Made by a program: the position numbers and the translations under genes
In this document: positions 1 to 64,000 of the stretch, in pieces
Position numbering within the stretch: position 1 is the stretch's first letter
Layout of the letters: every line of letters starts with the position of its first letter
Notes under the pieces: model-generated
The model's input: the letters and a program-made list of their open reading frames with translations, nothing else
Database searches by the model: none
Told to the model about the DNA's origin: nothing
Source of the DNA: an uncultured Clostridia bacterium
GTDB taxonomy: Bacteria > Bacillota > Clostridia > Oscillospirales > Acutalibacteraceae
DNA length: 64,000 bases
Reading direction: 5' to 3'
Assembly (NCBI GenBank): GCA_947624285.1
Contig: CANQJS010000002.1
Location: 80,993-144,992, forward strand

Positions 1-1086
1 GAAATCATTGAACTCCAATGTGGCTTTCAACGCCGTCGGGTCGACGCAATCATATTCAATGGCGTAAGCCGTTCGCATGACCTTTGCGTTCTCAAGACCG
101 GGTATGGTGTGGATAAACGCTATCTGCACATCCTCGGGCAGAGATGAAGAAAGCCCTTGCAAATAAAGCTCCTCCGTTTCAAGCCCGCAGGGCTCGATGA
201 AAAGCTGATGCCTCTGTTTATCGGAAAAGCGGACTATTTTATCCTCAAAGCTGGGGCAATAGCGCGGTCCTTTGCCCTCGATTTTGCCGCTGTACATAGG
301 TGAGCGGTGCAGATTTTCAAGAATAATCTGCTTCGTTTTTTCGTTTGTATAAGTGATATGGCAGCAGACCTTGTTTTCGGGCGGTGTTTCGGATTCAAAG
401 CTGAAAGCAACGGTGTGCGCGTCGCCCTCCTGCACCTCGGTTTTGGAAAAGTCGACGCTTCTCCTGTTTACGCGGCTCGGAGTTCCCGTTTTAAATCTGC
501 GAAGCGGTATGCCAAGCCTTTTGAGAGCATTGGAAAGCTGAGTCGCGGGAAACATACCGTCTGGTCCGCTTTCGTATGAAACATCGCCGATATATACTCG
601 CCCGCCGAGGAATGTGCCCGTGGCGACAATAACGGCTTTCGCGGTGTAGATCGCCTCAAGCCGAGTTTTTAATTGCCAAAGACCGTCGCCGTTTTTAAAT
701 AAATCAACTATTTCAGCCTGGCGTATATCAAGATTTTCCTGTAATTCAAGGGTGTGCTTCATTCCCTTTGAGTATTCGCGCCTGTCTATCTGCGCTCTTA
801 GGGAATGGACCGCAGGGCCTTTTCCGAGATTGAGCATTCTGCTCTGAAGGCAGTATTTGTCCGCCGCCTTGCCCATTTCTCCGCCGAGGGCGTCTATCTC
901 TCTTACCAAATGCCCCTTTGAAGTGCCGCCGATGGAGGGGTTACACGGCATATTGCCTATCCAGTCAAGATTTATAGTAAAAACGGCGGTTTTGCACCCG
1001 AGGCGCGCCGAGGCAAGCCCCGCCTCGATACCGGCGTGACCCGCTCCTATTACTATAACATCATAACTGTCGGCAAAATACTCCAT
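1..1086 (-). CDS. mnmG: tRNA uridine-5-carboxymethylaminomethyl modification enzyme MnmG, N-terminal part (cut by window edge)
   Basis: FAD-dependent partner of MnmE; the MnmE-MnmG complex installs carboxymethylaminomethyl groups on wobble uridine 34 of certain tRNAs. The first 362 residues are visible and the rest lies off the left edge. The N-terminus carries the Rossmann dinucleotide motif VIGAGHAG, then the family-typical NPSIGG segment near residue 50 and ATGTFLGG near residue 150. The start lies 3 bases beyond the mnmE stop, so the two are co-transcribed and probably translationally coupled. The mnmE-mnmG pairing next to khpB, yidC and rnpA is the classical Firmicutes origin-side order, which makes the assignment very secure. 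Confidence 0.97.
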   Translation of the reverse strand, partial: MEYFADSYDVIVIGAGHAGIEAGLASARLGCKTAVFTINLDWIGNMPCNPSIGGTSKGHLVREIDALGGEMGKAADKYCLQSRMLNLGKGPAVHSLRAQIDRREYSKGMKHTLELQENLDIRQAEIVDLFKNGDGLWQLKTRLEAIYTAKAVIVATGTFLGGRVYIGDVSYESGPDGMFPATQLSNALKRLGIPLRRFKTGTPSRVNRRSVDFSKTEVQEGDAHTVAFSFESETPPENKVCCHITYTNEKTKQIILENLHRSPMYSGKIEGKGPRYCPSFEDKIVRFSDKQRHQLFIEPCGLETEELYLQGLSSSLPEDVQIAFIHTIPGLENAKVMRTAYAIEYDCVDPTALKATLEFNDF

Positions 1087-1089
1087 AAA

Positions 1090-2454
1090 TCATTTACCTA
1101 CGCAAAACTTGCTAAAAATATCGTTTACTACCTCAACCGTAGCCCTTTTTCCCGTAAGAGAAAGGAGCTCGTTTATCGCGTCGTCTATCAATACATTTAT
1201 AGCGTCTCTTGTAACTCCGCTTTCAAGCGCCGAAATTGCCTGTGAAACACTTTCGGCGGCGTTTGAACAGCAGCGCTTCTGGCGTTGATTTGCAAGGATC
1301 GGCGCCGTCGTGTCAAAATCCGCAAGGCTCAGCTCCGCCTTTATCGCATTTTCAAGCTCATCGGTATTTTCACAGCTTTTTGCGGAAATAAAAACCCTGT
1401 TGGCAAAAGCGTTCGTTACGGGAGATATTTCCGCAACGGTCGGCAAATCGGTTTTATTTAAAACGGCAACCGCCCTTTTGCCCTTGCATTTTTCAATGAG
1501 GCCGAAATCGTCTTCATTCAGCGGACGGCTCAAATCAAAAACGGGTAAAATCAGCCCCGCTTCGTCTATTTTATTAAACGCGCGCCGTATCCCGATGCTT
1601 TCGACGGGATCGTCGGAGCCTCTGAGCCCCGCCGTATCGCTCAGGCGCAAAACAAGATTTCCGAGACGAACGGTGTCCTCAACGATATCGCGTGTTGTGC
1701 CCTCTATCTGTGTAACGATGCTTCTGTCTCTGCCAGAGAGAAGATTCATAAGCGTCGACTTTCCGGTGTTCGGTCTGCCGACTATGGCGGTGTCTATACC
1801 GTGGAGCATGGCGCTGCCGCTGTCGTATCCGCTCAGCAGGGACTCCAACTGCTCTCTAACTGAGCTAAGCGAAGCAAAAAGCTGTTCGTCATTGAGCTCG
1901 GGTATATCCTCATCGGGATAATCGACCCACGCCGCCATCAAGGCGGAGCAGTCGGTAAGCTGCTGCAAAACAGAATTTATTTTTTTGCATAGCGCGCCTT
2001 GAAGCGCGCCGAAGGAGGCTTTTGCCGCTTCTTCGCCCTGTGCGGAAATAAGATCCGCTACGCTTTCCGCTTGAGTGAGGTCTATTTTTCCGTTCAAAAA
2101 AGCTCTCTTCGTAAACTCGCCCGCCTGTGCGGGTACCGCGCCCGCCTCAAGCACCGCTTCAAGCGTTTTTTCGATTATAAGCAGCCCACCGTGAACGGAA
2201 AGCTCCGCCACATCCTCGCCCGTGTAGCTCTTGGGGGCCCTGAAAACAAGCGCCACAGCCTCGTCAAGGGGCTCGCCGTGAAAAATAATGCTTCCGAGTT
2301 TGGCTCTGTAACCATTTAAAGAAGAGAGGGGCGAGCCGTCCTTCGCTTTAAAAACGCGGTCGGCGATCTCTATCGCGCTTTCGCCGCTTATGCGAATAAC
2401 GCCGAGCCCTCCCGACGCATTGCCCGTGGCAACCGCCGCTATCGTTTTTTCCAT
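1090..2454 (-). CDS. mnmE: tRNA modification GTPase MnmE
   Basis: GTPase that works with MnmG in wobble-uridine modification. The 454-residue protein has an N-terminal tetrahydrofolate-binding domain, a helical domain, and an inserted G domain with the Walker A segment GRPNTGKS, the G3 motif DTAG and the G4 motif NKTD. It ends in FCVGK, matching the family C-terminal C-[IL]-G-K motif, so the catalytic cysteine is present. I chose the ATG at 2454 because a GAAAGGAG Shine-Dalgarno sequence precedes it by a few bases; an in-frame ATG 27 bases upstream lacks one and would add residues not seen in the family. Confidence 0.97.
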   Translation of the reverse strand: MEKTIAAVATGNASGGLGVIRISGESAIEIADRVFKAKDGSPLSSLNGYRAKLGSIIFHGEPLDEAVALVFRAPKSYTGEDVAELSVHGGLLIIEKTLEAVLEAGAVPAQAGEFTKRAFLNGKIDLTQAESVADLISAQGEEAAKASFGALQGALCKKINSVLQQLTDCSALMAAWVDYPDEDIPELNDEQLFASLSSVREQLESLLSGYDSGSAMLHGIDTAIVGRPNTGKSTLMNLLSGRDRSIVTQIEGTTRDIVEDTVRLGNLVLRLSDTAGLRGSDDPVESIGIRRAFNKIDEAGLILPVFDLSRPLNEDDFGLIEKCKGKRAVAVLNKTDLPTVAEISPVTNAFANRVFISAKSCENTDELENAIKAELSLADFDTTAPILANQRQKRCCSNAAESVSQAISALESGVTRDAINVLIDDAINELLSLTGKRATVEVVNDIFSKFCVGK

Positions 2455-2488
2455 GGCACTCCTTTCGGGCTTCGCCCTCAATAGTTAT

Positions 2489-2520
2489 AAAATGCCTTGA
2501 TACTGAGTTCAAGGCATTTT
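2489..2520 (-). terminator. hairpin between khpB and mnmE
   Basis: Inverted repeat AAAATGCCTTGA / TCAAGGCATTTT with a short loop, followed on the minus strand by an AT-rich stretch. It could reduce read-through from the ribosome/membrane genes into mnmE-mnmG, or act as a processing hairpin. Confidence 0.6.
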
Positions 2521-2528
2521 AAATACTC

Positions 2529-3470
2529 TTATTGTTCCCTGTTTACTTCGATCTTTCCGAATTTCGGCAGATCCGCGCGGTCCGATTTGGGCGCCGCATC
2601 TCTGACGGGAGCGGGTGCTTTTGAACGGGTCGTTCCCGTGCGACCGCCCCTCGGACCGTCCGTTGACTGGAGGACTACTCTCCTGTCCTGCCCGTAACCG
2701 ATCGAAAGGGATTCCACGCCGTCAATCTCCTGAACGGTGGTGTGGATGATCCTTCTTTCGTAGGGATTCATCGGCTCAAAAGTAAATCTTCTGCCTGTTC
2801 TCAAAACATAATTTGCGTTTTTGCGGGCAAGATTTCTGAGCGCGTCCATTCTCTTTTCGCGGTAATTGCCTACATTTACGGCGACTCTTACATACTTGTC
2901 GCAGCTCTTTTTTACGGCAAGCCCCGTAAGATACTGAAGCGCGTCGAGCGTTTCGCCCCTACGGCCGATTATGATACCGTAATCGTCGCAGGTTATTTCC
3001 ATTATCAAAGCTCCGTCCTCGACCTTGGCGGATACCTTCGCGTCCTCCACCTTAAGACCGGCAAGCATATTTTTAAGATAATTCACCGCAACGCTCATAT
3101 CTATATCGGCTTCGGTGATTTTCACTGCCTGTTCATCGTCCGTTTCAGCCCTTGCCGCCTTTTTCTCGGCAGGCTTCTGAACGGGTTTGCTCCTGTTTGC
3201 CGCGTCTTTTTTAGGCGCGTCCTTTTTTATCTGCTGCTTTTCCTCTTTTTTTGCCGCGCCTTTCTGCTTCGGCTTTCTTTCGGCTTTTCCGTCATCATAC
3301 CATGCTCTGACCTGTGCGTCGCGGCCTCCGAAAAGCCCCAGCACCTTGCTCTTGGGCAACGCTATAACATCTATTTTTATATCAGCCATTGCCGGTGCGT
3401 TAAGCCCCAGCTTCGCCGCCGCGGTAGCTTCCTCAACGGTCTTGCCGGCGCCGATAAACTCCTTTATCAT
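2529..3470 (-). CDS. khpB: KhpB/EloR (Jag) RNA-binding protein
   Basis: Cytoplasmic RNA-binding protein that in Gram-positive bacteria controls cell elongation and division, usually with partner KhpA. The 313-residue protein shows an N-terminal Jag_N domain (about 1-55, with KVLGLFGG), a Lys/Ala/Glu-rich disordered linker (about 65-125), a type II KH domain with the GIIIGRRGETLDAL loop, and a C-terminal R3H domain (NPYERRIIH). The tail after R3H is basic and Gly/Arg-rich. A perfect CGGAGG Shine-Dalgarno precedes the ATG. It lies just downstream of yidC, as in most Firmicutes. Confidence 0.95.
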   Translation of the reverse strand: MIKEFIGAGKTVEEATAAAKLGLNAPAMADIKIDVIALPKSKVLGLFGGRDAQVRAWYDDGKAERKPKQKGAAKKEEKQQIKKDAPKKDAANRSKPVQKPAEKKAARAETDDEQAVKITEADIDMSVAVNYLKNMLAGLKVEDAKVSAKVEDGALIMEITCDDYGIIIGRRGETLDALQYLTGLAVKKSCDKYVRVAVNVGNYREKRMDALRNLARKNANYVLRTGRRFTFEPMNPYERRIIHTTVQEIDGVESLSIGYGQDRRVVLQSTDGPRGGRTGTTRSKAPAPVRDAAPKSDRADLPKFGKIEVNREQ

Positions 3471-3489
3471 AAATATCCTCCGAAAAATC

Positions 3490-4509
3490 TCAATTTTTAA
3501 TTTTCTTTATGTTTTCCTCCCTTGAGCGGCGGTAAATCGTGTTTTCAAGCATAAGCTTTGCCTGGCTCTTTTTTGGAGGGAATATCTTTGCGATAAAAAG
3601 CTGCTGTATTATTATTATAAGGTTTGAAACTATCCAGTAAAATCCGACCGCGGCAGGGACCTTGAACGCAATGTAGAGAGAAAACAAGGGCATCATAAGC
3701 ATCATAAAATTCATCTGCTTCATCTGCTGTGCCATGGCGGGGTTGTTTTTCTTTTGAATGCGCGTGGAAACAAAAGAAGATGCAAGAGAAGTGAGACCCG
3801 AAAGTATCGGCACTATAACAATAATTCCGTCTTTCCAATGAGGAACGGCAGTCATATCAAGCCCCAAAAGATACAAGCCGCCGCGATAAGCCTCTATCGC
3901 CGAGCATTTCTCGGGGGTGAATATATCGGCAAAATTTGCCGAGAGCACGCCTTTCAGCGAATCCCAATTTTCAAGTATCGTAAGCTGAAGATATGTTACG
4001 GGCTTATCGCTTCCGAGAGTGCTCTGCACAAGCGACTGAATATCCGCCGAAAAATCGCCCAATGTGTTCATTCCTATGACATATGAGAGCGGGTAATATA
4101 TTATACCCACTATGCCCATAAGAAAAACCATTTGGAAGATCATAGGCCCGCAACCCATTTGCATGGGATTGTGACCCTCGCGGGCATAGAGCGCCTGCAT
4201 TTCTTCGTTTACCTTTTGCTGTGCCTTTTGGCGTTCTCTTGGGTCGGAAATACCCTGAACATTATATTTTTTTTGAATTTTCTGGATTTTCGGCTGCAGC
4301 CTTGCTGATTTAGCCGCCGTTTTCTGCTGACGAATGTTGATCGGCAGAAGGATCAGCCTTGTAGCTATCGTAAATATGACTATCGCAATAAAATACTGAT
4401 TGCCGACCAGCGACATAAGGAAATCCATACATACGCCGAACAGCCAGTAAAGCGGTTTAAAAATCCCTATACCTGTTGCTGCCGGCGCAAGTAAAATGAA
4501 ATCAGTCAT
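3490..4509 (-). CDS. yidC: membrane protein insertase YidC (Oxa1 family)
   Basis: Inserts and folds membrane proteins, alone or with Sec. At 339 residues it is longer than typical Gram-positive YidC. Hydrophobic segments lie near the N-terminus, around residue 35-60, around 125-150 and in two C-terminal helices, with the positively charged cytoplasmic loop rich in QxKIQKI. An extra stretch of roughly 80 residues lies between the second and third conserved membrane regions (about 3835-4080), predicted outside the cell. No lipobox cysteine is evident. The start at 4509 overlaps the yidD stop by 8 bases and is preceded by AAGGA; an in-frame start 48 bases upstream would lie inside yidD and adds only basic residues. 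Confidence 0.93.
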
Positions 4510-4765
4510 AATTTTTACTATCCTTATTCTTTTCTTTTTTCGGCGGGACGGGGTCATATCCGCCCTTGCACAGAGGGTTGCACCTCATGATTCGCCATAT
4601 TGCGAGCAGCGTTCCTTTAAAAACGCCGTGGATCTGTATCGCCTCTATCGCGTATTGAGAGCAGGTTGGCGTAAACCTGCACGCGCCGCCCGAAAACCAC
4701 GGGCTTATCGTTGCCTGATATGTGCGAATGAGAAAAATCAAAAGGTTTTTTACGGGATTTTTCAT
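4502..4765 (-). CDS. yidD: membrane protein insertion efficiency factor YidD
   Basis: Small membrane-associated protein (87 aa) that assists YidC-dependent insertion. It shows the family core: an amphipathic N-terminal helix, then the cysteine-rich stretch with [15 protein letters not shown], and [13 protein letters not shown]. The ATG overlaps the rnpA stop by four bases (ATGA arrangement), showing translational coupling. It sits in the conserved rpmH-rnpA-yidD-yidC order. Confidence 0.96.
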
Positions 4766-5103
4766 TTTAAAGCCCCCAAATTATTAAGCTGGGCTCTCAT
4801 CTCGTCCAGAACTCGCTGCGTTTTTACCTGCGTCGTTCTTGTGCGCGCAACAAAAACTATATCATAATTTCCCGTAAAGGTACCGTCTATCTCGGCAAAC
4901 GCGGCTCTGATCACACGCCTTGCGCGGTTTCTCTGCACTGCGCCGCCTATTTTTTTGCCGCTTGTTATGCCTACCCTCGTCTCTCCCTCGTTGTTTTTCA
5001 ACAGGTATGTGACAAGGCAGGCGGAGGCTTCACATTTTCCTCGGTAATATGCGCGGCGAAAATCCTTGTTTTCCCTTAATGTGCTGCTTTTCACTGTCCC
5101 CAT
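4762..5103 (-). CDS. rnpA: ribonuclease P protein component
   Basis: Protein subunit of RNase P, which matures the 5' ends of tRNAs. The 113-residue protein contains the basic RNA-binding signature [12 protein letters not shown] and the FRRAYYRG motif near the N-terminus. It lies 41 bases downstream of rpmH and shares its promoter. Confidence 0.96.
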
Positions 5104-5144
5104 CCTTTTAAGAACGATACAGTCAAACCCCGATCATCGATCTG

Positions 5145-5279
5145 TCAATATGAGAGCTGCTTTCTGCCCTTTGCGCGGCGGCGTGCAAGCACCTTTCTGC
5201 CGTTTCTTGTGGACATTCTCTTTCTGAAGCCGTGCTCCATCTTGGCGTGCCTTTTCTTGGGCTGGAATGTTCTTTTCAT
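5145..5279 (-). CDS. rpmH: 50S ribosomal protein L34
   Basis: A 44-residue highly basic protein starting [10 protein letters not shown] and ending QLSY, the canonical length and sequence for bL34. It is the first gene of the rpmH-rnpA-yidD-yidC-khpB operon. Its leader of about 90 bases includes a small CTGCAC/GTGCAG hairpin of unknown role. Confidence 0.98.
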
Positions 5280-5371
5280 AATAATTCACTACCTTTCACA
5301 GACTAAACTCGTCTTAATCTTTATATTCTCTGCACGGCATAGTGCAGGCGGTTATGCTAACAGCGATAAAC

Positions 5372-5401
5372 ATTATATTATAAAAAAGCAATACTTGTCA
5401 A
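5372..5401 (-). promoter_or_regulatory. sigma-A type promoter of rpmH
   Basis: On the minus strand TTGACA is followed after 18 bases by TATAAT, about 90 bases before the rpmH start. Confidence 0.75.
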
Positions 5402-5418
5402 TATAAAACTAATAAATC

Positions 5419-5447
5419 TTGTTTTTTTTAAATAGATATATTATAAT
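5419..5447 (+). promoter_or_regulatory. sigma-A type promoter of mtnN
   Basis: TTGTTT, 17-base spacer, TATAAT, about 60 bases ahead of the mtnN start; it diverges from the rpmH promoter in the same AT-rich gap. Confidence 0.65.
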
Positions 5448-5506
5448 AATACCACATATTGGGGTTTCACAAAAAATGCACACAATTTTGATTTTCGGAG
5501 GTAATT

Positions 5507-6214
5507 ATGCTCGGAATAATCGGCGCTATGGATATCGAGATAGAGGCTGTTAAAAAGAAGATCGCCGCGCCCGTAAAAACAAGGGCGGCGGGGTGCGAAT
5601 TTGCATACGGACTTATTGACAATGTGCCTGTGTGCGTTGCGGTATGCGGCCCCGGCAAGGTAAACGCGGCGCTCTGCACCCAAATAATGATAGACCGATT
5701 TAAAGCGGATAAGATAATTAACTTGGGGGTTGGCTGTTCGCTTTCACCCGATGTTGTCATAAGAAATGTTGTTATCGCCGACGATGTGTGCCAGTACGAT
5801 ATCGATATAACCGCTCTCGGCGAGCCGAGGGGATATATAAACGGCCTCAACGAGATAAAAATTAAGACAGACCCCGAAATGTCCGAAAAGCTCGCGCGCG
5901 CGGCTGTTAATTCCGGCGAAAAGATACACCGCGGCACCGTTGCCAGCGGCGACACATTCATCGCGGACAGTTCCTTTAAAAAAGTTATCGCAGAGCAATT
6001 CGGCGCGATCTGCGGCGAGATGGAGGGGGGCGCGGTCGGCCATGTGTGCAGAGCAAACAACATTCCGTTTGCCATATTGCGCACCGTAAGCGACGGGGGC
6101 AACGAAGCGGCTCGGCTCGATTACCCCACCTTCAAAAAAGCCGCCGCGGAAAAATCCACGGCGGTGATCCTGAAATATATAGAAACCGAAAAAGACCAGC
6201 TTGAATTATTCTGA
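5507..6214 (+). CDS. mtnN: 5'-methylthioadenosine/S-adenosylhomocysteine nucleosidase
   Basis: Hydrolyses methylthioadenosine and S-adenosylhomocysteine to adenine and the thioribose/ribosylhomocysteine product, recycling sulfur and relieving methyltransferase inhibition. The 235-residue protein fits the family length. It opens with GIIGAMDIEIEAV, has the CGPGKVNAA glycine loop, the nucleoside-binding GEMEGGAVGHV segment and the catalytic-Asp region VSDGG. A GGAGG Shine-Dalgarno precedes the ATG. Its 3' end overlaps the convergent XRE gene by nine bases. Confidence 0.95.
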   Translation: MLGIIGAMDIEIEAVKKKIAAPVKTRAAGCEFAYGLIDNVPVCVAVCGPGKVNAALCTQIMIDRFKADKIINLGVGCSLSPDVVIRNVVIADDVCQYDIDITALGEPRGYINGLNEIKIKTDPEMSEKLARAAVNSGEKIHRGTVASGDTFIADSSFKKVIAEQFGAICGEMEGGAVGHVCRANNIPFAILRTVSDGGNEAARLDYPTFKKAAAEKSTAVILKYIETEKDQLELF

Positions 6215-6832
6215 AACAAATGTATCCAAAAGATAGTTTTCCGCTTGTTCAATAAGCGTATGTAAATCAGTTTTGTCCGCAAGATCCTCGCCCGTGCGGG
6301 ATTTATCGTCCATAAAAACAAAGCGGGCGTCCAGCATGGATATGGCGGCGGAGGCAAGCTCGTGACCTACGGAATAATCGAGCCTGAACATCTCCTGCGG
6401 CAGCTTGCCCGATTTTGCGAGTGTGAGCGCGCCGCGATATATGCAAAGCATGTAATAATCGTTTATATACTGCGCCGTCTCCTTATCCTCATTGGCGGCG
6501 GTCGCTATTTCAAGCAGCAGCTTCGTCGCCTGCGAGATCGTGGTCAGGGAATTGCTCTCTCCGCTCTCGCCCGCGCCGCGCAGATATTCCTCGTCGATAC
6601 CGTATCTGCTGTTTGAAACACCCAAAAGATAATCGGTCGTCACGCCGTAGTACTCGCTGCATTTTATAACAAAATCAAGCCCGCATTCTCTTATCCCCTT
6701 TTCATAATGGCTCAAAAGCGCCTGGCTTATGCCGAGCTCCGATGCCGTTTTCTTTTGGCTGCTTCCGCGCTCCTTTCTCAATTGAGAAAGTATGGCGGCA
6801 AATTTAGAGTTCTTTTTACCCGATGATTCCAC
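6206..6832 (-). CDS. XRE-family helix-turn-helix regulator
   Basis: 208-residue cytoplasmic DNA-binding protein. Residues about 10-65 form a Cro/CI-type HTH (LRKERGSSQKKTASELGISQ, then ALLSHYEKGIRECG). The C-terminal ~130 residues are helical and unassigned. Target genes cannot be told from the sequence; the neighbours on both sides are transcribed convergently or divergently. No phage or plasmid genes accompany it, so it is probably a chromosomal regulator. Confidence 0.85.
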   Translation of the reverse strand: MESSGKKNSKFAAILSQLRKERGSSQKKTASELGISQALLSHYEKGIRECGLDFVIKCSEYYGVTTDYLLGVSNSRYGIDEEYLRGAGESGESNSLTTISQATKLLLEIATAANEDKETAQYINDYYMLCIYRGALTLAKSGKLPQEMFRLDYSVGHELASAAISMLDARFVFMDDKSRTGEDLADKTDLHTLIEQAENYLLDTFVSE

Positions 6833-6932
6833 TTATTTCACTTTTCCTTTTACAACTTTTATTTGTTAAAAGCGGAGCGACCCGCCGCCTTGTGAGACGG
6901 GTGATGTCCGCGCAACATGTTATACTAACAGT

Positions 6933-6961
6933 ATTATAAGCCTCAAAAAATTTGTTGTAAA
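6933..6961 (-). promoter_or_regulatory. promoter of the XRE regulator
   Basis: Minus-strand TTTACA, 17-base spacer, TATAAT, about 100 bases before the start codon. The rest of the gap 6833-7018 shows no other clear signal. Confidence 0.55.
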
Positions 6962-7018
6962 GGAAAACTATGATTTGTAAATAAATTGTAATTTCTGGCT
7001 TTGTTTGGGGGTTTTGTA

Positions 7019-7648
7019 TTGAAATCGTTTACAATCTATCTTTTTCGGCACGGATTGACAAAAGGAAATCTAAACGCACAGTATATTGGGCATACCGATT
7101 TGCCGATAACTACAGATAGTATATCGGCGCTGCAAAAGATAAAGGCGCGCCATCATTATCCTAAGGTGGACGCCGTATTCGTCTCGCCGCTCAAAAGATG
7201 CGCCGAAAGCGCCGCGATAATGTTTGAGAAAAACAAGCCGCTGGTCATAAACGAGCTGATAGAATATGATTTCGGCGAATTTGAGGGGCTTACGGCAAAA
7301 GAGCTTTCGGGAGTTGAGGATTTTAAAAATTGGCTGCGCGGGGATATGTACGCGCGCCCGCCCGGCGGCGAGAGCAACGCGGAATTTTTTTCGAGAGTCT
7401 GCGGCGCTTTTGAAAGAATCGTTGATGGGATGATCAAAAGCTCCACCCAAACGGCGGCAATAGTGTGCCACGCCGGGGTGCTTATGGCGATACTCGCCTG
7501 CTACGGGCTTCCCGAAGCGCCTATGGCTCATTGGCAGATGGAGGCGGGCTACGGATTCAAATTGAATATAACGCCCTCCCTGTGGATGCGCTCAAAAAAA
7601 GCGGAGGTCGTTGACACCTCGCCCATATCAATGAATAAAGAGCAATAA
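7019..7648 (+). CDS. histidine phosphatase (phosphoglycerate-mutase-like) protein
   Basis: 209 residues. The catalytic LFRHGLTKGN motif (RHG) lies near residue 10, a second conserved segment SPLKRCAESA near 60, the acid residue region EYDFGEFEG near 85, and the second catalytic histidine in CHAGVL near 150. This branch of the family includes CobC-like alpha-ribazole phosphatases and general phosphatases; the substrate cannot be assigned. I placed the start at the TTG at 7019 because a GGGGG run lies seven bases upstream; another in-frame TTG at 7001 has no ribosome site. No methionine start codon is available. Confidence 0.82.
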   Translation: MKSFTIYLFRHGLTKGNLNAQYIGHTDLPITTDSISALQKIKARHHYPKVDAVFVSPLKRCAESAAIMFEKNKPLVINELIEYDFGEFEGLTAKELSGVEDFKNWLRGDMYARPPGGESNAEFFSRVCGAFERIVDGMIKSSTQTAAIVCHAGVLMAILACYGLPEAPMAHWQMEAGYGFKLNITPSLWMRSKKAEVVDTSPISMNKEQ

Positions 7649-7654
7649 TCAAAG

Positions 7655-7686
7655 AAAAGGCGCTCGGCTAAGGTCGAGCGCCTTTT
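7655..7686. terminator. bidirectional terminator between phosphatase gene and LCP gene
   Basis: Perfect 12-base stem AAAAGGCGCTCG / CGAGCGCCTTTT, with T runs on both strands, between two convergent genes. Confidence 0.85.
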
Positions 7687-7716
7687 AATATAATACTTAT
7701 TTCACATAGTTTTTTA

Positions 7717-9510
7717 TCAATACGGGCTCAGCTCTCTGAAATTAGGTCTGTTATCCGCGAGAACAACATTTGTTTTTCCGTAGATCTTTTCCTGAAGCGC
7801 CTGCGAAGCAAGTGGAAGATCGAGCTTCCAGCACCACTGTTGATAGAAGTTATACCCCGAGCCTCCGGTACAGGTGGTTATTACCGTTCCGTCGGGTCTC
7901 GTTTCATTTGTCGGCGTAGTGTAGGTGACGAGATTATATCCGAGCCAGCCGTGCTTTATTGCATATTCGCCGATAGAAAGTATCTCCTGCCTTGAAAAGC
8001 CCGTTTTCACATAGGGAAGCAGATTTGTCACAACGCCGGCGATCTGAACGGCGGACGCCTCTTTGAGCTTGTTGAAAATGTTAAGAAGCGTTGTTTTCTG
8101 CCTGTCCGCGCGAACGGTGTCGTCGTCTATATATCTTATTCTGCAATAGGCAAGCGCCTGCGTTCCGTCAAGGTGTTTTAATCCCGCGTCGCCCTCGATG
8201 TAAACATCGCCGTATCTCTTGGGGTGGTTGTTTATCTCGCGTATCTCTCTCGCGGTCACCTCGATATCAACGCCGCCCAGAGAATCGATTATCGTTTTGA
8301 AGCTTGCAAAGTTCACTATGGCATAGTTGTCGATATTTACCTTAAACACGCGCTCCACGGCGTTTATATAACAGTCGAGCCCGCCGTACATCATAGCTTC
8401 GGTGATCTTACTGTATCTGCCGGTTGATTCGTCGCCGGGAACTTCCTCGTAATATACATACGAATCGCGGAGTATGGAGGAAAGCACAAGCTCTCCCGTT
8501 TCGGTATTAACGCTTGCGATGATGGCGGAATCCGCCCTTGTGCCCTCGGTCTCGATATCGTCGCCCCTTGTGTCCTCGCCTATGAGCATTACATTGTAAA
8601 TATTGGACGATGACGCAGGCTCGCCGTTATAATACCATTTTCTCACCATATCGCGGTAGGAGCTAACATCTGTAGTTTCATATATGTCGTTAAAGTTGAC
8701 GACAAGATTGTCCATTCCCGTCCATTCCTCAAGCTTTGAGGATTCGTTATTTTTATCTTCTTCGTTCGTAATGTTGTTTAAAATATTGTTAAAATGGAGA
8801 AAAAGACCCACTCCCGTTCCGATTATCGCGATGATGAGAATAAGTATAATAACAAGAAAAACTTTGCTCTTTTTTGATTTTTTCCGTTTCCCGCCGTTTT
8901 CCTTTTTATCGGCTCTGTGTCGCCTGATTTCTTCTTTCGCATCCGGAGCGCTCTGTGCCTCGGCGGGAGTTTTTTCACCGAAAACATTTTCCTGTGCGAA
9001 TAATTTTTCGGCGGCTTCAAAATAGCTCTCATCCGCTTTTGCAACAGATTTCGTCGGGTCTTGCTCCTCGGAGGCGTGGCGCGTGTTTTCAAAGCGCGGT
9101 CTTTCAATTTCCGGCTTCTGCGGCGGGGTAAGTTTTTCATTGTCCGTCGGCGCGCTTTCGGCTGTATGCGGCTTTTTCGGCGCTGTTTCTTTTTCCGGCT
9201 TGGGATTTATGCGTCTGTCCTTAACGGAATCAAGATATGCACGCTCCCACGCCGCCACCGGCGCGGTCTCTCTTTCTGCGTGGCGGGGCTGAGCCGGCCT
9301 AACGGGAGCAGCTTCCCTTTCAAAAGACCTTTCCGCCCTCTTTTCCTCCGCCGCTTTCTCCGCATTATTTGTTGTATGCTCCTGCCCAAAGCGAGCAGAC
9401 GGCTCAACCTTGGGCGCGCGGGCGGTTTCGGACTCCGTTTGCTCTCGGCTCTCATGCCGTTTGCTTATTTCATTGAGTATGTCGTCAATATCAAAAGCGT
9501 TGTCGCTCAT
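7717..9510 (-). CDS. LytR-CpsA-Psr (LCP) family cell-wall polymer ligase, copy 1
   Basis: LCP enzymes transfer teichoic acid-type or capsule polymers from lipid carriers to peptidoglycan. The 597-residue protein has an unusually long cytoplasmic tail (1-215) of low-complexity Ala/Pro/Glu/Lys, one membrane helix (about 216-240) and an external LCP domain. Conserved features are present: EDTRG (311-315), the Arg-Ala-Asp signature (R325, D327), the SxxLRD motif (R348, D349), and the C-terminal CRIRYID...RADRQKTT arginine cluster. It is a tandem paralogue of the next gene; this copy keeps the full arginine set. Confidence 0.93.
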   Translation of the reverse strand: MSDNAFDIDDILNEISKRHESREQTESETARAPKVEPSARFGQEHTTNNAEKAAEEKRAERSFEREAAPVRPAQPRHAERETAPVAAWERAYLDSVKDRRINPKPEKETAPKKPHTAESAPTDNEKLTPPQKPEIERPRFENTRHASEEQDPTKSVAKADESYFEAAEKLFAQENVFGEKTPAEAQSAPDAKEEIRRHRADKKENGGKRKKSKKSKVFLVIILILIIAIIGTGVGLFLHFNNILNNITNEEDKNNESSKLEEWTGMDNLVVNFNDIYETTDVSSYRDMVRKWYYNGEPASSSNIYNVMLIGEDTRGDDIETEGTRADSAIIASVNTETGELVLSSILRDSYVYYEEVPGDESTGRYSKITEAMMYGGLDCYINAVERVFKVNIDNYAIVNFASFKTIIDSLGGVDIEVTAREIREINNHPKRYGDVYIEGDAGLKHLDGTQALAYCRIRYIDDDTVRADRQKTTLLNIFNKLKEASAVQIAGVVTNLLPYVKTGFSRQEILSIGEYAIKHGWLGYNLVTYTTPTNETRPDGTVITTCTGGSGYNFYQQWCWKLDLPLASQALQEKIYGKTNVVLADNRPNFRELSPY

Positions 9511-9544
9511 GGTTTTCTCCCCTTATTCCTGCAAATACGACAAT

Positions 9545-9573
9545 ATTATATAACATAGAACAGAGTATTGCAA
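9545..9573 (-). promoter_or_regulatory. promoter of LCP copy 1
   Basis: Minus-strand TTGCAA, 17-base spacer, TATAAT, about 35 bases before the ATG. The surrounding bases are homologous to the region upstream of LCP copy 2, where the -10 hexamer is missing. Confidence 0.7.
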
Positions 9574-9670
9574 TAAGCGATTTATATTTATTATATTGAA
9601 AATCAACCAAAAACAGGAAAGAAAAATCGAGCGTCTCAAAATCTTCTTTTTCGATTTTCCCCGAACAAAA

Positions 9671-9700
9671 AAAGCGCGGATCGGCGATCCGCGCTTTATT
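9671..9700 (-). terminator. terminator of LCP copy 2
   Basis: Perfect 12-base stem AAAGCGCGGATC / GATCCGCGCTTT with a 3-base loop, followed on the minus strand by seven T. Confidence 0.88.
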
Positions 9701-9719
9701 TATAATTCTTTAAATTGGC

Positions 9720-11534
9720 TCAATAAGAGCTCAGATTTTTAAAATCGGGTCTGTTCTGTGCGAGAATAACGCTTGTTTTCCCGTAGATCTTTTCCTGAAG
9801 CACCTGAGTAGCAAGCGGGAAATCGAGTTTCCAGCACCATTCGTTATAAAACTCTCTGCCGTTGCCGCCTACGCATGTCGTTACCACCGTTCCGTCCGTC
9901 CGCGTTTCGTTTTTGGGAACGGTATGCGTCACCATTTTATATTTCAGCCAGCCGTGCGAAAGCGCATATTGACCTATCGAAAGTATCTCCTGCCTTGAAA
10001 AGCCGGTTTTCACATAGGGCAGCAGATTTGTAACAACATTTGTCAGCTGAAGCACGGACGCCGTTTTTAATTGGTCGAAAACATACAGCAATGTGGTCCT
10101 CTGCCTTTCGGAGCGGTAAACATCGTTGTCAATATATCTTATTCTGCAATAAGCAAGCGCCTGCGTTCCGTCAAGGTGCTTTAATCCCGCGTCGCCCTCA
10201 ATGTAAACATCGCCGTATCTCTTGGGGTGATTGTTTATCTCGCGTATCTCTCGCGCGGTCATCTCGATATCGACTCCGCCCAGAGAATCGATTATCGATT
10301 TGAAACTTGCGAAATTGACAACAACATAATTGTCGATATTCACCTTGAACAACCGCTCCACGGCGTTTATGTAGCAATTCAACCCGCCGTACTGCATTGC
10401 CTCACAGATTTTGCCGAATTTTCCCGTCGTCTCGTCGCCCGGAGTCAGCTCGTAATACGAATAGGCGTCGCGCAGTACGGAGGAAAGAACAAGCTCTCCC
10501 GTTTCGGTATTAACGCTGGCTATCATCGCCGAATCGGCGTTGTGCCCTTTCAGTTCAATCTCGTCTCCCCTTGTGTCCTCGCCTATGAGCATTACATTGT
10601 AGATATTGGTCGACGACACGGGCTCGCCGTTATAATACCACTGCTTTATCATATCAAGGTATGATTCCGCGTGGTCGCTTTCGTGAATATCGTCGAATTT
10701 GACGACAAGGTCATCCATTCCCGTCCATTCCTCAAGCTTTGAGGATTCGTTGTTTTTATCTTCTTCGTTTGTGATGTTGTTTAATATATTGTTAAAATGG
10801 AGGAAAAGACCAACGCCCGTTCCTATCAACGCAACAACGAGAATAAGGATAACGGCAAGAACGATTTTCTTCTTTTTTGATTTTTTCCGTTTTCCGCCAT
10901 CTTCCGTTTTGTCCGCCGCGGTTTCTTCTTCTTTTGCCGTCGGAGCGCTCTCTGCCTCTGCGGGGGCTTTTTCGGGAGCTTTTTCGTCAAGCGCGGTTTC
11001 CTGCGCGAACGATTTTTCCGCAAAATCAATCTGGGGCTCGTCCGCTTTTGCGGCGGCATCCCTCGGAGCTTCCTCCTCGGCGGCGGGCGGTGTGTTTTCA
11101 ACATGCGGTTTTTCTGTTTCCGGCTTTTGCGGCGGAAGCGGTTTTTCTTTGTCGGTCGGCGCGCTTTCGGCAATATGCGGCTTTTTCGGCACGGTTTCTT
11201 TTTCCGGCTTGGGGTTTATGCGTCTGTCCTTAACGGAATCAAGATATGCACGCTCCCACTCCGCCATCGGCGCAGCCTCTCTTGCGGCGCGGCGGGGCTG
11301 AGCCGGTCTTACGGGCGCAGCTTCCCTTTCAAAAGACCTTTCCGCCCTCTTTTCCTCTGCCGCTTTCTCTGCGTTTTGCGTTGTATGCTCCCGCCCTAAG
11401 TGGGCGGAGGGCTCGTCTTTGGGCGCATCGTCTGTTTCGGGCGCTCCGTTTTCGGTCGCCTTTTGCTCTCGGCCCTCGTGCCTTTTGCTTATTTCTTTGA
11501 GTATGTCGTCAACATCAAAAGCATTGTCGCTCAT
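9720..11534 (-). CDS. LytR-CpsA-Psr (LCP) family protein, copy 2
   Basis: 604 residues with the same architecture as the downstream copy: acidic/Pro-rich cytoplasmic tail (1-222), membrane helix (about 224-247), external LCP domain. Long stretches are identical to copy 1 (for example around KRYGDVYIEGDAGLKHLDG), so the pair arose by tandem duplication. At the GxRxD signature it has His-Asn-Ala-Asp, with Asn332 where LCP enzymes have Arg; the LRD arginine (R355) and the C-terminal arginines remain. It may have altered substrate binding. A GGGGGAG Shine-Dalgarno precedes the ATG. The 122-base gap to gyrA holds no further gene. Confidence 0.92.
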   Translation of the reverse strand: MSDNAFDVDDILKEISKRHEGREQKATENGAPETDDAPKDEPSAHLGREHTTQNAEKAAEEKRAERSFEREAAPVRPAQPRRAAREAAPMAEWERAYLDSVKDRRINPKPEKETVPKKPHIAESAPTDKEKPLPPQKPETEKPHVENTPPAAEEEAPRDAAAKADEPQIDFAEKSFAQETALDEKAPEKAPAEAESAPTAKEEETAADKTEDGGKRKKSKKKKIVLAVILILVVALIGTGVGLFLHFNNILNNITNEEDKNNESSKLEEWTGMDDLVVKFDDIHESDHAESYLDMIKQWYYNGEPVSSTNIYNVMLIGEDTRGDEIELKGHNADSAMIASVNTETGELVLSSVLRDAYSYYELTPGDETTGKFGKICEAMQYGGLNCYINAVERLFKVNIDNYVVVNFASFKSIIDSLGGVDIEMTAREIREINNHPKRYGDVYIEGDAGLKHLDGTQALAYCRIRYIDNDVYRSERQRTTLLYVFDQLKTASVLQLTNVVTNLLPYVKTGFSRQEILSIGQYALSHGWLKYKMVTHTVPKNETRTDGTVVTTCVGGNGREFYNEWCWKLDFPLATQVLQEKIYGKTSVILAQNRPDFKNLSSY

Positions 11535-11656
11535 ATTTTTCTCCCCCTCATCGGCAAATACGACGATTTTGCAGAACAGAGCGTTTCAATAAGCGGTTAT
11601 ATATCATATTGAAGCCGTCGGATAACAGCAAAGGCTGCCCGTTCCGTCTGTTCGGT

Positions 11657-14167
11657 TTATACTTCGGGCTCGTCCGCCTCTGTTTCAACATTTTCGGAGT
11701 GTTCGTCTTCGTCACCGTCGTTCATATCGTCCTCAAATCTGTCTACAACCGAAATGGTGGCTACCTTTTCACCGTCGTTAACCCTCATCACCTTAACGCC
11801 TTTGCCGGGGCGCTTAAAGGTGGATATCTGGTCGATATGGGTGCGGATAACGATACCGTCGCTCGTTATCATTATAACATCCTGATCTTCGGCAACGGGA
11901 GCTATCATCGCCACCTTGCCGTAAGCCTCGGTGCGGTAGTTTATCGTTCCCTTGCCGCCTCTGTTTTGAACGCGGTAATCGTCAAATTCGCTCTTTCTGC
12001 CAAATCCCGTTTCGGAAACGGTAAGCAGCTTATATCCCTCAAGCGAAGCGGCAAAGCCGACTACATAGTCGTCATCGGTAAGCGAGATGGCGCGAACGCC
12101 CCTTGCCGTTCTTCCGATAAGCCTTGCATCGCTCTCGTTAAAGCAAATGCTCATTCCGTTATGCGTGGCAACAACAAGCTTTCTCTTTCCGTCCGTTATC
12201 TCAACATATGCAAGCTCGTCGCCCTCGTCAAGATTTATCGCTATTATGCCGTTTTGCCTTATGTTTTTGTACTCATTTATATCCGTGCGCTTTATAACGC
12301 CCTTTTTTGTTACCATGCAAAGATATTTGCGGCTTTCCTCCTGCGGTATCTTCACCATGGCGGAAACGGTCTCTTCCTTTTCGAGCGGCAGAATGTTGAC
12401 AACATTCATACCCTTGCCCGTTCTTGAGGACGCCGTTATCTCATAAGCTTTTTTTCTAAAGACCTTGCCTTTGTTTGTGAAAAGCAGAATAACATCGTGC
12501 GAGGAGCAGGTGAACATCGTCTTTGCAACATCCTCCTCACGGCGGCTCATACCCATAACGCCTCTGCCGCCGCGGTTTTGCGCCTTGTAGGTATCCACCG
12601 TCATACGCTTCATATAGCCCATGTTGGTAAGGGTGAGTATGGATTCCTCTACGGGAATAAGATCCTCGTCCTCAACCGAGCCCGTAAAGGCTGAGATCTC
12701 GGTTTTTCTGTCGTCTCCGAATTTATCGGCTATTTCGCGGGACTCGGTTTTGATAATATCAAAAATCCTCTGCTCGTTGCCGAGTATATCAAGGTAATCC
12801 TTTATTTTTACATGCAGCTCGTCGAGCTCATTGAGTATCTTTTCGATCTCAAGACCCGCCAACTGACCTATACGGTAGGCGACAATGGCGCTTGCCTGCG
12901 GGTCGTCAAAGCCGAATTTTTCCATTATCGCAAGCTTTGCGTCCTGAAGTCCGCCGCGGCAGGCTCTTATGGTGGCTATCACATCGTCCACTATGTCTAT
13001 CGCTTTGGCAAGACCCTCCAGAATATGAGCCCTGTCCTGCGCTTTTTTCAAATCGAACTTAGTTCTTCTTGTAACTATCTGCTTTTGGAAAGCGATATAT
13101 TTTTGAAGTATCTCCTTAAGCGTAAGAATTTTGGGCACGCCGTCGTCAAGCGCAAGCAAAATCGCGCCGAAAGTAACCTGCATGTCGGTGAGCTTGTAGA
13201 GATTGTTAAGCACTACCTGCGGATTCGCGTCCTTCTTGACTACTATTTCTATGTGCATACCGCGTCTGTCGGAATAATCCTGAACATCGGCGATACCCTC
13301 AATGCGCTTTTCCTTAACAAGCTCGGCGATTCTCGTTATAAGCCTTGCCTTGTTTACTCCGTAGGGAATTTCGGTAACGACTATCTTGAACCTGTCGCCC
13401 TTTGCCTCAATGATCTCGGCTTTTGCGCGAACATATATCTTGCCCCTGCCGGTGGAGTATGCCTCTTTAATTCCCTTTGCGCCCATTATTATTCCCGCCG
13501 TGGGAAAATCGGGACCTTTGATATATTTCATTATCTCGTTAAGGTCGGCGTCGGGGTTGTCTATAAGGCAGCATATGCCCTCAACCACCTCGCGCATATT
13601 GTGCGGCGGGATGTTGGTGGCCATACCAACGGCTATACCCGAAGAGCCGTTTACGAGCAAATTGGGAAATCTCGCGGGCAAAACCGTGGGCTCGCTTGTG
13701 GAGCCGTCGAAATTCGGTATGAAATCAACGGTGTCCTTTTTAATATCGTCCAGCATTTTCATAGAGGTTTTGCTGAGCCTTGATTCGGTGTATCGGTAGG
13801 CGGCGGGCGGGTCTCCGTCAACAGAGCCGAAGTTTCCGTGGCCGTCCACAAGGATGTGCCTCATTGAGAAGGTCTGGGCAAGCCTTACCATCGCGTCGTA
13901 AACCGAAGCGTCGCCGTGCGGGTGATAATGACCGAGCACTTCACCGACGGTGGTGGCGCATTTGCGGTAGGGATTTGTGGGATAGAGATTATTGTCGTAC
14001 ATCGCGTAAAGTATTCTTCTGTGAACAGGCTTCAAACCGTCTCTGACATCGGGCAGGGCGCGGCTCACGATAACGCTCATTGAATAGTCGAGAAACGCTT
14101 TTCTTATTTCGCTGCTTATCTCAACATCCTCTATTTTTTGGTTGTCATAGCGTATTTCTTCGTTCAT
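11657..14167 (-). CDS. gyrA: DNA gyrase subunit A
   Basis: Breakage-reunion subunit of gyrase, introducing negative supercoils with GyrB. The 836-residue protein holds the winged-helix/tower region with catalytic Tyr in [10 protein letters not shown], and a C-terminal beta-pinwheel whose GyrA box reads QNRGGRG; the acidic tail [15 protein letters not shown] ends the protein. At the quinolone-pocket position equivalent to E. coli Ser83 it has Ala87 ([10 protein letters not shown]), with the acidic D91 retained. It lies 32 bases downstream of gyrB and ends the dnaN-yaaA-recF-remB-gyrB-gyrA run. Confidence 0.97.
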
Positions 14168-14199
14168 TGAATATATCTCCTATACTCTTTCTTTTCGGG

Positions 14200-16412
<2,213 letters not shown>

Positions 16413-17507
16413 TCAATCACCCGCCGCCATACCGTTTTCTATGCGGAAGGTTTTTCCCTCCTTTAATTTCAAAACGGTGTTTTTATCACAGCAGGTAATA
16501 AATATCTGCCCGCTTTTTATATTGTTGAAAATATAGTCCTGCCGCTTTTCGTCAAGCTCGCTCATAACATCGTCGAGCAAAACGACCGGCTCAACGCCCG
16601 TCATTTCTCTCAAAAGCCCCGATTCCGCCAGCTTCAGCGCGATAACGCAGCTTCTCTGCTGCCCTTGACTGCCGAAGATCCTCGCCGATTTGCCGTTTAT
16701 CAATATTTCCATATCGTCCCTGTGAGGGCCTACCGAAGTCGTCCCGTTCAGAATATCCTCGTCGGTGTTTTTTTCAAGCGCCGCCATCATATTTTTGTAT
16801 ATTTCGTCGGGCTCGATATTCTCGTAATCGAACGCGCCTTTCATTTTCAGCGTCAATACTTCTTTTCCACCCGAAAGACCGGAAAATATTTTTTCGGCAA
16901 GAGGCTCAAGCTCTTTTACATATCGGCATCTTTGATATATTATTTTTGCGGCTGCCTTTGCAAAATTTTTGTTCCAGATAAGGAGCATATCACGCAATTC
17001 GGGATTTTTCTGCATATCCCTCAGCAGCACATTTCTCTGCACAAGACAACGCCTGTATTCGTTTAAAACGGTTTTATAATTGTTTTTTATCTGACAAAGC
17101 GCGCGGTCTGTAAATTTTCTTCTCTGCTCCGGCCCGTCCTTTATCATTGAAAGGTGAATGGGGCTGAAAATCACGGCTTTTATTTCTTCCGAGAGCGCGG
17201 CGGCGGAATCTTTTTTTATTCCGTTTAACACCGCATTTCTTTTTTCATTTATTGTTATCTCGGCGTTTTGTTTTCTTTTTCCTCCGAAAAAATCTATTTT
17301 TAATTTGGCATATTCTTTATTAAACATAATGAGATCGGAATCCTTTGTTCCTCTGAAGGATTTTGATCCGGTAAAAAGATATATGGCCTCTAAAAGATTT
17401 GTTTTTCCGTTGGCGTTTTCGCCGTAAATGATATTTATCTCGCCGAAATCAAGGCTCATTTTTTCTATGTTTCTGAAATTTTCAATTTCAATATGCTCAA
17501 TTTTCAT
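16413..17507 (-). CDS. recF: DNA replication and repair protein RecF
   Basis: SMC-like ATPase that helps load RecA at gaps with RecO and RecR. 364 residues. Walker A is GENANGKTNLLEAI near residue 30, the signature motif is FGSQGQQRS near 280, and Walker B is PVVLLDDVMSELD near 312. The start overlaps the yaaA stop region by 11 bases. Position between dnaN and gyrB is canonical. Confidence 0.97.
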   Translation of the reverse strand: MKIEHIEIENFRNIEKMSLDFGEINIIYGENANGKTNLLEAIYLFTGSKSFRGTKDSDLIMFNKEYAKLKIDFFGGKRKQNAEITINEKRNAVLNGIKKDSAAALSEEIKAVIFSPIHLSMIKDGPEQRRKFTDRALCQIKNNYKTVLNEYRRCLVQRNVLLRDMQKNPELRDMLLIWNKNFAKAAAKIIYQRCRYVKELEPLAEKIFSGLSGGKEVLTLKMKGAFDYENIEPDEIYKNMMAALEKNTDEDILNGTTSVGPHRDDMEILINGKSARIFGSQGQQRSCVIALKLAESGLLREMTGVEPVVLLDDVMSELDEKRQDYIFNNIKSGQIFITCCDKNTVLKLKEGKTFRIENGMAAGD

Positions 17508-17745
17508 TTACAACTTTTAAATCAATATTTTTATAGGAAACAATATCGCCGTTTCTTATTTTTCTGCCTCTCGCCTCGCATTTTTCGCCGTTTACTTTGA
17601 CCTTTTTTTCCAAAACAAGCGTTTTTGCGAAGCTGCCCGATTCCGCGATGCCAGCAAATTTCAAAAGGCTGTCCAATTTTATATATTCCGTTTTGATTTT
17701 TATAATTTGTTCGTGCCGTTCGGCTTTTTTTGCTTTAAGCCTCAT
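17497..17745 (-). CDS. yaaA: S4-domain RNA-binding protein YaaA
   Basis: 82-residue protein with one S4 RNA-binding fold (LDSLLKFAGIAESGSFAK, then VKVNGE and RGRKIRNGD). YaaA is a standard small gene between dnaN and recF, linked in Bacillus to ribosome assembly. The basic N-terminus MRLKAKKAERHEQ is longer than usual. The start overlaps dnaN by 11 bases, and the ATGAGGCTTAAA at its beginning is an exact copy of the last codons of dnaN 13 bases upstream, which also supplies the GAGG ribosome site. Confidence 0.88.
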   Translation of the reverse strand: MRLKAKKAERHEQIIKIKTEYIKLDSLLKFAGIAESGSFAKTLVLEKKVKVNGEKCEARGRKIRNGDIVSYKNIDLKVVNEN

Positions 17746-18847
17746 TTTTAAGCCTCATCGGAAGAACAAGGAATAAAAATCTCTCGTCGTTCAGCGGCAT
17801 TATTTTAACGGGTTGAACGGGACCGTTAAATTCTATTCTTACCTGATCCGTATCCGCCGCGCCGAGCGCGTCAGTCATATATTTTGAATTAAAGCCTATT
17901 TCAACTCTGTTTCCGCTTATATTGGCGTGTGTATAATCCACCACCCTGCCTATTGCCGAAACTGTTGAAACTCTCATTTCATCGTTGTCGAAAAGGCATC
18001 TAATGGGATTTTTCGCATTGTTTTCAATAACGGGAAGCGTTCTTTCTATACATGCTATCGCGTCCTGTGTATTTATCAGAACGGTCGTTGAGCATGTTTT
18101 CGGTATCGCGGCGTTATAATCAAGAAAGTCGCCCTCAAGAAGTCTGCTTATAATGCTATAGTTGTCTACCTCAAAAATAATGTGCCTTTTTCCGATGCTG
18201 ATGGAAATTTCTTTATCCTTATCGGGACTCATTATTTTTATAAGCTCCCTTATTGTTTTTTTGGGAACAATAAAGGTGACATCCTCGCCCTCATATTTTA
18301 TGGTTTCTGTTCTGACGGCAAGCCTGTATCCGTCAACGCCTATCAAACGAAGCTGATTTAAGGTCATTTCAAATTTAAGACCTGTGTGAACGGGCTTTGA
18401 AGATTCACTTTCCGCAACGGCAAAAAGAGTCTGCATAACCATTTGCTGCAAAACGGATTGATTTATAAAAAGTGGATACCCTCCCTGAACGCTCGGAAGT
18501 TCAGGGTATTCATCCGCGTCTATTCCGGTAATATTGTATTGAGCTGCTCCGGAAGTAATCAAAACCGAAGTTCCGTTTGTTTCTATACATACGCTTTCGC
18601 CGGAGATTTTCTTAATAATATCACAGAGCACCTTTGCTTTTATTACGATCGCGCCGGGCTCGGATACAGTTGCGGGAAGCGTTGTATTTATACCGAATTC
18701 AAAATCATAGCCTGTAAGACTGAGCGTTTCGGATCCGCACTCTATGAGAATACCCTCAATAGTCGGCATAGTCACCTTTACGCTGACCGCTCTCATAACA
18801 TTGTTGCACGCATCGTTCAGATTTTTTGTGTTGCAGGTGAATTTCAT
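17735..18847 (-). CDS. dnaN: DNA polymerase III subunit beta (sliding clamp)
   Basis: Ring-shaped processivity clamp. The 370-residue protein has three clamp domains in tandem, with family signatures such as FTCNTKNLNDACNNVMRAV at the start, GVDGYRLAVR around residue 175, and the C-terminal LPMRL peptide-binding element. An AAAAGGAGAGC Shine-Dalgarno precedes the ATG. It is followed by overlapping yaaA. Confidence 0.98.
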   Translation of the reverse strand: MKFTCNTKNLNDACNNVMRAVSVKVTMPTIEGILIECGSETLSLTGYDFEFGINTTLPATVSEPGAIVIKAKVLCDIIKKISGESVCIETNGTSVLITSGAAQYNITGIDADEYPELPSVQGGYPLFINQSVLQQMVMQTLFAVAESESSKPVHTGLKFEMTLNQLRLIGVDGYRLAVRTETIKYEGEDVTFIVPKKTIRELIKIMSPDKDKEISISIGKRHIIFEVDNYSIISRLLEGDFLDYNAAIPKTCSTTVLINTQDAIACIERTLPVIENNAKNPIRCLFDNDEMRVSTVSAIGRVVDYTHANISGNRVEIGFNSKYMTDALGAADTDQVRIEFNGPVQPVKIMPLNDERFLFLVLPMRLKNEA

Positions 18848-19068
18848 AAAAAGCTCTCCTTTTTATAATCATTATTGTTTTGTTTTTATTAGAAGTAATA
18901 TATGACAGTGAAATTGTTAAAAATGTGAAAAGTCTTTGTTTTAAGCGATTATTCGGTTAAATATATCAACAAACGCAATGTTTAAAATTTATTGAATTTG
19001 TTTAAAAAATCATTTTTCAATAACCGCCTGAAAAAGTATTGAGTTAAAAACAAAAAATATGTTAAAAA
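18848..19068. other. AT-rich dnaA-dnaN intergenic region, candidate DnaA-binding region
   Basis: No gene. The 221 bases contain no TTATCCACA consensus DnaA box. They do hold two copies of TGTTAAAAA (18915-18923 and 19060-19068, reverse complement TTTTTAACA) and one ATATCAACA (18963-18971), which resemble elements clustered at 32.77-33.0 kb. The dnaA-dnaN spacer is a known site of origin sub-regions in Firmicutes; function here is an inference. Confidence 0.35.
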
Positions 19069-20433
19069 CTATACCGATTTGATATTGCTCACAATATCAT
19101 TTACTTTTCTTCTTAGTCGGGAATCCCTCTCCATTTCCTGAATGAGCTGCTCCACATTGTAAATTACGGTGGAATAATTTTTATCGAAGCTTTCGCCTAT
19201 CATCTCGTAGCTGAGATTTGTTATCTCGCGTATGATATACATTGATATTTTTCTCGCCTGAACAATATTTGCTCTTCGTTTTTTTCCATATATATCTTCA
19301 ACGGAAACGCCCTCTGTTCTGCTCACTTCCTCAACTATTCTTTTAACCGTTTCGGACACGGGCTCTTCGTTGTCGAGCACCATAACATCCCTTATAACTT
19401 CCTGAGCAAGGGCAATTGTAGGCTTAAGACCGCCGATTTTGCTTTTGGCGTAAAGCCTTTTCGTAGTTCCCTCAAGCTGGCGAATATTTGTTTTGATTTT
19501 TTCGGCTATGTATTTAACAACATTGTCGTCGATATTAAAATTCAGAAAATCGGCCTTGTGTTTGATTATTGCGCAGCGCGTTTCAAATTCGGGAGGCTGA
19601 ATATCCGCCAAAAGGCCGTTTTCAAAACGGGAGCACAGTCTTTCTGTGAGACTTTGGATTTCTTTCGGCGGGCGATCCGATGTGAGAACTACCTGCTTTC
19701 CGTTTTCAACAAGTGAATTGAAGGTGTGAAAAAATTCCTCTTCCGTGCTTTGTTTACCACCTATAAACTGAATATCGTCTATGAGAAGGCCGTCTATATT
19801 TCTGAATTTATCATGAAATTCGTCCACCGTTTTTTTACCGAGAGCTTTTATAAATTCATTTGTAAAATCTTCGGAGCGAACATACAGGATTTTCATATTT
19901 GGAAAATTCTTTTCGATTTCGATTTTTATCGCGTTCAAAATGTGCGTTTTGCCGAGACCGGATTTTCCGTAAATAAAAAGGGGATTATAATTGCTGAACT
20001 GACCGTCGCCCTTGGAAATCCCGCCGGGATTTTCCGCGACCGCCTTGGCGGCTCTGTAAGCAAAGTTATTTGACGGGCCTTCGATAAAATTATCAAAGGT
20101 AAGCAATTCATCCTGAGGATTTTTAAATTTTTCGGTCTCTTGATTTTCGTTTATTTGATTGAAAATCGTTGATTCGTCGGCTTCGCATTTACAGGAAATT
20201 TCCGTTTTAAAGCCCATAACATTTTCAAGGGCCTCTGAAATAAGCTCGCCATAATGCTCCATGGCGATTTTCATTTTAACAGGGCTTGGAAAAAGAAGAA
20301 AAACTGTGTTGTTTTCAAAATTCACCATCTTAACATCGGAAAGCCAAAGCTTAAAGCCGGTGTCTGAAACGGCGGACTCCTTTTCCCTGCAATATGTTAA
20401 AACGGCGTTCCATATTTCCATATATGTATCCAT
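19069..20433 (-). CDS. dnaA: chromosomal replication initiator DnaA
   Basis: AAA+ ATPase that unwinds the origin. 454 residues from the ATG at 20433, which follows GGGAGAG; an upstream in-frame start at 20517 would lie on the -35 of the promoter. Domain I is at the N-terminus (KLWLSDVKM), domain III has Walker A GKSGLGKTH and Walker B LLIDDIQF, and domain IV has the helix-turn-helix. The domain IV signature, normally GGRDHTTV, reads DKNYSTV (residues 417-423) and is one residue shorter, so several base-contacting side chains differ. First gene of the dnaA-dnaN-yaaA-recF-remB-gyrB-gyrA block. Confidence 0.98.
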   Translation of the reverse strand: MDTYMEIWNAVLTYCREKESAVSDTGFKLWLSDVKMVNFENNTVFLLFPSPVKMKIAMEHYGELISEALENVMGFKTEISCKCEADESTIFNQINENQETEKFKNPQDELLTFDNFIEGPSNNFAYRAAKAVAENPGGISKGDGQFSNYNPLFIYGKSGLGKTHILNAIKIEIEKNFPNMKILYVRSEDFTNEFIKALGKKTVDEFHDKFRNIDGLLIDDIQFIGGKQSTEEEFFHTFNSLVENGKQVVLTSDRPPKEIQSLTERLCSRFENGLLADIQPPEFETRCAIIKHKADFLNFNIDDNVVKYIAEKIKTNIRQLEGTTKRLYAKSKIGGLKPTIALAQEVIRDVMVLDNEEPVSETVKRIVEEVSRTEGVSVEDIYGKKRRANIVQARKISMYIIREITNLSYEMIGESFDKNYSTVIYNVEQLIQEMERDSRLRRKVNDIVSNIKSV

Positions 20434-20488
20434 TATTTTATCTCTCCCACATATAAATGAAAAAATATAATTACAGTAATAATAAAGT

Positions 20489-20517
20489 ATTATAACATTA
20501 TTTAAGTATTTATTCAA
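20489..20517 (-). promoter_or_regulatory. promoter of dnaA
   Basis: Minus-strand TTGAAT, 17-base spacer, TATAAT, about 55 bases before the chosen dnaA start. Confidence 0.65.
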
Positions 20518-20591
20518 TACTTTTAATTATATAAATTATTTAAATTATATAATATATATAAATCTATACATAAAATACATGTCCAACCGTC

Positions 20592-20620
20592 TTGTTTTAA
20601 AAACGAATATATTATATAAT
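20592..20620 (+). promoter_or_regulatory. promoter of the LCP-like gene
   Basis: TTGTTT, 17-base spacer, TATAAT, followed at once by the AAAGAGGTGA Shine-Dalgarno sequence, leaving only a short leader. Confidence 0.6.
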
Positions 20621-20631
20621 GTAGAAAAGAG

Positions 20632-21555
20632 GTGATTTTTCTGCGTATTTTTAAAAACAGGGGAGATATTTATATTCCGTCCTCAAAGGTTAAATCAAAT
20701 TTAGAGCAGAAAATATTGCTTGTAATTCTTGCTTTTATAGTTGCATTCTCGGCGGTTTTTCTGATTTTGCAGGGAATAAAATACGATTTTTCGTTAAAAA
20801 ATTTCTTTGCGCCCGACAATATAAAAATCGAAAACACACCGCAAGAAGAAAATTTGCCAAAGGTGAGCGGAAAAAACAACTTTATTTTTATAATGAGCAA
20901 TTCCGACACACAGGAAATTTTTTCCTGCTCGATAATTCAGGTAGATATGGACGAGCTCGCGTATAAAGTGTGCACCGTAGACAAAAATACTGTTATCGAG
21001 GGTCGCACGATTTCTCAGATATACAACGAAAGCGGCGCAGGAAGCGTTTTAAACGCCGTCAGCGTGCTTTTCGGAACAGAGATTGATCGTTATATTGACG
21101 AGAGCCTAAACGACTATAAAAACATTTTTGACGAGTTTGGCGCGATCAATTATGTAGTGCTTAGCGATATAAGATATAAGGACACCTCAAAATACGGCTT
21201 TAATATCAAGCTGAAAGAGGGCAGCCAAACGGTAAACGGAGATGTTGCCTCCAAGCTGATAAGATATTATCTTGAAATAAAAAATTACGATGTTGCAAAC
21301 GAGATAATTTTAACGGCTCTTTCACAACAGATAAATCCCGAAAATTATGAAAAAAGAGAACGCCTTTTCGCCTCTTTGATCGAAAGATCCAAAACGAACA
21401 TAACGATCAACGATTACACAAAAAGCGAGGATAATTTGAAGGTGCTTTCAAGCGAAGCGACGGGGATAAAGGTCTTTTCCGTTGTTCCCGTATATGAAAA
21501 CAGCGTTATCTCGGCGGAGTCGGTAAAAGAAATAAAAAATTCTTTTGCCAAGTAA
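20632..21555 (+). CDS. membrane-anchored degenerate LCP-like protein
   Basis: About 307 residues: short basic N-terminus, one membrane helix (about 28-47), and an external domain whose order of segments follows the LCP fold (FIFIMSN, then TVDKNTVI where LCP has SIPRDT, TISQIYNESGAGSVLNAV where LCP has the Ala-Tyr-Gly-Gly helix, and a DRYIDESLNDYKNIFDEFGA segment). The catalytic arginines are absent. It may be a regulatory or scaffold relative of the two full LCP proteins in the window. The start is uncertain: GTG at 20632 lies inside the strong Shine-Dalgarno AAAGAGGTGA; an in-frame CTG at 20641 has ideal spacing; a TTG lies at 20716. Confidence 0.7.
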   Translation: MIFLRIFKNRGDIYIPSSKVKSNLEQKILLVILAFIVAFSAVFLILQGIKYDFSLKNFFAPDNIKIENTPQEENLPKVSGKNNFIFIMSNSDTQEIFSCSIIQVDMDELAYKVCTVDKNTVIEGRTISQIYNESGAGSVLNAVSVLFGTEIDRYIDESLNDYKNIFDEFGAINYVVLSDIRYKDTSKYGFNIKLKEGSQTVNGDVASKLIRYYLEIKNYDVANEIILTALSQQINPENYEKRERLFASLIERSKTNITINDYTKSEDNLKVLSSEATGIKVFSVVPVYENSVISAESVKEIKNSFAK

Positions 21556-21557
21556 AT

Positions 21558-21599
21558 ATGTAAACCAAAAGGAAAGCTCCTTTTGGTCGCGGTTTACAT
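21558..21599. terminator. hairpin between LCP-like gene and convergent small gene
   Basis: Inner 9-base stem CCAAAAGGA / TCCTTTTGG with loop AAGC, extended by an outer ATGTAAA / TTTACAT pairing. No long T run follows, so termination is uncertain. Its right arm overlaps the last codons of the 58-residue gene. Confidence 0.55.
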
Positions 21600-21770
21600 C
21601 ATTGTTGAAACGGTATCAACAAAATCGGCTACCTTGTTTACCGCTTTTTGCATAGTCTTTTTCGCGCTGCCGCTGTTTTGACCCATAGAAGCTGTAGCCG
21701 CCGCCACAACGGAGCCCACAGCCATAACAACGCCGAGGCCTTTGATAACATTTGCGGTTTTCTTTTTCAT
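21594..21770 (-). CDS. small 58-residue protein with hydrophobic N-terminal segment
   Basis: Not a recognised family. It begins MKKKTANVIKGLGVVMAVG, a basic start followed by a short Ala/Val/Gly hydrophobic stretch to about residue 28, then a hydrophilic helix SAKKTMQKAVNKVADFVD. A good AGAGGATGA Shine-Dalgarno supports translation, and a CACGG/CCGTG hairpin lies just upstream of it. It could be a single-pass membrane peptide or a YtxH-like small protein. Its convergent neighbour is the LCP-like gene. Confidence 0.65.
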   Translation of the reverse strand: MKKKTANVIKGLGVVMAVGSVVAAATASMGQNSGSAKKTMQKAVNKVADFVDTVSTMM

Positions 21771-21890
21771 TAAAAATCATCCTCTTTTTAAAATATCACG
21801 GAATTTGCCGTGCATTATTATTTTTTGATTTGGCGCCGAGAATAAAATGTTTAAATAATGTTATTCAAAAATCTTTTTAGAAAAAAACAA

Positions 21891-21933
21891 AAAATCCTGT
21901 TTCACGGCGAAAAGCCGGAAACAGGATTTTTTT
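21891..21933. terminator. terminator of fba
   Basis: Stem AAAATCCTGTTTC / GAAACAGGATTTT around a loop with GGC/GCC pairing, flanked by T runs on both strands. It closes fba on the minus strand. Confidence 0.88.
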
Positions 21934-21961
21934 GTAAATCAAAATTAAATTAAATTTAAAA

Positions 21962-22897
21962 TCAAGCCTTGCCGTTTGAGCCGAAAACGACCTCTATCTT
22001 GTGGGCAACGACCTCTTCGATAAGCTCGCGCGCGGGGGTGAGATACTGCCTCGGGTCAAAGTGGGTCGGATTTTCCGTAAGATGCTTACGAAGCGCCGCG
22101 GTCATAGCGATGCGTATGTCTGAATCCACATTGATTTTGCAAACCGCCATTGACGCCGCCTTGCGAAGCATATCCTCGGGAATACCGATAGCATCTGGCA
22201 TTTCGCCGCCGAATTTATTTATGAGCTTGATATGCTCCTGGTTGACGGAAGACGCGCCGTGGAGAACTATCGGGAAGCCCGGCAGCTTTTCTTCGATAGC
22301 CTGAAGAATATCAAAACGAAGCCGTGGTTTTTGACCCGGCTTGAATTTATAAGCGCCGTGAGAAGTTCCGATCGCTATCGCAAGCGAATCAACGCCTGTG
22401 CGGGTAACGAAATCTATTACCTCCTCCGGGCGGGTATAAGACGCGTTTTCAGCGTCAACGCTGACTTCGTCCTCAACGCCGGCAAGAGTTCCGAGCTCGC
22501 CCTCAACAACAACGCCGCGAGCGTGGGCATAATCCACAACCTGCTTTGTTATCGCGATATTCTCTTCGTACGGGCGTGAAGAGCCGTCTATCATAACCGA
22601 GGTAAATCCGCCGTCTATGCAGGATTTGCAGGTCTCAAAATCGGGACCGTGGTCAAGGTGAAGGGCGATGGGAAGCCCCGTCTCCTCCGCGGCGGCCTTT
22701 ACCATAGCCACAAGATAGCCGTGAGAGGCATACTTGCGAGCGCCTGCGGAGCACTGTAAAATTACAGGCGCGTTAAGCTTTTTCGCCGCGCGGGTGATAC
22801 CCTGAACGATCTCCATATTGTTTACATTAAACGCGCCTATGGCATATCCGCCTTTATACGCTTTTTCAAACATTTCCTTTGTTGTTACAAGTGGCAT
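21962..22897 (-). CDS. fba: class II fructose-1,6-bisphosphate aldolase
   Basis: Zinc-dependent aldolase interconverting fructose-1,6-bisphosphate with dihydroxyacetone phosphate and glyceraldehyde-3-phosphate in glycolysis. 311 residues, typical for the Gram-positive type. Visible signatures: AFNVNNMEIVQGI near the start, the zinc-ligand region HLDHGPDFE near residue 82, EGELGTLAGVED, and the late HGASSVNQEH segment. An AGGAGAG ribosome site and a strong promoter precede it. It stands alone between terminator and promoter. Confidence 0.96.
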   Translation of the reverse strand: MPLVTTKEMFEKAYKGGYAIGAFNVNNMEIVQGITRAAKKLNAPVILQCSAGARKYASHGYLVAMVKAAAEETGLPIALHLDHGPDFETCKSCIDGGFTSVMIDGSSRPYEENIAITKQVVDYAHARGVVVEGELGTLAGVEDEVSVDAENASYTRPEEVIDFVTRTGVDSLAIAIGTSHGAYKFKPGQKPRLRFDILQAIEEKLPGFPIVLHGASSVNQEHIKLINKFGGEMPDAIGIPEDMLRKAASMAVCKINVDSDIRIAMTAALRKHLTENPTHFDPRQYLTPARELIEEVVAHKIEVVFGSNGKA

Positions 22898-22956
22898 TTT
22901 CTTCTCTCCTATGATTTGATTTTGGGCTAAGGGCGAAAGCCCTCACGCTTGTAGCT

Positions 22957-22985
22957 ATTATACAACAGAGGGAAAAAAATAGCAA
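22957..22985 (-). promoter_or_regulatory. promoter of fba
   Basis: Minus-strand TTGCTA, 17-base spacer, TATAAT, about 60 bases ahead of the start; the leader contains a small AGGGC/GCCCT hairpin. Confidence 0.72.
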
Positions 22986-23020
22986 GCCGGCAGGGAAGTT
23001 TTTTGCAAAAGGCGTCGAAA

Positions 23021-23629
23021 TCAGCTCCGCCTTGTCAAAAACGAGTGGAGCGGCTTATAAACGGGCGTTGAAACGGCGGCGCAGATAAGCCCCTTTACTA
23101 CAGTGAACGGAATATTGAATATTATAAGCGCCTGCAATATGTTCTTTGTGGAGGGAAGAATAACGCGATACATTTCGAGGATCGCCTCCTGCGGAAAGCC
23201 CATAACGCCGTAATACAGCGGATAGATAACAAAATAATTGAGCGGTAGGGAGACAATGCCCATTATGACGGAAGCGCACACGCCGGCAAATGCCGCGCCT
23301 CCGAGGGTTTGCCTCTTTTTGTAAATCAAGCCCGCGCAAAGCGCAAAAGACGCGCCTAAAACAAAATTGGAAAGCTCGCCGATATACATGCTTGAGCTCA
23401 GCGGCAGATGGATCAGATTTTTAAGAAACGCTATAAAAACCCCCGCCGTCGGGCCGTAGACAAAAGCCCCGATAAGCTCGGGAATATCCGAAAAATCCAG
23501 CTTAATAAAAGACGGAACTATCGGAATCGGCACTTCGATAAACTGAAGCGCCGCCGCAATGGCGGTCAATAGGGCGACGGTGGTGATCTTGATAACGGTC
23601 GCGTGATTTTTGTTTTTTGTTGCTTGCAT
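23021..23629 (-). CDS. ribU: ECF transporter S component for riboflavin
   Basis: Membrane substrate-binding subunit that captures riboflavin for an ECF-type importer (EcfAA'T encoded elsewhere). 202 residues, about six hydrophobic segments. The S-component hallmark FSDIPELIGAFVYGPTAGVFIAFLKN follows the first helices, preceded by LDF. The ATG at 23629 follows an AAAGGAG ribosome site; an open frame continues upstream but would run into the riboswitch. Control by an FMN riboswitch makes the riboflavin assignment firm. Confidence 0.94.
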   Translation of the reverse strand: MQATKNKNHATVIKITTVALLTAIAAALQFIEVPIPIVPSFIKLDFSDIPELIGAFVYGPTAGVFIAFLKNLIHLPLSSSMYIGELSNFVLGASFALCAGLIYKKRQTLGGAAFAGVCASVIMGIVSLPLNYFVIYPLYYGVMGFPQEAILEMYRVILPSTKNILQALIIFNIPFTVVKGLICAAVSTPVYKPLHSFLTRRS

Positions 23630-23649
23630 AACGATTTCTCCTTTATAGG

Positions 23650-23683
23650 GCAAAAGAGAAGCCCTCGGCAAAATACCGAGGGC
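23650..23683 (-). terminator. expression-platform terminator of the FMN riboswitch
   Basis: Stem GCCCTCGG / CCGAGGGC followed on the minus strand by a T-rich TTCTCTTTT. It sits between the aptamer and ribU, where FMN binding would favour termination. Confidence 0.75.
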
Positions 23684-23723
23684 GTAAATGTTCTGACTTT
23701 TTAAGGCTTTCGCCTCAAACATT

Positions 23724-23836
23724 TTCTCTCATCCGGACTTTAACCGTCGGTATCGGAATTTCGCCGATTCAGCCGCAACGCCGTTGCGGTTCGCAGACTT
23801 TACTGCCGGTGGGGAATTTCACCCCGCCCCGAAAAT
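23724..23836 (-). ncRNA. FMN riboswitch (RFN element)
   Basis: On the minus strand the conserved RFN blocks occur in order: GGGGCGGGGTGAAATTCC, CCCCACCGGC, AGTAAAGTCTGCGA, CCGACGGT and AGTCCGGATGAGAGAA. This is a complete aptamer. It represses ribU when FMN is plentiful. Confidence 0.97.
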
Positions 23837-23849
23837 ATTTTGTAACAGT

Positions 23850-23878
23850 ATTATATGCCTGTGCATTTAAAATGTCAA
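23850..23878 (-). promoter_or_regulatory. promoter of the FMN riboswitch-ribU transcript
   Basis: Minus-strand TTGACA, 17-base spacer, TATAAT: a near-perfect sigma-A promoter just upstream of the aptamer. Confidence 0.85.
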
Positions 23879-23885
23879 CAGCAAA

Positions 23886-25115
23886 TTATTGGGCGTAATC
23901 GGTCATCGTGACCTGCTCTTTTTCTCTTGTTGAAACATACTTTTCCTGATAGTAGTTTTCATGCACGGGCTCAAAACTGCCGTCGGGAGCTATATTTATC
24001 ATGGTGCACCCGCGCTGTGAGCCGTATTTGGCGATGCCGGCGTATGCGAGATAATCTATGGAATAGCCGTAGGTGAGGCGCACTCCCTTGTAATCAAGCG
24101 AAAAATTATTGAGGTGGTCGTGTCCGCAGAAGATCCCCTGAGTCGAGCCCATTTCAAGCACGGCGTCAAACAGACCGCTGTTTCTCTCCGCGCAGTAAAT
24201 GGCGCTTCCGGGCTCACCGACCTTGCCGTAATAGTATTTAACATTTTCGGTGTCTTTAAATCCGTTGTCGGTATATTCCTGCCACGCGTCCTTATATTCA
24301 ACAAGCGGAATATGGAAAAACGCAAGGGATTTTGGTATATCGCCGCCGTTGCTTTCGGTGAGCGACTTCACCTGCTCCTTATACCAATTTATCTGATCTT
24401 CATGTATGCAGTCATATTTCCATGTGAGGCTGTCTATCACGCTGTTGGCGATATAGTCGTTTGAGTCTATCATAAACAGGCTCTGAACGATTTTGCCCGC
24501 CGTGTTTTTGACATTTACAACATAGTTTCCGCAGCCGTATATATCGTCGGGACCCGCCTGAAAAAGGCAGTGAGGATATTCTTCGCTCGCGTAGAGCGCG
24601 CCTATCTCCTCACGGGAATAATAGTTGTGCGCCTCGGAATCGTGGTTGCCGAAAACGGGGCACCAGTAAACGCCGAGCTGCTCCATAAGCCCGGCAACAA
24701 GCCGCGCGGAGGACTTATTGTTAAATGTTCCCGAGCTGAACGGAACGCCGAAAGTCATATCGCCGGAAACAACAACGAGGTCGGGCTTTTCCGCGGCTAT
24801 CATAGCCGCCACGGCGTTTATGGCGAGAGAGTCCTTTTTAATACTCAAAAAGCCGCCGCCGAGGTGTATGTCCGTAAGCTGCATAACGCGGAAATCCCCG
24901 TCCGTTGTGAAGGTGTAGCAGCCGTTGTCGTCAAGCGCGGGAACAAGCTGCGATTCGTACTTCACGGGCTCAATAACGCTTATGAATTTCTGATTTGACT
25001 TTACGCCTATGTAGCTTATAAGGGCGCATACCCCCGCCGCTACAATGAGAAAAGCCAAAATACAGGCGATGACGATAAGCGCCGTTTTGCCTCTTTTTTT
25101 AGTTTTTACGCTCAT
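23886..25115 (-). CDS. membrane-anchored calcineurin-like metallophosphoesterase
   Basis: 409 residues. An N-terminal membrane helix (about 12-33) places the domain outside the cell. The dinuclear metal motifs appear in order: QLTDIHLG, VVSGDM, FGNHDSE, FFHIPL and FCGHDHLN. The family includes phosphodiesterases and phosphatases with nucleotide or phospholipid substrates; which one is used cannot be told. It is followed by the ribU promoter and preceded, 32 bases away, by the CDF gene stop, so it may share the CDF transcript. Confidence 0.9.
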   Translation of the reverse strand: MSVKTKKRGKTALIVIACILAFLIVAAGVCALISYIGVKSNQKFISVIEPVKYESQLVPALDDNGCYTFTTDGDFRVMQLTDIHLGGGFLSIKKDSLAINAVAAMIAAEKPDLVVVSGDMTFGVPFSSGTFNNKSSARLVAGLMEQLGVYWCPVFGNHDSEAHNYYSREEIGALYASEEYPHCLFQAGPDDIYGCGNYVVNVKNTAGKIVQSLFMIDSNDYIANSVIDSLTWKYDCIHEDQINWYKEQVKSLTESNGGDIPKSLAFFHIPLVEYKDAWQEYTDNGFKDTENVKYYYGKVGEPGSAIYCAERNSGLFDAVLEMGSTQGIFCGHDHLNNFSLDYKGVRLTYGYSIDYLAYAGIAKYGSQRGCTMINIAPDGSFEPVHENYYQEKYVSTREKEQVTMTDYAQ

Positions 25116-25147
25116 AAAATTTACCCCTTTTTATTTATTTGATAAAG

Positions 25148-25750
25148 CTAATCGTTTACAAGTTTTTTAGTCTGTTCAACAACTGTTTTTACGGAGGATA
25201 TTAAAATCACCGTGCCGATCGCGATCCCGAAAAATCCGTCAACGGCAAAATTCACCTCTCTTATAAGATAAAATCCGAGCAGCGCCGCAAATGTTATACC
25301 AAAATCAAGAAAAGAATCAAGCGCCATCACCTTTATAACGGGAGACGGAGACTTTTTATTTATATAGGTGTAAACGCCGCCCATGGCGAATTTGACGGCG
25401 GCTGTCGCAATTATCAAAAGAGCGTATTTATAGGAATAGGAAACGGGCAGAGGATAGACGACCCTTTCAAGCCCCGAATAAACACAGTAAGCGCCGGTCA
25501 CGGCAACGACTATGCCGATAACGAACGAGCACAGGGACTGTATTCTGCTGCTCTTTCGCTCGCCGCTTTTTAAAACAAAAACAAAACCGAGCAGCGCGAG
25601 CAGGCACGAAAGCGCATCGCCCATATTATTTACGGAATCGCAGTATATCGCGAGCGAATTTGAGCTGATCCCGACATAGAGCTTTATAAGAAAAAGAACA
25701 AAATTACAAATAACGCCCGACACGGCGACTTTTATTCCGATTTTTCCCAT
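25148..25750 (-). CDS. short cation diffusion facilitator (CDF) transporter
   Basis: 200 residues with about six hydrophobic helices. The metal-site helices are visible: YCDSVNNMGDA in the second helix and ALDSFLDFG in the fifth, each with the spaced acidic residues expected in CDF proteins. The chain ends right after the last helix, so the usual cytoplasmic C-terminal domain (about 80-100 residues) is absent. The DxxxxxD-type sites do not decide between Mn, Fe and Zn. Probable TATAAT -10 lies near 25777 on the minus strand. Divergent from the DUF421 gene. Confidence 0.85.
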   Translation of the reverse strand: MGKIGIKVAVSGVICNFVLFLIKLYVGISSNSLAIYCDSVNNMGDALSCLLALLGFVFVLKSGERKSSRIQSLCSFVIGIVVAVTGAYCVYSGLERVVYPLPVSYSYKYALLIIATAAVKFAMGGVYTYINKKSPSPVIKVMALDSFLDFGITFAALLGFYLIREVNFAVDGFFGIAIGTVILISSVKTVVEQTKKLVND

Positions 25751-25844
25751 TTACGCACCCCATAGCAACTTTCAAAATCATTATAGCATATTTTTACATA
25801 AATTAAAATGAAGATTTTGTTAAAAATAGTACGGAGGTGTAGGT

Positions 25845-26516
25845 ATGGAATTTTTACAGACGATCATATTGAGCGTGGTTTCCTTTATCGTTTTATTCGT
25901 TCTTTCAAAAATAATGGGATACCGCGCGATATCTGAGCTTTCTTTTTTTGACTATGTTGTTGGTATCACCATCGGCTCCGTTGCCGCCGAAATGTCCACC
26001 AACATAGATTTGGAATGGTGGAAGGGCGTTTCGGCGATGGTCATTTACGCCGTTTTTGATATTGTTTTTTCGCTTCTTTCACAAAAAAGCCTTTTCGCCC
26101 GCAAAATCATTTCGGGCACACCGATCGTGCTTATATATAAAGGTAAAATTATTAAAAAGAATTTAAAAAAGGCAAGGTTGGAGCTGAACGAGCTGCTCTC
26201 ATCCGCGCGCGTTTCGGGATATTTCAACATCGCCGATATTGATTATGCCATTATGGAAACAAAGGGCAGCATAAGCTTTATGCCTGTGGCGCAGAAAAGA
26301 CCGCTCAACCCAAAGGATTTCAATTTTTCACCCGAAAGCGAGGGGCTCACGGTAAATGTTATTATGGACGGCGTTATCATTGAGGACGACCTGAAGGACG
26401 CCGGAATAACGAGAAAAGACCTTATTCGCAGGGTAAAACAGCAGGGAAAGGATGTAAAAAATATCTTTTTGGGCATAATTGATTCAAATGGGGTATTGAC
26501 ATTATTCGATAAATAG
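25845..26516 (+). CDS. DUF421 (YetF-type) membrane protein
   Basis: 223 residues. Three N-terminal membrane helices (about 5-22, 32-55, 63-80) with the family motif KIMGYRAISELSFFDYVVGITIGSVAAE (fragments KIMGYRAISEL and FDYVVGITIGS), then a cytoplasmic domain with SFMPVAQKRPL. DUF421 proteins occur widely in spore formers; their role is not settled. A CGGAGGTG ribosome site precedes the ATG. The stop codon lies between the -35 and -10 of the following arsR promoter, so the two genes are regulated separately. Confidence 0.9.
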   Translation: MEFLQTIILSVVSFIVLFVLSKIMGYRAISELSFFDYVVGITIGSVAAEMSTNIDLEWWKGVSAMVIYAVFDIVFSLLSQKSLFARKIISGTPIVLIYKGKIIKKNLKKARLELNELLSSARVSGYFNIADIDYAIMETKGSISFMPVAQKRPLNPKDFNFSPESEGLTVNVIMDGVIIEDDLKDAGITRKDLIRRVKQQGKDVKNIFLGIIDSNGVLTLFDK

Positions 26517-26524
26517 CATATAAT
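26496..26524 (+). promoter_or_regulatory. promoter of the arsR-type operon
   Basis: Perfect consensus TTGACA, 17-base spacer, TATAAT. The expected transcription start falls inside the operator that follows. Confidence 0.88.
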
Positions 26525-26525
26525 G

Positions 26526-26551
26526 CTCATATGAACAATTGTGCATATGAG
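26526..26551. promoter_or_regulatory. ArsR/SmtB operator palindrome
   Basis: Inverted repeat CTCATATG - 10 bases - CATATGAG, with a central CAATTG that is itself palindromic. It starts one base after the -10 hexamer, so bound repressor would block RNA polymerase. It resembles ATATGAA...TTCATAT-type SmtB/ZiaR operators. Confidence 0.8.
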
Positions 26552-26562
26552 GAGATGACAAT

Positions 26563-26847
26563 ATGTTTGATGAGGAATTGATATATGATCTTTCGGATCT
26601 TTTCAAGGTTTTTTCCGATTCCACAAGAATAAAGGTGCTGTGCTCTCTGTTTGACAGAGAGCTGAATGTAACGGAGATAACGGCGGCAACGGGCGTGAGC
26701 CAAACCGCCGTTTCCCACCAGCTTAGGATCTTAAAGCAGAATCATCTTGTAAAATACCGGCGGGACGGGAAGCAGATGGTATATTCCCTTTCCGACGATC
26801 ATGTTAAAACCATCATAAATTGCGGTATAGAGCATATAGAGGAGTGA
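26563..26847 (+). CDS. ArsR/SmtB-family zinc-sensing repressor
   Basis: 94-residue winged-helix repressor. The recognition helix region reads TGVSQTAVSHQLRIL. The C-terminal helix carries Asp78, His80, His91 and Glu94, an exact D-x-H-x10-H-x2-E match to the alpha-5 zinc site of SmtB/CzrA/ZiaR-type sensors; the CxC alpha-3 site of cadmium/lead sensors is absent. It should therefore release its operator when zinc is high. It is the first gene of a two-gene operon with the P-type ATPase, whose start lies five bases beyond its stop. Confidence 0.93.
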   Translation: MFDEELIYDLSDLFKVFSDSTRIKVLCSLFDRELNVTEITAATGVSQTAVSHQLRILKQNHLVKYRRDGKQMVYSLSDDHVKTIINCGIEHIEE

Positions 26848-26852
26848 ATTAT

Positions 26853-28862
26853 ATGGAAAAAGAACATAACGGCTGCTGTTGTGCCGAAAACGAGCATAAA
26901 CACAACCACGAGCACGAGCACGCACACGATCACCACGACGACGGCTGCGGCTGCGGTCACGACCATGAGCACGGCGGCGAGGTAAACAAGGGCGAATTTC
27001 TCTTTAAAGTAATTTTCGGCGGAGTTTTTCTGATTGCGGGATACATATTAAGCGAATTTACGCAGATAAATTTCTATATACCGCTTATCTGCTTTGCCGT
27101 GTCGTATCTTGTTGTAGGCTTCGGAATACTGCGTGAGGCGGCGGAGGGCATTATCCACGGCAATATATTCAATGAGAATTTTCTTATGGGCATAGCGTCT
27201 ATAGGCGCGTTTGCCGTGGGAGAATACACAGAGGGCTGCGCCGTTGTGCTGCTTTACACGATAGGCGAATTTTTGCAGGATCTTGCGGTGGGAAAAAGCA
27301 GAAAATCAATTTCCGATATGGTCAAAACGAAGCCGCAGACAGTAAGCGTGATAAGAGACGGCAAAAAAGTGAGCGTTTCACCCGAGGAGATCGAGGTCGG
27401 CGAGGAATTTATCGTTGAGCCCGGTCAGAGAACGGACCTTGACGGCGTTGTTATCGGCGGTAGCGCGGAGGTGGATATGTCCGCTCTCACGGGCGAGAGC
27501 ATTCCCGTTTCCGTTTCGCCGGGCAGTAAGCTGCTTTCTGGCTGTGTATCGCTTGACGGAGCATTGACCGTCAGGGCGGAAAAACGCTACCACGAATCGA
27601 CTGTTGCGAGAATACTTGAAATGATAGAGGATTCGGGGGAGAAAAAGAGCGCGGCGGAAAAATTCATAAGCCGATTTGCGAGAATTTATACTCCGATAGT
27701 TTGCCTTATCGCGCTGCTCATAATCCTGATACCCCCGCTGTTTTTTGACGGAAGCTGGAAGGAGTGGGCTTACAGGGGTCTTTCCGCGCTTGTAGTATCC
27801 TGCCCCTGCGCCATAGTCATCTCAATTCCCCTGAGCTTTTTTGCCGGCATCGGCGCTTGCTCAAAGCAGGGGATACTTGTAAAGGGTAGCACCTATCTTG
27901 AAACGCTCGCAAAATGCACAGTCGGCGTGTTTGACAAAACGGGAACGATAACAAGCGGAAAGTTTGAATATGTAAGCTGCGAATGCGTCCACTGCCATTG
28001 TAAAAACAGGGTCGAGCACAGGGAGCTTTTGGGTCTTATCGCCGCGTGCGAAAAATACTCCACGCACCCGATAGCAAAATCTGTTTCGCTTGCCTTTGGC
28101 ACTTATGCGGAGGGGCTTGAGGCGACAGACGCCAAAAATTACGCCGGAATGGGAGTTTCCGCAGTTATAAACGGCAAAAAATATTACGCCGGCAACGAAA
28201 AGCTGATGGCAGAGGTGGGCGTTGAGTTTACGGAAACGAAAAAAGCGGGCACGGCAATATATCTTTGCACCGACGATGAGTTTTTGGGAGACATCGTTTT
28301 CGCGGATTTCATAAAGGCGGACAGTAAAAAGGCTCTCGCGCAGCTCAAGGATATGGGCGTGAAAAAAACATATATGCTTACGGGCGACAAAGAGCCGATA
28401 GCAAAGGAAATTGCCGAAAAAGCAGGCATAGACGAGTATCGGGCAAGACTGCTGCCCGATGAAAAGGTGGAGCAAGTGCGCGAAATCAAGAAAGACTCAA
28501 ATCCCACGGTATTTTATGTGGGAGACGGCATAAACGACGCGCCGGTACTTGCCGAAGCGGATCTCGGCATCGCAATGGGCGCGGCGGGCTCTGATATCGC
28601 GATAGAGGCGGCGGATGTGGTCATTATGGGCGACAGTCTTTCAAAAATCCCCGTCGGGAGAACGATAGCGAAAAAGACGATGAAAATCGTAAATGAAAAT
28701 GTGATATTCAGCATAGGCGTTAAAGTTCTTATAATAATCGGCTGCGCTATCGGAATATTCAACGAAAACGCAATGTGGCTGGCGGTTTTCGGCGATGTGG
28801 GCGTTTGCCTTATAGCCATAGCCAATTCGCTAAGAGCGATGTATTACAAAAAGATAAAATAA
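26853..28862 (+). CDS. P1B-type heavy-metal (probable zinc) exporting ATPase with His-rich N-terminus
   Basis: 669 residues from the ATG at 26853, which follows GAGGAGTGA. It has no ferredoxin-like HMA domain; residues 1-43 are instead rich in His, Cys and Asp (CCC, HNHEHEHAHDHHDD, GCGCGHDHEHGG), a probable metal-binding tail. The ATPase core is complete: TGES actuator motif, SCPCAIVIS membrane metal site, DKTGT phosphorylation site, HP locus STHPIA, and GDGINDAPVLAEADLGIAMG hinge. CPC with a zinc-sensing regulator points to Zn(II)/Cd(II) efflux. A strong terminator follows. Confidence 0.93.
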   Translation: MEKEHNGCCCAENEHKHNHEHEHAHDHHDDGCGCGHDHEHGGEVNKGEFLFKVIFGGVFLIAGYILSEFTQINFYIPLICFAVSYLVVGFGILREAAEGIIHGNIFNENFLMGIASIGAFAVGEYTEGCAVVLLYTIGEFLQDLAVGKSRKSISDMVKTKPQTVSVIRDGKKVSVSPEEIEVGEEFIVEPGQRTDLDGVVIGGSAEVDMSALTGESIPVSVSPGSKLLSGCVSLDGALTVRAEKRYHESTVARILEMIEDSGEKKSAAEKFISRFARIYTPIVCLIALLIILIPPLFFDGSWKEWAYRGLSALVVSCPCAIVISIPLSFFAGIGACSKQGILVKGSTYLETLAKCTVGVFDKTGTITSGKFEYVSCECVHCHCKNRVEHRELLGLIAACEKYSTHPIAKSVSLAFGTYAEGLEATDAKNYAGMGVSAVINGKKYYAGNEKLMAEVGVEFTETKKAGTAIYLCTDDEFLGDIVFADFIKADSKKALAQLKDMGVKKTYMLTGDKEPIAKEIAEKAGIDEYRARLLPDEKVEQVREIKKDSNPTVFYVGDGINDAPVLAEADLGIAMGAAGSDIAIEAADVVIMGDSLSKIPVGRTIAKKTMKIVNENVIFSIGVKVLIIIGCAIGIFNENAMWLAVFGDVGVCLIAIANSLRAMYYKKIK

Positions 28863-28925
28863 AAAAGCCGCAAACGGCGCAAGAGCCGAATGCGGCGAAC
28901 GGGCACAGCGCCCGTCGCTTAACGG

Positions 28926-28961
28926 AAAGCCCTCCGAGCTTATATACTCGGAGGGCTTTTT
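28926..28961. terminator. bidirectional terminator after the metal ATPase
   Basis: Stem AAAGCCCTCCGAG / CTCGGAGGGCTTT with an 8-base loop and T run, between convergent genes. A second weaker hairpin (GCCGCA / TGCGGC) lies at about 28866-28898. Confidence 0.88.
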
Positions 28962-28970
28962 AACGCGAAA

Positions 28971-29690
28971 TCAGTCGGTCGGCGAGGTAACATAATACCA
29001 TTCTATAATATCCCCGTCCAAAACGGTATATTTATTCGCGGGCTTGAGGGGCTTTTCGCCGTTTATTCTATACATCCAGCCGCTGCCCGCGCCGCAGTCC
29101 TTTTCCGAAAGTCCGCCAATGCCCTGAATGTATGATTTCGACTGATATTTCAAGGCGATATTATTTTTTTCGCATATTTTCTCGAGCAGGGAGAACGCCG
29201 TTTCGCCCTGCTCGGCGGAAAGCTTTACGGGAGCGAGAATAATACCGCCCCGCGGCAGATCCTTTCCGTAAGCCGATGCTGTTTCTGCGTTTATTGAAAA
29301 GGTCACTGTCAAGGTCTGCTTTTGTGTGGAGCTTTGCGCGGCGGTGGGCTTTGTCGGTTTTTGCGAGGTCTGCGCGGTCGCGGCGGCGGTGGGCTTTGCG
29401 AGAGTTGTTTTTACCGTTGCGGGCTTTTCGGTCGCGCGCGAGGTCTCTGGTAGTTGATGTGCGGTCTTTTCGTTCGTCGTCTCGGGTAAATCGGCGGAAG
29501 TCTTTTCCGTTTTCGCGCCGCCGGCAAGCGTTTCGGAATTATCGGCGGTCGAAGCAAAGCTTTCATCACTTGTAAGCACCGCCTGCGCCGTGCTTTCTTC
29601 CCTGTTGATATTTGAGAAATGCCGAGCCGTTATAATAGCGGCGCAAAGGCATATCAAAATTGTGACCGTGATGATGATTTTCTTGTTCAT
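28971..29690 (-). CDS. exported DUF4430 protein, transcobalamin C-terminal-like domain
   Basis: 239 residues: N-terminal membrane/signal helix (about 4-22), a Thr/Ala/Lys/Pro-rich disordered linker (about 30-125), and a C-terminal DUF4430 domain (about 127-235) with ETAFSLLEKICEKNN, GIGGLSEKDCGAGSGWMYRING and DGDIIEWYYV. DUF4430 corresponds to the small beta domain of animal intrinsic factor and transcobalamin. The divergent neighbour is an alpha-barrel protein under a cobalamin riboswitch, so together they may form a split cobalamin-binding unit. No Shine-Dalgarno precedes the ATG; the predicted transcript starts at the A of ATG (leaderless). Confidence 0.87.
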   Translation of the reverse strand: MNKKIIITVTILICLCAAIITARHFSNINREESTAQAVLTSDESFASTADNSETLAGGAKTEKTSADLPETTNEKTAHQLPETSRATEKPATVKTTLAKPTAAATAQTSQKPTKPTAAQSSTQKQTLTVTFSINAETASAYGKDLPRGGIILAPVKLSAEQGETAFSLLEKICEKNNIALKYQSKSYIQGIGGLSEKDCGAGSGWMYRINGEKPLKPANKYTVLDGDIIEWYYVTSPTD

Positions 29691-29696
29691 AAGCGT

Positions 29697-29725
29697 ATAA
29701 TAACATATTTTAGGCAGTTTGACAA
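29697..29725 (-). promoter_or_regulatory. promoter of the DUF4430 gene, predicted leaderless
   Basis: Minus-strand TTGTCA, 17-base spacer, TATTAT with an extended TGn. The A of the start codon is 7 bases beyond the -10, at the expected +1. Its -35 overlaps the -35 of the divergent promoter. Confidence 0.62.
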
Positions 29726-29748
29726 CGGCAATAGCGTGATGTTATAAT
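29719..29748 (+). promoter_or_regulatory. promoter of the cobalamin-riboswitch transcript
   Basis: TTGACA, 18-base spacer, TGTTATAAT (extended -10). It shares five of six -35 bases with the divergent minus-strand promoter. Confidence 0.75.
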
Positions 29749-29751
29749 CAA

Positions 29752-29930
29752 AACCGTGCCGAGAAAAGTTTGCCGCTTTTCACGGGGAATGCGGTGAAAA
29801 ACCGCAACAGCTCACTCTACTGTAAGCAGATACGAGATCCATTGCCACTCGGAAACGGGGAAGGCGGATTCAGGCAACGCCCTTTACGGCGCGAAAGGGA
29901 AAAAGCTGCGAGTCAGGATATCCGTTTGAG
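29752..29930 (+). ncRNA. cobalamin riboswitch
   Basis: Recognisable conserved blocks in order: GGGGAATGCGGTGAAAAACCGC, an ACTGTAAGC variant of the CCCGCNACTGTNA block, GCCACTCGG, GGGGAAGGCGG, and AGTCAGGATATCC. The core is present with some divergence in the CCCGC box (here CTCACTCTACTG). It ends about 30 bases before the start codon of the alpha-barrel protein, suggesting control of translation; no intrinsic terminator is obvious after it. Block sequences are quoted in fragments; exact ends are estimates. Confidence 0.87.
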
Positions 29931-29961
29931 GCACAAATAATAATTACGGTGAGGTAATGAA

Positions 29962-31038
29962 ATGAAAAGAATTTTGGCAGCGCTCCTTACGGTGACGCTG
30001 GTCATATCCGCATCGGTGACCGCGTTCGGAGCAACAAAAAGCGATGTGAAGGAAAAAATACAAACAGCCGCGGCATACGCCCTTGACGAATGCTACGGAA
30101 AAGACGGCTACACCGTTGAAAACTCAAAATATTATCTTATGTATATAAAAGCGGGCGGGAGCTCGGATGAATACGCCTCCGGCTATCTCGAAACCGTAAA
30201 GGCGGCTCTCGGCGACGGCTCTCTTGCCGGTATAGGCACTCTCGGCAGAACGCTGAAGATTATGAGCTTTTTGGGCGTTGATCCGCGTGATTTTGAGGGC
30301 GTTGACCTTGCAACCGCGTTCGAGGCAACGGATGTTACGGAAAACGAATATACGCCCTACAGCTATTTGGACGGCGTTGAGGCGGCAAAAGCGCTTGGGC
30401 TTGATGATTACGGCAAAAAGCTGTGCGATCAGATGCTCACCTATTATAAAATGGGCGAGGGCACCGATTTTTGGGGCGGCTACGGCACTTCGCCCGATGA
30501 CCTTTCGGTATTTGTTTTGACCCTTGCGCCGTATGCCGATGATTATAAGGAATATATAGCCGATGCGCTTGCGCTTATCGAGGGATATAACTCCGACGCG
30601 GGCTACACCTCCTACGGAGAAGCGAACGCAGACTCCACGGCGTATGTGCTTGCGGCGTATTCCGCGCTGAGCGATAAGGCGGCGGCGGACGCGGCTTACG
30701 ATAAGCTGATGCTGTTTTACGATGACGAAACGGGCGGCTTTACAGGCTCATGGGACGATTACTATGCCACGGCGGACGCGCTTTTCGGACTTGAATATTA
30801 TGCCGAAACAGCCGACGCGGATGAGCCGGAACAACCCGAAACAAAGCCCGATACCGAAACGCCGACTCAGCAGACGACGCAAAAGCCTGCCGAGGAAAAG
30901 CCCGCGGCAAAGCCTGCCGATAAAGACGAAAACAAATCGCCCGACACAGGCGCTTCCGGCGGCGCGGCGCTTATTGCCGCCGCGGCACTGACGGCGCTTG
31001 CTCTTTGCGCGACCGCGCGAAAGAAAGACGGCGAATAA
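29962..31038 (+). CDS. surface-anchored alpha-barrel protein (squalene/prenyltransferase-repeat, intrinsic-factor-like)
   Basis: 358 residues. Signal peptide MKRILAALLTVTLVISAS... ending near AFGA (about residue 23). Residues about 25-275 are helical repeats of the terpenoid-cyclase/prenyltransferase alpha6-alpha6 barrel type, with repeat-like segments ADSTAYVLAAYSAL and YATADALFGLEYY. A Thr/Pro/Lys/Glu-rich spacer follows, then SPDTG, a membrane helix and RKK, a sortase cell-wall anchor of the SPDTG type. Animal cobalamin carriers use this same barrel. Cobalamin-riboswitch control supports a role in vitamin B12 capture at the cell surface. GTGAGG ribosome site, spacing 7. Confidence 0.86.
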   Translation: MKRILAALLTVTLVISASVTAFGATKSDVKEKIQTAAAYALDECYGKDGYTVENSKYYLMYIKAGGSSDEYASGYLETVKAALGDGSLAGIGTLGRTLKIMSFLGVDPRDFEGVDLATAFEATDVTENEYTPYSYLDGVEAAKALGLDDYGKKLCDQMLTYYKMGEGTDFWGGYGTSPDDLSVFVLTLAPYADDYKEYIADALALIEGYNSDAGYTSYGEANADSTAYVLAAYSALSDKAAADAAYDKLMLFYDDETGGFTGSWDDYYATADALFGLEYYAETADADEPEQPETKPDTETPTQQTTQKPAEEKPAAKPADKDENKSPDTGASGGAALIAAAALTALALCATARKKDGE

Positions 31039-31057
31039 ATTTTATATAAACGCGCCG

Positions 31058-31096
31058 AAAAAGGCATTCCCGCAGTTTTTGCGAGAATGCCTTTTT
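31058..31096. terminator. bidirectional terminator after the alpha-barrel gene
   Basis: Stem AAAAAGGCATTC / GAATGCCTTTTT with inner CGC/GCG pairing, between convergent genes. Confidence 0.87.
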
Positions 31097-31133
31097 GCTT
31101 TGCTTATCGCGGCTTTCACAAACGATATTGTAA

Positions 31134-31856
31134 TTATTCAAGATTTCCCGTGAGCAGCATTATTGCGCTTAGCGCCGCCACGGGCGCGGTTTGGGTGCGC
31201 AGTATTCTTTTGCCGAGAGTCGCGGCGACTCCGCCCGACCGAAGCACGGCGGCGACTTCCTCTTTTTCAAAGCCGCCTTCGGGACCGATAAACACGGCAA
31301 CGGATTTTACATCGCCGGCGAAAAGATTTTTCAAAGGCTCGCCTCCGCCCTCGTAAAAAACGATTTTAAGCTCTGCATCGCAATGCTTGACGGCGCTCAA
31401 AAAATCGCTCATTTCGCATATTTCGGGAACGATCCCCCTGCCGCTTTGCTGCGCGGCTTCAAGCGCGATTTTTCCGTATCTTTCGCGTTTCTTTTCCGCC
31501 TGTTTTTCGTCCGGGCGGCTCACGCTTCTTTTCGTGAGCACAGGCGTTATATCGTGAACGCCGAGTTCAACGCATTTTTGAATTATATCCTCAAATTTAT
31601 CGCCCTTTGGCACGCCCTGATAAAGGGAGACGGCGACGGTCGGCTCGCTTTTGCCCGCCTGCTTATAGCATACGGTGAGGGTGACCGAATCACGCGTTAT
31701 CTCATCTATAACGCATCCGTAATCAAGCCCTTTTCCGTCGCACACGGTGAGCATATCGCCTTTTTTCATTCTGAGACTTTTCGCTATATGGCGGCTTTGC
31801 TCACCGTCAAGATAAACTTTATCGCCGGCGACATTTTCAACAAACAGCTTTTGCAT
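31134..31856 (-). CDS. rsmE: 16S rRNA (uracil-1498-N3)-methyltransferase RsmE
   Basis: SPOUT-class methyltransferase acting on 16S rRNA U1498. 240 residues: N-terminal PUA-like domain (HIAKSLRMKKGD), then the knot domain with SLYQGVPKGDKFEDIIQKCVELGV, FIGPEGGFEKEE and LGKRILRTQTAPVAAL, all diagnostic. The ATG at 31856 has an AAAGGTGA site; it lies ten bases beyond the glycosylase stop, forming a two-gene operon. Confidence 0.95.
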   Translation of the reverse strand: MQKLFVENVAGDKVYLDGEQSRHIAKSLRMKKGDMLTVCDGKGLDYGCVIDEITRDSVTLTVCYKQAGKSEPTVAVSLYQGVPKGDKFEDIIQKCVELGVHDITPVLTKRSVSRPDEKQAEKKRERYGKIALEAAQQSGRGIVPEICEMSDFLSAVKHCDAELKIVFYEGGGEPLKNLFAGDVKSVAVFIGPEGGFEKEEVAAVLRSGGVAATLGKRILRTQTAPVAALSAIMLLTGNLE

Positions 31857-31866
31857 ATTTTCACCT

Positions 31867-32682
31867 TTATAAATTGTTTCTCGCCCAGTGGAAAAGATAC
31901 TGCTGGGCAATGCCCTCATAGCCCTTGAAGCATTCGGGCAGGCCGTTCGGGTAATATTCGAGAACGCGCTTCATCCAGACATCGACGGGGAAGCATTCCA
32001 CAAACTGAAATCCGAAAAGCAGCGCGCAGTTCGCCACCTTTATGCCGACTCCGTAAATGTTGAGAAGAGCCGCCTTGGCGTCCCCGAGGCTCATTTTCTT
32101 TATACTGTTAAGATCTATTTCGCCGCTTGCAACAAGATCCGCAAGGCGTTTTATGTATTTGCCTCTGTAGCCCGCGCCCATAGCCTCAAAATCCTCCACG
32201 CTCAAGGCGCTGAGCGTCGCCGCGTCGGGAAAGGAATACCAACCGTCGCAAATCTCGTTCCCGCATGCGCGGCAAATGCGCTTGATTATGCCCTTTATGC
32301 GCTTTATGTTGTTTTGCTGGCTTATGATGAAGGAGACGAGCGCCTCCCACGGGTCTTGATTAAGTATCCGAATGCCGTAGTATTCTTCCATCGCGCTTGC
32401 AACAAGGGGGTCTTGCCTCAGCCTTTCGCATATCGCCGCGTAGTCCCTGTCAAGGTCAAAATAATTTCGCCACACGCTTTCAAAATCCTCAAGGGTGGTT
32501 TTAAGTATAAAACGCTCGCCGTCTTTTCTGATATTCAGAAACTTTCCGAAGGCAACGCCGCTCCAAGAGCCGTCCTCCTGCTCCTCCCAGCGAAACGCCT
32601 GACCGCAGTCAAGCGTGAGGGCAAGGTCAAGGCATTTTACCTCATCCAAAATTATTTCGTTTTCACTCTGCCTGATTATCAT
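31867..32682 (-). CDS. Ogg1-type 8-oxoguanine DNA glycosylase/AP lyase
   Basis: Excises 8-oxoguanine from DNA. 271 residues: N-terminal Ogg domain (LDLALTLDCGQAFRW), then the HhH-GPD fold with FIISQQNNIKRIKGIIKRIC, the hairpin GVGIKVANCALLFGF holding the catalytic Lys, and FPVDVWMKR holding the catalytic Asp. This resembles eukaryotic OGG1 and clostridial Ogg rather than MutM. A TATAAT with a weak -35 lies upstream near 32730 on the minus strand. Operon with rsmE. Confidence 0.92.
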   Translation of the reverse strand: MIIRQSENEIILDEVKCLDLALTLDCGQAFRWEEQEDGSWSGVAFGKFLNIRKDGERFILKTTLEDFESVWRNYFDLDRDYAAICERLRQDPLVASAMEEYYGIRILNQDPWEALVSFIISQQNNIKRIKGIIKRICRACGNEICDGWYSFPDAATLSALSVEDFEAMGAGYRGKYIKRLADLVASGEIDLNSIKKMSLGDAKAALLNIYGVGIKVANCALLFGFQFVECFPVDVWMKRVLEYYPNGLPECFKGYEGIAQQYLFHWARNNL

Positions 32683-33106
32683 TATCTGTATAATTTCCCT
32701 TTTATTTTATAAACCGATTGTATCATAATTATATCATATCGGCGGTAAATATGAAACATTAAAAATAGCAATTTCAACAAAAAAATTGTAATAATTTGTA
32801 ACTTTACAAGGTGTTAAAAACTCTGTGTAAAGTATTAAAAACTTTTAAGCCGCGGGCGTCGAAAAAACTTTTCAACACCGAAAAACAGCAGACATAAGCG
32901 ATATTTCGGAGCAGTTTTAAACATTTTCAACATAGTTTTCAACATTTTTAGGGGATAAAGCAGTATATACACAGCGTTATTGTTTTTGCTTGTCAACAAA
33001 AATTTTATGAGCATTTTTAACTAAATTTCAAATTTTGGAACAGTGAATATTTGAGCCTCGCAAACACAACACTATTTGTATAAATCTGAAAGGAATAACG
33101 GATAAA
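32683..33106. other. 424-base AT-rich intergenic region with repeated TTTTCAACA elements
   Basis: No gene is visible. TTTTCAACA occurs at 32869-32877, 32924-32932 and 32936-32944, with variants TTGTCAACA (32990-32998) and ATTTCAACA (32771-32779), all on the plus strand, plus TGTTAAAAA (32812-32820). These are two mismatches from the DnaA box TTATCCACA. The density suggests protein-binding sites, possibly for DnaA. Probable glycosylase promoter elements lie at its left end. Confidence 0.4.
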
Positions 33107-33373
33107 ATGATAAAGGGAGTAAACAAACAGGTGCTTGAGGTAACCAATACCGAAAATCCGTATTTTGAAAAAATAATTTTTTTCGTAAAGCCTGAATATG
33201 GAAACGAGGACAGGGCAAAATTAAAAAAGGAGGCGGAAAGTCTTGCTAAATCGGCAAGCAAGCCTCCAAAGAGCAGAAAAACGAAAAAAGAAATTTGCTA
33301 TATAATCAGCCAATGCGCCCTCTGCGCGGGCGCAGGAGCGGCTATGACCTTTCTGCTCAGCTACTTTATCTAA
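33107..33373 (+). CDS. small tail-anchored protein of unknown function
   Basis: 88 residues, no family recognised. The N-terminal half is mixed (EVTNTENPYFEKIIFFVKPEYG), followed by a strongly basic segment (KSASKPPKSRKTKK) and a C-terminal membrane helix (about 66-87) with two Cys. The arrangement suggests a cytoplasmic domain anchored by its C-terminus. It precedes the SleB-like gene by 13 bases and probably shares its transcript, hinting at a sporulation or envelope role. Confidence 0.7.
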   Translation: MIKGVNKQVLEVTNTENPYFEKIIFFVKPEYGNEDRAKLKKEAESLAKSASKPPKSRKTKKEICYIISQCALCAGAGAAMTFLLSYFI

Positions 33374-33386
33374 AGGGGAATAAAAT

Positions 33387-34094
33387 ATGGCTGTTCATAA
33401 GTCCATCGGAAAAATCTATATCTTTGCGCTTATTTTCGCAATACTTGCGGGTATCGGCGCGGCGGGCTTTGCCGCGCAGGAGTTGATTGATAAAGACAGC
33501 TCCGTTTATGTGACCTCAAGGTACGGTTCTACGGGCAACGAGGTCAAAAAAATCCAGCAGAAATTAGCGCAGCTCGGCTACTATAAGGGGAGCGTGGACG
33601 GAATCTTCGGCTCGCAGACCCTCAATGCGGTGAAATCGTTTCAGAGAAATGTGGGATTGACCGCCGACGGGATCGCGGGACCCGCGACGCTGCTGTATTT
33701 GGGTCTCGGCGGCTCAAGCGCAAGCAACAGCACAGGCTACACCGATGCCGATGTGCAGCTTCTCGGAAAAGTGATCTCGGCGGAAGCGAGGGGCGAGAGC
33801 TATGAGGGGCAGGTCGCCGTGGGAGCGGTAGTTCTGAACCGTGTAGCCCACAGCTCGTTCCCCGATTCGATAAGCGGCGTTGTGTATCAGGCGGGAGCGT
33901 TTTCGTGCGTTTACGACAGCAACTGGTATCAACCCATCTCGGAAACCTCGCGAAAAGCGGCGACGGACGCGCTCAACGGCTGGGACCCGACGGGCGGAGC
34001 GATATATTACTATAATCCCGCGAAAACAAATGACTCGTTTATGCACTCAAGACCTGTGATAAGAGTTATCGGAAGCCACCGCTTCTGTAAATGA
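33387..34094 (+). CDS. sleB: SleB-like spore cortex-lytic / cell-wall hydrolase
   Basis: 235 residues: N-terminal signal or membrane helix (about 9-30), a peptidoglycan-binding_1 domain (about 45-105; VKKIQQKLAQLGYYKGSVDG, FGSQTLNAVKSFQ), and a Hydrolase_2 domain (about 118-235; ISAEARGESYEGQVAVGAVV, with ending GSHRFCK). This is the SleB/CwlJ lytic transglycosylase arrangement used in spore germination. AGGGG ribosome site. The same fold occurs in vegetative hydrolases, so the spore role is inferred. Confidence 0.9.
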   Translation: MAVHKSIGKIYIFALIFAILAGIGAAGFAAQELIDKDSSVYVTSRYGSTGNEVKKIQQKLAQLGYYKGSVDGIFGSQTLNAVKSFQRNVGLTADGIAGPATLLYLGLGGSSASNSTGYTDADVQLLGKVISAEARGESYEGQVAVGAVVLNRVAHSSFPDSISGVVYQAGAFSCVYDSNWYQPISETSRKAATDALNGWDPTGGAIYYYNPAKTNDSFMHSRPVIRVIGSHRFCK

Positions 34095-34103
34095 CATTGC
34101 GGC

Positions 34104-34147
34104 AAAGCCGCTTGAATTCGATATTCAAGCGGCTTTTGTTTTTTTAC
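34104..34147 (+). terminator. terminator after the SleB-like gene
   Basis: Stem AAAGCCGCTTGAAT / ATTCAAGCGGCTTTT with a 5-base loop and T run. Confidence 0.88.
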
Positions 34148-34168
34148 CTCTTATCAAACTGTTTTATG

Positions 34169-34209
34169 AAAGGCGCTCGCCTATTTGAAATAAACGGGGA
34201 GCGCCTTTT
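34169..34209 (-). terminator. terminator of the M18 peptidase operon
   Basis: Stem AAAGGCGCTC / GAGCGCCTTT with a loop of about 20 bases, just downstream of the peptidase stop on the minus strand. Confidence 0.65.
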
Positions 34210-34229
34210 GGCTTCTGCGCGCGAGGATT

Positions 34230-35633
34230 TTATTTCGTGAAGAAGGTGAGGAACGCCTTGTATGCCATATAGACATCTATTTTGCTGACTATCTCATACG
34301 GCGCGTGCATTGAGAGCACGGGAACGCCGACATCTATCGTATCAACATCAAGATTTGCAACGAACATGGCAACCGTGCCGCCGCCGCCGGCGTCGACCTT
34401 GCCGAGCTCGCCGCTCTGCCAAAGAACGCCGTTGTTTTCAAGCAGCGCCTTTACCCAGCTTACAAACTCGGCCGAGGCGTCGCTTGTGCCGCTCTTGCCG
34501 CGTGAGCCCGTGAATTTCGTCACGCACACGCCGCAGTTTATCATGCTCGCGTTGTTTTTTTCAAAGGCGGAGGACCATGTGGGGTCAAACGCGGCGTTTA
34601 CATCCGCCGAGAGGCATTTGCTGTGTCTTAAAACATCTCTGCCCTCAAAGCCCTCAAGGCGCGCAAGATCCTCAATAAAATACTTCATATAGCTTGAGTT
34701 GAGACCCGTGTTGCCGTCGCTTCCGACCTCCTCCTTGTCGGTCAAAACGGTGAGGGCGGTGTATTCGGGAGCGCCGTCTATATTGAGTATCGCCTCAAAC
34801 GCGGGATAGGCGCAAACTCTGTCGTCGTGGCCGTAGCCGCCTATCATACTTCTGTCGAAGCCCACATCGTCAACCGTAAAGGCGGGCACAAGCTCAAGCT
34901 CCGCCGAAAGGAAATCGCGCTCCACGATGCCGTATTTCTCATAGAGCAGGTTGAGGATATTTAGCTTTATCTTTTCGCTCTCCTTATCGTCCTTAAACGG
35001 TCGTGAGCCGATGACAACATTGAGCTCCTCGCCCTTTATCAGCTCGCCCGGCTTTCTTGTGTACTGCTCCTGCGAAAGGTGGGGCAGAATATCGGTGATG
35101 CAGAATTTCGGCTCGCCCGCCTTTTCACCAAGGCGAATATCCACAACGCTGCCGTCGTTTTTGCATATTCTCCCGTGCAGAGAAAGAGGGATCGCCGCCC
35201 ACTGATACTTTTTGATGCCGCCGTAGTAATGGGTCTTGAAAAACGCGAGGTTGCCGTCCTCATAAACGGGGCACTGCTTTAGATCGACCCTCGGTGAATC
35301 AATGTGCGCGGCGGAAATGCGAACGCCCTCGTTTATCGGTCTTTTGCCCTTAACACAGAGGATTATCGCCTTGCCGCGATTAAGATAATAGACCTTTTCG
35401 CCAGCTTTTAGGGGCTCACCGAACTCGTTAAAAGGCTTGAAGCCCGCCGCCTGAGCCGTTTTCACCGCCCATGCCGCCGCCTCGCGCTCCGTTTTGCAGT
35501 CGAATAAAAACTTTTTGTAGCCCTCGCAAAATTCGTCGCAGATCTTGAGCTCGTCCTCGCTCATTATGTCCGCGCCGTTTTCCTTTTTGTTGAAAAGCAG
35601 CTCCTTTAGCTCTTTGGCGCTTTTTTCGCTCAT
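34230..35633 (-). CDS. M18 family metallo-aminopeptidase
   Basis: Dinuclear zinc aminopeptidase, a tetrahedral dodecamer in this family. 467 residues with metal-binding signatures AAHIDSPRVDLK near residue 107, VGFDRSMIGGYGHDDR, LTDKEEVGSDGNTG near 300 and a C-terminal SMHAPYE. Length is typical. Its ATG overlaps the stop of the Sua5-CoaE gene by four bases, so translation is coupled. It is the last gene of a DUF951-prfA-sua5/coaE-pepM18 operon. Confidence 0.93.
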   Translation of the reverse strand: MSEKSAKELKELLFNKKENGADIMSEDELKICDEFCEGYKKFLFDCKTEREAAAWAVKTAQAAGFKPFNEFGEPLKAGEKVYYLNRGKAIILCVKGKRPINEGVRISAAHIDSPRVDLKQCPVYEDGNLAFFKTHYYGGIKKYQWAAIPLSLHGRICKNDGSVVDIRLGEKAGEPKFCITDILPHLSQEQYTRKPGELIKGEELNVVIGSRPFKDDKESEKIKLNILNLLYEKYGIVERDFLSAELELVPAFTVDDVGFDRSMIGGYGHDDRVCAYPAFEAILNIDGAPEYTALTVLTDKEEVGSDGNTGLNSSYMKYFIEDLARLEGFEGRDVLRHSKCLSADVNAAFDPTWSSAFEKNNASMINCGVCVTKFTGSRGKSGTSDASAEFVSWVKALLENNGVLWQSGELGKVDAGGGGTVAMFVANLDVDTIDVGVPVLSMHAPYEIVSKIDVYMAYKAFLTFFTK

Positions 35634-37198
35634 AAAATTTCCTCCAGTATATTGTTGATTTGATTTTTTATATCTCTGCCGTCGTTTATAACGGTAAAAT
35701 CCGAATTGCTTTTGTAAAACTCCTCGTTCTTCTGTGCGCTCATTCTAAGCAGCGCCTGCTGTGCCGTTATGCCGTCCCGCCTCATTATGCGCTCAACGCG
35801 CGTTTTTTCGGGTGCAAGCACGGCTATCGTTTTAAAGCAAAGCTCGTTTGCGCCGCACTCAAAAAGCAACGGCGCGTCCAGCACGGCGGGGAAAACCGCC
35901 TCCTTTTTGCAAAGCGCTATAATGGCGGGGTGCATTATCGAGTTTAGCCGCTCGGTATTTTGTTTGTTCAAAAAGGCTCTTTTTGCAAGCAGCGCTCTGT
36001 CAAGCTCGCCGTTTACAATAATATCTTTGCCGAATTCCGCCGCTAAAACCGAAAGGATCGGGGAATTTTTTTTACATACGCGCCTCGCGTAAACATCGGT
36101 GTCAAGCACATTGAAGCCGAGGCTTTTTAAATATTCGCCGACGAAGCCCTTGCCCGCGCCGGTTTGACCGGTGAGACCCAGCAAAAACGGCTGCTCAAGG
36201 TCGATCACCCGAAAGGCGGCGGCTCTTATAAGCCTGTTGTAAACCGCCATGCCCACGCCGCTTTTTCGGGGGACTCTGGCATAGACCTTTTTCGCGCCCA
36301 AATCATCGAGAACGCGCAGGGCGTCGAATATCTCCCTCGCTTGCGATAGGTCGTCGTTTTCTTTCCCGTAAGTCACCTTGGGAATATCTACACAGTCTCC
36401 CTCAAAGCAGAGGGCAAAGGCGTTTTTTCTTGAATTTACAAATTTTTCGTACCGTTTCTTCGGCGCGTTTACAAGTATTATTTCGGCTTTCGGCGAATAA
36501 TGCTTATATTTCATACCCGGCGACGGAGCGATCTCGTTTTCCGCCATCCCCTCCAAAACGCTTGGGGCAACCTCGACTCTGCCTATAACCGCCTCAAGCA
36601 TCTCCTTTGTCACCGCGCCGGGGCGCAGTATAACGGGGATCTCTCCCGCCAGAGAAACAACGGTGGATTCCACGCCGAAATCGCAGTCTTCGCCGCAGAT
36701 AACGGCGTCTATCTTGCCGTCCATATCCTCAATGACGCGCTTAGCCTTTGTTGGGCTCGGCGCGCCGCTCGTGTTGGCGCTCGGCGCGGCTATGGGAACG
36801 CCCGACGCCTTTATGAGCGCCCGAGCGGTCCCGTTTTGAGGCATACGCACCGCCACCGTGTCAAGTCCGCCCGAAACGGCGTTTCCTATTTTTTCGCTTT
36901 TAGGCAAAATAATTGTGAGCGGAGCGGGAAAAAACGCGTCTATAAGCGCCTGCGCTTTCGGGGTCACCTGCTTTACAAGCGGGATTATATCATCTTTTTC
37001 GGCTATATGCACTATAAGCGGATTATCGCTCGGCCTGCCCTTTGCGGCGTAAATTTTTTTCACCGCCGCCTCGTCAAAGGCGTTTGCCCCCAAACCGTAA
37101 ACGGTTTCCGTGGGAAACGCCACAAGACCGCCGTCGGCTATGATCTTTCCCGCAAGGGCTATATCGTATTCACTTGCGGAAAGTAATCTTGTTTCCAT
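35630..37198 (-). CDS. fusion of Sua5/TsaC (threonylcarbamoyl-AMP synthase) and dephospho-CoA kinase (CoaE)
   Basis: 522 residues with two enzymes. Residues 1-205 form the YrdC/Sua5 catalytic domain (GGLVAFPTETVYGLGANA; KGRPSDNPLIVHI; RMPQNG; APSANTSGAPSPT), making threonylcarbamoyl-AMP for the t6A37 tRNA modification. Residues about 225-335 are the Sua5-specific C-terminal domain (PSPGMKYKHYSPKA). Residues 338-522 are a full dephospho-CoA kinase with P-loop GLTGQTGAGKG, LDTDVYARR and PLLFECG, performing the last step of CoA synthesis. No stop or frameshift separates them. The fusion links tRNA modification to CoA supply physically, though the enzymes share no known pathway. Confidence 0.93.
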   Translation of the reverse strand: METRLLSASEYDIALAGKIIADGGLVAFPTETVYGLGANAFDEAAVKKIYAAKGRPSDNPLIVHIAEKDDIIPLVKQVTPKAQALIDAFFPAPLTIILPKSEKIGNAVSGGLDTVAVRMPQNGTARALIKASGVPIAAPSANTSGAPSPTKAKRVIEDMDGKIDAVICGEDCDFGVESTVVSLAGEIPVILRPGAVTKEMLEAVIGRVEVAPSVLEGMAENEIAPSPGMKYKHYSPKAEIILVNAPKKRYEKFVNSRKNAFALCFEGDCVDIPKVTYGKENDDLSQAREIFDALRVLDDLGAKKVYARVPRKSGVGMAVYNRLIRAAAFRVIDLEQPFLLGLTGQTGAGKGFVGEYLKSLGFNVLDTDVYARRVCKKNSPILSVLAAEFGKDIIVNGELDRALLAKRAFLNKQNTERLNSIMHPAIIALCKKEAVFPAVLDAPLLFECGANELCFKTIAVLAPEKTRVERIMRRDGITAQQALLRMSAQKNEEFYKSNSDFTVINDGRDIKNQINNILEEIL

Positions 37199-37233
37199 AA
37201 GTTTTCTTCCTTAACGGATTTTTAATTTGCTGT

Positions 37234-38310
37234 TTAACTGTCGCCCTGCGCTTTCAGCTTTTCCGCCGTGTCCGCCGTTATAAGGGCGTCTATCAGCTCG
37301 TCAAGGTCGCCGTTAAGTATCTGCTCAAGGCGATAGAGCGTCAGCCCTATTCTGTGGTCGGATATGCGCCCCTGAGGGTAGTTATAGGTGCGTATTCTTT
37401 CAGAGCGGTCGCCCGTTCCCACCTGCGCGCGGCGTTCGCCCGCTATCTCGGCGTCGTGCTTTGCCTTTTCCGCGTCATAGAGGCGCGAACGCAGCACCTT
37501 CATCGCCTTTTCCTTGTTTTTGTGCTGGCTTCGTTCGTCCTGGCACTCAACTACCGTTCCCGTGGGAATGTGAGTTATCCTTATGGCGGAGGATGTCTTG
37601 TTTATATGCTGACCGCCCGCTCCGCTGGAGCGGAAGGTATCTATCTGCAGATCCTTTTCGTTTAGCTCGAAATCAACATTTTCCGCCTCCGGCAGTACGG
37701 CGACTGTCACCGTGGAGGTGTGGATGCGCCCCTGGCTTTCCGTTTCGGGCACTCGCTGAACGCGGTGAACGCCGCTCTCAAATTTAAAACGGCTGTAAGC
37801 GCCGTCTCCCTCCACGGAAAAGCTGATCTCCTTGAAGCCGCCGAGACCCGTTTCGTTTACATTGAGCACCTCTGTCTTAAAGCCCTTTGCCTCGGCGTAC
37901 ATTGTATACATACGGTAGAGCACGCCCGCGAAAAGCGCGCTTTCCTCGCCGCCCGCGCCGCCGCGTATCTCTATGATAACATTTTTGTCGTCGTTCGGGT
38001 CGCGGGGCAGAAGCAGAATTTTCAGCTCCTCTGATATTCTGTCCATATCCGCCTTGCTGCTTTCAAGCTCGCCCTTCACCATTTCGGCGAAATCGGGCTC
38101 AAGCCCGCCCTCGTCAAGCAGAGCGCGGCTCTCGTCGTTTGTTTCTTTTGCTTTTTTGTATTCTCTGAACTTTTCCACAACCGGCGCAAGATTCTTTATT
38201 TCGCGCATCAGTTTTTTGTATTGCTCCTGATCGTTGACGATATCGGGCTCGCATATCATTTTGTTTACTTCGTCGAACCGCTTTTCAACCTCAATCAGTT
38301 TATCAAACAT
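37234..38310 (-). CDS. prfA: peptide chain release factor 1
   Basis: Releases peptides at UAA and UAG. 358 residues. The GGQ motif lies in [20 protein letters not shown], and the stop-codon recognition domain is complete; RF1-type length and C-terminus ([15 protein letters not shown]) separate it from RF2. Its start overlaps the DUF951 gene by eight bases. The usual downstream methylase gene prmC is not here; a Sua5-CoaE fusion follows instead. Confidence 0.97.
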
Positions 38311-38482
38311 TTTTAACTCCCTTTATGCTTTTTTCTGCTTTTATGCGCGGCACCATTACCTCTCTGCCGCATTTTGTGCATTTTAGCCGATAATCAACTC
38401 CCAGCCGCAGCACTTCAAACTCATTGCAGCCGCAGGGGTGCGGTTTTTTCATAACAACTATATCGTGAAGCTCCAATTTCAT
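38303..38482 (-). CDS. DUF951 zinc-ribbon-like protein
   Basis: About 59 residues. It has the family pattern [28 protein letters not shown]... then [12 protein letters not shown] (fragments [14 protein letters not shown] and CTKCGREVM), a four-cysteine zinc-ribbon-like fold. Function unknown. The ATG at 38482 follows GGGTGA; an in-frame GTG at 38491 lies only a base or so from the predicted transcript start. First gene of the prfA operon. Confidence 0.85.
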
Positions 38483-38498
38483 TTGATTCACCCGTAAT

Positions 38499-38527
38499 AT
38501 TGTAGCACAAACGCCCCTCGATTACAA
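38499..38527 (-). promoter_or_regulatory. promoter of the DUF951-prfA operon
   Basis: Minus-strand TTGTAA, 17-base spacer, TACAAT. The start site would fall near 38492, giving a leader of about ten bases or less. Confidence 0.65.
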
Positions 38528-38601
38528 CATAATTACCGAGGTAATTGCATATAGATAACTGTAAAACGCAATTTAATTGTTATTCTAAAGAGAGTGATGT
38601 A

Positions 38602-39516
38602 ATGAAATTTTATCCCGAAGGGCAAAACGAAAGCTTACAGCGCAAATTCGATTCCCTTGAAGATGTGAAAACGGCAATGATGAACGGCAGCGTGATAGAA
38701 TCCCGTGTTCTTTTGTGCGACAGCGAGCACAATCTGCATGTTGACCTTGGAATCATAAGAGGAATGATACCCCGCGAGGAGGGCGCGATCGGAATAGACG
38801 ACGGCACAACGAGAGATATTGCCCTTATTTCAAAGGTCAACAAGCCCGTATGCTTCACGGTGCTGGGTTTTCAGCGCGACGATTACGGCAACATAAGCGC
38901 GATCCTTTCGCGAAAGGCGGTGCAGCTCGGCTGCAAGAGAAATTATATAGATAAGCTCTCCGTAGGCGATATAATCAACGCAAGGGTAACGCATCTTGAA
39001 AAATTCGGCGCTTTCATAGATATAGGGGCGGGAATAAACGCTCTTATACCTATTGATATGCTCTCCGTCTCAAGAATAAATCACCCGCGCGAAAGGCTCA
39101 GCGAGGGAGAAAACATCAGGGCGGTGCTGCGAAAGCGCGAGCCCGACAAGCTGACCTTTTCGTTAAAGGAACTGCTCGGCACATGGAAAGAAAACGCCAC
39201 GCTTTTCGAGCCCGGCGAAACAGTTACGGGAACGGTGCGCAGCATAGAGCCCTACGGCGTGTTTGTTGAGCTTATGCCGAATCTCGCGGGGCTTGCGGAG
39301 CCGTGCGATTATCTGTTTGAGGGGCAGCAGGTGGCGGTTTATATAAAATCCGTTTTGCCCGACAAGATGAAGATAAAATTGGTGATCGTTGAGGCGTTTG
39401 ACGAGGCGGAGACCGCCGGCGAGCTTACATATTTTGTAAACGGCGATCATATAGACCGCTTTGAATACTCGCCTCCGAACGCGCCGAAGGAGATCTCCAC
39501 CGTTTTCTGCGAATAA
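38602..39516 (+). CDS. S1 RNA-binding domain protein (S1-like)
   Basis: 304 residues with two clear S1 OB-folds (about 105-175: VGDIINARVTHLEKFGAFIDIG; and about 195-265: GETVTGTVRSIEPYGVFVEL) and a possible degenerate third at about 30-85. It resembles the shortened ribosomal protein S1-like proteins of Clostridia and would bind mRNA or ribosomes in the cytoplasm. The ATG at 38602 follows AGAGAGTGATG. Terminator follows. Confidence 0.88.
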   Translation: MKFYPEGQNESLQRKFDSLEDVKTAMMNGSVIESRVLLCDSEHNLHVDLGIIRGMIPREEGAIGIDDGTTRDIALISKVNKPVCFTVLGFQRDDYGNISAILSRKAVQLGCKRNYIDKLSVGDIINARVTHLEKFGAFIDIGAGINALIPIDMLSVSRINHPRERLSEGENIRAVLRKREPDKLTFSLKELLGTWKENATLFEPGETVTGTVRSIEPYGVFVELMPNLAGLAEPCDYLFEGQQVAVYIKSVLPDKMKIKLVIVEAFDEAETAGELTYFVNGDHIDRFEYSPPNAPKEISTVFCE

Positions 39517-39524
39517 AAAATCAA

Positions 39525-39552
39525 GGCTCTTCAGATGAAGAGCCGTTTTTTA
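39525..39552 (+). terminator. terminator of the S1-domain gene
   Basis: Stem GGCTCTTC / GAAGAGCC, loop AGAT, followed by T6. Confidence 0.9.
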
Positions 39553-39584
39553 CAAAAAATTGCCGCAGACCTTGAGCCTGCGGC
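39553..39584 (-). terminator. terminator of tRNA-Gly
   Basis: Stem GCCGCAG / CTGCGGC followed on the minus strand by AATTTTTTG, three bases beyond the tRNA 3' end. Confidence 0.8.
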
Positions 39585-39586
39585 GT

Positions 39587-39662
39587 TGGAGCGGATTACG
39601 AGACTCGAACTCGCCACCTCCACCTTGGCAAGGTGGCGCTCTACCGGATGAGCTAAATCCGC
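39587..39662 (-). tRNA. tRNA-Gly (GCC anticodon)
   Basis: 76 bases on the minus strand, full cloverleaf: acceptor GCGGATT / AATCCGC, D arm with AGCTC, anticodon stem CCACC / GGTGG around loop TTGCCAA (anticodon GCC), T loop GTTCGAGTC, and encoded 3' CCA. Confidence 0.97.
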
Positions 39663-39675
39663 AAGTTGTAAGGAA

Positions 39676-39704
39676 ATTATAATCAAATAAAATGCCTTTG
39701 TCAA
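39676..39704 (-). promoter_or_regulatory. promoter of tRNA-Gly
   Basis: Minus-strand TTGACA, 17-base spacer, TATAAT: perfect consensus, about 14 bases upstream of the tRNA. Confidence 0.88.
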
Positions 39705-39737
39705 TACCAAAACCAAAAAATCCGTTCAAATTATCTA

Positions 39738-39766
39738 TTTACATTATATGCGCTTTTTGTTAAAAT
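39738..39766 (+). promoter_or_regulatory. promoter of the dnaD-dnaI operon
   Basis: TTTACA, 17-base spacer, TAAAAT, 45 bases ahead of the DnaD start. Confidence 0.6.
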
Positions 39767-39811
39767 GAAACTTACAGCAGAAAATAGGCGATATGTAAAA
39801 GAGGAAGTCAA

Positions 39812-40837
39812 ATGGATTACTGCGTTGCGCCCTTTGGGCAGGTCTGGAACGGCGGCGTTTTCAATGTTCCCGCCGCGATCGCGGACAAGTATATAAAGCT
39901 TGCAAGTGAATATCAGCTAAAGGCGCTGCTCATAATTCTCAGCTCCAACGGAAAAAGCTCCTGCGCCGAGATCGCCAAACGCCTTGGCCTTACGGCGGGC
40001 GATGTTAGGGAATTTATGGAATTTTGGATCGCAGAGGGAGTTGTTACGGCAGACGGCGCCCCCGCGCAGACTCTTGCGCCGGCAGTCACCGAGGAACGGG
40101 AAGCTTCTTCAACACAAAAGCCTGAAAAACCGAGAGCTCAGTTGACTCCTCCCACGCTTACGCCAAAGGATATCGTTGCCGCTGTTCACGACAACGCCGA
40201 GATAGGCGAATTGCTCAATGAGGCGCAGAGCGTTCTCGGCAGGACCATCAGCCACAGCGAGAGCGAAATGATGGTCAATATGGTGAATTTTTACGGGCTC
40301 AGACCCGAGGTAGTGCTGATGATACTTGAGTATTGCCGCACTCTTAAAGAAAGAGAGGGCGCACGCACGATAGGCACGGCGTATATTCTCAAAATCGCTC
40401 AGAATTGGATGGATGAGGGCATAGTCACCCTCGGCGACGCGGAGGAAAAGCTGAAAGCGCTTGAAAAGAGCGACAGGGCGTGGAACGAGATCGCCTCTCT
40501 CGCGGGGATTTCCTACAAACGCCCCACCGTCAAACAGCGTGAGATGATACAGCGCTGGCGCGAGGATTTCTCCATAGAAATGATCGCCCTCGCGATAGAC
40601 AGAATGAAAGAAAACACCGATTCGCCGAAGCTCGGCTATGTGGACAAGGTGCTGAAAAACTGGAAGAAAAAAGGTATTTCAACGCCCGCGGACGAGGCTC
40701 GGGAGACCGAGGAATTTAAAAAGAGCCGCGAAAAAGCTCCCGCCGAAAAGAAAACGGGGGAGATAAGCCGCAAGCCCACTTATGATATTGAGAAAATAAA
40801 AAGAGACGCGATGAGCAACACGGATATAAAGTACTAA
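39812..40837 (+). CDS. DnaD-domain primosomal protein
   Basis: 341 residues: N-terminal winged-helix DnaD domain (about 1-85, CAEIAKRLGLTAGDVREFMEFW), a Pro/Thr/Glu linker, then two DnaB2/DnaD C-terminal-like domains (about 120-195, ISHSESEMMVNMVNFYGLRPEVVLMILEYC in fragments; and 220-285, KRPTVKQREMIQRWREDF). The basic tail ends the protein. DnaD works with DnaB and DnaI to load helicase at the origin and at stalled forks. Ten bases separate it from the DnaI-like gene. Confidence 0.9.
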   Translation: MDYCVAPFGQVWNGGVFNVPAAIADKYIKLASEYQLKALLIILSSNGKSSCAEIAKRLGLTAGDVREFMEFWIAEGVVTADGAPAQTLAPAVTEEREASSTQKPEKPRAQLTPPTLTPKDIVAAVHDNAEIGELLNEAQSVLGRTISHSESEMMVNMVNFYGLRPEVVLMILEYCRTLKEREGARTIGTAYILKIAQNWMDEGIVTLGDAEEKLKALEKSDRAWNEIASLAGISYKRPTVKQREMIQRWREDFSIEMIALAIDRMKENTDSPKLGYVDKVLKNWKKKGISTPADEARETEEFKKSREKAPAEKKTGEISRKPTYDIEKIKRDAMSNTDIKY

Positions 40838-40847
40838 AGGAGAAAAT

Positions 40848-41819
40848 ATGGCATACAAAAGCGAGGTATATCAGAAAGCGATAAATATGCTGGAGCGCAG
40901 GCGCGAAAGAGCGGTGTTTGAGGCAAACGAGCGCCAAAGGGAGCTGTCGGCAAAAATTCCGGAGCTGGACGAAATACAGAGAAAGCTCTCGGCAATAGGC
41001 TTTTCCATATCAAAGCTGTTTTTTCTTGAGGGCAGCAGGGAGGCGGAGGTCGAAAAGCTCCGCAAGGCAAGCCTCGCCCTCCAAAAGGAAAGAAGCGAGC
41101 TGCTTGTTAAAAACGGCTTTGAGGAGGATGCGCTGACCGTAAAATATTTCTGCCCCGTGTGCAGCGATACGGGATATTACAACGACCGGATGTGCTCCTG
41201 CCACAGGGAGCTCCTCAAGGAGATAGAGAGGAACAGCCTAAGAAAGCTCGCCCCGCTTGACGAATGTACATTTGAGACATTTGACACACGCTATTATCCC
41301 GATACGGTTATGGAAAACGGCATTTCCCCGCGCGAAAAAGCGCAGAGGATACTTGAATCGTGCCGCAATTATGCCCAAACCTTCAACAGCCATTCACCGA
41401 GCCTAATGTTTATGGGCGGCACGGGCGTTGGCAAAACCCATCTCAGCCTTGCGATTGCAAATGTGGCGATAAACAGGGGCTTTTCGGTCGTTTACGGCAC
41501 AAGCCAGAATATTCTTTCGGATTTGCAAAACGAGAACTTCGGCAGAACGGATAAGAATATTTACAACGAATACGATGTGCTGCATACGGATCTGTTGATA
41601 ATAGACGACCTCGGAACGGAGTTTTCCACAAAGTTTTCGGAGGCGTGCATTTACAATATAATTAACACAAGGATATTGAAGAAAAAGCCCACGATCATAA
41701 GCACGAATTATGAGCACGACGATTTTGCAAGGGAATATAATCAGCGGATAATAAGTCGCATAGCGGGTGAGTTTTCCACGCTGATACTTGAGGGCAACGA
41801 TATAAGATACATAAAATAA
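40848..41819 (+). CDS. DnaI/DnaC-like helicase loader ATPase
   Basis: 323 residues. N-terminal helical region (about 1-95), a four-cysteine zinc-binding stretch (CPVCSDTGYY...CSCHREL, about 103-125), then an AAA+ domain with Walker A GGTGVGKTHLS near 183 and Walker B LLIIDDLGTE near 245. This is the DnaI pattern: loads the replicative helicase. Adjacent to dnaD in one operon, matching their joint role. Confidence 0.92.
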   Translation: MAYKSEVYQKAINMLERRRERAVFEANERQRELSAKIPELDEIQRKLSAIGFSISKLFFLEGSREAEVEKLRKASLALQKERSELLVKNGFEEDALTVKYFCPVCSDTGYYNDRMCSCHRELLKEIERNSLRKLAPLDECTFETFDTRYYPDTVMENGISPREKAQRILESCRNYAQTFNSHSPSLMFMGGTGVGKTHLSLAIANVAINRGFSVVYGTSQNILSDLQNENFGRTDKNIYNEYDVLHTDLLIIDDLGTEFSTKFSEACIYNIINTRILKKKPTIISTNYEHDDFAREYNQRIISRIAGEFSTLILEGNDIRYIK

Positions 41820-41836
41820 AAGGAACGGAAAAACAA

Positions 41837-42328
41837 GTGGAAAACGCAAACGGCTTCGATAAAAATAAAAAGATGAGCGACAACGACAGGATAGTCGCCT
41901 GCTGTGAACGCATAAAGGAAAAGATAACGGACGCCCGCGGCAAAAGCGATTTTATTGAGGAGGAGGGCTGGGTGGCTCTTGCCGGAACTAAGGAAGCCCC
42001 CAAGCTTCTTCTCACCGTAAGCGTGTTGATTTCCGGCGGGAGGCATTGGCTTATCGCCGATATAGACGGCAGGGCATATTGGCAGGAGCAGGATTACGAA
42101 AGCATTGACGAATTTGAAAACGCCGTTGTGAATTATGCCGCGCCCATGATAGGCAGAACGGTAAAGACCGTTACCGAAAGGAAAAAGCACAAATATGTTA
42201 AAATATCGCGTTATTATCTTGAGGGCGAAGATAAATGGGCGCCGATAGACGAAAATGTTTTTGACTCCTTTCCGATCCGCCTGTTTACCTTCAAAAACGC
42301 TCAGAGAGAAGAAATACGCCGCTACTGA
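41837..42328 (+). CDS. uncharacterised protein downstream of the DnaI-like gene
   Basis: 163 residues, GTG start after AAGGAACGG. I do not recognise a family. No membrane segment or signal peptide. The middle part alternates beta-like segments (KLLLTVSVLISGGRHWLIADIDG, RAYWQEQDYESIDEF) and the C-terminus is mixed (YYLEGEDKWAPIDEN). It is 17 bases after dnaI and probably in the same transcript, so a link to replication or restart is possible but not shown. Confidence 0.7.
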   Translation: MENANGFDKNKKMSDNDRIVACCERIKEKITDARGKSDFIEEEGWVALAGTKEAPKLLLTVSVLISGGRHWLIADIDGRAYWQEQDYESIDEFENAVVNYAAPMIGRTVKTVTERKKHKYVKISRYYLEGEDKWAPIDENVFDSFPIRLFTFKNAQREEIRRY

Positions 42329-42415
42329 GCCGGCTTATGTGAAAAAACGGCTCTGAATACACGCAGTTAAGCATACGGTGCGAGATGTTCGCACGGGCTT
42401 ATTCCGATAATAATA

Positions 42416-42446
42416 CCCGCCGCGGTTTTGCAAAAACCGCGGCGGG
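42416..42446. terminator. strong hairpin between convergent genes
   Basis: Perfect 14-base stem CCCGCCGCGGTTTT / AAAACCGCGGCGGG with loop TGCA-like. T run is weak on both sides. Lies in the 157-base gap 42329-42485, which otherwise holds nothing I can identify. Confidence 0.75.
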
Positions 42447-42485
42447 TAACTGTTTTATATGAAATTTATATATACCGATTTAGTC

Positions 42486-44318
42486 TTACCTTGCGACATC
42501 GGCGGCTTTTACAAACTGCCCGTCTGTATTTCCGTCAACAGTGACCGTTACGGTGTCGCCCGTATTGACGAGCAGAACTTCCATACAGTCGGCAACGGCG
42601 ATATAATAGTATTTGCCGTTTATTTCAAGATAGTAATAGGTGTTGCCGTCGTTTACGGAGGTCTTTATCGAGGAAACGGCGCCCGTGATCTTGTTGCCTT
42701 CCTGAACGGCGGGCGGAGTATCGGTATCGGTTGAGTTATTATCGTCTGCGAAATAATCGTCCATATCAACATCGTTTCCTATAACGCCCTTGTCCTGAAG
42801 CGCGGAGATGTAATTCTGCACCGCCGCGTTGAGCGCCTTTATATCACTCTTTAAATTATCAACAAGACCCGTGCCGACTATCGTCTTATCGGCAAGATTT
42901 ACAAGGGCGTAGCCCTTAACGGTGTTGCTGCTGCCGTAAAGGCTCATAAAGTAGGTGGGCTGACCCTCGATATCAAGCAAAATCGGGAAAATAGCCTCGT
43001 AGCCGTAGTTCTGAACGGCGTCTCTCGCCGATTCTCTAGCCGCGTTTTCGATAGCGCCGCCCTTTTCGTAATATCTCGTCTCCTTCGTTCTCTTGTTGCA
43101 GAGAATAAAGCCGAAGTTTGACGAGTCGGATTCGGAGGAGGTAACGCCGGTGTAAAGCCATACATCGTCGTCCATAGCGATATAGCCGTAACCCGAAGAG
43201 GTGAGGTTAACATCGTTTTGGAAAATTATTGAGTTCCAGAAGCCGTTTTTAAGCTTGCCGTAGTAGTTGTATTGCTCAATAATAAGCGCGTCGCCGTAAA
43301 CAACATCTATCCACTGCAGCTCCTCGTTTGTCTTTACCTCGTCGATGCTGTAATAATTGCTTTCGCCGTTGAGCGCGTCGGTTATGATAACGCCTTTTAC
43401 ATCTGTTCCGCCGAAGAGACCTATTTTTTTATCGAGCACGGCGGTTATCCAATACGGTCTGTACTCGTCGTTTATCTCGAAATTAGGCGTTCCGAGCAGA
43501 GCCGTGGGATACTGGAAGCGGATATGGCGCAGTATCTTTTCGTTGAAAAGCTCTGTGGGGCTGTATTTAATGCCCTCGCCGAATTTGTCAAGGCAGTTTA
43601 CAACGGTCACCTGCTGTGTAACAAGGTCGATGACCATATACGCGGGCAGACCTTTCTTTGTATTGTTAAACCATTTGAACACATCGGCGTATTCAAGATA
43701 AGCGACTCTGACGGGCGAGCCGTTGAGGTTTATCATCGTGGTGGTGTTTGAAACAACATACTGGCTCTTGTATTCCGAAAGAGAGCCGAGCTGTTGGTCG
43801 GCAAGCGTTACGGCTCTCAGTTGGTCGAGGCGCGGCACGCTGTCATAATTTATAGAATCGAAATCCTCGCTGAAATTGCTGCTCGTAATGGGCATAAGCT
43901 TACTGTAGGATTTGGCGCGGAAAAGAGTGGCGCCGCAGAGCCAGCCTATCAACATTATGAGGATAATAAGCGCGATCAGGATTATGGGGATGATTGATTT
44001 TTTCTTTACATATTCCTTGCGCTCCAATTTTTTGTTGGCTCTGCACACCAGGGAGAATGCCGCCATAAACACGATGATCAGAGTGATAATGAAGATATAC
44101 ATCTGGCTGTCCTTAAAATTGAGGGCGGGCAGCATCATATAATAAAGCACGCCGCCGACAACAAGGGTGATAAGGGCGGAAAGCAGCAGGCGAAGCGGCA
44201 TTTTGCCGGGTTTTACTACGGCTTGCACCTCATCGCTTTTCGGCCATTTGAATTTTTCCTTGAAGCCTCTGATGACCTCATCGGCGTCGTAATCCATATT
44301 CGGGAATTGTTCGCTCAT
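42486..44318 (-). CDS. large membrane protein with extracytoplasmic domain, unknown family
   Basis: 610 residues. A charged N-terminal cytoplasmic segment (1-40) is followed by three membrane helices (about 43-65, 74-96, 107-130), then some 450 residues expected outside the cell, rich in beta-type sequence and Asn/Thr/Tyr (WLYTGVTSSESDSSNF). A Asp/Thr linker (about 510-540) leads to a C-terminal 65-residue domain with OB-fold-like spacing (KITGAVSSIKTSV, YYYLEINGKYYYI, GDTVTVTVDG). No catalytic motif is evident. Single-gene unit. Could be an envelope stress or transport accessory protein; not assigned. Confidence 0.8.
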   Translation of the reverse strand: MSEQFPNMDYDADEVIRGFKEKFKWPKSDEVQAVVKPGKMPLRLLLSALITLVVGGVLYYMMLPALNFKDSQMYIFIITLIIVFMAAFSLVCRANKKLERKEYVKKKSIIPIILIALIILIMLIGWLCGATLFRAKSYSKLMPITSSNFSEDFDSINYDSVPRLDQLRAVTLADQQLGSLSEYKSQYVVSNTTTMINLNGSPVRVAYLEYADVFKWFNNTKKGLPAYMVIDLVTQQVTVVNCLDKFGEGIKYSPTELFNEKILRHIRFQYPTALLGTPNFEINDEYRPYWITAVLDKKIGLFGGTDVKGVIITDALNGESNYYSIDEVKTNEELQWIDVVYGDALIIEQYNYYGKLKNGFWNSIIFQNDVNLTSSGYGYIAMDDDVWLYTGVTSSESDSSNFGFILCNKRTKETRYYEKGGAIENAARESARDAVQNYGYEAIFPILLDIEGQPTYFMSLYGSSNTVKGYALVNLADKTIVGTGLVDNLKSDIKALNAAVQNYISALQDKGVIGNDVDMDDYFADDNNSTDTDTPPAVQEGNKITGAVSSIKTSVNDGNTYYYLEINGKYYYIAVADCMEVLLVNTGDTVTVTVDGNTDGQFVKAADVAR

Positions 44319-44429
44319 TTTTTTACTCCTTATTTTTTAATTATAGATATATATTACCATATTTTATTCGCATTATCAACATAGAAAATTTAATCGTTTT
44401 TCTCTCTGATAAACCGCAACAGATTTTTA

Positions 44430-44458
44430 TTGTTATTTTATATCAAATATGTTACAAT
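44430..44458 (+). promoter_or_regulatory. promoter of the zinc-ribbon membrane protein gene
   Basis: TTGTTA, 17-base spacer, TACAAT, about 60 bases before the ATG. Confidence 0.65.
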
Positions 44459-44519
44459 TAGCATAGCGCGGCGTGTTACGCACGGTGTTTCCGATGCCGC
44501 CAAAACGGGAGGAAATTAT

Positions 44520-45215
44520 ATGAGATGCAAAAATTGCGGATTTGAAAACGAGGACGAAAGATACATATGCCAAAACTGCGGCGCTCCCCTTTATGACGAA
44601 GAGGAGGAGCTCGCTCAGGAAGATGAGCTTGAAAGCCCGAACGGAAAAGAAAAGCTCGATAAAGACGATAAGGACAGCACCAAGAAAAGCATTATAATAA
44701 TCGTTGTGCTTGCGGTTGTGCTTGTGGCAATGATAACGGGGCTTATCATCGCCCTCGCGAGCGGCTCGGGAAGCGAGAAGCCCGAATCAAAGCCCTCCGA
44801 GGCGCAGACTGCCGACGAGCCGTCTTTAAAGCCTTCGACATCAAGCACTACGGAAAAGCCGACGACCACGACGACGACCGAGCCTTCAACAGAGCCTTCA
44901 ACAGAGCCCTCCACCGAGGAAGAGACTCAAAGCGCCGCCCAATTTATCGTTGCCGTTGATATTGACGGAAACGGCACGGTTACGGGCGACGGAACATATG
45001 AGCAGGGCAAGAAAGCGACGCTTACGGCAACGCCGGATGCGGGCGCGCAGTTTGTGGGCTGGTACGATAACGCCACGGGCGAGCTTGTGGCGTCAGGAAA
45101 TAAATACACGGTCACGGTGCTGAAAAATCAAAGCCTGACCGCGAGATTCAGACCGCTTGTTCTGGAGGAGCCCTCCGACGGCGGCAATACGGAGGCGGGT
45201 AACGGTGCTCAGTAA
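44520..45215 (+). CDS. zinc-ribbon membrane protein with external beta-repeat
   Basis: 231 residues from the ATG at 44520 (GGGAGG ribosome site). Residues 1-22 form a zinc ribbon (MRCKNCGFEN, ICQNCGAPLY). An acidic linker precedes a membrane helix (about 58-80). Outside lie a Ser/Thr/Glu/Pro stalk with TEPS repeats (about 110-140) and a C-terminal InlB-B/bacterial-repeat unit (GQKATLTATPDAGAQFVGWYD-type; fragments GKKATLTATPDAG and VGWYDNATG). Role unknown; the combination suggests a receptor-like or wall-associated protein. It overlaps the next gene by 11 bases. Confidence 0.82.
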   Translation: MRCKNCGFENEDERYICQNCGAPLYDEEEELAQEDELESPNGKEKLDKDDKDSTKKSIIIIVVLAVVLVAMITGLIIALASGSGSEKPESKPSEAQTADEPSLKPSTSSTTEKPTTTTTTEPSTEPSTEPSTEEETQSAAQFIVAVDIDGNGTVTGDGTYEQGKKATLTATPDAGAQFVGWYDNATGELVASGNKYTVTVLKNQSLTARFRPLVLEEPSDGGNTEAGNGAQ

Positions 45216-45657
45216 GGGAAAAGCCGCCGAAAGCTTTTTCAGAAGCGGATATAACTGTTCACAGTCGGTGGCGCTTGCTTTCTGCGATGAAATGAAAATG
45301 GAGCAGGTCGATGTCGCAAGGCTCACGATAGGCTTTGGCGGCGGCATCGGCAGAATGAGAGAGGTTTGCGGCGCCGTATCGGGTATGGCGTTCGTGCTCT
45401 CCGCCCTGTACGGCGACGACGAAAAGGGCAGCGTCTATGCGCTTATCCAAAAAGGAGCGGAGAAGTTCAGAAAGGAAAACGGCTCGATCGTCTGCCGTGA
45501 GCTGCTGGGGCTTGCAAAAGCGCCGAGCAACCCCGCTCCCGAGGCAAGGACCGCGGCTTATTATAAAAAACGCCCCTGCCCCGAGCTTGTGCGCATGGCG
45601 GCGGATATTCTTGAGGAAATAATCGGCGAAAAGCAAATAAATAATTCCGACGAATAA
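45205..45657 (+). CDS. C_GCAxxG_C_C family redox-type protein
   Basis: 150 residues. Family cysteines are visible: YNCSQSV near residue 20, REVCGAVSG (the CGAxxG motif) near 55, and later IVCRELL and RPCPELV. Members are small cytoplasmic proteins of uncertain redox or electron-transfer function in anaerobes. The GTG at 45205 overlaps the previous stop and follows GGAGG at nine bases; longer in-frame starts lie within the upstream gene. Confidence 0.85.
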   Translation: MLSKGKAAESFFRSGYNCSQSVALAFCDEMKMEQVDVARLTIGFGGGIGRMREVCGAVSGMAFVLSALYGDDEKGSVYALIQKGAEKFRKENGSIVCRELLGLAKAPSNPAPEARTAAYYKKRPCPELVRMAADILEEIIGEKQINNSDE

Positions 45658-45664
45658 AAAACTC

Positions 45665-45693
45665 TTGCATTTTTAATATCTATGTGGTATATT
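45665..45693 (+). promoter_or_regulatory. promoter of tRNA-Arg
   Basis: TTGCAT, 17-base spacer, TATATT, 29 bases ahead of the tRNA. Confidence 0.7.
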
Positions 45694-45722
45694 TATTGAG
45701 CATTGGATATGCGAAAATATCC

Positions 45723-45799
45723 GCGCCGGTAGCTCAGTTGGATAGAGTGTTTGGCTACGAACCAAAAGGTCGGGGGTTCGAATCCCTTCCGGCGTACCA
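45723..45799 (+). tRNA. tRNA-Arg (ACG anticodon)
   Basis: 77-base cloverleaf: acceptor GCGCCGG / CCGGCGT, D arm GCTCAGTTGGATAGAGT-like, anticodon stem TTTGG / CCAAA around CTACGAA (anticodon ACG), T loop GGTTCGAATC, encoded CCA. ACG is the inosine-modified form that reads CGN codons and needs TadA. Confidence 0.97.
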
Positions 45800-45867
45800 T
45801 GCCGCCGCAAGCAGCAGACAGCTTGCGGCGGTATTTTGCTTTACGGCAGTTTTTCAGGGGTAAAATT

Positions 45868-47334
45868 ATGGAAACGAAAGATCGTATCTTAACAAAAAAA
45901 TATGCCTTCATCTATGCTGTGGGTATTTTCGGAGTTCAGCTTTTCATAGGTTATATGAACAGCTTTCAGACGGAATTTTACAACAAAATGTATTCCGCGT
46001 TTGACAAAAATATAATCTACGCCTCCGCAGTGATCATTTTTGTCGCCAAGCTGATAAGCTGCCTTGCCGACCCGCTTATCGGCGCGCTTATAGACAAGAG
46101 CGATCTCAAGGGCGGCAAAATGCGCCCGTGGGTGCTGAGGAGCGCGTTTCCCATAGCGATACTTACAACGGTGATATTCATCTACATACCGTTTGAAAGC
46201 AAAATCGCCCTTTACGCCTACATCACGGTAACAACGGTGCTGTGGAATATTTCGATGAGCTTTGCGGATATTCCGTCGCAGGGGATGCTTTCGCTCCTTT
46301 CACCGAGCCCCGAGGAGCGCAATGTGGCGGCGAGCTTTTCAAATATAGGAAAATCCATAGCCCTTGCCGTGCCCGGTGTGTTCGTAACGATAGTTATGAT
46401 GGTGCTCGGCGCGATAAAGGGCGAGGGCAATTATGCCGACAGGGAGTATTATCTTGCCACGGCTCTGCTTATTCTTGTTTTGGGCGGATCGTGTTATCTG
46501 CTTATGTATTTCAAAAATACCGAGACCGTGCCGAGCAGTGCTTCCTCCGCCGGCGTTTCCCTTTCCGAAATGGCTAAGGAGCTCAAGGAAAACAAGATGA
46601 TATTGATCGTTTTTCTTATAAACATTCTGGGTTTTGCAAGGGGTATAGCAACCATTGTGTGCGCGCAGGCAAACGGAGCGCTTATCGGAAGAATAAACCT
46701 GCTCGGAATGAATATGGACACCACCGCCGACGCGACATGGCTTCCCGGTCTTTTGGGCGGAGCTACGGGGCTTGCGGGCATATGTATTGTGCCTTTTATA
46801 AATAAAAAATTCGGCGAGAAGAAAACTTATATCGGGCTTTCCGTTGCCACCTTTGTTTTCACAATGGCGTGCTGCGCGTTCTATTGGCTTATTCCCGCCG
46901 ATTCACCTCTGAGATACGGCAACTCCGCCCTGTGGATGATCATGATAATGCAGGGAACGACCGCGCTGCTGATGTCCGCCAACACATATGTTCCGCTTGT
47001 TATGACGGCGGATATAGTCGATTATGTGTTTTGGAAAACCGGCAAGCACAAGGAGGGCGTGAATTTCGCCATACTCTCCATGGCGATAAAGCTCAGCAAC
47101 GCCGTCTGCGTAGTCGCGGGTCTGCTTATAGTCGCCGCGTCCGGCTACACGCAGGTTGTTTATGCAACGGGGCACATACCTGTAAAAATGCAGAATATCA
47201 TAATTTTCGCGTATATCGGCATCGCGGGCGTTTCCGCCCTGCTGAGCGCCATACCCATGTTTTTCTACAAAATAGACGAAAAGGTCAAAAAACAGATGCG
47301 CCGAGCCGACGAACGGGATACCGGCGAGATGTGA
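45868..47334 (+). CDS. GPH-family (MFS) sugar/glycoside transporter
   Basis: 488 residues, about 12 membrane helices. The family signature appears in SCLADPLIGALIDKSDLKGGKMRPW, the DPxxGxxxD and cation-site region; GPH proteins import glycosides, pentosides or hexuronides with Na+ or H+. Substrate is not decided; the beta-mannosidase and galacturonate genes nearby make an oligosaccharide or hexuronide plausible. The ATG at 45868 follows AGGGG; the open frame upstream runs through the tRNA and is not coding. Confidence 0.88.
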   Translation: METKDRILTKKYAFIYAVGIFGVQLFIGYMNSFQTEFYNKMYSAFDKNIIYASAVIIFVAKLISCLADPLIGALIDKSDLKGGKMRPWVLRSAFPIAILTTVIFIYIPFESKIALYAYITVTTVLWNISMSFADIPSQGMLSLLSPSPEERNVAASFSNIGKSIALAVPGVFVTIVMMVLGAIKGEGNYADREYYLATALLILVLGGSCYLLMYFKNTETVPSSASSAGVSLSEMAKELKENKMILIVFLINILGFARGIATIVCAQANGALIGRINLLGMNMDTTADATWLPGLLGGATGLAGICIVPFINKKFGEKKTYIGLSVATFVFTMACCAFYWLIPADSPLRYGNSALWMIMIMQGTTALLMSANTYVPLVMTADIVDYVFWKTGKHKEGVNFAILSMAIKLSNAVCVVAGLLIVAASGYTQVVYATGHIPVKMQNIIIFAYIGIAGVSALLSAIPMFFYKIDEKVKKQMRRADERDTGEM

Positions 47335-47344
47335 ATCAAGTTAA

Positions 47345-47379
47345 AAAACCCTAAATCTCAAGCGAGATTTAGGGCTTTT
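47345..47379. terminator. bidirectional terminator between transporter and gdhA
   Basis: Stem CCCTAAATCT / AGATTTAGGG flanked by A6 and T4, between convergent genes. Confidence 0.85.
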
Positions 47380-47428
47380 AATATTTATAGAGAATAAAAT
47401 AATTTAAGCGTCAAGCTCCGGCTCGTTA

Positions 47429-48778
47429 TCAATAGATTCCCTGTGCCATCATGGCTTCGGCAACCTTTTCAAAGCCGGCGATATTCGCGCCCGCCACAAG
47501 ATTGTAGCCGAGCCCGTATCTTTCCGCCGCTTTTACGGAATTGTTGTGAATGTTTATCATGGCGGTATGGAGCTTTGCGTCGACCTCCTCTGCCGACCAA
47601 GAAAGGCGCTGACTGTTCTGGCTCATTTCAAGACCCGATACGCATACGCCGCCGGCGTTTACCGCCTTTGACGGTGCAACGATAACTCCCGGCGTGCTCA
47701 TCAAAAAGTCGAGAGCTTCCTCGGTGGTGGGCATATTTGCCACTTCGATGTAGTATTTTGTCTTGTTGGCGACTATCTGCTTTGCCTCGGCGATGCCTAT
47801 CTCGTTCTGCGTGGCGCAGGGCATTACAACATCGACCTTAACGCCCCACGGCTTCTTGCCGGGATAAAAAGCAACGGAGAATTTATCGGCATAATCCTTG
47901 CAAAGATCCCTGCCGGAGGCTCTCATTTCAAGCATATAATTGAGTTTTTCCTCGGTAATAATGCCGTCCGGGTCGTAAACATATCCGTCGGGGCCCGATA
48001 AGGTGACGGGAATGCCGCCCAGCTCCGCTATCTTCTTGCACGCGCCCCACGCAACATTGCCGAAGCCCGATATCGCAAAGGTCTTGCCCTTTATACTGTC
48101 GTTTTCGTGCTTGAAAACCTCGCAGGTATAATATATCGCGCCGTATCCCGTTGCCTCGGGCCTTATGAGAGAGCCGCCGTAGGATATTCCCTTGCCCGTG
48201 ATAACGCCGTTTTCAAAAGCGTCCGATATTCTCTTATACTGCCCGAAGAGAAAGCCTATCTCCCTCGCGCCTACGCCGATGTCCCCCGCGGGAACATCAA
48301 CATTAGGACCTATATGGCGGTAAAGCTCCGTCATAAAAGACTGGCAAAAGCGCATGATCTCGCCCTTGCTTTTGCCCCTCGGGTCAAAATCCGAGCCGCC
48401 CTTGGCTCCGCCCATCGGAAGCCCCGTAAGCGAGTTTTTGAAGGTCTGCTCAAAGCCGAGGAAATACATGATCGACGAATTAACGCTCGGGTGAAATCTC
48501 AGCCCGCCCTTGTATGGACCGATGCTCGAATTGAACTGCACGCGGTAGCCTCGGTTTATCTGCGTTTTGCCGGCGTCGTCCACCCACGCCACGCGGAAGG
48601 TAATAAGCCTGTCCGGCTCCGCCATTCGCGTGAGCAAGTCGTCCTCAACATATTCCGGGTGCTGCTCGATAACCTTCTCCAGCGAACGGAAAACCTCTTT
48701 GACGCACTGGATATACTCGGGTTTGGCGCTGTCTCTTTTCTCAACCGTTTTAATAACTCTTTCAATGTACTCGTTCAT
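47429..48778 (-). CDS. gdhA: NADP-type glutamate dehydrogenase
   Basis: Interconverts 2-oxoglutarate plus ammonium with glutamate. 449 residues, hexameric class I length. Substrate motifs: YKGGLRFHPSVN, GLPMGGAKGGSDFDP with the catalytic Lys, and the nucleotide fold starting at FAISGFGNVAWGA. AAGGGGG ribosome site. It stands alone. Confidence 0.96.
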   Translation of the reverse strand: MNEYIERVIKTVEKRDSAKPEYIQCVKEVFRSLEKVIEQHPEYVEDDLLTRMAEPDRLITFRVAWVDDAGKTQINRGYRVQFNSSIGPYKGGLRFHPSVNSSIMYFLGFEQTFKNSLTGLPMGGAKGGSDFDPRGKSKGEIMRFCQSFMTELYRHIGPNVDVPAGDIGVGAREIGFLFGQYKRISDAFENGVITGKGISYGGSLIRPEATGYGAIYYTCEVFKHENDSIKGKTFAISGFGNVAWGACKKIAELGGIPVTLSGPDGYVYDPDGIITEEKLNYMLEMRASGRDLCKDYADKFSVAFYPGKKPWGVKVDVVMPCATQNEIGIAEAKQIVANKTKYYIEVANMPTTEEALDFLMSTPGVIVAPSKAVNAGGVCVSGLEMSQNSQRLSWSAEEVDAKLHTAMINIHNNSVKAAERYGLGYNLVAGANIAGFEKVAEAMMAQGIY

Positions 48779-48836
48779 AAAAATTCCCCCTTAAATAAAA
48801 TGCAATAATATATTGTGTATTTTCCGTTATTGCCGA

Positions 48837-51428
48837 TCAAAAAACGCCCTCGTTTTTGCCGAGGCTCTCAATTCCGTTCGTATCTATGTTTTTAGGAACA
48901 TTTTTGTTATAGATATATCCGCCGAGATTTACGGGCGTAAGCAAGATACGCAGGCGCGTGAGAAAATCGGAAAGGCGTGAGCCTTTCGGCTCGATGTCGC
49001 TTACACATCGAACGGTAAGGCCCGATATGTATTTTTCCAAATCCGTGCCGTCGGGCAGTTTTTGTGTTATGCAAACCTCTCTTTGCGGCAAAAGGTCAAA
49101 ATAATTGTCGCTGAACGGCAGGGAGTTTTCCTCCGACTCCACGCGGACAAGGCGCATAAACGCATTGCTTTTTAAAAAGATATGGGCGGTGTTTACCTTT
49201 ATTTCCGCGTGAAGCGAGCATTTTGCCTTTGGCAGGTGAAGAGCTTTTTCCGCTTTCGGCAGATAAGTTTTCGCGTTCACGACCTCGCCGTCTTTTAAGA
49301 GCCTCGCCTCAAGCACATATTCCTTTGGCTTTATATCGGCTCTTGCTATTGCGCAAATTTCCCGCGATGAGAGTGCTTCGGCTGTCAGCGTCTTGCGCCG
49401 CTTTATGTATTCCGTGCCGTCAAAGCCGTAAACGCCGTATTCAAGCTCATATTCGCCGCCTTGCACAGTGTCGTTAATGACAAATATTTTTATGCTCCGC
49501 TTATCATCCTGCACCGAAACGGCAACAGGGGCGTTGAAATGGCGGGAGGTGTATTGAAGCGCCTTGTAATTTCCGTAATAGTCCATTCCCGCCCAGCTGC
49601 ACACGGGCCAGCAGTCGTTCATCTGCCAATACATAGCGCCGTTGCATCTGCCTGTGTATCTGCGCCAGTGCTCCGTTGCGTCCTTGATACATTCCTGTTG
49701 GCAGATTTGCGAAAGATAGATATAATCCTCAAAATTTTTCGGCAGCCTGAATCGGGAAGCGATGTAGTAGATCATCTTCATATTTCCGCTCAGGCATTTC
49801 TGATGTGATAAAAACACCTTTGAGGTGAGCGAATAGTCCTTCGGCTCGGCGAATTTTCTTATCGTTTTTATGCTCGGCAGGCTCTCAAAGCCGAATTCGC
49901 TGCAAAATCTTGTGAGCCGCTTTCTGTAGTAGGTCATAGGCTGAAGCCCGTGCCAAACCGCCCAAAGATGAGTGTCGCCCACATTGTCCCTGTCCTGCCC
50001 TTTCATATGGCCTATGCCGCATGGCGAGCCCGGAATATAGGGCGTCACGCCGTCAAACCGCCTGAGGTGCTCGGGCAGAATACCGTAAAAGAATTTTTCG
50101 GTCCAGTCGATATATTTTTTGCTGAGCATCCAGCCCATACTCATTGCCTCTATCTCGTTGTTGCCGCTCCATAGGGCAAGGCAGGCGTGATGGCGCAGCC
50201 GCTTTACATTGTATTCAACCTCGCGCTTGACATTTTCCGTAAACGCCTCGTCGAAAAACGGGTACGCCTGGCAGGCGAACTGAAAATCCTGCCACAAAAG
50301 AATGCCGTACCTGTCGCACATATCGTACATAAGGTCGCTTTCGTAGTATCCGCCGCCCCATATTCTAAGCATATTCATATTGGAAAACAACGCCGCCTTA
50401 AGGTCGTATTCAAGCCTTTCGGGGGTGTATCTGTTTATGAAGCTGTCGGCGGGTATCCAGTTTGCGCCCTTTATGAACAGCGGTATTCCGTTTAGGATAA
50501 AGCGGAAATTAAAGCCCCACTTATCCTTGCTCCTGTCAAGCTCCAAGGTCCTCAGACCGATTTTTTTGACCGTTTTGTCAAGCGTTTTTCCGCCGCCGTC
50601 AAGCAAAGAGAGTGAGACCGTGTAGAGCGGCTGTTCATCAACGGGGTTGAGCTCATGAGTCCACCAGAGCCGTGGATTTTCTATTTCTGTTTGATGAGAG
50701 ATCTTTTCCGAAACGCCGCCCGTAAAATGTGCGATTTGTGCTCCGTCGGGGTCAAATACTGTAAGCAGATATGAGTCATACGCGCCACCGAGCATACGCA
50801 CCGCCGCGTTTATTTCAAGGCTCACCTTTTCTTCACTGTGGGTCTGTGCAACAAGAAAATCATCAATTGCCGCGCCGTTTTGAGCAAGTATTCCTATATC
50901 GCCGCTTATTCCGCTCGGTGGAAGAACGGGACCCCAGTCCCAACCGAAATGGCTTTGCGGCTTGCGTATGTGGGGAATGCCGTTTTGCCCGTTGCTGTTG
51001 GGCGGGCATTTTTCCGCCGCGTATTTCTTCTCAACATAGCGAACGGGGGAGAAAAACAGCACTCTTATGTCGTTTTCGCCGGCGCGCACATGCTCTTTTA
51101 TATCCCATTCGTAACGCCTGTGGCAGTTTTCGGCGCGCCCCAGCAGCTTTCCGTTTATGAATATGTCGCAGACGGTATCGAGCATATCGCAGGAAAGCAC
51201 GAGCCTGTCCGCCTCAAGAAGCTCCTCCGTCAGCGTAAAGCTTTTGCGGTATTCCCAATCCTCAAGCGACACCCAATAGGCGTCCTTTTCGTTGAGACCG
51301 ACAAACGGGTCCTTCAGCTTCCCCTGCCTCATAAGGTCAAGATAATTGCAGCCCGGCACTTGAGCCTGCATCCATTCGCCCTTGCCGTTTTGACGAAATT
51401 GCCATTCGCCGTTTAGTGACAGCATCAT
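48837..51428 (-). CDS. GH2 family beta-mannosidase
   Basis: Removes terminal beta-1,4-mannose from manno-oligosaccharides. 863 residues: jelly-roll N-domain (LNGEWQF, VPGCNYLDL), Ig-like domain, then TIM barrel with the acid/base Glu425 in WSGNNE and the nucleophile Glu511 in SEFGFES; RIWGGGYYESD is the classical beta-mannosidase segment. No signal peptide, so it acts inside the cell on imported sugars. Strong GAGGGAGG ribosome site. The first codons are ATG ATG; either can serve. Confidence 0.94.
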   Translation of the reverse strand: MMLSLNGEWQFRQNGKGEWMQAQVPGCNYLDLMRQGKLKDPFVGLNEKDAYWVSLEDWEYRKSFTLTEELLEADRLVLSCDMLDTVCDIFINGKLLGRAENCHRRYEWDIKEHVRAGENDIRVLFFSPVRYVEKKYAAEKCPPNSNGQNGIPHIRKPQSHFGWDWGPVLPPSGISGDIGILAQNGAAIDDFLVAQTHSEEKVSLEINAAVRMLGGAYDSYLLTVFDPDGAQIAHFTGGVSEKISHQTEIENPRLWWTHELNPVDEQPLYTVSLSLLDGGGKTLDKTVKKIGLRTLELDRSKDKWGFNFRFILNGIPLFIKGANWIPADSFINRYTPERLEYDLKAALFSNMNMLRIWGGGYYESDLMYDMCDRYGILLWQDFQFACQAYPFFDEAFTENVKREVEYNVKRLRHHACLALWSGNNEIEAMSMGWMLSKKYIDWTEKFFYGILPEHLRRFDGVTPYIPGSPCGIGHMKGQDRDNVGDTHLWAVWHGLQPMTYYRKRLTRFCSEFGFESLPSIKTIRKFAEPKDYSLTSKVFLSHQKCLSGNMKMIYYIASRFRLPKNFEDYIYLSQICQQECIKDATEHWRRYTGRCNGAMYWQMNDCWPVCSWAGMDYYGNYKALQYTSRHFNAPVAVSVQDDKRSIKIFVINDTVQGGEYELEYGVYGFDGTEYIKRRKTLTAEALSSREICAIARADIKPKEYVLEARLLKDGEVVNAKTYLPKAEKALHLPKAKCSLHAEIKVNTAHIFLKSNAFMRLVRVESEENSLPFSDNYFDLLPQREVCITQKLPDGTDLEKYISGLTVRCVSDIEPKGSRLSDFLTRLRILLTPVNLGGYIYNKNVPKNIDTNGIESLGKNEGVF

Positions 51429-51454
51429 AAAATCCCTCCCTCAGCTATACTTTT

Positions 51455-51483
51455 ATTATAATAAAAAAATCCGCCCTGTGCAA
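51455..51483 (-). promoter_or_regulatory. promoter of the beta-mannosidase gene
   Basis: Minus-strand TTGCAC, 17-base spacer, TATAAT. Its -35 lies inside the loop region of the upstream uxaA terminator. Confidence 0.65.
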
Positions 51484-51504
51484 CTGCGGTTTGCAAAAGG
51501 GCGG
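51463..51504 (-). terminator. terminator of uxaA
   Basis: Outer stem CCGCCC / GGGCGG and inner stem TGCAA / TTGCA, followed on the minus strand by A-T7. Overlaps the promoter of the next gene. Confidence 0.8.
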
Positions 51505-51514
51505 CAAAACGGTA

Positions 51515-52984
51515 TCACAGCGTAACTCCGTTTTTGAAAACGGCGATTTCGCGCTGACCGTTCAGTTCGTTTTTCGTTTTCTTCCCGTTCGCCGTTTCGA
51601 TAATAAGCGAAAGCAGTTCATCGCAAATGTCGTTAAGCGACTCGCCGTTTATCAGCCTGCCGGCGTCAAAATCTATCCAGCCGCTTTTTTTATTTGCCAA
51701 AGCGGAATTTGAGGAGATCTTTATTGTGGGCACGGGCGCGCCGAGCGGAGTTCCCCTGCCGGTAGTAAACAAAATAAGATGAGCGCCGGCGCATGTGAGA
51801 TTTGTGGTTGAAACGATATCGTTTCCCGGTCCCGCAAGCAGATTGAGCCCCTTTTTTAAGCAGCGTTCGCCGTATTTCCACACGCCCGTAACAACTGCGT
51901 TGCCGCCCTTTTGAATACAGCCGAGTGATTTTTCCTCAAGCGTTGTTATACCGCCGTCGTGGTTGCCGGGCGACGGATTTTCGTAACATTGCGCTTTGTG
52001 GGAATAAAAATATTCCTTGAAGTCGGAGATCATTTTTATCTGCCCGTCAAAGACCTCCCTGCTCTCGCTTCTTGCCATAAGACGATGCTCCGCGCCGAAC
52101 ATTTCGGGCGTTTCGGTGAGTATTGCGGCTGCGCCGGAGCGGGTCAGCGTATCGGTTATTTTGCCGCATAAAACATTCGCGGTGATCCCCGAAAAAGCGT
52201 CCGAGCCCCCGCATTTTAATCCCACGGTGAGATTTTCTATGCCGACTGCTTCCCTTTTGCAGACTTTGACACGGTCATAAAGCTCCAAAATAAGCCGCGC
52301 GCCCTCGGCAAGCTCATCGCCGCTCTCCTGAGCCACGAGAAATTTTACTCTGTTTTCATCAATTTCGCCGAGATATTTTTTCATAACGGCGATGTTTGTG
52401 TTTTCGCATCCGAGCGACACGACAAGCACGCCGCCAGCGTTCGGGTGATTTATCAGCGCGGCAAGAATTTTTCTTGTATTTTCCTGATCCTCATCGGTCT
52501 GACTGCACCCGTAGGGATGCGTGAACGCGAAAACGCCGTCGCACCCGTCGCCTATCAGATCGTTTCCGATTTTTTCAAGCTGCTGAGCGGTTTTGTTGAC
52601 GCAGCCCACTGTGGGGATTATCCATATCTCGTTTCTTATGCCGATATTTCCGTCTGCGCGCTTAAAGGCGTTTATCTTTATTCCCGATTTTTCGAGCGTA
52701 TATTTTTTGCCGCCCGAAAAGGAATAGCTCTGTTTTTCCGAAAGGTCTGTTTTAAGGTTGTGCAGGTGAACAAGGCTTCCCGCGCCGGAGTTTTCGGAGA
52801 TGTGCCCGATAGGGCAGCCGTACTTTATCACCTTTTCGCCCGCCTTGAGATCGGTCAGCAAAATTTTATGCCCCGCGGGGATATCCTCAAGAGCTGTTAT
52901 GCCGTTTTCACGGTATCCCGCCTTTATTTCGCTTAAAGCCACCGCCACATTGTCGGCGGGGTGTATTTTAAACAGCTTGCTCAT
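51515..52984 (-). CDS. uxaA: altronate dehydratase (UxaA)
   Basis: Converts D-altronate to 2-keto-3-deoxygluconate in galacturonate breakdown. 489 residues: N-terminal SAF domain (HPADNVAVALSEIKAG; GHKILLTDLKAGE) and the C-terminal UxaA catalytic domain with FTHPYGCSQTDEDQ, LGCENTN, LKCGGSDAFSGITAN and CAGAHLILFTTGRGTPLGAPVPT. Its start lies 17 bases inside the uxaB gene, so the two are coupled. Confidence 0.94.
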   Translation of the reverse strand: MSKLFKIHPADNVAVALSEIKAGYRENGITALEDIPAGHKILLTDLKAGEKVIKYGCPIGHISENSGAGSLVHLHNLKTDLSEKQSYSFSGGKKYTLEKSGIKINAFKRADGNIGIRNEIWIIPTVGCVNKTAQQLEKIGNDLIGDGCDGVFAFTHPYGCSQTDEDQENTRKILAALINHPNAGGVLVVSLGCENTNIAVMKKYLGEIDENRVKFLVAQESGDELAEGARLILELYDRVKVCKREAVGIENLTVGLKCGGSDAFSGITANVLCGKITDTLTRSGAAAILTETPEMFGAEHRLMARSESREVFDGQIKMISDFKEYFYSHKAQCYENPSPGNHDGGITTLEEKSLGCIQKGGNAVVTGVWKYGERCLKKGLNLLAGPGNDIVSTTNLTCAGAHLILFTTGRGTPLGAPVPTIKISSNSALANKKSGWIDFDAGRLINGESLNDICDELLSLIIETANGKKTKNELNGQREIAVFKNGVTL

Positions 52985-54293
52985 TTATAACCTCTTTCAC
53001 GGCATTTGCCATGCCGATGCTTTTTATTTTGAGAAGATGATTTTCCACCGCTTCGCAAAAGCCGCTTATCACCGTAAGGTCGCTTCCCCAAAGGGATTTT
53101 TCGCTCAATATTTCAAAAACCGAAGGGTCGCCGTCAAAAAATTCAATAATACGCGCGTCGTCCCTCACCGAATAATCTCTTTTGCCTGATTTTGTGTAAA
53201 ACGCGATCAACGCCGCCATGGAAAAGGTGAGTATCTTCGGCAAAGCGCCGAATGTTTTATAATAGTCGATGATCGTATCAAGGCAGCGGATCTTAAATTT
53301 TGAAACGGAATTCAGCAAAATGTCAAACAGCTTATGATCTATAAACGGGTTTGTAAAACGCTCCAAAACCCCGCTTGCGTATTTATCAAGCTCCGCCGCC
53401 GGCATATCGAGAGTTCCCTTTATCTCCTTTAGCCCCTGCCGTATGTATTCGCCGAAAACTCTGTCACTCACAGTATCGCGCACCGTATCAAAGCCCGCGC
53501 AGAACGCCGCCGGCGCGGTCATGGTGTGAATGCCGTTGAGTATCCGCACCTTTCGTGCTCTGTAGGGGGAAATATCGTGTGTGTAAATTATATCTTTAAA
53601 GGGTATCGCCTCGCGCGCTCTTTTGTCCGCCTCTATCACCCAGCTTTTGTACGGCTCGCAGGCTACCGCGCAAGGGTCGCCGCCATCGTTGGGGTGACCG
53701 GAGACTATTCTGTCAACAAGCGTATTGCAAAATGAGCATTCATTATTTATATAGGCTTCAAAGTCACCGCCGAGCCCCCACAGCGCGGCGTATTTTATTA
53801 TACACTCACGCAAAGCGCTCCCGTTATTTTCAATAAGCTCCGCCGGCAGAAAGACAAGCCCTGCCTTTTTGCTTTTGAAGCGAAGGTGTAAAAACGCCGT
53901 GAGCTTTGCCGGAAAGGAAATGTCGGGATAAGCCTCCGGGCGGTCGCTTTCGTTAAAGCATATCCCCGCCTCGGTCGTGTTTGATATCACGATTTTTAAA
54001 TCGTCCAAGCAAAAGAGCCGCCGAAGCTCGCCCGATTCGCCGCAGGAGTCTATACACCGCGAAACGCAGGATATGGGCTTTATGTCGTTTACGGTTTTGC
54101 CGTCAAGTATTCCGCGCACAACGATATGATATCGGCAGTCTTGGCTTTTCAAGGCGTTTATCACGGCGGTGTTTTTCCTCGGCTGGCAGATGACAGCTCT
54201 GCCGGCATAGCCGCCGTTTACCGCGTCCTGTAAGTAATCTTCGGCAAACGCCCGCAGAAAATTTCCCTCTCCTATCTGTAAAATCGTCTCCAT
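52968..54293 (-). CDS. uxaB: tagaturonate reductase (UxaB), mannitol dehydrogenase family
   Basis: NAD-dependent reduction of D-tagaturonate to D-altronate. 441 residues: N-terminal Rossmann part (ILQIGEGNFLRAFAEDYLQ; ISNTTEAGICF), middle DRIVSGHPNDGGDPCAV and C-terminal KVRILNGIHTMTAPAAF with the family lysine-asparagine active-site segment. Family members also include fructuronate reductase; neighbouring uxaA and the GH28 gene favour tagaturonate. Confidence 0.88.
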   Translation of the reverse strand: METILQIGEGNFLRAFAEDYLQDAVNGGYAGRAVICQPRKNTAVINALKSQDCRYHIVVRGILDGKTVNDIKPISCVSRCIDSCGESGELRRLFCLDDLKIVISNTTEAGICFNESDRPEAYPDISFPAKLTAFLHLRFKSKKAGLVFLPAELIENNGSALRECIIKYAALWGLGGDFEAYINNECSFCNTLVDRIVSGHPNDGGDPCAVACEPYKSWVIEADKRAREAIPFKDIIYTHDISPYRARKVRILNGIHTMTAPAAFCAGFDTVRDTVSDRVFGEYIRQGLKEIKGTLDMPAAELDKYASGVLERFTNPFIDHKLFDILLNSVSKFKIRCLDTIIDYYKTFGALPKILTFSMAALIAFYTKSGKRDYSVRDDARIIEFFDGDPSVFEILSEKSLWGSDLTVISGFCEAVENHLLKIKSIGMANAVKEVINEQAV

Positions 54294-54301
54294 AATATCG
54301 T

Positions 54302-55795
54302 TCAGTCCTTAATAAATACAAACGGTCTTTTGTTGCATCTTCTCGGCTTGCAGCCGTAGCCCGAATATTCTATATCTCCCGCGTATCTGAGGAAAAGCCC
54401 GTAGCAGGGCAGATCATAGTAATCGCTCTCCTCGTGGCTTCCCTTATAAATGTGGGAAACCCGCACTATATCGGGATAATCCGCCGCCGACCATTCGGGC
54501 GCTTCGGCGGGTATGTCAAGCTCCTCGTTTGTATCGCGGTAGGAGGCGCGTATGTTTTCAAGAATAATATTTTCGGGGCGGTATGTTTTGCCGCCGTCTT
54601 TGCACCCGGTCACGGCGGAGGGGAGCTCCGTATCAACGGCGGTGATGTTTTTGATGCGAATGTCGCGCACGCTGCCGATTTTCGTGTTGCCGTAGCGCAG
54701 ACGCTTACCGAGCCATATTAAAATCGGCGAGCTTATGCCGAACATTTCTATGCCGTCTATCTCCACATCGGAAACATTGCTGCCGTCCGCCGATTCCACG
54801 GCGATTCCCGAATAGCCGTAGGTCATACCGCGCGGAATAAAAAATTTACAGTTTTTTACGGTGATATGCTTTGCGTCAAACGCCGTTTCGGTGCCTATCT
54901 TAAAGCAGTTTGCAAAGCTTGATACAACACAGTTTCCAACAAAGATATTTTCGATTTCCCCGTCCACGGGCTTCAGGCATATGCCGTCGTCGGCGGTGGC
55001 GATAAAGCAGTCTTTTACGGTTATGTTTTTGCTGAAAAGAATATCTATTCCGTCGGCGTTTGCAACATGCATATTGTTATCGATTACAATATTGTGTATA
55101 TCAACATTTTCGCAACCGTCAACAACAAGCGTCCAAAAGGCGCTTTCGTTCAGCGTCACATTGTCTACAGCGGCATTTTTGCAATTTTTAAAGCGAACGA
55201 GGTAGCTTCTCTTAACGCCCGATTTACCGAATCGTATTCTGTTTCGAGCCTCGATAACTCTTTTGTGAGTGTTGAATTTTTCAAGGGGATAAAGGGGCGT
55301 TTCGTTTTTCGCGGGGTCGGTATAGCTCGCGCCGCTGCCGCAAATTATACCGCCGCCCGTTATTCTTATGTTTTCGGCGTTTTCGGCAAATATCACGCCG
55401 CCGTGCAGGTGGTCGCGGGACGGGGCGAACATCGCCTCGGGTTTTTCAAGCGTTTCGCGGCGGCCGCTTTTTTCTCTCTCCTCAAATGTCTGCGCGGTAA
55501 GCTTTGCGCCGCTTGAGATGAAAAGAGTAACATTGCTTTTAAGCTCTATTTCCGTTATTTTATATTCGCCGCGAGGTATCAGCACCGTGTTTCCTTTGCC
55601 GGCGCTGGCCGTGTTTATCGCGCCGTTTATCGCCGCGCTGTTTTTTTCGGCGGAATATTCGGGCGAAATATCGGGCGCAAGAGCGCCGCCGGTCGCTTTG
55701 CAGGGCAAAATATAGTCGTCATACGGTATATTGGTTATAAGCGAGCCTGTTTCATCGGTATTGAATTTTAGTGCAAACGAGGTTTCATTTTTCAT
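54302..55795 (-). CDS. GH28-family polygalacturonase-type glycoside hydrolase
   Basis: 497 residues in a right-handed parallel beta-helix. N-terminal segment NGAINTASAGKGNTVLIPRGEY is typical of pectate-lyase-like entry domains. GH28 catalytic segments: NADGIDILFS and ATADDGICLKP (the paired Asp); the later RIK motif appears as DIRIKN. The canonical GHG histidine is not obvious (CFKIGTET there). No signal peptide, so it probably cuts imported galacturonides. Two starts fit: 55795 with GGAG at six bases (chosen) or 55846, which overlaps the MATE stop as ATGA. Confidence 0.88.
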   Translation of the reverse strand: MKNETSFALKFNTDETGSLITNIPYDDYILPCKATGGALAPDISPEYSAEKNSAAINGAINTASAGKGNTVLIPRGEYKITEIELKSNVTLFISSGAKLTAQTFEEREKSGRRETLEKPEAMFAPSRDHLHGGVIFAENAENIRITGGGIICGSGASYTDPAKNETPLYPLEKFNTHKRVIEARNRIRFGKSGVKRSYLVRFKNCKNAAVDNVTLNESAFWTLVVDGCENVDIHNIVIDNNMHVANADGIDILFSKNITVKDCFIATADDGICLKPVDGEIENIFVGNCVVSSFANCFKIGTETAFDAKHITVKNCKFFIPRGMTYGYSGIAVESADGSNVSDVEIDGIEMFGISSPILIWLGKRLRYGNTKIGSVRDIRIKNITAVDTELPSAVTGCKDGGKTYRPENIILENIRASYRDTNEELDIPAEAPEWSAADYPDIVRVSHIYKGSHEESDYYDLPCYGLFLRYAGDIEYSGYGCKPRRCNKRPFVFIKD

Positions 55796-55842
55796 AATAT
55801 TCTCCGGCGTTATCGCGGTTTTAAGTATGGCGGAGTCGGCTT

Positions 55843-57234
55843 TCATTCGGCGCTTTTGTGTGAAGGCGCGATTTGGCTTTCCCGCGCGAGCCGCTTGAAT
55901 TTGCGGTGCTTGAAAAGATATATAACGGTTATCGGTATATCCGCCAGCAGCCAAGCCGCGGGGGCGGAGTAGCAGACGGCGTCAAAGCCAATAAGAGGGG
56001 TGAAGATGAACGCGACGGAGAGCCTGCCGAAAAATTCGCCCGCGCCCGCTATCATATTGGCGTAGGTGAAGCCGAGTCCCTGCAAAGTGTTTCTCATAAC
56101 GAAAAGCACCGCCACAAGGCTGTAGCACTCGGCGGTGGCAATAAGATACCGTTTCGCCGCGAACATTATGCTCTCGCTGTATTCGCTCATAAAAAGGCGC
56201 ACAACGGGCGGGCCTATAAGCAACAGAGCGCCGCTCATAAGGACGGAAACGGCAATATCCGTCAGAAATATTTTTTTGACGGAGGAGGTTATTCTTGAAT
56301 AATTTTTCGCGCCGTAGTTCTGACCCACAAAGGTCTGGGTCGCCACGCCGAGGGCGGACATCGGCAGATTGGTCAGGTTTTCGACCCTGCCGGCGGCGGT
56401 GAAGCCCGCTATTACATCCGCGCCGAAGGAATTGACCGCGCTTTGCATGCACATTGAGCCCACGGAGGTGACGGTGAACTGAATCGAAACGGGAATGCCG
56501 AGTATGATCTGACGCCAAGAGGTCTTTAGATCGGGCTTTAAGTCTTTTCCTTTTATAGTTACATTTTTATTGAATTTAATAACATATATACCTGTGAGAA
56601 GCGCCGCGAAAGCCTGAGAAATAAGTGTGGCAAACGCCGCGCCCTCCACTCCGAGTGAAAGAGATTTTACGAAAATAAGGTCGAGAATAAAATTGATGAT
56701 AACGCTGACGGTGTAAAAATACAGCGGTTTTTTGCTTTCGCCAACGGCGCGCGAAATGGCGGTAAAATTGTTGGAGAGCATCTGAAACGGCACGGCATAA
56801 TAGAGTATATTTACATATGCCGACGAGAGATCGATTATTTCGCTCGGCGTGCCGATAAGCCTCAGCAACGGCGTTGAGAGCGTATGAGCGACAACGGCGA
56901 TGATAACGCCGATGATGAGCGCCAAAGAGATGCTGTTGCCCGCAAATCGCGTGACCTTTTTACTGTCTCCCGCGCCGAAGCCGTGGGAAACGGGGATGGT
57001 AAAACCGCTTGTCAGCCCGAGCGCCGCGCCGATGACAAAGGAGTTCACGGGCGCAACGCTGCCGACCGCCGCCAGCGCGTTCGTGCTCACATATCTGCCT
57101 ACGATTATATTGTCGACAAGCGTGTAATTATATTGTAAAAGTGAGGATAGCATTATGGGAAAGGCAAAAGTAATTATGCTTTTTACCGGATTTCCCTCAA
57201 GCATATTGTTCTTGGTTTTCATTTTATTTCCCAT
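55843..57234 (-). CDS. MATE family efflux transporter
   Basis: 463 residues, 12 hydrophobic helices. N-terminal KSIITFAFPIMLSSLLQYNYTLVDNIIVGRYV carries the MATE signature (fragments AFPIMLSSLLQ and DNIIVGRYV). Substrate unknown: such proteins pump drugs or metabolites with Na+ or H+. It is the first gene of the galacturonate operon, close enough to be co-transcribed; a transport role for sugar acids is unproven. The 250-base gap upstream (57235-57484) has no gene and only weak promoter-like sites. Confidence 0.88.
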   Translation of the reverse strand: MGNKMKTKNNMLEGNPVKSIITFAFPIMLSSLLQYNYTLVDNIIVGRYVSTNALAAVGSVAPVNSFVIGAALGLTSGFTIPVSHGFGAGDSKKVTRFAGNSISLALIIGVIIAVVAHTLSTPLLRLIGTPSEIIDLSSAYVNILYYAVPFQMLSNNFTAISRAVGESKKPLYFYTVSVIINFILDLIFVKSLSLGVEGAAFATLISQAFAALLTGIYVIKFNKNVTIKGKDLKPDLKTSWRQIILGIPVSIQFTVTSVGSMCMQSAVNSFGADVIAGFTAAGRVENLTNLPMSALGVATQTFVGQNYGAKNYSRITSSVKKIFLTDIAVSVLMSGALLLIGPPVVRLFMSEYSESIMFAAKRYLIATAECYSLVAVLFVMRNTLQGLGFTYANMIAGAGEFFGRLSVAFIFTPLIGFDAVCYSAPAAWLLADIPITVIYLFKHRKFKRLARESQIAPSHKSAE

Positions 57235-57484
57235 ATCTTATGAATTTACGGCTCAAATTCAAGAGCGGATTTTTCCCGCGCCCTAAGGCAACGGGTCGAT
57301 ATGATTTAAATACTATAATCATTCAATAATAAAATCAATAGATTTTGCGCAATTTGCTTTATTTTTTGCAAAAGTTTTTATCTAAATCTTTAATTGTCTT
57401 ACGGGATATGGTATTCTGAAAATATATCACCCCGCCGCTAAAGGTATCGGGCGGGCGGGAGCAGGCTTTACGGGAGTTGGTAAA

Positions 57485-58321
57485 ATGGGCAGGGAGCTTA
57501 AATCTTTTCAGATTGCGGAGCGGAGCATAAGCAAAAAATTCAGAAAAGAAATATGGAATCCCTTTGTGGCGGCTGTTAAAAATTATGAGCTGATAAAAGC
57601 GGGGGATAAGATCGCCGTGTGTATCTCGGGCGGCAAGGATTCAATGCTGCTTGCAAAGCTTATGCAGATGCTGCAAAGGATAAGCGAAGAGCCGTTTGAG
57701 CTTGAATACATAGTTATGGACCCCGGATATAATGAAAAAAACCGCGCCCTTATTGAAAAAAACGCGGCGTTGCTCGGTATTCCGGTAACGGTTTTTGAAT
57801 CGGATATTTTCGCGGTGGCAAACAATACGGAAAAATCGCCATGTTATCTTTGCGCGAGAATGAGGCGGGGGCACCTCTATGCAAAGGCAAAGGAGCTCGG
57901 TTGCAACAAGATAGCCCTCGGTCACCACTTTAACGATGTGATAGAAACCACTCTGCTCGGTATGCTTTACGGCTCACAGCTTCAGGCGATGATGCCAAAG
58001 CTTCACAGCCTGAATTTTGAGGGAATGGAGCTGATAAGGCCGCTCTACCGTGTGCGCGAGGACGATATAATAAGATGGAAAAACCACAACGGTCTTGAGT
58101 TTTTGCAATGCGCCTGCCGGTTTACGGAAAACGCGGCGGAAAGCGAGGACGGCATCGGCGAATCAAAAAGGCAGGAGATAAAGGCGCTGATACGGGAGCT
58201 TAAAAAGAACAATCCCGATTTGGAGCAGAGCATTTTCAACAGCATTCACTGTGTGTGCCTCGATACTTTCCCCTCATATAAGTCAAACGGCGAGAGGCAT
58301 TCGTTTTTGGAAAATTATTGA
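57485..58321 (+). CDS. TtcA/TilS-type PP-loop ATPase (probable tRNA sulfurtransferase)
   Basis: 278 residues. The PP-loop SGGKDSMLLAKL lies near residue 45, then CYLCARMRRG (CxxC) near 120 and a further Cys pair CACRF near 205, the cysteine set that holds an iron-sulfur cluster in TtcA-like enzymes. GHHFNDVIETTLLGMLYG is diagnostic. TtcA makes 2-thiocytidine in tRNA; paralogous roles exist in Clostridia, so substrate is tentative. No obvious ribosome site beyond GGGAG at 10 bases. Confidence 0.87.
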   Translation: MGRELKSFQIAERSISKKFRKEIWNPFVAAVKNYELIKAGDKIAVCISGGKDSMLLAKLMQMLQRISEEPFELEYIVMDPGYNEKNRALIEKNAALLGIPVTVFESDIFAVANNTEKSPCYLCARMRRGHLYAKAKELGCNKIALGHHFNDVIETTLLGMLYGSQLQAMMPKLHSLNFEGMELIRPLYRVREDDIIRWKNHNGLEFLQCACRFTENAAESEDGIGESKRQEIKALIRELKKNNPDLEQSIFNSIHCVCLDTFPSYKSNGERHSFLENY

Positions 58322-58324
58322 CAG

Positions 58325-58359
58325 AAAGCCTCGCAAGGCGACAGCCTTGCGAGGCTTTT
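58325..58359. terminator. bidirectional terminator
   Basis: Perfect 15-base stem AAAGCCTCGCAAGGC / GCCTTGCGAGGCTTT with loop GACA, directly after the TtcA-like stop. Confidence 0.9.
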
Positions 58360-58431
58360 GGCAAAAATACGGGGAATTTTGCTCGAGAAACAAACACTTC
58401 CCTGTCGGCACTCGGCTAAGCCGAGAACCGA

Positions 58432-60309
58432 TTAAATCTCCTCGGCGTTCTTTTTGGCCTCCTGCGCAAGTCTTGCGGCTTCCTGCGCCGCCTCTTGAGC
58501 CTTTTTAGCCTCTTCCTCCGCCTTTTCGATGTCGCGCCTGATCTTTTCCTCTTTTGCGGCTTCTTTTTCAGCCCTTTCCGCCTCTTTTTTCAGCTTTTCG
58601 GCTTCCTTTTTAGCCTTTTCTTCAGCCTCTCTTTCGGCTCTCTCGGCGTCTTTCTTTGCCTTTTCTGCTTCCTTTTTGGCTTTTTCCTCAGCCTCTTTTT
58701 CGGCTCTCTCGGCGTCTTTCTTTGCCTTTTCTGCTTCCTTTTTGGCCTTCTCTTCAGCCTCTCTCTCGGCCTTTTCGGCTTTTGCGGCTTCTTTTTCCGC
58801 CCTTTCCGCCTCTTTTTTCAGCTTTTCTGCTTCCTTTTTGGCTTTTTCCTCGGCTTCCTTTTTAGCTTTCTCGGCTTCCTTTTTGGCTTTTTCCTCAGCC
58901 TCTTTTTCGGCTCTCTCGGCTTCTTTCTTTGCCTTTTCCGCTTCCTTTTTGGCCTTCTCTTCAGCCTCTCTCTCGGCCTTTTCGGCTTTTGCGGCTTCTT
59001 TTTCCGCCCTTTCCTCCTCTTTTTTCAGCTTTTCGGCTTCCTTTTTGGCTTTTTCCTCGGCATCTTTTTTAGCCTTCTCGGCCTCCTTCTTAGACCTTTC
59101 CTCTGCCTCTCTTTCGGCTCTCTCGGCTTCCTTCTTTGCCTTTTCCGCTTCCCTTTTTGCCTTTTCCTCGGTTTCTTTCTTTGCCTTTTCAACCTCTTTT
59201 ATTGCTTTTTCGGCTTTTTGGAGCATCTTTTGAGCCTCTCGTTCCGCCTTTTTCGCCTTTTCCTCCGCCTCTTTGCGGAGCTTTTCCCTCTCCTTGGATT
59301 GCTCGAATTTGGCTTCCCTCTGCTGACGCTCCACCTTTATTTCCTCCATATCGAGGTCGTCTGTGCCGCCGTTGCGCCAGGTGTGTATAATTTCCGGCTC
59401 TTCAAATATTTCGTCAAGCTTTTTGATAAACGGAACTATCTCGCCGAAGTCAAGCGCCCTGTGGTCAAACGCGATGCACAGCGGCATCACCTGACGGATG
59501 GCGATCTCCTTTTCGCCGTCATCGTTTACGACAACAACGGGTTTATCCTGAACGGCGCCTATCGCAATGGCGCACACCTGCGGAGGGACTATCTCAAGCA
59601 GGCAGGTTTCACCCCTCTGTTGACGGTAAGTAGAGCCTATGTTTGATACGGTTATTGTGCCGGGCTCTATATCGTGCTTAGTAAGTCTGTCCGATTCGGG
59701 TATTGCCTCATATTCTCTTTTCGCCTTGCCCGAAAGAGTTTTTACCTTGTGCTTGCCCGTTTTTGAGCCGATGAGGCGGTAAATGGTCTGTTTGATCTTT
59801 CCCCGCTTGAGCGCGGTAAGCGTGTTGTCGAGCGAAACATCATACATTACTTCGTTTAAATCGGTGTTTTTGACACGGCGGTTTACATCGGCGATATAGT
59901 CCACCATCTGGTCAAGGGTCTTGTTCTCGAAATTGTGGAGATTTATCGTCATCATCTCGCCGTTGGGCAAAACCATGGGCATGGAGATGTTGATATCCTT
60001 AAAGGTGTGGAGCTCGCCCCTTACAAGCTTGCGGTCAAAATCTATATGGGCATTCATCGACGGGTCTGCTTTGAGCCCCTCCACAATGATTTTAAGCATA
60101 AGGGTGTTGAGGGTGATCTTATCTTCGGGAGCGCGGTTTTCGTTAAGGCGTTTATATTCGATCATAAACTCGGTGACATCCGGCTCGTAATTATATGTGA
60201 CATGGGGGATAGTTTCCCAGCTTTCGGCAGTCATATTGGCAACGATTTTCCTTTGGATACCGAAATGGGTGGTCCCGGTTTTTTTAAGGCCGTTTTTATT
60301 TTTTGCCAT
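58432..60309 (-). CDS. stand-alone 2-oxoacid dehydrogenase E2-type acyltransferase domain with long helical tail
   Basis: 625 residues. Residues 1-310 match the catalytic core of dihydrolipoamide acyltransferases (QRKIVANMTAES near 20; IPHVTYNYEPDVTEF; TITVSNIGSTY near 220; the active-site FDHRALDFGE, His283 and Asp287 kept, though the usual Gly after Asp is Phe). There is no lipoyl domain or E3/E1-binding domain. Residues about 325-625 are almost pure Glu, Lys and Ala with Ala spaced 4-3-4-3-4-4, a hendecad helical rod. No E1 or E3 genes are nearby. ATG at 60309 follows AAAGGAGAGG. Single-gene unit. Confidence 0.88.
   Translation of the reverse strand: MAKNKNGLKKTGTTHFGIQRKIVANMTAESWETIPHVTYNYEPDVTEFMIEYKRLNENRAPEDKITLNTLMLKIIVEGLKADPSMNAHIDFDRKLVRGELHTFKDINISMPMVLPNGEMMTINLHNFENKTLDQMVDYIADVNRRVKNTDLNEVMYDVSLDNTLTALKRGKIKQTIYRLIGSKTGKHKVKTLSGKAKREYEAIPESDRLTKHDIEPGTITVSNIGSTYRQQRGETCLLEIVPPQVCAIAIGAVQDKPVVVVNDDGEKEIAIRQVMPLCIAFDHRALDFGEIVPFIKKLDEIFEEPEIIHTWRNGGTDDLDMEEIKVERQQREAKFEQSKEREKLRKEAEEKAKKAEREAQKMLQKAEKAIKEVEKAKKETEEKAKREAEKAKKEAERAEREAEERSKKEAEKAKKDAEEKAKKEAEKLKKEEERAEKEAAKAEKAEREAEEKAKKEAEKAKKEAERAEKEAEEKAKKEAEKAKKEAEEKAKKEAEKLKKEAERAEKEAAKAEKAEREAEEKAKKEAEKAKKDAERAEKEAEEKAKKEAEKAKKDAERAEREAEEKAKKEAEKLKKEAERAEKEAAKEEKIRRDIEKAEEEAKKAQEAAQEAARLAQEAKKNAEEI
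58515..59200 (-). repeat. imperfect coding tandem repeats encoding the Ala/Lys/Glu rod
   Basis: DNA repeats of about 66 bases, imperfect, from repeated units of the type EAEEKAKKEAEKAKK in the protein. The plus strand reads as CTTTTTTAGC/TTCCTTTTTGGC-like arrays, which creates long spurious frames on the other strand. Confidence 0.85.
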
Positions 60310-60355
60310 AAGCAACCTCTCCTTTGGTGTGCGCGCTGAAATTTATATCATAAAT

Positions 60356-60383
60356 ATTATAATCAAAATATTTCTATATGCAA
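60356..60383 (-). promoter_or_regulatory. promoter of the E2-type acyltransferase gene
   Basis: Minus-strand TTGCAT, 16-base spacer, TATAAT, about 45 bases before the start. Confidence 0.65.
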
Positions 60384-60427
60384 ATAAAATATTTTCTATT
60401 AAAAGAATATTCATAAAAAAAACATCA

Positions 60428-60476
60428 TAAAAAGGACTGCATTTCCGCTATACCGTGAATTTGCAGTCCGATTTTT
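60428..60476. terminator. terminator between patatin and acyltransferase genes
   Basis: Stem GGACTGCA / TGCAGTCC with a 20-base loop, T-rich flanks on both sides; it separates the patatin gene from the acyltransferase unit. Confidence 0.75.
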
Positions 60477-60513
60477 TACCGTATTTTTGTATTTTGATTA
60501 TTTTTCGCTTCGG

Positions 60514-61368
60514 TTATTCTTCGGCGAGAAATCTCTTTATATTTTCGATTTCTCTTTTCCCCTGCATATATCCGAGCTGATATATGGATTCCAGCTTGAG
60601 CGTATCGTTTTCCATTGATGAGCAGTTAAGCGGTTTTGACGGGCATATTACATATACATTTCCCGCCTTTTCCTGTTCTTCCACATATCTGCGCTGATCG
60701 TTATACATAATATGGCGGTTTGCTATAACTTGCGAGAGCATCGGATATTTTTTATACATCAGCTTCATAATTTTTGCGGCTTTTATCGGGGGTTTTACGA
60801 AGTCTCTGTCCTGCGTAAGGATAAGTACCGCCTTGCGGCAGCCGTCCTCAAGCGCGCGCTTGAGCGGAATGGAATCGGCAAGACCGCCGTCGAAATAGTG
60901 AACGCCGTCGAGCACAACGCCTTTTGTAACAAGCGGCATAGCGCAGCTTGCCCTCAGCACGGGGCAACCGAATTCTTTCAGATCCTTGGGGTAAAAATAT
61001 TCCGCCTTTCCTGTGAGAGCGTTTGTGACAACGGCGCACAAAACGGCGTTGCTTTTTTCGTATGCCTCATAATCAAGAGGCATAAGGTCGTAAGAAAGCT
61101 CGCCGAAAATCCAGCCGAGATTAAGATATTCCCCGCTTTGCCGGTAAGCGTGAAGCCCCATATAATTCTTATGGCGGCAGTAATTTATTGTGATATCGTG
61201 CTGGCGGTGCAGATTTTTCCCCAAAAACGACGCGGCGTTACAAGAGCCTGCCGAAACGCCGATAACATAGGGAAAAGTCAATCCGTTTTCCATAAAGGCG
61301 TCCAGCACGCCGCTTGTAAATATTCCGCGATTACCTCCGCCCTCAAGCACAAGACCGCTTTGATACAT
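60514..61368 (-). CDS. patatin-like phospholipase
   Basis: 284 residues. Oxyanion-hole LEGGGNRGIFTSGVLDAF at the start, nucleophile Ser in GVSAGS near residue 40, and the dyad Asp in DGGLADSIPL near 167. This is the RssA/YjjU-type bacterial patatin, probably a membrane-associated lipid hydrolase. No signal peptide. Substrate unknown. Confidence 0.92.
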   Translation of the reverse strand: MYQSGLVLEGGGNRGIFTSGVLDAFMENGLTFPYVIGVSAGSCNAASFLGKNLHRQHDITINYCRHKNYMGLHAYRQSGEYLNLGWIFGELSYDLMPLDYEAYEKSNAVLCAVVTNALTGKAEYFYPKDLKEFGCPVLRASCAMPLVTKGVVLDGVHYFDGGLADSIPLKRALEDGCRKAVLILTQDRDFVKPPIKAAKIMKLMYKKYPMLSQVIANRHIMYNDQRRYVEEQEKAGNVYVICPSKPLNCSSMENDTLKLESIYQLGYMQGKREIENIKRFLAEE

Positions 61369-61384
61369 TGTTAAACACTCCGTT

Positions 61385-61419
61385 TCAAAAATCAGGGGAG
61401 CAACCGCCGTTGCTCCCCT
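61385..61419 (-). terminator. terminator of the small membrane protein gene
   Basis: Stem AGGGGAGCAAC / GTTGCTCCCCT with loop CGCC, followed on the minus strand by GATTTTTG. Confidence 0.85.
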
Positions 61420-61446
61420 ATGTATTGTTGACCGGTTTCCTGCGGA

Positions 61447-61677
61447 TTATTCCGCGGCTTCCTCCTGCGCGGGGGCTTCCTCTGCCTCGGCGGGAGCCTC
61501 CTGTGCCTTTACATCTATGATCTCAAGGTCGTTGTCGCACTCGAAGAAATCATTGTCGTCATAATACTCGGGCTCTTTTTTAGCGGTCAGCTTCTTTACA
61601 GCGAGATATACGGCAGCCGCAACGCCGGCTATGGCGACTATGGCAAGTATTATCTTAACGATTTTATTTATATTCAT
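61447..61677 (-). CDS. small membrane protein with acidic tail
   Basis: 76 residues, no family recognised. Single membrane helix (about 7-28, IVKIILAIVAIAGVAAAVYL), a short basic stretch LTAKKE, then a very acidic tail (YYDDNDFFECDND; AEEAPAQEEAAE). GGAGGG ribosome site and a strong promoter support expression. Possibly a YtxH-like or envelope small protein. It sits between secA and the patatin gene as its own unit. Confidence 0.75.
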   Translation of the reverse strand: MNINKIVKIILAIVAIAGVAAAVYLAVKKLTAKKEPEYYDDNDFFECDNDLEIIDVKAQEAPAEAEEAPAQEEAAE

Positions 61678-61711
61678 AATATACCCTCCAAAAGCATAAT
61701 TTTACACATTC

Positions 61712-61740
61712 ATTATATACTTGCCGCCGAATAAAGTCAA
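61712..61740 (-). promoter_or_regulatory. promoter of the small membrane protein gene
   Basis: Minus-strand TTGACT, 17-base spacer, TATAAT, located just beyond the secA stop. Confidence 0.75.
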
Positions 61741-61753
61741 GCGGCAATGACGA

Positions 61754-64000
61754 TTATTCTTTGCCCGCTTTTTCCGCCAGCTTTTCGGGCGAGCCGCAGC
61801 ATTTCTTGTATTTCTTCCCGCTTCCGCAGGGGCAGGGGTCGTTTGGACCTATCTTTTTTGATTTTCTGACGGGGGAAGGCTTAACGCTGTCGTCTCCGGC
61901 GGACGAGGCGGCAGTCACCTTGGCGACCGCTCTGCGCTCAACATCCTCGCGCCTTTTCGGCGTAATCATAAGCAGCATTTCAACGGTTTTTTCGCGGATT
62001 GTGGCGGTCATCTCGTCAAACATATCGTAGGATTCGTTTCTGAACGCCACGATGGGGTCCTGCTGCGCATAGGAGCGAAGATGTATTCCGTCCTTCAGGT
62101 CCTCCATGGCGTCGATATGCTCCATCCACAGCATATCAACATTGCGCAGAAGCACCATTCTCTGAAATTCGCCGAATATCTCGTCTCCGAGAAGGGCGCG
62201 TTTTTCATCAAGAATTTTTCTGCCCTTTTCTTTCAGCGCGTCGCAAATGTCATCAACGGTGAGGTTCGTGAGATCCTGAAAATCATCCGCGTCGATAAGC
62301 AAGCCCCTGTATTTTTCTCTGAGACCGCTGATGTTCCAATCCTTTTTGTCGGCGTCCTTTGCACAGTAAACGGCAACATTTTCGTCTATGCTTGAATCGA
62401 GCATATTGAGTATCCTGTCGGTAAGGTCGATGCCGTCAAGCACCATATCGCGCTGCTTGTAGATAAGCTCTCTCTGGCGATTCATAACATCATCGTATTG
62501 CAATGTGTTTTTGCGTATGCCGAAATTGCGCCCCTCTACCTTGCGCTGGGCGGATTCGACCGTTCTTGAGATCATCTTGCTCGGAACGGGCATATTTTCG
62601 TCGTCGGTGAGAGCGCCCATAATGGACTTCATCCTGTCCCCTCCGAAGAGTCGCATCAAATCGTCCTCAAGAGATAGATAAAACTGTGATTTGCCGGGGT
62701 CGCCCTGACGCCCGGAACGGCCGCGAAGCTGATTGTCTATACGGCGGGAATCGTGGCGCTCCGTGCCGAGAATAAACAGACCGCCCGCCTCTTTTACCTT
62801 TTCCGCCTCTTCCTTTATTTCGTCCTTATATTTTGCCTCCAGCTCTCTGAAGGTTTTTCTTGCTTCAAGTATCTCCTCGTCGTCGGTCTCGGCAAAGCCG
62901 GTCGCCTCGGCGATAAGCTCGTCGGAGTATTGCATTCTCTTCATCTCGGCTTTCGCAAGAAATTCCGAGTTTCCTCCGAGCATAATATCAGTTCCGCGCC
63001 CCGCCATATTTGTGGCGATAGTAACCGCGCCGAGCTTACCCGCCTGCGCGATTATCTCCGCCTCGCGCTCATGATTTTTTGCGTTGAGCACATTATGGGG
63101 GATATGCGCGCGCTTGAGCATCTTTGAGAGCACCTCGCTCTTTTCAATGCTTATCGTGCCGACAAGAATGGGCTGACCCGCCTCGTGGCATTTTTTTATC
63201 TGCTCGATGGCGTTGTTGAATTTTCCGCGCTCCGTCTGGAATATAACATCCGGCATATCCTCTCTTATAAGAGGCTTGTTGGTTGGGATCTCAACAACAT
63301 CAAGCTTGTATATTTCACTGAATTCGGGCGCCTCGGTGGCGGCGGTGCCCGTCATACCCGAAAGCTTGCCGTAAAGGCGGAAATAGTTTTGGAAGGTGAT
63401 GGTGGCGAGCGTCTTGCTCTCGTGCTCTACCTTAACATTTTCCTTTGCCTCAAGCGCTTGATGCAGACCGTCGTTATACCGTCTGCCGAGCATTATACGA
63501 CCCGTGAATTCGTCAACGATGAGCACCTGCCCGTCCTTAACTACATAATCTATATCGCGGCGCATAACGCCTATCGCTTTTATCGCCTGATTGATATGGT
63601 GCAGCAGCGTGGTGTTTTCCATATCCATAAGATTTTCCACTCCGAAGCGTTCCTCCGCCTTGCGAACGCCGCTTTGGGTGAGTGTGGCGGTCTTGGCTTT
63701 TTCGTCCACGATGAAATCGCCGTCGTAAGTCGCCTCGGTGTCCTCTTTCTCGTCCATCTGAGCAACTTTTACCATTTTCAGGCTCTTCGCAAATTCGTTT
63801 GCCCTGGTGTACATATCGGTGGACTGTTCGCCTCTGCCGCTGATGATAAGGGGAGTACGCGCCTCATCGATAAGAATCGAGTCGACCTCGTCAACGATAG
63901 CAAACGCGTGGCCTCTTTGCACCTTTTGAGATTTATACTGCACCATATTATCTCTCAGGTAATCGAAGCCCATTTCGTTGTTGGTGCCGTAGGTGATGTC
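61754..64000 (-). CDS. secA: preprotein translocase ATPase SecA, C-terminal part (cut by window edge)
   Basis: Motor of the Sec export pathway. About 748 residues are visible; the N-terminus with Walker A lies off the right edge. The visible part runs from the DYLRDNMV segment and helicase motif II region (DEVDSILIDEARTPLIISG), through the preprotein cross-linking domain, TNMAGRGTDIMLGG, QLRGRSGRQGDPG, the helical wing, to the SEC-C zinc motif CPCGSGKKYKKCC, which binds SecB or ribosomes in some species. It is followed by the small acidic membrane protein gene. Confidence 0.98.
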   Translation of the reverse strand, partial: DITYGTNNEMGFDYLRDNMVQYKSQKVQRGHAFAIVDEVDSILIDEARTPLIISGRGEQSTDMYTRANEFAKSLKMVKVAQMDEKEDTEATYDGDFIVDEKAKTATLTQSGVRKAEERFGVENLMDMENTTLLHHINQAIKAIGVMRRDIDYVVKDGQVLIVDEFTGRIMLGRRYNDGLHQALEAKENVKVEHESKTLATITFQNYFRLYGKLSGMTGTAATEAPEFSEIYKLDVVEIPTNKPLIREDMPDVIFQTERGKFNNAIEQIKKCHEAGQPILVGTISIEKSEVLSKMLKRAHIPHNVLNAKNHEREAEIIAQAGKLGAVTIATNMAGRGTDIMLGGNSEFLAKAEMKRMQYSDELIAEATGFAETDDEEILEARKTFRELEAKYKDEIKEEAEKVKEAGGLFILGTERHDSRRIDNQLRGRSGRQGDPGKSQFYLSLEDDLMRLFGGDRMKSIMGALTDDENMPVPSKMISRTVESAQRKVEGRNFGIRKNTLQYDDVMNRQRELIYKQRDMVLDGIDLTDRILNMLDSSIDENVAVYCAKDADKKDWNISGLREKYRGLLIDADDFQDLTNLTVDDICDALKEKGRKILDEKRALLGDEIFGEFQRMVLLRNVDMLWMEHIDAMEDLKDGIHLRSYAQQDPIVAFRNESYDMFDEMTATIREKTVEMLLMITPKRREDVERRAVAKVTAASSAGDDSVKPSPVRKSKKIGPNDPCPCGSGKKYKKCCGSPEKLAEKAGKE

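Follow-up and report, generated by a model that had tools for sequence, protein, structure and literature searches.

The divergent gene pair between positions 28971 and 31038 raises the question of whether two separate proteins at a bacterial cell surface capture vitamin B12 with the same two modules that animal B12 carriers hold in one chain and, if so, which importer they supply. An earlier note on the window (the whole stretch of 64,000 nucleotides analyzed here) had proposed such a split transcobalamin-like system. The two divergent open reading frames that it named were recovered exactly, one encoding a DUF4430 protein of 239 aa (28971..29690, minus strand) and the other a predicted exported, wall-anchored alpha/alpha-toroid protein of 358 aa (29962..31038, plus strand), of a small kind termed here “window-type”.

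Layout and regulation of the locus

As the note had stated, the toroid gene lies behind a cobalamin riboswitch: its leader carries an RF00174 aptamer (29749..29940, plus strand) scoring 60.3 bits (gathering score, 31.5) and spanning the full-length model (positions 1–189 of 189). A sigma-70-type promoter-like site, TTGACA-18-TATAAT (29719..29748, plus strand), matches the consensus at 12/12 positions with a TG before the second hexamer; it ends at 29748, directly abutting the riboswitch. The DUF4430 gene is transcribed in the opposite direction from a promoter-like site (29697..29725, minus strand; 10/12) that overlaps the first hexamer of the forward site, and is therefore outside riboswitch control; a riboswitch directly upstream, as expected of a B12 regulon member, is found for the toroid gene only. 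The minus-strand site is uncertain because transcription from it would begin at about the DUF4430 start codon. Consensus matching gave 6 promoter-like sites in the region against 2.1 expected from shuffles. Downstream of the toroid gene, an inverted repeat followed by a T run (31060..31096, plus strand) reads as terminator-like and is absent from the listing of the terminator scan. Folding of the riboswitch and leader RNA was undistinctive (z −1.54) and the region scan found no terminator between the riboswitch and the toroid start codon, so that any mode of riboswitch control is a guess. Searches of the window's genome (G000; 1.59 Mb, 75% complete) gave one DUF4430 gene and one cobalamin riboswitch, both at this locus.

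Domain architecture of the two surface proteins

The DUF4430 protein consists of an N-terminal membrane segment, a low-complexity linker of about 95 residues and a C-terminal predicted beta-grasp domain. The DUF4430 domain (residues 162–234; 28989..29207, minus strand) matched PF14478 with 65.6 bits against a cut-off of 23.8, which places the protein in the DUF4430/transcobalamin-like SLBB clade; it is 68% identical to its counterpart at the related locus L033. A reading as a lipoprotein was dropped because the protein, unlike several relatives, has no good lipobox. The best structural matches of its AlphaFold2 model in the PDB were haptocorrin, transcobalamin and intrinsic factor, suggesting a beta-grasp fold like that of the C-terminal domain of the B12 carriers, although the model is weak (mean pLDDT 53.7), the alignment for this and the toroid model consisting of the window and L033 proteins only. 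This agrees with the transcobalamin-like beta domain that the note had envisaged. Members of the transcobalamin-like clade are expected to carry, after the helix, a beta-hairpin insert that contacts B12. At the corresponding place (residues 176–203, after the helix) the model, weak there, has no hairpin. By sequence, the DUF4430 profile reached Transcobalamin-2 among solved structures at E 1.6, behind chance matches; the top rows of that search, viral VP4 (E 0.08), were taken as chance, and the Transcobalamin-2 row is not counted as support here.

The toroid protein begins with a signal peptide, after which come a helical domain, a linker of Pro/Lys/Thr and, at the C-terminus, a sorting signal made up of KSPDTG, a hydrophobic stretch and a basic tail; it is 82% identical to its L033 counterpart. 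Its toroid domain (residues 26–286; 30037..30819, plus strand) is supported by profile matching and by an all-helical, low-confidence AlphaFold2 model (mean pLDDT 53.6). A Pfam scan returned no toroid match and no B12-carrier family for this protein. Against a profile of nine typical toroids from relatives it scored 29.0 bits over residues 26–284, with a probability of 98.5% in a profile–profile comparison; the relatives' toroids match PF00432/PF13243, and squalene-hopene cyclase was reached at 1.6e-15 by a profile of 13 rows, one of them the window protein. Indirectly, these matches assign the window protein to the alpha/alpha toroid (Prenyltrans/SQHop cyclase) superfamily. The structural matches listed for the model were general alpha/alpha barrels, the best VIA matches being sugar-processing barrels; transcobalamin and intrinsic factor were absent among the matches listed, which for a low-confidence model excludes nothing. 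As only general barrels were listed, a transcobalamin-specific barrel is not claimed; among the matches listed, the structural likeness to intrinsic factor that the note had expected of both proteins was obtained for the DUF4430 domain only. The putative sorting signal (SPDTG, a hydrophobic stretch and RKKDGE; 30937..31035, plus strand) was read from the sequence and recurs with the same layout in L033, L071, L076 and L122. The note's sortase-anchored barrel of the prenyltransferase/squalene-cyclase type stands as a toroid by profiles and as a sorting signal by reading, the latter scoring below the NCBIfam cut-off (Rumino_NPXTG, 14.4 vs 23.5 bits). A surface location is supported by sequence for both proteins.

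Association of DUF4430 with cobalamin riboswitches across the family

The survey covered 300 genomes sampled from the same, larger family, in which DUF4430 was present in 228/300 and a cobalamin riboswitch, under stricter filters, in 194/300. Among the 69 genomes with both listed, DUF4430 lay within 8 kb of a cobalamin riboswitch in at least 52, a lower bound because only 150 places were listed for each; if a single place were drawn at random in a genome of 2.1 Mb, about 0.5/69 would be expected by chance. This bears out the B12 link of DUF4430. The riboswitch was upstream on the DUF4430 strand in 49 of the 52 regions, the three exceptions (the window's genome, same-genus G149 and G038) all being divergent.

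Gene content was counted in stretches around 51 relatives plus the window for G000, several of them cut by contig or fetch ends, using profiles partly built from the regions then counted (thresholds: toroid ≥60 bits, T 100, A 400, S 60). A toroid was present in 25/52 regions (24 before the remainder of the long G149 gene was added), T and A in 31/52, an S component in 32/52 and EcfT, EcfA and S component together in at least 29/52. Toroid and full ECF set coincided in 13/52 regions (12 before the G149 remainder), and 8/52 had neither a toroid nor any ECF part. The typical operon, exemplified by G106 (L078), runs from the riboswitch through a double toroid with dockerin, a DUF4430 protein, EcfT and a double EcfA to the S component. 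Dockerins were also seen on some related surface proteins. Single-chain proteins occur in both orders, toroid then DUF4430 (G145, G291) and DUF4430 then toroid (G234, G149); in G291 the riboswitch stands behind the fusion gene and before the ECF genes. Three regions (G045, G164, G011) have a DUF4430 gene adjoining a small S component, with no toroid or T/A genes, and in G007 and G173 the riboswitch leads beta-propeller-like proteins.

Relation to a CbrT-type ECF transporter and to B12 use

The linked ECF genes point to the importer. When nine S components encoded in these operons were combined into a profile and compared with all solved structures, CbrT of 6FNP was matched at 72.1 bits, the next matches scoring 25.5 and 25.1 bits; three S components from the window's genus gave 53.3 bits for CbrT against 25.8 bits for the next. 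NCBIfam names for single S proteins fell below their cut-offs (folate-family S component). CbiQ matches of the T proteins varied, from 36.9 bits in G039 to none in G106 (at 0.01) or G145, whereas the corresponding T genes of G149, G231 and G293 exceeded the CbiQ cut-off. In G021, a cobA/BtuR-like gene directly precedes EcfT (PF02572, 139.8 bits; below NCBIfam cut-offs). Surface genes with adjoining CbrT-type ECF genes are thus a feature of relatives, in line with the importer that the note had postulated, while in the window itself the profiles built here detected neither EcfT or EcfA nor a CbrT-type S gene, which agrees with its observation that no cobalamin ECF gene is present there. The window's genome had one EcfT (168 bits) and, in the window, an S component with an FMN riboswitch; no FecCD match was found in that genome.

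A need for external corrinoid is consistent with the enzymes found. The window's genome encodes a B12-dependent MetH in which the homocysteine and pterin domains and both B12-binding domains are present. CbiC, which marks de novo corrin synthesis, was found in 0/55 genomes (the 52 together with G021, G231 and G293), 43 of which are ≥90% complete and ≤5% contaminated, and in 7/14 controls. Among the five genomes of the genus, the probes detected NrdJ in 0/5, FecCD in 2/5 and CobA in 2/5. For G293 the best match to a B12-binding domain was below cut-off (21.5 bits), and family searches found neither CobA nor NrdJ there.

Related loci and the window's own genus

The window-type small toroid was seen at five loci: the window, L033, G293, G073 and G034. 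DUF4430 is beside the toroid at 5/5 and a cobalamin riboswitch at 4/5, the five not being independent, as only L033 was fetched by its toroid and the others through DUF4430 or the riboswitch; when genome contigs were scanned for toroids closely related to that of the window, one locus, L033, was obtained. The stretches fetched at the five loci had no EcfT or CbrT-type S match. In G073 and G034, from two other genera, riboswitch, DUF4430 and toroid follow in order on one strand, so that the riboswitch may govern both genes there.

Within the genus, the arrangement varies. In G149 a gene for a wall-anchored protein of about 2600 aa, which has DUF4430 and a toroid (328 bits), follows the riboswitch, and an operon of DUF4430, EcfT, EcfA and S is oriented the opposite way: this is the arrangement of the window, but with the importer genes still linked to it. 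CbrT-type S genes were found in 4/5 genomes of the genus, the four being 98–99% complete, and not in the 75% complete G000. In G293, G231 and G021 these genes lie away from the DUF4430 gene, beside RecD2- and MreB-like genes (names read from the sequences alone), the S-component gene of G231 being an open frame of 236 aa. G000 likewise lacks the MreB-like neighbor (its best match has 37% identity, vs 73% between G293 and G231), which fits an unassembled stretch. G293 (98% complete) has kept toroid, DUF4430 and ECF, with only 107 bases between the toroid and DUF4430 genes and no cobalamin riboswitch found; the tie of such neighboring genes to B12 regulation, on which the note's reading depends, held in most relatives seen, this member of the genus, with no riboswitch found, being an exception. 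In G231 the riboswitch is beside DUF4430 with no toroid in the surrounding 14 kb, and in G021 it is followed by an 89-aa frame and by a 1250-aa protein that has DUF4430 near its end and no toroid match. The variety of riboswitch-led genes in G231, G021, G007 and G173 indicates that the surface partner differs between genomes; that cobalamin is the only ligand is not proven.

Proposed mechanism and alternative explanations

Taken with the riboswitch link, the CbrT-type ECF genes, the lack of CbiC matches and the genome's own MetH, B12 capture by the pair is well supported as a prediction. The pair probably forms the extracellular half of a corrinoid scavenging system in which toroid and DUF4430 beta domain feed an unlinked CbrT-type ECF transporter; with the same parts beside a B12 importer in relatives, this is probably how these bacteria take B12 from outside. 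When cobalamin is scarce, the riboswitch would permit production of the toroid protein, which, once exported, would be anchored in the cell wall through its sorting signal, its cavity holding cobalamin. The DUF4430 protein, held in the membrane by its N-terminal segment, would reach outward on its long linker, and its transcobalamin-type beta domain might cap the ligand or take it over, before the ligand is passed to a CbrT-type ECF transporter whose genes lie at another place in the genome; the imported corrinoid would then be available to corrinoid enzymes, MetH among them. The parts that we infer are the binding and capping of cobalamin, its transfer and the presence of the ECF genes in this species.

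How the two domains would share the ligand is less certain. There is a fair chance, though less than an even one, that the wall-held toroid and the membrane-held beta domain close on cobalamin like the domains of intrinsic factor and deliver it to the transporter. The single-chain relatives favor such a joint ligand site, whereas the DUF4430–ECF operons without a toroid match favor a beta domain able to act alone. Gram-positive heme relays pass their ligand from wall to membrane, and there is a substantial chance, if short of an even one, that the two proteins likewise bind corrinoid separately and in series, with no joint sandwich. Their different anchors (wall vs membrane) and different genes suit such a relay, as do the 27/52 riboswitch-DUF4430 regions with no toroid seen in the stretches fetched, where DUF4430 may work without one, and the three regions that pair it with a small S component. 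Against a relay stand the proteins uniting both domains in G145, G291, G234 and G149 and transcobalamin itself, whose same two modules close on one ligand (PMC1796856).

A different ligand, such as a cobalt chelate, another tetrapyrrole or a glycan, handled under a B12-limitation program signaled by the riboswitch (e.g. for cobalt supply or adhesion), appears unlikely. The nearness of the low-confidence toroid model to sugar-processing alpha/alpha barrels, the dockerins mentioned above and the persistence of the pair in G293, where a riboswitch, a B12-binding domain over cut-off, CobA and NrdJ were not found, would fit it, but CbrT is the best match of the linked S components, the structures closest to the beta domain are those of B12 carriers and the riboswitch link extends to at least 52/69 genomes. 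Less probable still is a decaying remnant, in which the B12 operon of the genus has come apart and its toroid/DUF4430 pair is being lost. The unlinked ECF genes of G231, G293 and G021, the pair without a detected riboswitch in G293 and the stranded riboswitch of G231 are what decay might leave; yet both frames in the window are open and conserved relative to L033, its consensus promoter and full-length riboswitch are retained, and in two other genera the riboswitch and the two genes of a window-type pair still follow one another on one strand.

Comparison with known systems

The principle of the scavenging system preferred here is already published as a prediction: in 2007, Burroughs et al. 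(PMC1796856) proposed that low-GC Gram-positive bacteria scavenge B12 by means of secreted SLBB proteins that go together with toroids and CbiO/CbiQ genes. The systems have in common secreted DUF4430/SLBB domains, Gram-positive anchors and alpha/alpha toroids, and the 2007 clade has operons with a CbiO-like ATPase and a CbiQ-like membrane protein in hosts mostly without B12 synthesis. In contrast, toroid and beta domain of the window are separate divergent genes, the ECF genes are unlinked and the toroid gene has a cobalamin riboswitch, a word occurring 0 times in PMC1796856. There, B12 binding by bacterial DUF4430 proteins was left open, and among the papers listed in a search of open-access journal literature no experimental test of it was recognizable. 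No published description was found of the split divergent layout in which a riboswitch serves the toroid gene alone, of a count of these riboswitches across the family, of the assignment of the linked S component to CbrT, or of the series of forms that leads from split to fused.

ECF-CbrT, the vitamin B12 transporter of Lactobacillus delbrueckii (6FNP), carries cobalamin and cobinamide, and the paper on it (PMC5997447) reports that the purified complex alone imported cobalamin into liposomes and contains no term beginning with DUF. The S components of relatives match CbrT best of all solved proteins, whereas the window has no linked ECF gene. The link to riboswitch and CbrT-type ECF makes the ligand assignment concrete and testable. 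The SEED annotation scheme reportedly names an additional lipoprotein of a predicted cobalamin ECF transporter, a phrase not found in the literature among the matches listed. In Bacteroidetes, BtuG and BtuH are surface B12-binding outer-membrane lipoproteins of other folds that feed BtuB; the likeness lies in B12 capture at the surface of gut bacteria, and the pair is a likely Gram-positive counterpart of these receptors.

Animal intrinsic factor, haptocorrin and transcobalamin share with the pair an alpha/alpha barrel and a beta domain, and are the best PDB matches of the DUF4430 model. They differ in that the window has two cell-anchored polypeptides encoded on opposite strands; an N-terminal barrel and a C-terminal beta domain in a single chain were found in G145 and G291. 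Animal transcobalamin has been proposed (PMC1796856) to have been acquired from low-GC Gram-positive bacteria, and the present finding bears on that origin. The forms within one family (split, in line and fused both ways) constitute a natural experiment on the origin of a two-domain carrier; if the two proteins do close around cobalamin, these forms, whether split, operonic or fused, would represent surviving intermediate stages of a fusion of modules that possibly gave rise to the animal B12 carriers.

Conservation of the pair and of a candidate ligand site

In the toroid protein, the stretch KMGEGxDFWGGYGxSxDDL...LAxYADDY (window 30448-30549, residues 163-196) is nearly identical across the window, the close relative at locus L033 and genome G034 of another genus, and is recognisable in the same-genus genome G293; it is a candidate ligand site. 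G293 (locus L071) retains both the DUF4430/toroid pair and the ECF genes; a cobalamin riboswitch, CobA, NrdJ and an above-cut-off B12-binding domain were not found in this genome. In G231, also of the same genus, a cobalamin riboswitch (L070 6350-6525, minus strand, 45.8 bits) is stranded: it adjoins DUF4430, and the stretch read contains neither a toroid nor a suitable same-strand gene downstream of it. Genes for a predicted ArsR-like regulator and a P-type metal ATPase with a His-rich N-terminus, so named from reading the sequence, adjoin the pair in the window (26563-28862, plus strand) and hold the same position in L033 and L071.

Alternative arrangements of the surface genes

Loci from three genomes (L119, G045; L120, G164; L121, G011) carry separate frames for DUF4430 and a small S component plus a riboswitch, with T and A genes absent from these stretches; this minimal form would need a shared ECF module. 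Such a module is implied for the window species by an S component gene (PF12822, 99.9 bits) led by an FMN riboswitch (114.6 bits; together 23021-23840, minus strand), probably a riboflavin transporter. Two other operons have a riboswitch-led, beta-propeller-like (PQQ_2) surface protein instead of the toroid (L064 5659-7338 and L066 4229-7300, both plus strand).

Single-chain forms were also present. In the same-genus genome G149, a riboswitch leads the gene for a wall-anchored chain about 2600 aa long (L153 4847-12691, minus strand), which unites a toroid with a DUF4430 domain and GLUG-like repeats. In G145 (L082 6918-8567, minus strand) and G291 (L149 5669-7312, plus strand), toroid and DUF4430 form one protein, the riboswitch lying after its gene and ahead of the ECF genes; the domain order, toroid then DUF4430, is that of transcobalamin.
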